DNA from: Planctomycetota bacterium
GTDB taxonomy: Bacteria; Planctomycetota; Planctomycetia; Pirellulales; Lacipirellulaceae
Length of the DNA stretch: 7,751 bases
Assembly: GCA_024278035.1 (NCBI GenBank)
Contig: JAJRUA010000126.1
Location: 1-7,751 of the forward strand
Direction: 5' to 3'
Positions within the stretch are counted from its first letter, which is position 1. Each line of letters opens with the position of its first letter. A program made the translations under genes and the position numbers. This document shows, piece after piece, positions 1 through 7,751 of the stretch. The notes under the pieces were generated by a model, which was not told where the DNA came from, searched no databases, and saw only the letters and a program-made list of their open reading frames with translations.

Positions 1-200
1 AGGTTGTGAGCGATTGAGCGGAAGCAACTGCCGTTAACCCCAGCGGCGTGAGAGTCAGAGAGTGCCGAGAGTTTGGGCCGAAATCGGGTCGGTCGAGGGA
101 CGGCATGGCGGGCCGGGACCTGCTCGCGAGTCTCGTAAGGGGAGAGTTCGAGACGGCGAGACGTGGCGTAACGTGTTGCCAGAACTGGCGTTAGAACGCG
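1..200. other. Unassigned region, no gene recognised
   Basis: I cannot assign a gene here. All three plus-strand frames meet stops within the first 40 bases. The minus strand has an open frame from an ATG at 106 running off the left edge (about 35 codons), but it has no clear ribosome binding site and its product resembles no family I know. The stretch has some local pairing, for example GTCTCG at 130-135 with CGAGAC at 149-154, and several repeats of a CGAGAC-like word. It could be the 3' part of a structured RNA or a 3' untranslated region that ends at the terminator just to the right. I compared it by eye with 5S, 23S 3' end, RNase P, tmRNA and SRP signatures and found no match. Confidence 0.3.
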
Positions 201-232
201 AAAAGGCCGACACCTTGCGGCATCGGCCTTTT
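201..232. terminator. Strong, possibly bidirectional intrinsic terminator
   Basis: A perfect 10-bp inverted repeat, AAAAGGCCGA (201-210) and TCGGCCTTTT (223-232), encloses a 12-base loop. Each strand therefore has a GC-rich stem core followed by a run of U in the transcript. On the minus strand it sits about 45 bases past the 3' end of the initiator tRNA, the right place to end that transcript. On the plus strand it could end whatever is transcribed from the left edge. Confidence 0.75.
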
Positions 233-275
233 CTATAACTTGTGGGTCTTCCAGTTTCGCTACTGGAAAAACAAG

Positions 276-349
<74 letters not shown>

Positions 350-360
350 ACAGATAAGTA

Positions 361-389
361 AGACTACCCGGCTCAGATCGACCTGACAA
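361..389 (-). promoter_or_regulatory. Candidate promoter for the initiator tRNA
   Basis: Reading the minus strand, TTGTCA (389-384) and TAGTCT (366-361) are separated by exactly 17 bases. The second box lies 11 bases before the tRNA 5' end, which would give a short leader as is usual for tRNA genes. The -35 box is a good match to the sigma-70 consensus; the -10 box is weak (three of six). An alternative -10 within TTACTTATCT overlaps it. Confidence 0.4.
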
Positions 390-614
390 GCGGCCACCTT
401 TGGCGAATCGGGATAAGTTGGTTGAATAATCCCTGCCGCAAGAGACGAATCTCACGATCGGGAAGGCCTTGAGGCCCTTATGGATGCCTGCGCTAGCCAC
501 TTTACTATCCATGTCCCGATCTGTCGGCTAAAATCGGCCTTCCGATGGTCGGCCTGCCGCTTGGCTCGCGTAGGACTCAATAAAAAGCCTTTTTGCCGTT
601 GAATGCCAAGCTGA
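390..614. other. Intergenic stretch without a recognisable gene
   Basis: This is the left part of the 400-base gap between the tRNA and the next gene. I see no reading frame with a ribosome binding site and protein-like composition on either strand. A small tetraloop hairpin, ATCGG-CCTT-CCGAT, lies at 533-546, and AAAAAG/CTTTTT face each other at 582-594 with almost no loop. Neither looks like a proper terminator. The stretch could hold the promoter region or a small RNA, but nothing supports naming one. Confidence 0.35.
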
Positions 615-643
615 TTGCCTGCCCTGCCCGACGCCGATACTAT
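615..643 (+). promoter_or_regulatory. Candidate promoter for the squalene-cyclase-like gene
   Basis: TTGCCT (615-620) and TACTAT (638-643) are separated by 17 bases, each matching four of six positions of the sigma-70 consensus. Transcription would start near 650 and leave a leader of about 98 bases before the ATG at 748. That leader contains the hairpins listed separately. This is a consensus match by eye only; planctomycete promoters are poorly characterised. Confidence 0.35.
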
Positions 644-668
644 TGTAAGAGAGGAACAGAGAAGCTGC

Positions 669-735
669 TTTTTCGGGCTCGAAAAGTGGGGCGGAAAGAA
701 CCGGTGGCAGGCAATGGCCACCTTTTTATAAAAGG
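669..735 (+). promoter_or_regulatory. Structured leader with terminator-like hairpin before the start codon
   Basis: Three hairpins can be drawn in the leader. The first is TTTTCG-GGCT-CGAAAA at 670-685. The second is GGTGGC (703-708) with GCCACC (717-722), followed directly by TTTTTATA (723-730), which has the form of an intrinsic terminator. The third is CCTTTT (721-726) with AAAAGG (730-735); it shares bases 721-726 with the terminator and its U run, and covers the first two G of the ribosome binding site. The second and third cannot form together. The layout resembles an attenuator, or a switch between early termination and blocked initiation. No known riboswitch class is recognised. The terminator could instead belong to an upstream small transcript. 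Confidence 0.35.
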
Positions 736-741
736 GAGGAG
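734..741 (+). promoter_or_regulatory. Strong ribosome binding site (GGGAGGAG)
   Basis: GGGAGGAG ends six bases before the ATG at 748. It fixes that ATG as the start over upstream alternatives in the same region. Its first two G can be paired with CC at 721-722 in the third leader hairpin. Confidence 0.8.
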
Positions 742-747
742 TAAGAG

Positions 748-2325
748 ATGCGCGAAGCGGACGCCACGCCGTCGCTCTCTGCGCCTGCCACTTCGCAGAG
801 CCTTTCTGCCGATGCGGCCGCTCCGTTTGGCTTTGCTAAGCCGGGGCCGATCGGCGGCGTCGTTTTTCCCCCAAGTTCCAATCAAGACCAAGAACGAGAA
901 GAAAACCGGGTGCCCTTGGTAGCCGTCGATGGTTGGCTCGACGGGGCACCGGCGTGGCTCATGAGCGCGGTGTTGCATCTGCTGATCTTGGTTCTCTGTG
1001 CTCTGCTGGCGTTTAGTACGGGCGAGGAGTCGCGGCTCACCTTGTCGGCGATCTTTGCTGACGATCTGGGGGACCAACTCATCGAAGAGAGCTTTGACCT
1101 GTCTGCCGCGTTGGAGCTAGAGGTCGAAGAGCAATCGCTCACGCCCGACATGCTGCCGCCGGTGCCCGATCCGTTGGCGACGCCCGAGCTGGCGGAGATA
1201 ACCCCTGATGGCCCGAGCTTCGCTTCGAACGCCCTGAGTCCCACGCTCGGAGCGGCCCTTTCCGGCCGGACGCCCGGCATGCGTCAAGCCTTACTCAAAG
1301 CCTATGGCGGAACCGAAGAGACCGAAGCCGCAGTCATGGAAGGGCTCAAGTGGTTAGCGCGCCAGCAACAAAAGGATGGTGGCTGGCGTCTCGATGGCCC
1401 TTACCCGGACGGAGCGAGACGGCGTAACCGCGAAGCGGCGACGGCCATGGCACTGCTTGCCTTCCAAGGCGCCGGCCGTTTGCCTGGCGATAAGAAAGAC
1501 CCTTACAGCCGAGTTGTCGAGCGAGGCTGGAGATGGCTTTTGCCTCGGCAAGATACGGAGACGGGCTCGTTCTTTACCAGCGGGGCGCGTAACCATCGCT
1601 TCTATACCCACGCTCAATGCACGATCGCTTTGTGTGAGTTGCTCGGCATGACCCAAGACGACGCCTATCGCCAGCCGGCTCAGTTGGCGGTCGATTATCT
1701 CATCCAGACCCAGGCCGAGTCGGGCGGGTGGAAGTACGAGCCGGGCGAAAACAGCGACCTCTCGGTCACAGGCTGGGTCCTCATGGCCCTCAAAAGTGCT
1801 CGGATGGCGGGCCTCGAAGTGCCCAGCGATGTCTTCTTGCGAGTTGAAGAGTTCCTTGACAAGGTCGCCCGAGTCAAAGGAAGCCGCTATGTGTACGAAG
1901 AACCGATCGTTTACAACCCAGAGCAAATCCCTGCGATGACTGCCGAGGGCTTGCTTTGTCGGCAGTACCTCGGCTGGCCGCGGGATCATATTCGCCTGCG
2001 TCAGGGGGTCGATCATCTGTTAGAGAATCTCCCCGAATGGCGCACGGCGCGTCGCGACGTTTACTATTGGTACTATGCGACACAGGTTTGCCACCACATG
2101 GGCGGGGCGACTTGGGACGACTGGAACCGAAAGATGCGAGAGATGCTACCCGCTCATCAAGAGCTACGTGGCCGCGGGGTGCGTGGCAGTTGGGATCCGG
2201 AGGGAGACCGTTGGGGCGACTACGGGGGGCGGCTTTACCAAACCTGCATGTCGCTCTACATCCTTGAAGTCTACTACCGCCACCTGCCTATCTATCAGCA
2301 AGGGGCTGTGAACGAAGCTCGATAA
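748..2325 (+). CDS. Membrane-anchored prenyltransferase/squalene-oxidase-repeat protein
   Basis: This 525-residue protein has three parts. Residues 1-70 are a polar, Ala/Pro-rich N-terminal region without a cleavable signal. Residues 71-90 (LMSAVLHLLILVLCALLAFS) form one membrane helix. An acidic, Pro-rich linker runs to about 175 and leads into an alpha/alpha-toroid domain of the terpenoid-cyclase/prenyltransferase fold. QW-like repeats are visible at about 200-213 (GLKWLARQQQKDGGW), 314-328 (VDYLIQTQAESGGW), a degenerate one near 260-274, and the terminal block WGDYGGRLYQTCMSLYILEV at 489-508. The DxDD acid motif of squalene-hopene cyclases is absent; the equivalent stretch reads SDLSVTGW (336-343). 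A hopanoid cyclase activity is therefore not supported. Planctomycetes carry many such proteins of unknown role; they may bind or process other proteins or polymers in the periplasm. The start is set by a strong ribosome binding site, and the gene appears monocistronic. Confidence 0.85.
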   Translation: MREADATPSLSAPATSQSLSADAAAPFGFAKPGPIGGVVFPPSSNQDQEREENRVPLVAVDGWLDGAPAWLMSAVLHLLILVLCALLAFSTGEESRLTLSAIFADDLGDQLIEESFDLSAALELEVEEQSLTPDMLPPVPDPLATPELAEITPDGPSFASNALSPTLGAALSGRTPGMRQALLKAYGGTEETEAAVMEGLKWLARQQQKDGGWRLDGPYPDGARRRNREAATAMALLAFQGAGRLPGDKKDPYSRVVERGWRWLLPRQDTETGSFFTSGARNHRFYTHAQCTIALCELLGMTQDDAYRQPAQLAVDYLIQTQAESGGWKYEPGENSDLSVTGWVLMALKSARMAGLEVPSDVFLRVEEFLDKVARVKGSRYVYEEPIVYNPEQIPAMTAEGLLCRQYLGWPRDHIRLRQGVDHLLENLPEWRTARRDVYYWYYATQVCHHMGGATWDDWNRKMREMLPAHQELRGRGVRGSWDPEGDRWGDYGGRLYQTCMSLYILEVYYRHLPIYQQGAVNEAR

Positions 2326-2332
2326 GGCCTTT

Positions 2333-2356
2333 GGACTTCGCCAACAAGTCCTTTTT
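2333..2356 (+). terminator. Intrinsic terminator of the squalene-cyclase-like gene
   Basis: GGACTT (2333-2338) pairs with AAGTCC (2346-2351) around a seven-base loop and is followed by TTTTT. It starts seven bases after the stop codon. On the minus strand the stem is followed by AAAGG, so it works only in the plus direction. Confidence 0.7.
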
Positions 2357-2442
2357 CTCGGCCCCCGGCCCAAAAGGCTCAAGTATCCGCGTCGTTCCAA
2401 CAATTACCCCCGTTTTTTTGAGGAGATGCCCCGCAACCTCTC

Positions 2443-2473
2443 GTAGGCGAGCCGTCGGCGTCAGCCGCCGGAG
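2443..2473. repeat. REP-like palindrome in the convergent intergenic region
   Basis: A GTAG tetranucleotide (2443-2446) is followed by CCGTCGGC (2452-2459), a four-base loop GTCA, and GCCGCCGG (2464-2471). The two arms pair except for one T/C mismatch. A GTAG or GGAG word 5' of an imperfect GC-rich palindrome is the hallmark of REP elements mobilised by REP-associated tyrosine transposases. Similar GC-rich palindromes are common between planctomycete genes. Only one copy is in this window, so repetition cannot be shown here. Confidence 0.5.
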
Positions 2474-2520
2474 CGAAGGCCGAAGGGTTTTCTATTTCTA
2501 CGATCGCCCCACCTCCCCGG

Positions 2521-2544
2521 CCCAAGAAAAAGCTTGGGGGTTTT
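2521..2544 (+). terminator. Weak terminator-like hairpin
   Basis: CCCAAG (2521-2526) pairs with CTTGGG (2533-2538) around AAAAAG, followed by GGTTTT. It could act as a second plus-strand terminator. On the minus strand the stem forms equally but is followed by CCGGGG with no U run, so it is not a convincing end for the minus-strand array. Confidence 0.3.
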
Positions 2545-2593
2545 CGGCCACTTTGAGAAACCAGCGTTCACGTTGTGAAATTCTTATCGATGG

Positions 2594-3235
2594 CTACGGA
2601 AAAAGAACGTTGATCTTAAACCGTCGAAAAAATGAGTCCTGAACCCCATTCACTGGTTCGAGGAGGCCGTAGGTTTGGATGTCGATATTGATGTCGAAGG
2701 CACTCACCGACTTCGTGCCCACGGCAGTGTCTGCTGACTGTGCAAAGAAGGCCATAATTTCGTACGCATCGGGACCTGGTTGACCGAAGGTATTCCGGTA
2801 ATCTTTCATGTAGACACATTGTTTTATTAAGATCAACGCAACGAGAATTACAACGCCAATCGGTAAAATTTTATTGATCTTCCGTTGCTTCTCTCGACTG
2901 TACAACTTCGGAGGAAAAAAACCTAGGAGAAACAAAACGGGAAAGGAAAGAATTACGACAGAGATTTGGGATAGAAAAAAAAGAAATTGCAGATGAGTTG
3001 GCCTGCTGAGGCTTCTCGGGTGCGGAACTGGCTCGCACATGAAGTAAACAAAGTAAGATAGGCTTACGCCTGCCAACGCGGCAATGAACCACTGCCAGCA
3101 AATTCGGTAACGATTGCCTGCCCTATCGAAGAAAAAAAACAGCAGCATCAGTGGAAAGAGGACCACCAAGTAGGGAGCAAAACCATACGCAGTAAAATGG
3201 CGTAATGCAAAACTAAGCGATCCCATTTTTTCCAT
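2594..3235 (-). CDS. Chimera: four-helix membrane module with truncated hydrolase tail (copy D)
   Basis: This 213-residue protein is the last member of the array. Its four hydrophobic segments are at about 20-36, 47-67, 82-108 and 123-143. The short loops DRAGNRYR and KLYSREKQRKINK are basic, so the N and C termini should face outward by the positive-inside rule. From about residue 150 (FGQPGPDAYEIMAFFAQSAD) to 192 it matches the C-terminal part of the exported hydrolase at 4944, more closely than copy B does. Similarity then stops and about 20 unrelated residues lead to a TAG. The segment with the putative catalytic His is lost, so it cannot be an enzyme. I chose ATG 3235 because GGAGAAG precedes it by five bases; an in-frame TTG at 3253 lies upstream of that site and is unlikely. 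It may be functional or a decaying remnant. The membrane module is not a family I recognise. Confidence 0.7.
   Translation of the reverse strand: MEKMGSLSFALRHFTAYGFAPYLVVLFPLMLLFFFFDRAGNRYRICWQWFIAALAGVSLSYFVYFMCEPVPHPRSLSRPTHLQFLFFLSQISVVILSFPVLFLLGFFPPKLYSREKQRKINKILPIGVVILVALILIKQCVYMKDYRNTFGQPGPDAYEIMAFFAQSADTAVGTKSVSAFDINIDIQTYGLLEPVNGVQDSFFRRFKINVLFP
2624..2658. repeat. Junction sequence replacing the rest of the hydrolase tail
   Basis: On the minus strand, similarity between copy D and the hydrolase gene ends at about 2659 (shared word CGAGGAGGCC, 2659-2668, plus strand). The sequence beyond it contains, on the plus strand, TCGAAAAAATGAGTCCTG followed by AACCCCATT (2624-2650). It resembles AATGGGGTCAGGAGTC-type words I recall from short dispersed elements near Y1-transposase genes in other bacteria. 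That resemblance is from memory and only one copy is present here. Confidence 0.25.
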
Positions 3236-3253
3236 CTTTTCTTCTCCAAGCAA

Positions 3254-3338
3254 AAGACCTTCCTGCTTCTTTCCGTCGCTTTTCGGTAAGGCCTAAAATA
3301 TTCACGGGGTGACAGTCGTGGACGATGGTGATATCCGT
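3254..3338 (-). other. Spacer between copies C and D with no similarity to the other spacers
   Basis: The two spacers A-B and B-C are alike, but this one is longer and different. It follows immediately after the last bases that copy C shares with the others (ending at 3339). Only its right end in transcription order, TTTTGCTTGGAGAAGAAAAG just before the copy D start, resembles the common leader. It can pair CACGG with CCGTG across about 27 bases (near 3303-3339). I see no gene in it. It probably replaced the lost hydrolase tail of copy C. Confidence 0.45.
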
Positions 3339-3346
3339 GGTAGTCT

Positions 3347-3793
3347 TTACATAAAAACGCATTGTTTTATTACGATCCACGCAACGAGGATGGCAACGCC
3401 AATCGGTATGATCTTTCTGATCTTCCGTTGCTTCTCTCGACAGTACAACTTGGGTGGAAATAACCCAAGGAAAAAAAGAGCGGGGAAGGAGGGGATCGCG
3501 ACAGAGATCAAGGACAGGAATAAAAGCAATAGCAGAAAATCTGGCCCGCCGTGGCTTCTCGCCGGTGAGACTGGCTCACAGATGAAGTAAACAAAGGCAG
3601 ATAAGCTTACGGATGCTAGTAAGGCAGCGAACCACTGCCAGCATATCCGATAACGGTTGCCTGTCTTGTCGAAGAAAAAAAACAACAGCATCAGTGGGAC
3701 GAAGACCACCAAGCTGGGAAGAAGGCAGAGCATCGCCTCCCAGGGGCTGTGGATAACCTCCCTTAAAAAACTACCAAAAATTCCCCTCAACAT
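3347..3793 (-). CDS. Four-helix membrane module alone, truncated by a frameshift (copy C)
   Basis: This 148-residue hydrophobic protein aligns with the membrane module of copies B and D throughout. Shared marks are LMLLFFFF, NRYRICWQWF, ICEP, SFPALFFLGLFPPKLY and the basic KQRKIRK loop before the last helix. Helices are at about 23-41, 52-72, 86-112 and 128-146. The frame ends directly after the last helix at VFM. In B and D the matching ATG is followed by AAAGA(C/T)TACC and the protein continues with KDYR. Here a single extra base (plus-strand A at 3349) turns this into ATG-TAA. Even without it, the next 80 bases are unrelated, so the hydrolase-derived tail is gone. The start ATG at 3793 has GGAGAG about seven bases before it and a leader like that of copy B. 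It is 53 bases from the end of copy B and probably cotranscribed. It could be a stable small membrane protein or a pseudogene. Confidence 0.65.
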   Translation of the reverse strand: MLRGIFGSFLREVIHSPWEAMLCLLPSLVVFVPLMLLFFFFDKTGNRYRICWQWFAALLASVSLSAFVYFICEPVSPARSHGGPDFLLLLLFLSLISVAIPSFPALFFLGLFPPKLYCREKQRKIRKIIPIGVAILVAWIVIKQCVFM

Positions 3794-3846
3794 ATTTTTC
3801 TCTCCAAGCCAACGAACATGCGAACTTATCTACGCAAAAAAATTGC
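3794..3846 (-). repeat. Duplicated intergenic leader, copy 2 (between B and C)
   Basis: This 53-base spacer matches the spacer at 4891-4943: a small stem-loop beginning at the preceding stop codon, then (minus strand) GCATGTTCGT, GCTTGGAG and the start codon. The stem is the weaker of the two, UAAGCAA with UUGCGUA with one A/G mismatch, around five U. The equal length and shared words show that B and C arose by a tandem duplication that included the leader. Confidence 0.7.
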
Positions 3847-4890
3847 TTACGCTTGCCACGGAGAGAGTGAAGCGATGCCACCTTCCAGCGTCTCGAAAAC
3901 AAGTTCATGGAGCTTCTCGTCCGGTGCCTTCTCCTCCTTATCGAGGCGACGCGAAAAAACCGACTCGTCAGATTCTTCCAAAGGATCGAACCTGTCCTCC
4001 GTCAGCAGTAGGTCTAAGCGTGTGATTCGATCCGGCTGACCAAGCTGCTCGAACACAGCGGCGCGGGGAGCTATTTCAGGACGGAAAGCAACGGAGTTTT
4101 TCCTTGTGGGCCGGAACAAGCCCCTCGCAATTTCGGCATCCGATTTTATCTCGACTGCCGCGACCGTGGCTGCAACACTGTTGGCAAACGCTGGTTGAGT
4201 CGAAGCAAAACCAATCTCAGTCTTGAGCGATTCGTAGAATTGCCATGTTTCGGCCGCGTCGTGGACGAATTGATAGGAATGATTGGCGTCCAGACCGTTG
4301 CCCCCGAAGAGACCGAAGGTTTGGATGTCGATGTTGGTATCAAACCGACTGACAGACTTGGTGCCGACAGCGGTGCTGGCCGACTGCGCGAAAAACGCCA
4401 GGATCTTGTAGGCGTTTATATCGGCGCGACCAATGGCTTCTCGGTAGTCTTTCATGTAGACGCGGTATTTCATGAAAATCAACGCGGTGAGGATGCCCAC
4501 GCCAATCGGCGCGATCTTTCTGATTTTGAGTTGTCTTTCTTGGCTGTAGGATTTCGGAGGAAATAGGCCAAGGAGAAATAAAGCAGGAAACGAAGGGACA
4601 CCAACAGTTGCTAGAAAGAAGAGTGAAAGTAATTGCAGATAAACGTTGCCATCTACTGTGCCTGGGCTCCTTTTGTGCGATTGGCTATAATACGGCTCAC
4701 ACATGAAATAAATAGAGGTTCCTAGGGCAACGACCGCCATTAAGACAACGAACCACTGCCAGTAAGTCCGATAACGGTCGCCGGCCCTGTTGAAGAAAAA
4801 AAACAGTAGCAACAGTGGGATGAAAACTACTAGGCTGAGAACAAGGACCAATGCAAGTGGCATCCCGAATAAATAATCCAACGCTATCAT
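3847..4890 (-). CDS. Chimera: four-helix membrane module fused to a hydrolase C-terminal half (copy B)
   Basis: This 347-residue protein is the fullest member of the array. The membrane module spans residues 1-146, with helices at about 11-33, 43-63, 83-110 and 126-146. Basic loops lie between helices 1-2 and 3-4, so the C-terminal part should be outside. From about 154 to the end it aligns with the exported hydrolase at 4944, roughly 70% identical by eye over the first 80 residues. It keeps ANHSYQ, whose His (204) is the probable catalytic His in the hydrolase, and it keeps the ending LHELVFETLEGG. The Ser-bearing half of the hydrolase fold is missing, so it should not be active alone. I chose ATG 4890 over the in-frame TTG 4920, because GGAGG lies seven bases before 4890 and the TTG lies upstream of it. 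It starts 53 bases after the hydrolase stop and is probably in the same operon. The membrane module family is unknown to me. Confidence 0.75.
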   Translation of the reverse strand: MIALDYLFGMPLALVLVLSLVVFIPLLLLFFFFNRAGDRYRTYWQWFVVLMAVVALGTSIYFMCEPYYSQSHKRSPGTVDGNVYLQLLSLFFLATVGVPSFPALFLLGLFPPKSYSQERQLKIRKIAPIGVGILTALIFMKYRVYMKDYREAIGRADINAYKILAFFAQSASTAVGTKSVSRFDTNIDIQTFGLFGGNGLDANHSYQFVHDAAETWQFYESLKTEIGFASTQPAFANSVAATVAAVEIKSDAEIARGLFRPTRKNSVAFRPEIAPRAAVFEQLGQPDRITRLDLLLTEDRFDPLEESDESVFSRRLDKEEKAPDEKLHELVFETLEGGIASLSPWQA

Positions 4891-4943
4891 CTCTTTTCCT
4901 CCAAGCAAACGAACATGCAAACTTGTCTAGGCAGAAAATCTGC
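4891..4943 (-). repeat. Duplicated intergenic leader, copy 1 (between A and B)
   Basis: This spacer carries the same order of elements as the spacer at 3794-3846: stop-codon stem-loop, GCATGTTCGT word, GCTTGGAGG ribosome binding site and start codon. The GGAGG here decides the copy B start at 4890. Confidence 0.7.
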
Positions 4944-4946
4944 CTA
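4928..4946 (-). promoter_or_regulatory. Stem-loop over the hydrolase stop codon
   Basis: A perfect 8-bp inverted repeat, TAGGCAGA and TCTGCCTA with a three-base loop, begins with the TAG stop codon of the hydrolase gene. No U run follows, so it is not a standard terminator. It could slow ribosomes, stabilise the upstream message or tune expression of copy B relative to the hydrolase. A weaker stem lies at the same place after copy B. Confidence 0.5.
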
Positions 4947-5537
4947 AGTTCGCCACAAGGAGAGCAAAGAGAGGTCGTCTTCCAAGGTCTCGAAAACAAG
5001 GTCGTGTAGCTTCCCGTCCGACGCCTTCTCCTCTTTCTCACGGTGACGCAGAAAATCCAACTCTTCGGAATCTTTCAAGAGACCGGAGCTGTCTTCCGCA
5101 AGCAATAGATCCAAGCGGGTGATTCGTGCCGAGTGACTAAGCTGCTCGAATACCGTGTCGCGAACAGCCGTTGCTGGGCGAAAATTGATTGCGTTTCGTT
5201 TTGTAGGCTGGAACAAGCTCCGCGCAGTTCCGGCACCGGGCTCTACTACGGCACTAGCGCTGACACTAGCACTTGCACTGGCGGCTGCACTCTGAGTCGA
5301 AGCAAAGCCTAGCTCGGTTTTGAGCCTGTCGTAAAAAACCCACGTTTCTGCTGCATCGTGAGCGAGCTGATATGAATGATTGGCGCGAATCCCATTGCCG
5401 CCGAGGAGGCCGAAGGTTTGGATATTGATGTTGGTGTTGAAGGCATTCACCGATTTCGTGCCGAGGGCAGTGTCAGCCGATAACGCGAAAAAGGCCATAA
5501 TTTCATAAGCATCACGCCCTGGTTGGCCAAAGGGATC
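4944..5537 (-). repeat. Source copy of the repeated hydrolase tail
   Basis: This segment, from DPFGQPGRDAYEIMAFFALS to the stop, is repeated in copy B (about 3847-4431) and in shortened form in copy D (about 2659-2787). The nucleotide match is obvious by eye; for example GGTTTGGAT and the block around CCATAATTTC (plus strand) recur. It begins in mid-domain of the hydrolase, so the duplication breakpoint lies inside a folded domain and not at a domain edge. Confidence 0.75.
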
Positions 5538-7751
5538 GGTCAACGTCAGCGAAACAGTGGGAGCGGGCTGGAATCGCTGAAAATCGTCGTTGTTGGTATT
5601 GTTGCCATCGCCGGCAACAAAACTATAATCGTAGGGCCAAACACTTGATTGAACGTGCAAATTCTTGGTGAAGTTGCCCAAATCCCATAGGTCCAGCGCA
5701 AAGTCGTCCACGTTATACATGTTGATTCGTTTTTCAGCGGAGAAACCGGCACCACTGAAATAGGATTGCGTTCCCAAGCCAGGAACCGATAACCCATTTC
5801 GACCGTGGGACCAAAACCGGTAAAGGTCGGGGATGGGCCTGCCAATAATTCGCGAGTCGGTATCATTGCTGCCATAGGCACCGGCAGAAACGGCTGCTTG
5901 CATTGCGACGTAGTTGGTCACAAGAGGATCGTCGTTGGACGGAAAATCCCAGGCCCATTGGCGCAGCGCTTCGCCGGCGACGATATTGCCCATGCTGTGG
6001 GCCAGAAGATGGACCGGCTGGAGATTGGGAGCGTTGCCACGATAGTCGGCGAGAATTTCCTTTAAGGCATTTGCAGAGCGGTAAGCCTGGAAATCGCTTG
6101 GATTGTAGGTGTTCCCCAAAAAGCCTGCGGGAAAATACGTTGGCCAATTGAATGCCACAAATTCGCCGCGATACCCCTGCCAGTAGAGCCGCTTGAACAT
6201 CGTCTCGGCACCAGCAGCCTTTTCATCGTTGTTGGGAGCATCCGAATTGTTCCAACCGTGGACATAAACGATTGTCTCATTGCCGCTGAGGAACGGCTTG
6301 TTCTGAATTTGCGACACATGGGTCTCGGTCCCTGGCGCGGGCGTGTCAAAATCCTTGAAACTCAAATCAGTACGTAGATCGGTGCCAGTTGCGCCGCCGT
6401 TGACGCCGTAGTCGATGTCCCATCGTGTGTAAAGATCCTTGATATCGCGTAGATCGAGATCGATCTCTTGATGCTTGACGACCAGTTTGCCGTTACCGTA
6501 CCGGACGAACGTAGAGAAAACCAAAGTCGGTGTGGCAGCGAATCCAGAACCGTACTGACCTCCCACTGCCTCGAAGAGAAACGAGTTGAGGCCGCTTTGG
6601 ATATTGCCTAGCTCGTGCTCAATGGAACTCGCTCCAAGGGCCACGCTCCAAAACGGATTCACTCCCTGCTCTGCCTGAACTCCTGCAACGAAATCGTCGT
6701 TGAGGTATTCAAGGACATCACTGCCGGTTCCGGCGGAATTGAATAGCCGAATCGAAGCACCGCCAGCGCCTTCCAAGACGATTCGATAGGTTGTCTGTAT
6801 TTGACCGGCTGCGGGTGTACCAGGACCCGCTGTGTTGAACGTGTTATCAACCAAAAGAGGATCAATTTCGATCCGTAGCGGCGCTAGATCCTCCAGGTCA
6901 CGTCTCTGACCAATGGACTCATCCGTATTGTCCGGCGTGGTGATATTGGTCTGTTCGGCCTCGACGCTGGTGTTGGCCGCATGATCGCCCTCCTGGTCGT
7001 TGTTCAACCAAAACAGCAGTTGACGGTCGTAGCTACTGCCGAAATCGATTTGGGTATCACGGTTGCCATCGACGCCGATTGCCGTATCGACCACCGTGTA
7101 AATAACACTGTCAGATAAGGCTGGCCCCGTCGATGATGAAACAGCATCCACCAAAATAGACTCCGTTGCAAAGCTCGCACTGCTCGCGAGGCCTTCGATC
7201 TGGAAATCGAGATGAACCGTATCAGGAGTGAGTAGGGTTCCAGAAGGAATCTGAAGATACCCTCCTCCAACCCCATTCATTCCTGGCCACAAAGTCGTTG
7301 TCCATAGACGAATATCCGTATCGTTATAAGTAAACGTGATTCCATAATCGCCAAGCATTGACGGATCGATGCGTATCGATCCCGTAGTAAAATCTTCTGC
7401 AGCGTTGGGGTCGTAGACGTTGGAGGCCGCTTGATAGTCAGGAAGGTAAAGGTCCAGGCCTGCTTCAAGCTGAGTCGGAGCAAGAACCTCTTTGGAAAAA
7501 TCACTGTTGCGAAAAACAATGGCTCCTGGTGCCGTCTCTTCCGCTTCTCCCAGGGTATCGACAACGAGATTCAAGAAGGGAGAATCGGGCCGCGTGGTTC
7601 CGAAATTATCTCGTTGTACCGTGTAGTCCGCAGCATCGACCACGCCGTTGCCATTGCCGTCGGTGGCGAGATTGGTTGTCGAGCCAAAATTGGCGGCCCA
7701 AAGATTGTAATCTTCCTGGCCGACGGAGTTGTTGCCCGAGTAGTCTCCGGC
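4944..7751 (-). CDS. Exported dockerin-containing alpha/beta hydrolase (copy A), 5' end outside window
   Basis: The frame is open to the right edge, so 935 residues are visible and the start and any signal peptide are missing. Numbered from the edge, residues 3-26 and 28-53 form two dockerin-type calcium-binding repeats, the second with D31, N33, N35, D39 and D42. Residues 60-480 are acidic, beta-rich and unrecognised. An alpha/beta-hydrolase domain of the DUF900-like type follows: VHGWN at 497-501 (oxyanion region), AHSMGN with nucleophile Ser586, an acid candidate in NVDDFAL (Asp682/683), and NHSYQ with probable catalytic His792. The elbow reads A-H-S-M-G rather than G-x-S-x-G. Residues 817-840 are Ala/Ser-rich and low in complexity, followed by a tail ending LHDLVFETLEDDLSLLSLWRT-like. 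It is probably a secreted or surface esterase or lipase of unknown substrate. Its last 197 codons (4944-5537) are copied in whole or part in the downstream chimeras. Confidence 0.8.
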   Translation of the reverse strand, partial: AGDYSGNNSVGQEDYNLWAANFGSTTNLATDGNGNGVVDAADYTVQRDNFGTTRPDSPFLNLVVDTLGEAEETAPGAIVFRNSDFSKEVLAPTQLEAGLDLYLPDYQAASNVYDPNAAEDFTTGSIRIDPSMLGDYGITFTYNDTDIRLWTTTLWPGMNGVGGGYLQIPSGTLLTPDTVHLDFQIEGLASSASFATESILVDAVSSSTGPALSDSVIYTVVDTAIGVDGNRDTQIDFGSSYDRQLLFWLNNDQEGDHAANTSVEAEQTNITTPDNTDESIGQRRDLEDLAPLRIEIDPLLVDNTFNTAGPGTPAAGQIQTTYRIVLEGAGGASIRLFNSAGTGSDVLEYLNDDFVAGVQAEQGVNPFWSVALGASSIEHELGNIQSGLNSFLFEAVGGQYGSGFAATPTLVFSTFVRYGNGKLVVKHQEIDLDLRDIKDLYTRWDIDYGVNGGATGTDLRTDLSFKDFDTPAPGTETHVSQIQNKPFLSGNETIVYVHGWNNSDAPNNDEKAAGAETMFKRLYWQGYRGEFVAFNWPTYFPAGFLGNTYNPSDFQAYRSANALKEILADYRGNAPNLQPVHLLAHSMGNIVAGEALRQWAWDFPSNDDPLVTNYVAMQAAVSAGAYGSNDTDSRIIGRPIPDLYRFWSHGRNGLSVPGLGTQSYFSGAGFSAEKRINMYNVDDFALDLWDLGNFTKNLHVQSSVWPYDYSFVAGDGNNTNNDDFQRFQPAPTVSLTLTDPFGQPGRDAYEIMAFFALSADTALGTKSVNAFNTNINIQTFGLLGGNGIRANHSYQLAHDAAETWVFYDRLKTELGFASTQSAAASASASVSASAVVEPGAGTARSLFQPTKRNAINFRPATAVRDTVFEQLSHSARITRLDLLLAEDSSGLLKDSEELDFLRHREKEEKASDGKLHDLVFETLEDDLSLLSLWRT

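Follow-up and report, generated by a model that had tools for sequence, protein, structure and literature searches.

Duplications and deletions readily yield chimeric genes, and the question is whether such genes can gain a function. For fusions born from deletions, no clear beneficial function is reported in the part of PMC12803068 considered here. In S. aureus, tandem duplications with short junctions yield nusG'-'sigH and rplK'-'sigH chimeras, and join-point chimeras as such are thereby already known (PMC3486894, from the part describing these chimeras). As at the locus presented below, a segment reaching from inside the upstream gene to inside the downstream gene is duplicated, both parents remain intact and the head of the downstream gene is joined in frame to the tail of the upstream one. 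Two other systems show partial likeness, according to the sections of the reports considered: (i) orphan cdiA-CT/cdiI arrays, where a tail fragment and its downstream partner are repeated behind a full-length gene (PMC3150448) and (ii) LipA-LipH operons, where an exported lipase and a membrane-anchored partner share an operon (PMC13381987). The initial annotation knew of no described system with this layout. This was too strong, the sigH duplications having the same geometry and the cdiA-CT/cdiI arrays being comparable, although among the titles and abstract openings listed in our literature search, none described an array of this kind.

The window analysed is an entire contig of 7751 bp that carries a hydrolase gene (H) and three short genes (B, C and D), all on the minus strand (Table 1). 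H has a Pfam match to PF05990 (DUF900; E 9.6e-10, 38.7 bits for a cut-off of 20.5) and its residues 440-825 gave an AlphaFold2 model with a pLDDT of 84 and a pTM of 0.90. In the hydrolase alignment, Ser586 is kept in all 28 aligned rows, and Asp683 and His792 are each kept in 27, the remaining row having a gap; their order and conservation make them the presumed catalytic residues. Of 396 genomes of the order, 7 match the middle part of H at E 1e-20. Dockerin-like repeats were seen by eye at the open end of H. Pfam listed no dockerin for H, and a profile of its relatives (A7) matched a dockerin-type PDB entry (2y3n, E 0.0012) with the N-terminal part of the homologues, besides eight further, weaker matches. 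These repeats and the dockerin match suggest that H is probably exported; its signal peptide would fall off the contig, the 5' end of the gene being missing. A GC-rich palindrome is located at 2451-2471, of which an exact search of 47 loci gave no copy.

Table 1. Features of the hydrolase locus and of its repeated parts
Feature	Position	Strand	Remarks
H, DUF900-type alpha/beta-hydrolase	4944..7751	-	5' end past contig edge; frame open at 7751
Gene B	4890(ATG)-3847	-	Module and full-length hydrolase tail; 357 codons open
Gene C	3347..3793	-	Module alone, 148 aa; 72% to D
Gene D	3235(ATG)-2594	-	Module and first 45 tail codons, then unrelated codons
T1, C-terminal tail native to H (residues 739-935), putative source of the duplicated tail	4944..5537	-	
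Spacer H-B	4891..4943	-	53 nt; leader and Shine-Dalgarno-like GGAGG
Module part of B (membrane)	4450..4890	-	56% to C; 50% to P0003; 49% to P0126
T2, full-length hydrolase tail joined to module B	3847..4440	-	58% to H 739-934, E 3e-68
Spacer B-C	3794..3846	-	53 nt, copy of spacer H-B
Module part of D	2804..3235	-	DNA identity to C 79%, 383 columns
T4, first 45 tail codons joined to module D	2660..2794	-	Then unrelated codons to 2594

The initial annotation rightly recognised three consecutive short genes with a common N-terminal module and leader. The modules share 56% (B/C), 72% (C/D) and 55% (B/D) protein identity, and TTGGAG precedes the ATG in all three genes. Since this leader is common to the short genes, the ATGs at 4890 (B) and 3235 (D) are preferred as starts, and the listed TTG starts of both genes are probably too long. 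Protein searches found two module relatives beyond the window, P0003 and P0126. The module had been described as four-helical: a hydropathy scan gave four hydrophobic segments in C, D and the two outside relatives, but only three passed the threshold in B. In all five module rows, the positive charge is highest in loop 3, which suggests that the part behind the last segment would lie on the outer face; loop 1 is not more positive than loop 2 in D and P0126. At E 0.1, one of the five rows matched Pfam, its two DUF hits reaching about half of the respective cut-offs, and none matched the foldase family, for which Pfam holds a model. A structure model of B (pLDDT 44) was too poor for use and was discarded. 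In the module tree, B, C and D group together (84/88; 82% of 200 bootstraps), with C and D nested within this group (98/96).

Two of the short genes carry copies of the hydrolase tail, as had been noted. B ends with the last 196 residues of H (H 739-934 versus B 161-356: 58% protein identity, E 3e-68), whereas D carries 45 of them (H 739-783 versus D 154-198: 78%, E 1e-19; 81% DNA identity between T4 and H 5402-5536, over 135 nt). Neither B nor D has Ser586 or Asp683. The tail was thought to include the probable catalytic His and not the Ser; this is true of B, but the copy in D ends at the position corresponding to residue 783 of H (~2659-2660), before His792. Likewise, the proposed joint at an FGQPG-like word is found in H and D, while B reads IGRAD. 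At its joint, gene C reads ATGTAAAGACTACC instead of the ATG-AAAGA(C/T)TACC of B and D: one extra base after the ATG leads to a stop, at a point that B and D read through. Hence, C and D look eroded, the frame of C being lost at the joint and the tail of D cut short.

Protein and nucleotide alignments of the four genes both revealed the repeats, which at the DNA level are far above chance expectation. Positions 5497-4443 match 4400-3339 in a single stretch (68% over 1083 columns), with a unit composed of the hydrolase tail, the 53-nt spacer and the membrane gene and a period of 1097. Spacers H-B and B-C are identical in 44 of 54 columns. As in a sigH-type chimera, the unit is contiguous across the tail, the spacer and the head of the next gene, and the join is in frame. 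At the join, where a short direct repeat would be expected of such a chimera, the copies are strongly diverged. Since tail, spacer and module belong to a single repeated segment, one tandem duplication would suffice for the fusion. We propose that a hydrolase gene was originally followed by the gene of a small membrane protein, and that a tandem duplication extended from within the last third of the hydrolase through the entire membrane gene, leaving both parents intact. At its join, the membrane module would have come to share one reading frame with the hydrolase tail, giving H - module::tail - module. The segment would then have been amplified again and eroded: C would have lost its tail through a frameshift and a deletion and D would have had its tail cut short, both steps being supported by their sequences, and the end of the D tail may point to a further unit that has since been lost. 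B would have been kept by selection. We estimate at roughly four in five the probability of this origin at a duplication join together with the retention of B.

The relatives indicate the direction of the transfer. The hydrolase tail is in place (BLAST) in all 18 closest hydrolase relatives (P0004-P0021), i.e. the 17 best of 120 hits (P0005-P0021) and P0004, itself found through the tail. At E 1e-3, 35 of 121 hydrolase hits match the tail; the match covers most of the 196 residues in P0005, P0006, P0011 and P0012, and about the first 70-150 in the other matches. Conversely, both module relatives are unfused versions: P0003, which does not match H (best E 5.5), combines the module with an unrelated charged C-terminus, and P0126 consists of the module alone; this argues against module and tail forming one ancient single family. 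With the tail native to the hydrolases and the module found elsewhere without it, the tail most likely derives from the hydrolase and the module was previously free. These searches scored candidates sharing short words with the query and of 0.55-1.75 times its length (about 8000 each), so remoter module relatives may have escaped detection. The best hydrolase hit, P0005, comes from a jgi contig of 6666 bp. P0126 also comes from a jgi contig of this length, so that the two are probably neighbours on one contig. The tails of H and B are not separated from P0005 in the tail tree (16% of bootstraps), and tail trees leave the order of duplications unsettled; the duplication may therefore date back to the split from P0005, and P0126 could be a later loss.

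Among the proteins found, the fused form is absent outside this contig. Scans of genome contigs with B and of viral contigs with a module alignment (A4, which includes the coiled-coil end of P0003) gave no relative, and a module profile (A6) had no match in G001 at E 10. This profile gave partial matches in 4 of 396 genomes of the order (E 0.003-0.007), the best of which (L036) was rejected by eye as likely transposase DNA. It matched none of 43 genomes of the family at E 0.001 and one of 392 of the phylum (L047, E 4e-5), where 60 positions inside an 804-aa frame were taken as a chance transmembrane match. Since these genome sets overlap and had no positive control, the absences are weak evidence.

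The alternative that survives best is that the chimeras do nothing and that the array is disappearing, only H and perhaps one module being of importance. The frameshift of C and the truncation of D would fit, as would the lack of a fused relative among the proteins found, in 35 hydrolase loci and in the module-searched genomes (no positive control). However, B is open across 357 codons and its tail, compared with that of H, has a dN/dS of 0.22 at a dS of about 1.25 (Nei-Gojobori, pairwise and hence an average over both lineages). By the same method, the modules gave 0.31, 0.34 and 0.38, and the first 45 tail codons gave 0.10 for H/D, dS being saturated over these codons for B versus H and B versus D. 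Over 81-82 tail columns, H equals 18 outgroup hydrolases in 38-61 columns and B in 38-56. The B tail is ahead of the H tail for one outgroup, tied for two and behind for 15, by at most 7 columns (for instance, 56 and 56 for P0006, but 54 for H and 47 for B with P0019). The end branches of the tail tree are equal (0.32 for H and 0.32 for B). Furthermore, of 35 near-invariant tail columns, B has changed four and keeps 31 (H keeps 34), and of the 12 columns invariant in 21 hydrolases it has changed three and keeps 9. When neutral drift was simulated on B alone, runs had a mean of 4.8 stops, 8 of 1000 were stop-free and amino-acid identity was at most 0.51, versus 0.577 observed; with half of the divergence placed on B, 69 of 1000 runs were also stop-free. 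The B tail thus appears constrained nearly like that of H, if slightly less, with slightly faster divergence from the outgroups. Since this divergence is barely faster than H's own, retention of B by selection is supported, and an array of idle by-products seems rather unlikely. The initial annotation had hesitated between a set of membrane partners and a family being lost: the array is seemingly both, with the tail of B constrained, C frameshifted and D cut short.

It is improbable that a separate event first joined module and tail and that the finished gene was then duplicated. The C/D step, with its different period (543), could be a later copy of this kind, but the spacer H-B is copied as spacer B-C, flanked by tail and module, as one segmental duplication predicts. 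The initial annotation had followed this order: its fusion of a non-hydrolase membrane gene to a duplicated tail and its tandem unit stand, but two events are unnecessary, the repeat being one DNA segment.

Looking for the module next to other hydrolases, as the initial annotation had proposed, gave no case: none of 35 hydrolase loci on genome contigs encodes it (best tblastn E 0.06). In 27 of these loci, the region from -20 to +400 nt relative to the hydrolase stop contains the ATG start of an open frame of 200 aa or more; the scan took the longest frame, and the other eight loci had no such frame or fell outside the scan. Twenty-four of the 27 frames are linked by BLAST into one family of proteins of about 350 aa (about 20 assemblies by accession), of which 14 overlap the hydrolase by 4 nt and 23 have an N-terminal hydrophobic segment. 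These proteins have no detectable homology with the module. The planctomycete loci are different: a 65-aa frame with two segments (L001), WD40-like (by eye) and LRR proteins (L002 and L003) and an LRR-bearing frame of 366 aa with several segments (L004) follow the hydrolase, and L005 has no long frame on that strand directly behind it. These data suggest that DUF900-type hydrolases are more widely paired with a membrane-anchored protein encoded downstream. A membrane-anchored next gene being common in this hydrolase family, a partner role is favoured for the module. Tentatively, and with clearly less confidence than in its origin, B could be a non-catalytic, membrane-tethered partner of H, with its module in the membrane and its tail on the outer face, where the tail would bind or hold H or sister modules. 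More doubtful still is that B works as a tethered, His-bearing last third of an alpha/beta-hydrolase, selectively retained apart from the enzyme, that would dock on H (or on sister modules) and hold, activate or inhibit it at the membrane. It is very unlikely that H is a secreted toxic lipase, the modules its immunity proteins and the tails rearrangement leftovers: the order of tail and downstream partner is repeated as in the arrays of PMC3150448, as far as described there, but the tails are alike rather than polymorphic and unrelated (58% and 78% identical to that of H), amount to one third of a hydrolase fold without Ser or Asp, and no delivery genes were seen within the 7.7 kb.

Compared with LipA-LipH operons, the difference lies in the partner. 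Foldases generally have one hydrophobic segment; the module has three to four and no Pfam foldase match. The PF05990 passage of PMC11878206 concerns alpha-proteobacterial DUF900 members of unknown function, whereas H is long and multi-part and has a Planctomycetaceae MAG (L001) as nearest named relative. In cdiA-CT/cdiI arrays, as portrayed in the part of PMC3150448 considered, tails often diverge completely beyond VENN, and start signals are missing from most of them; here, the tails resemble each other and continue the reading frame of the partner gene before them. The sigH chimeras are closest, with units of 1210 and 1888 bp for a period of 1097 here, but in the account given by PMC3486894 they are laboratory-selected, reversible and contain nearly the whole sigma factor. 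The present array is old (dS about 1), repeated and divergent, and only one third of an enzyme was fused. The parents, a chimera under constraint and its decaying sisters stand in one row, in which the path from duplication to kept protein may be read; if B does dock on the hydrolase or on sister modules, a duplication join made a regulator, B, out of the enzyme's own tail.

The membrane module common to the short genes B, C and D is also found outside the window, in P0003, where it bears a long, charged, coiled-coil-like C-terminus differing from those of the window. Since the same module carries a different C-terminus there, fusions may have arisen repeatedly at the end of the module.

The squalene-cyclase/prenyltransferase-type gene is convergent with the array, and its product has, as judged by eye, a hydrophobic segment. 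The palindrome appeared REP-like by eye; no exact copies were found in the 47 loci searched.

Features of the window and of hydrolase locus L001
Feature	Position	Strand	Remarks
tRNA-Met (CAT)	window 275-349	-	
Protein with squalene-cyclase/prenyltransferase-type repeats	window 748-2325	+	PF13243, E 4.2e-8
GC-rich imperfect palindrome	window 2451-2471		between two convergent genes
65-aa frame, two hydrophobic segments	L001:1339-1536		start 7 nt 3' of hydrolase

In L001, the nearest named relative, the hydrolase gene is followed by a 65-aa frame with a sub-threshold Pfam match (NMN_transporter, E 0.005). Directly 3' of the DUF900-type hydrolase genes, 24 of the 35 loci (L006-L029) carry one family of ~350-aa proteins, which overlaps the hydrolase gene by 4 nt in 14 of them. 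Two of the four members scanned against Pfam gave matches, only sub-threshold (Ig-like or carboxypeptidase-regulatory), and 23/24 have an N-terminal hydrophobic segment. The hosts are mainly Verrucomicrobia, together with a Holophagaceae (L010) and an Alteromonadaceae (L028).
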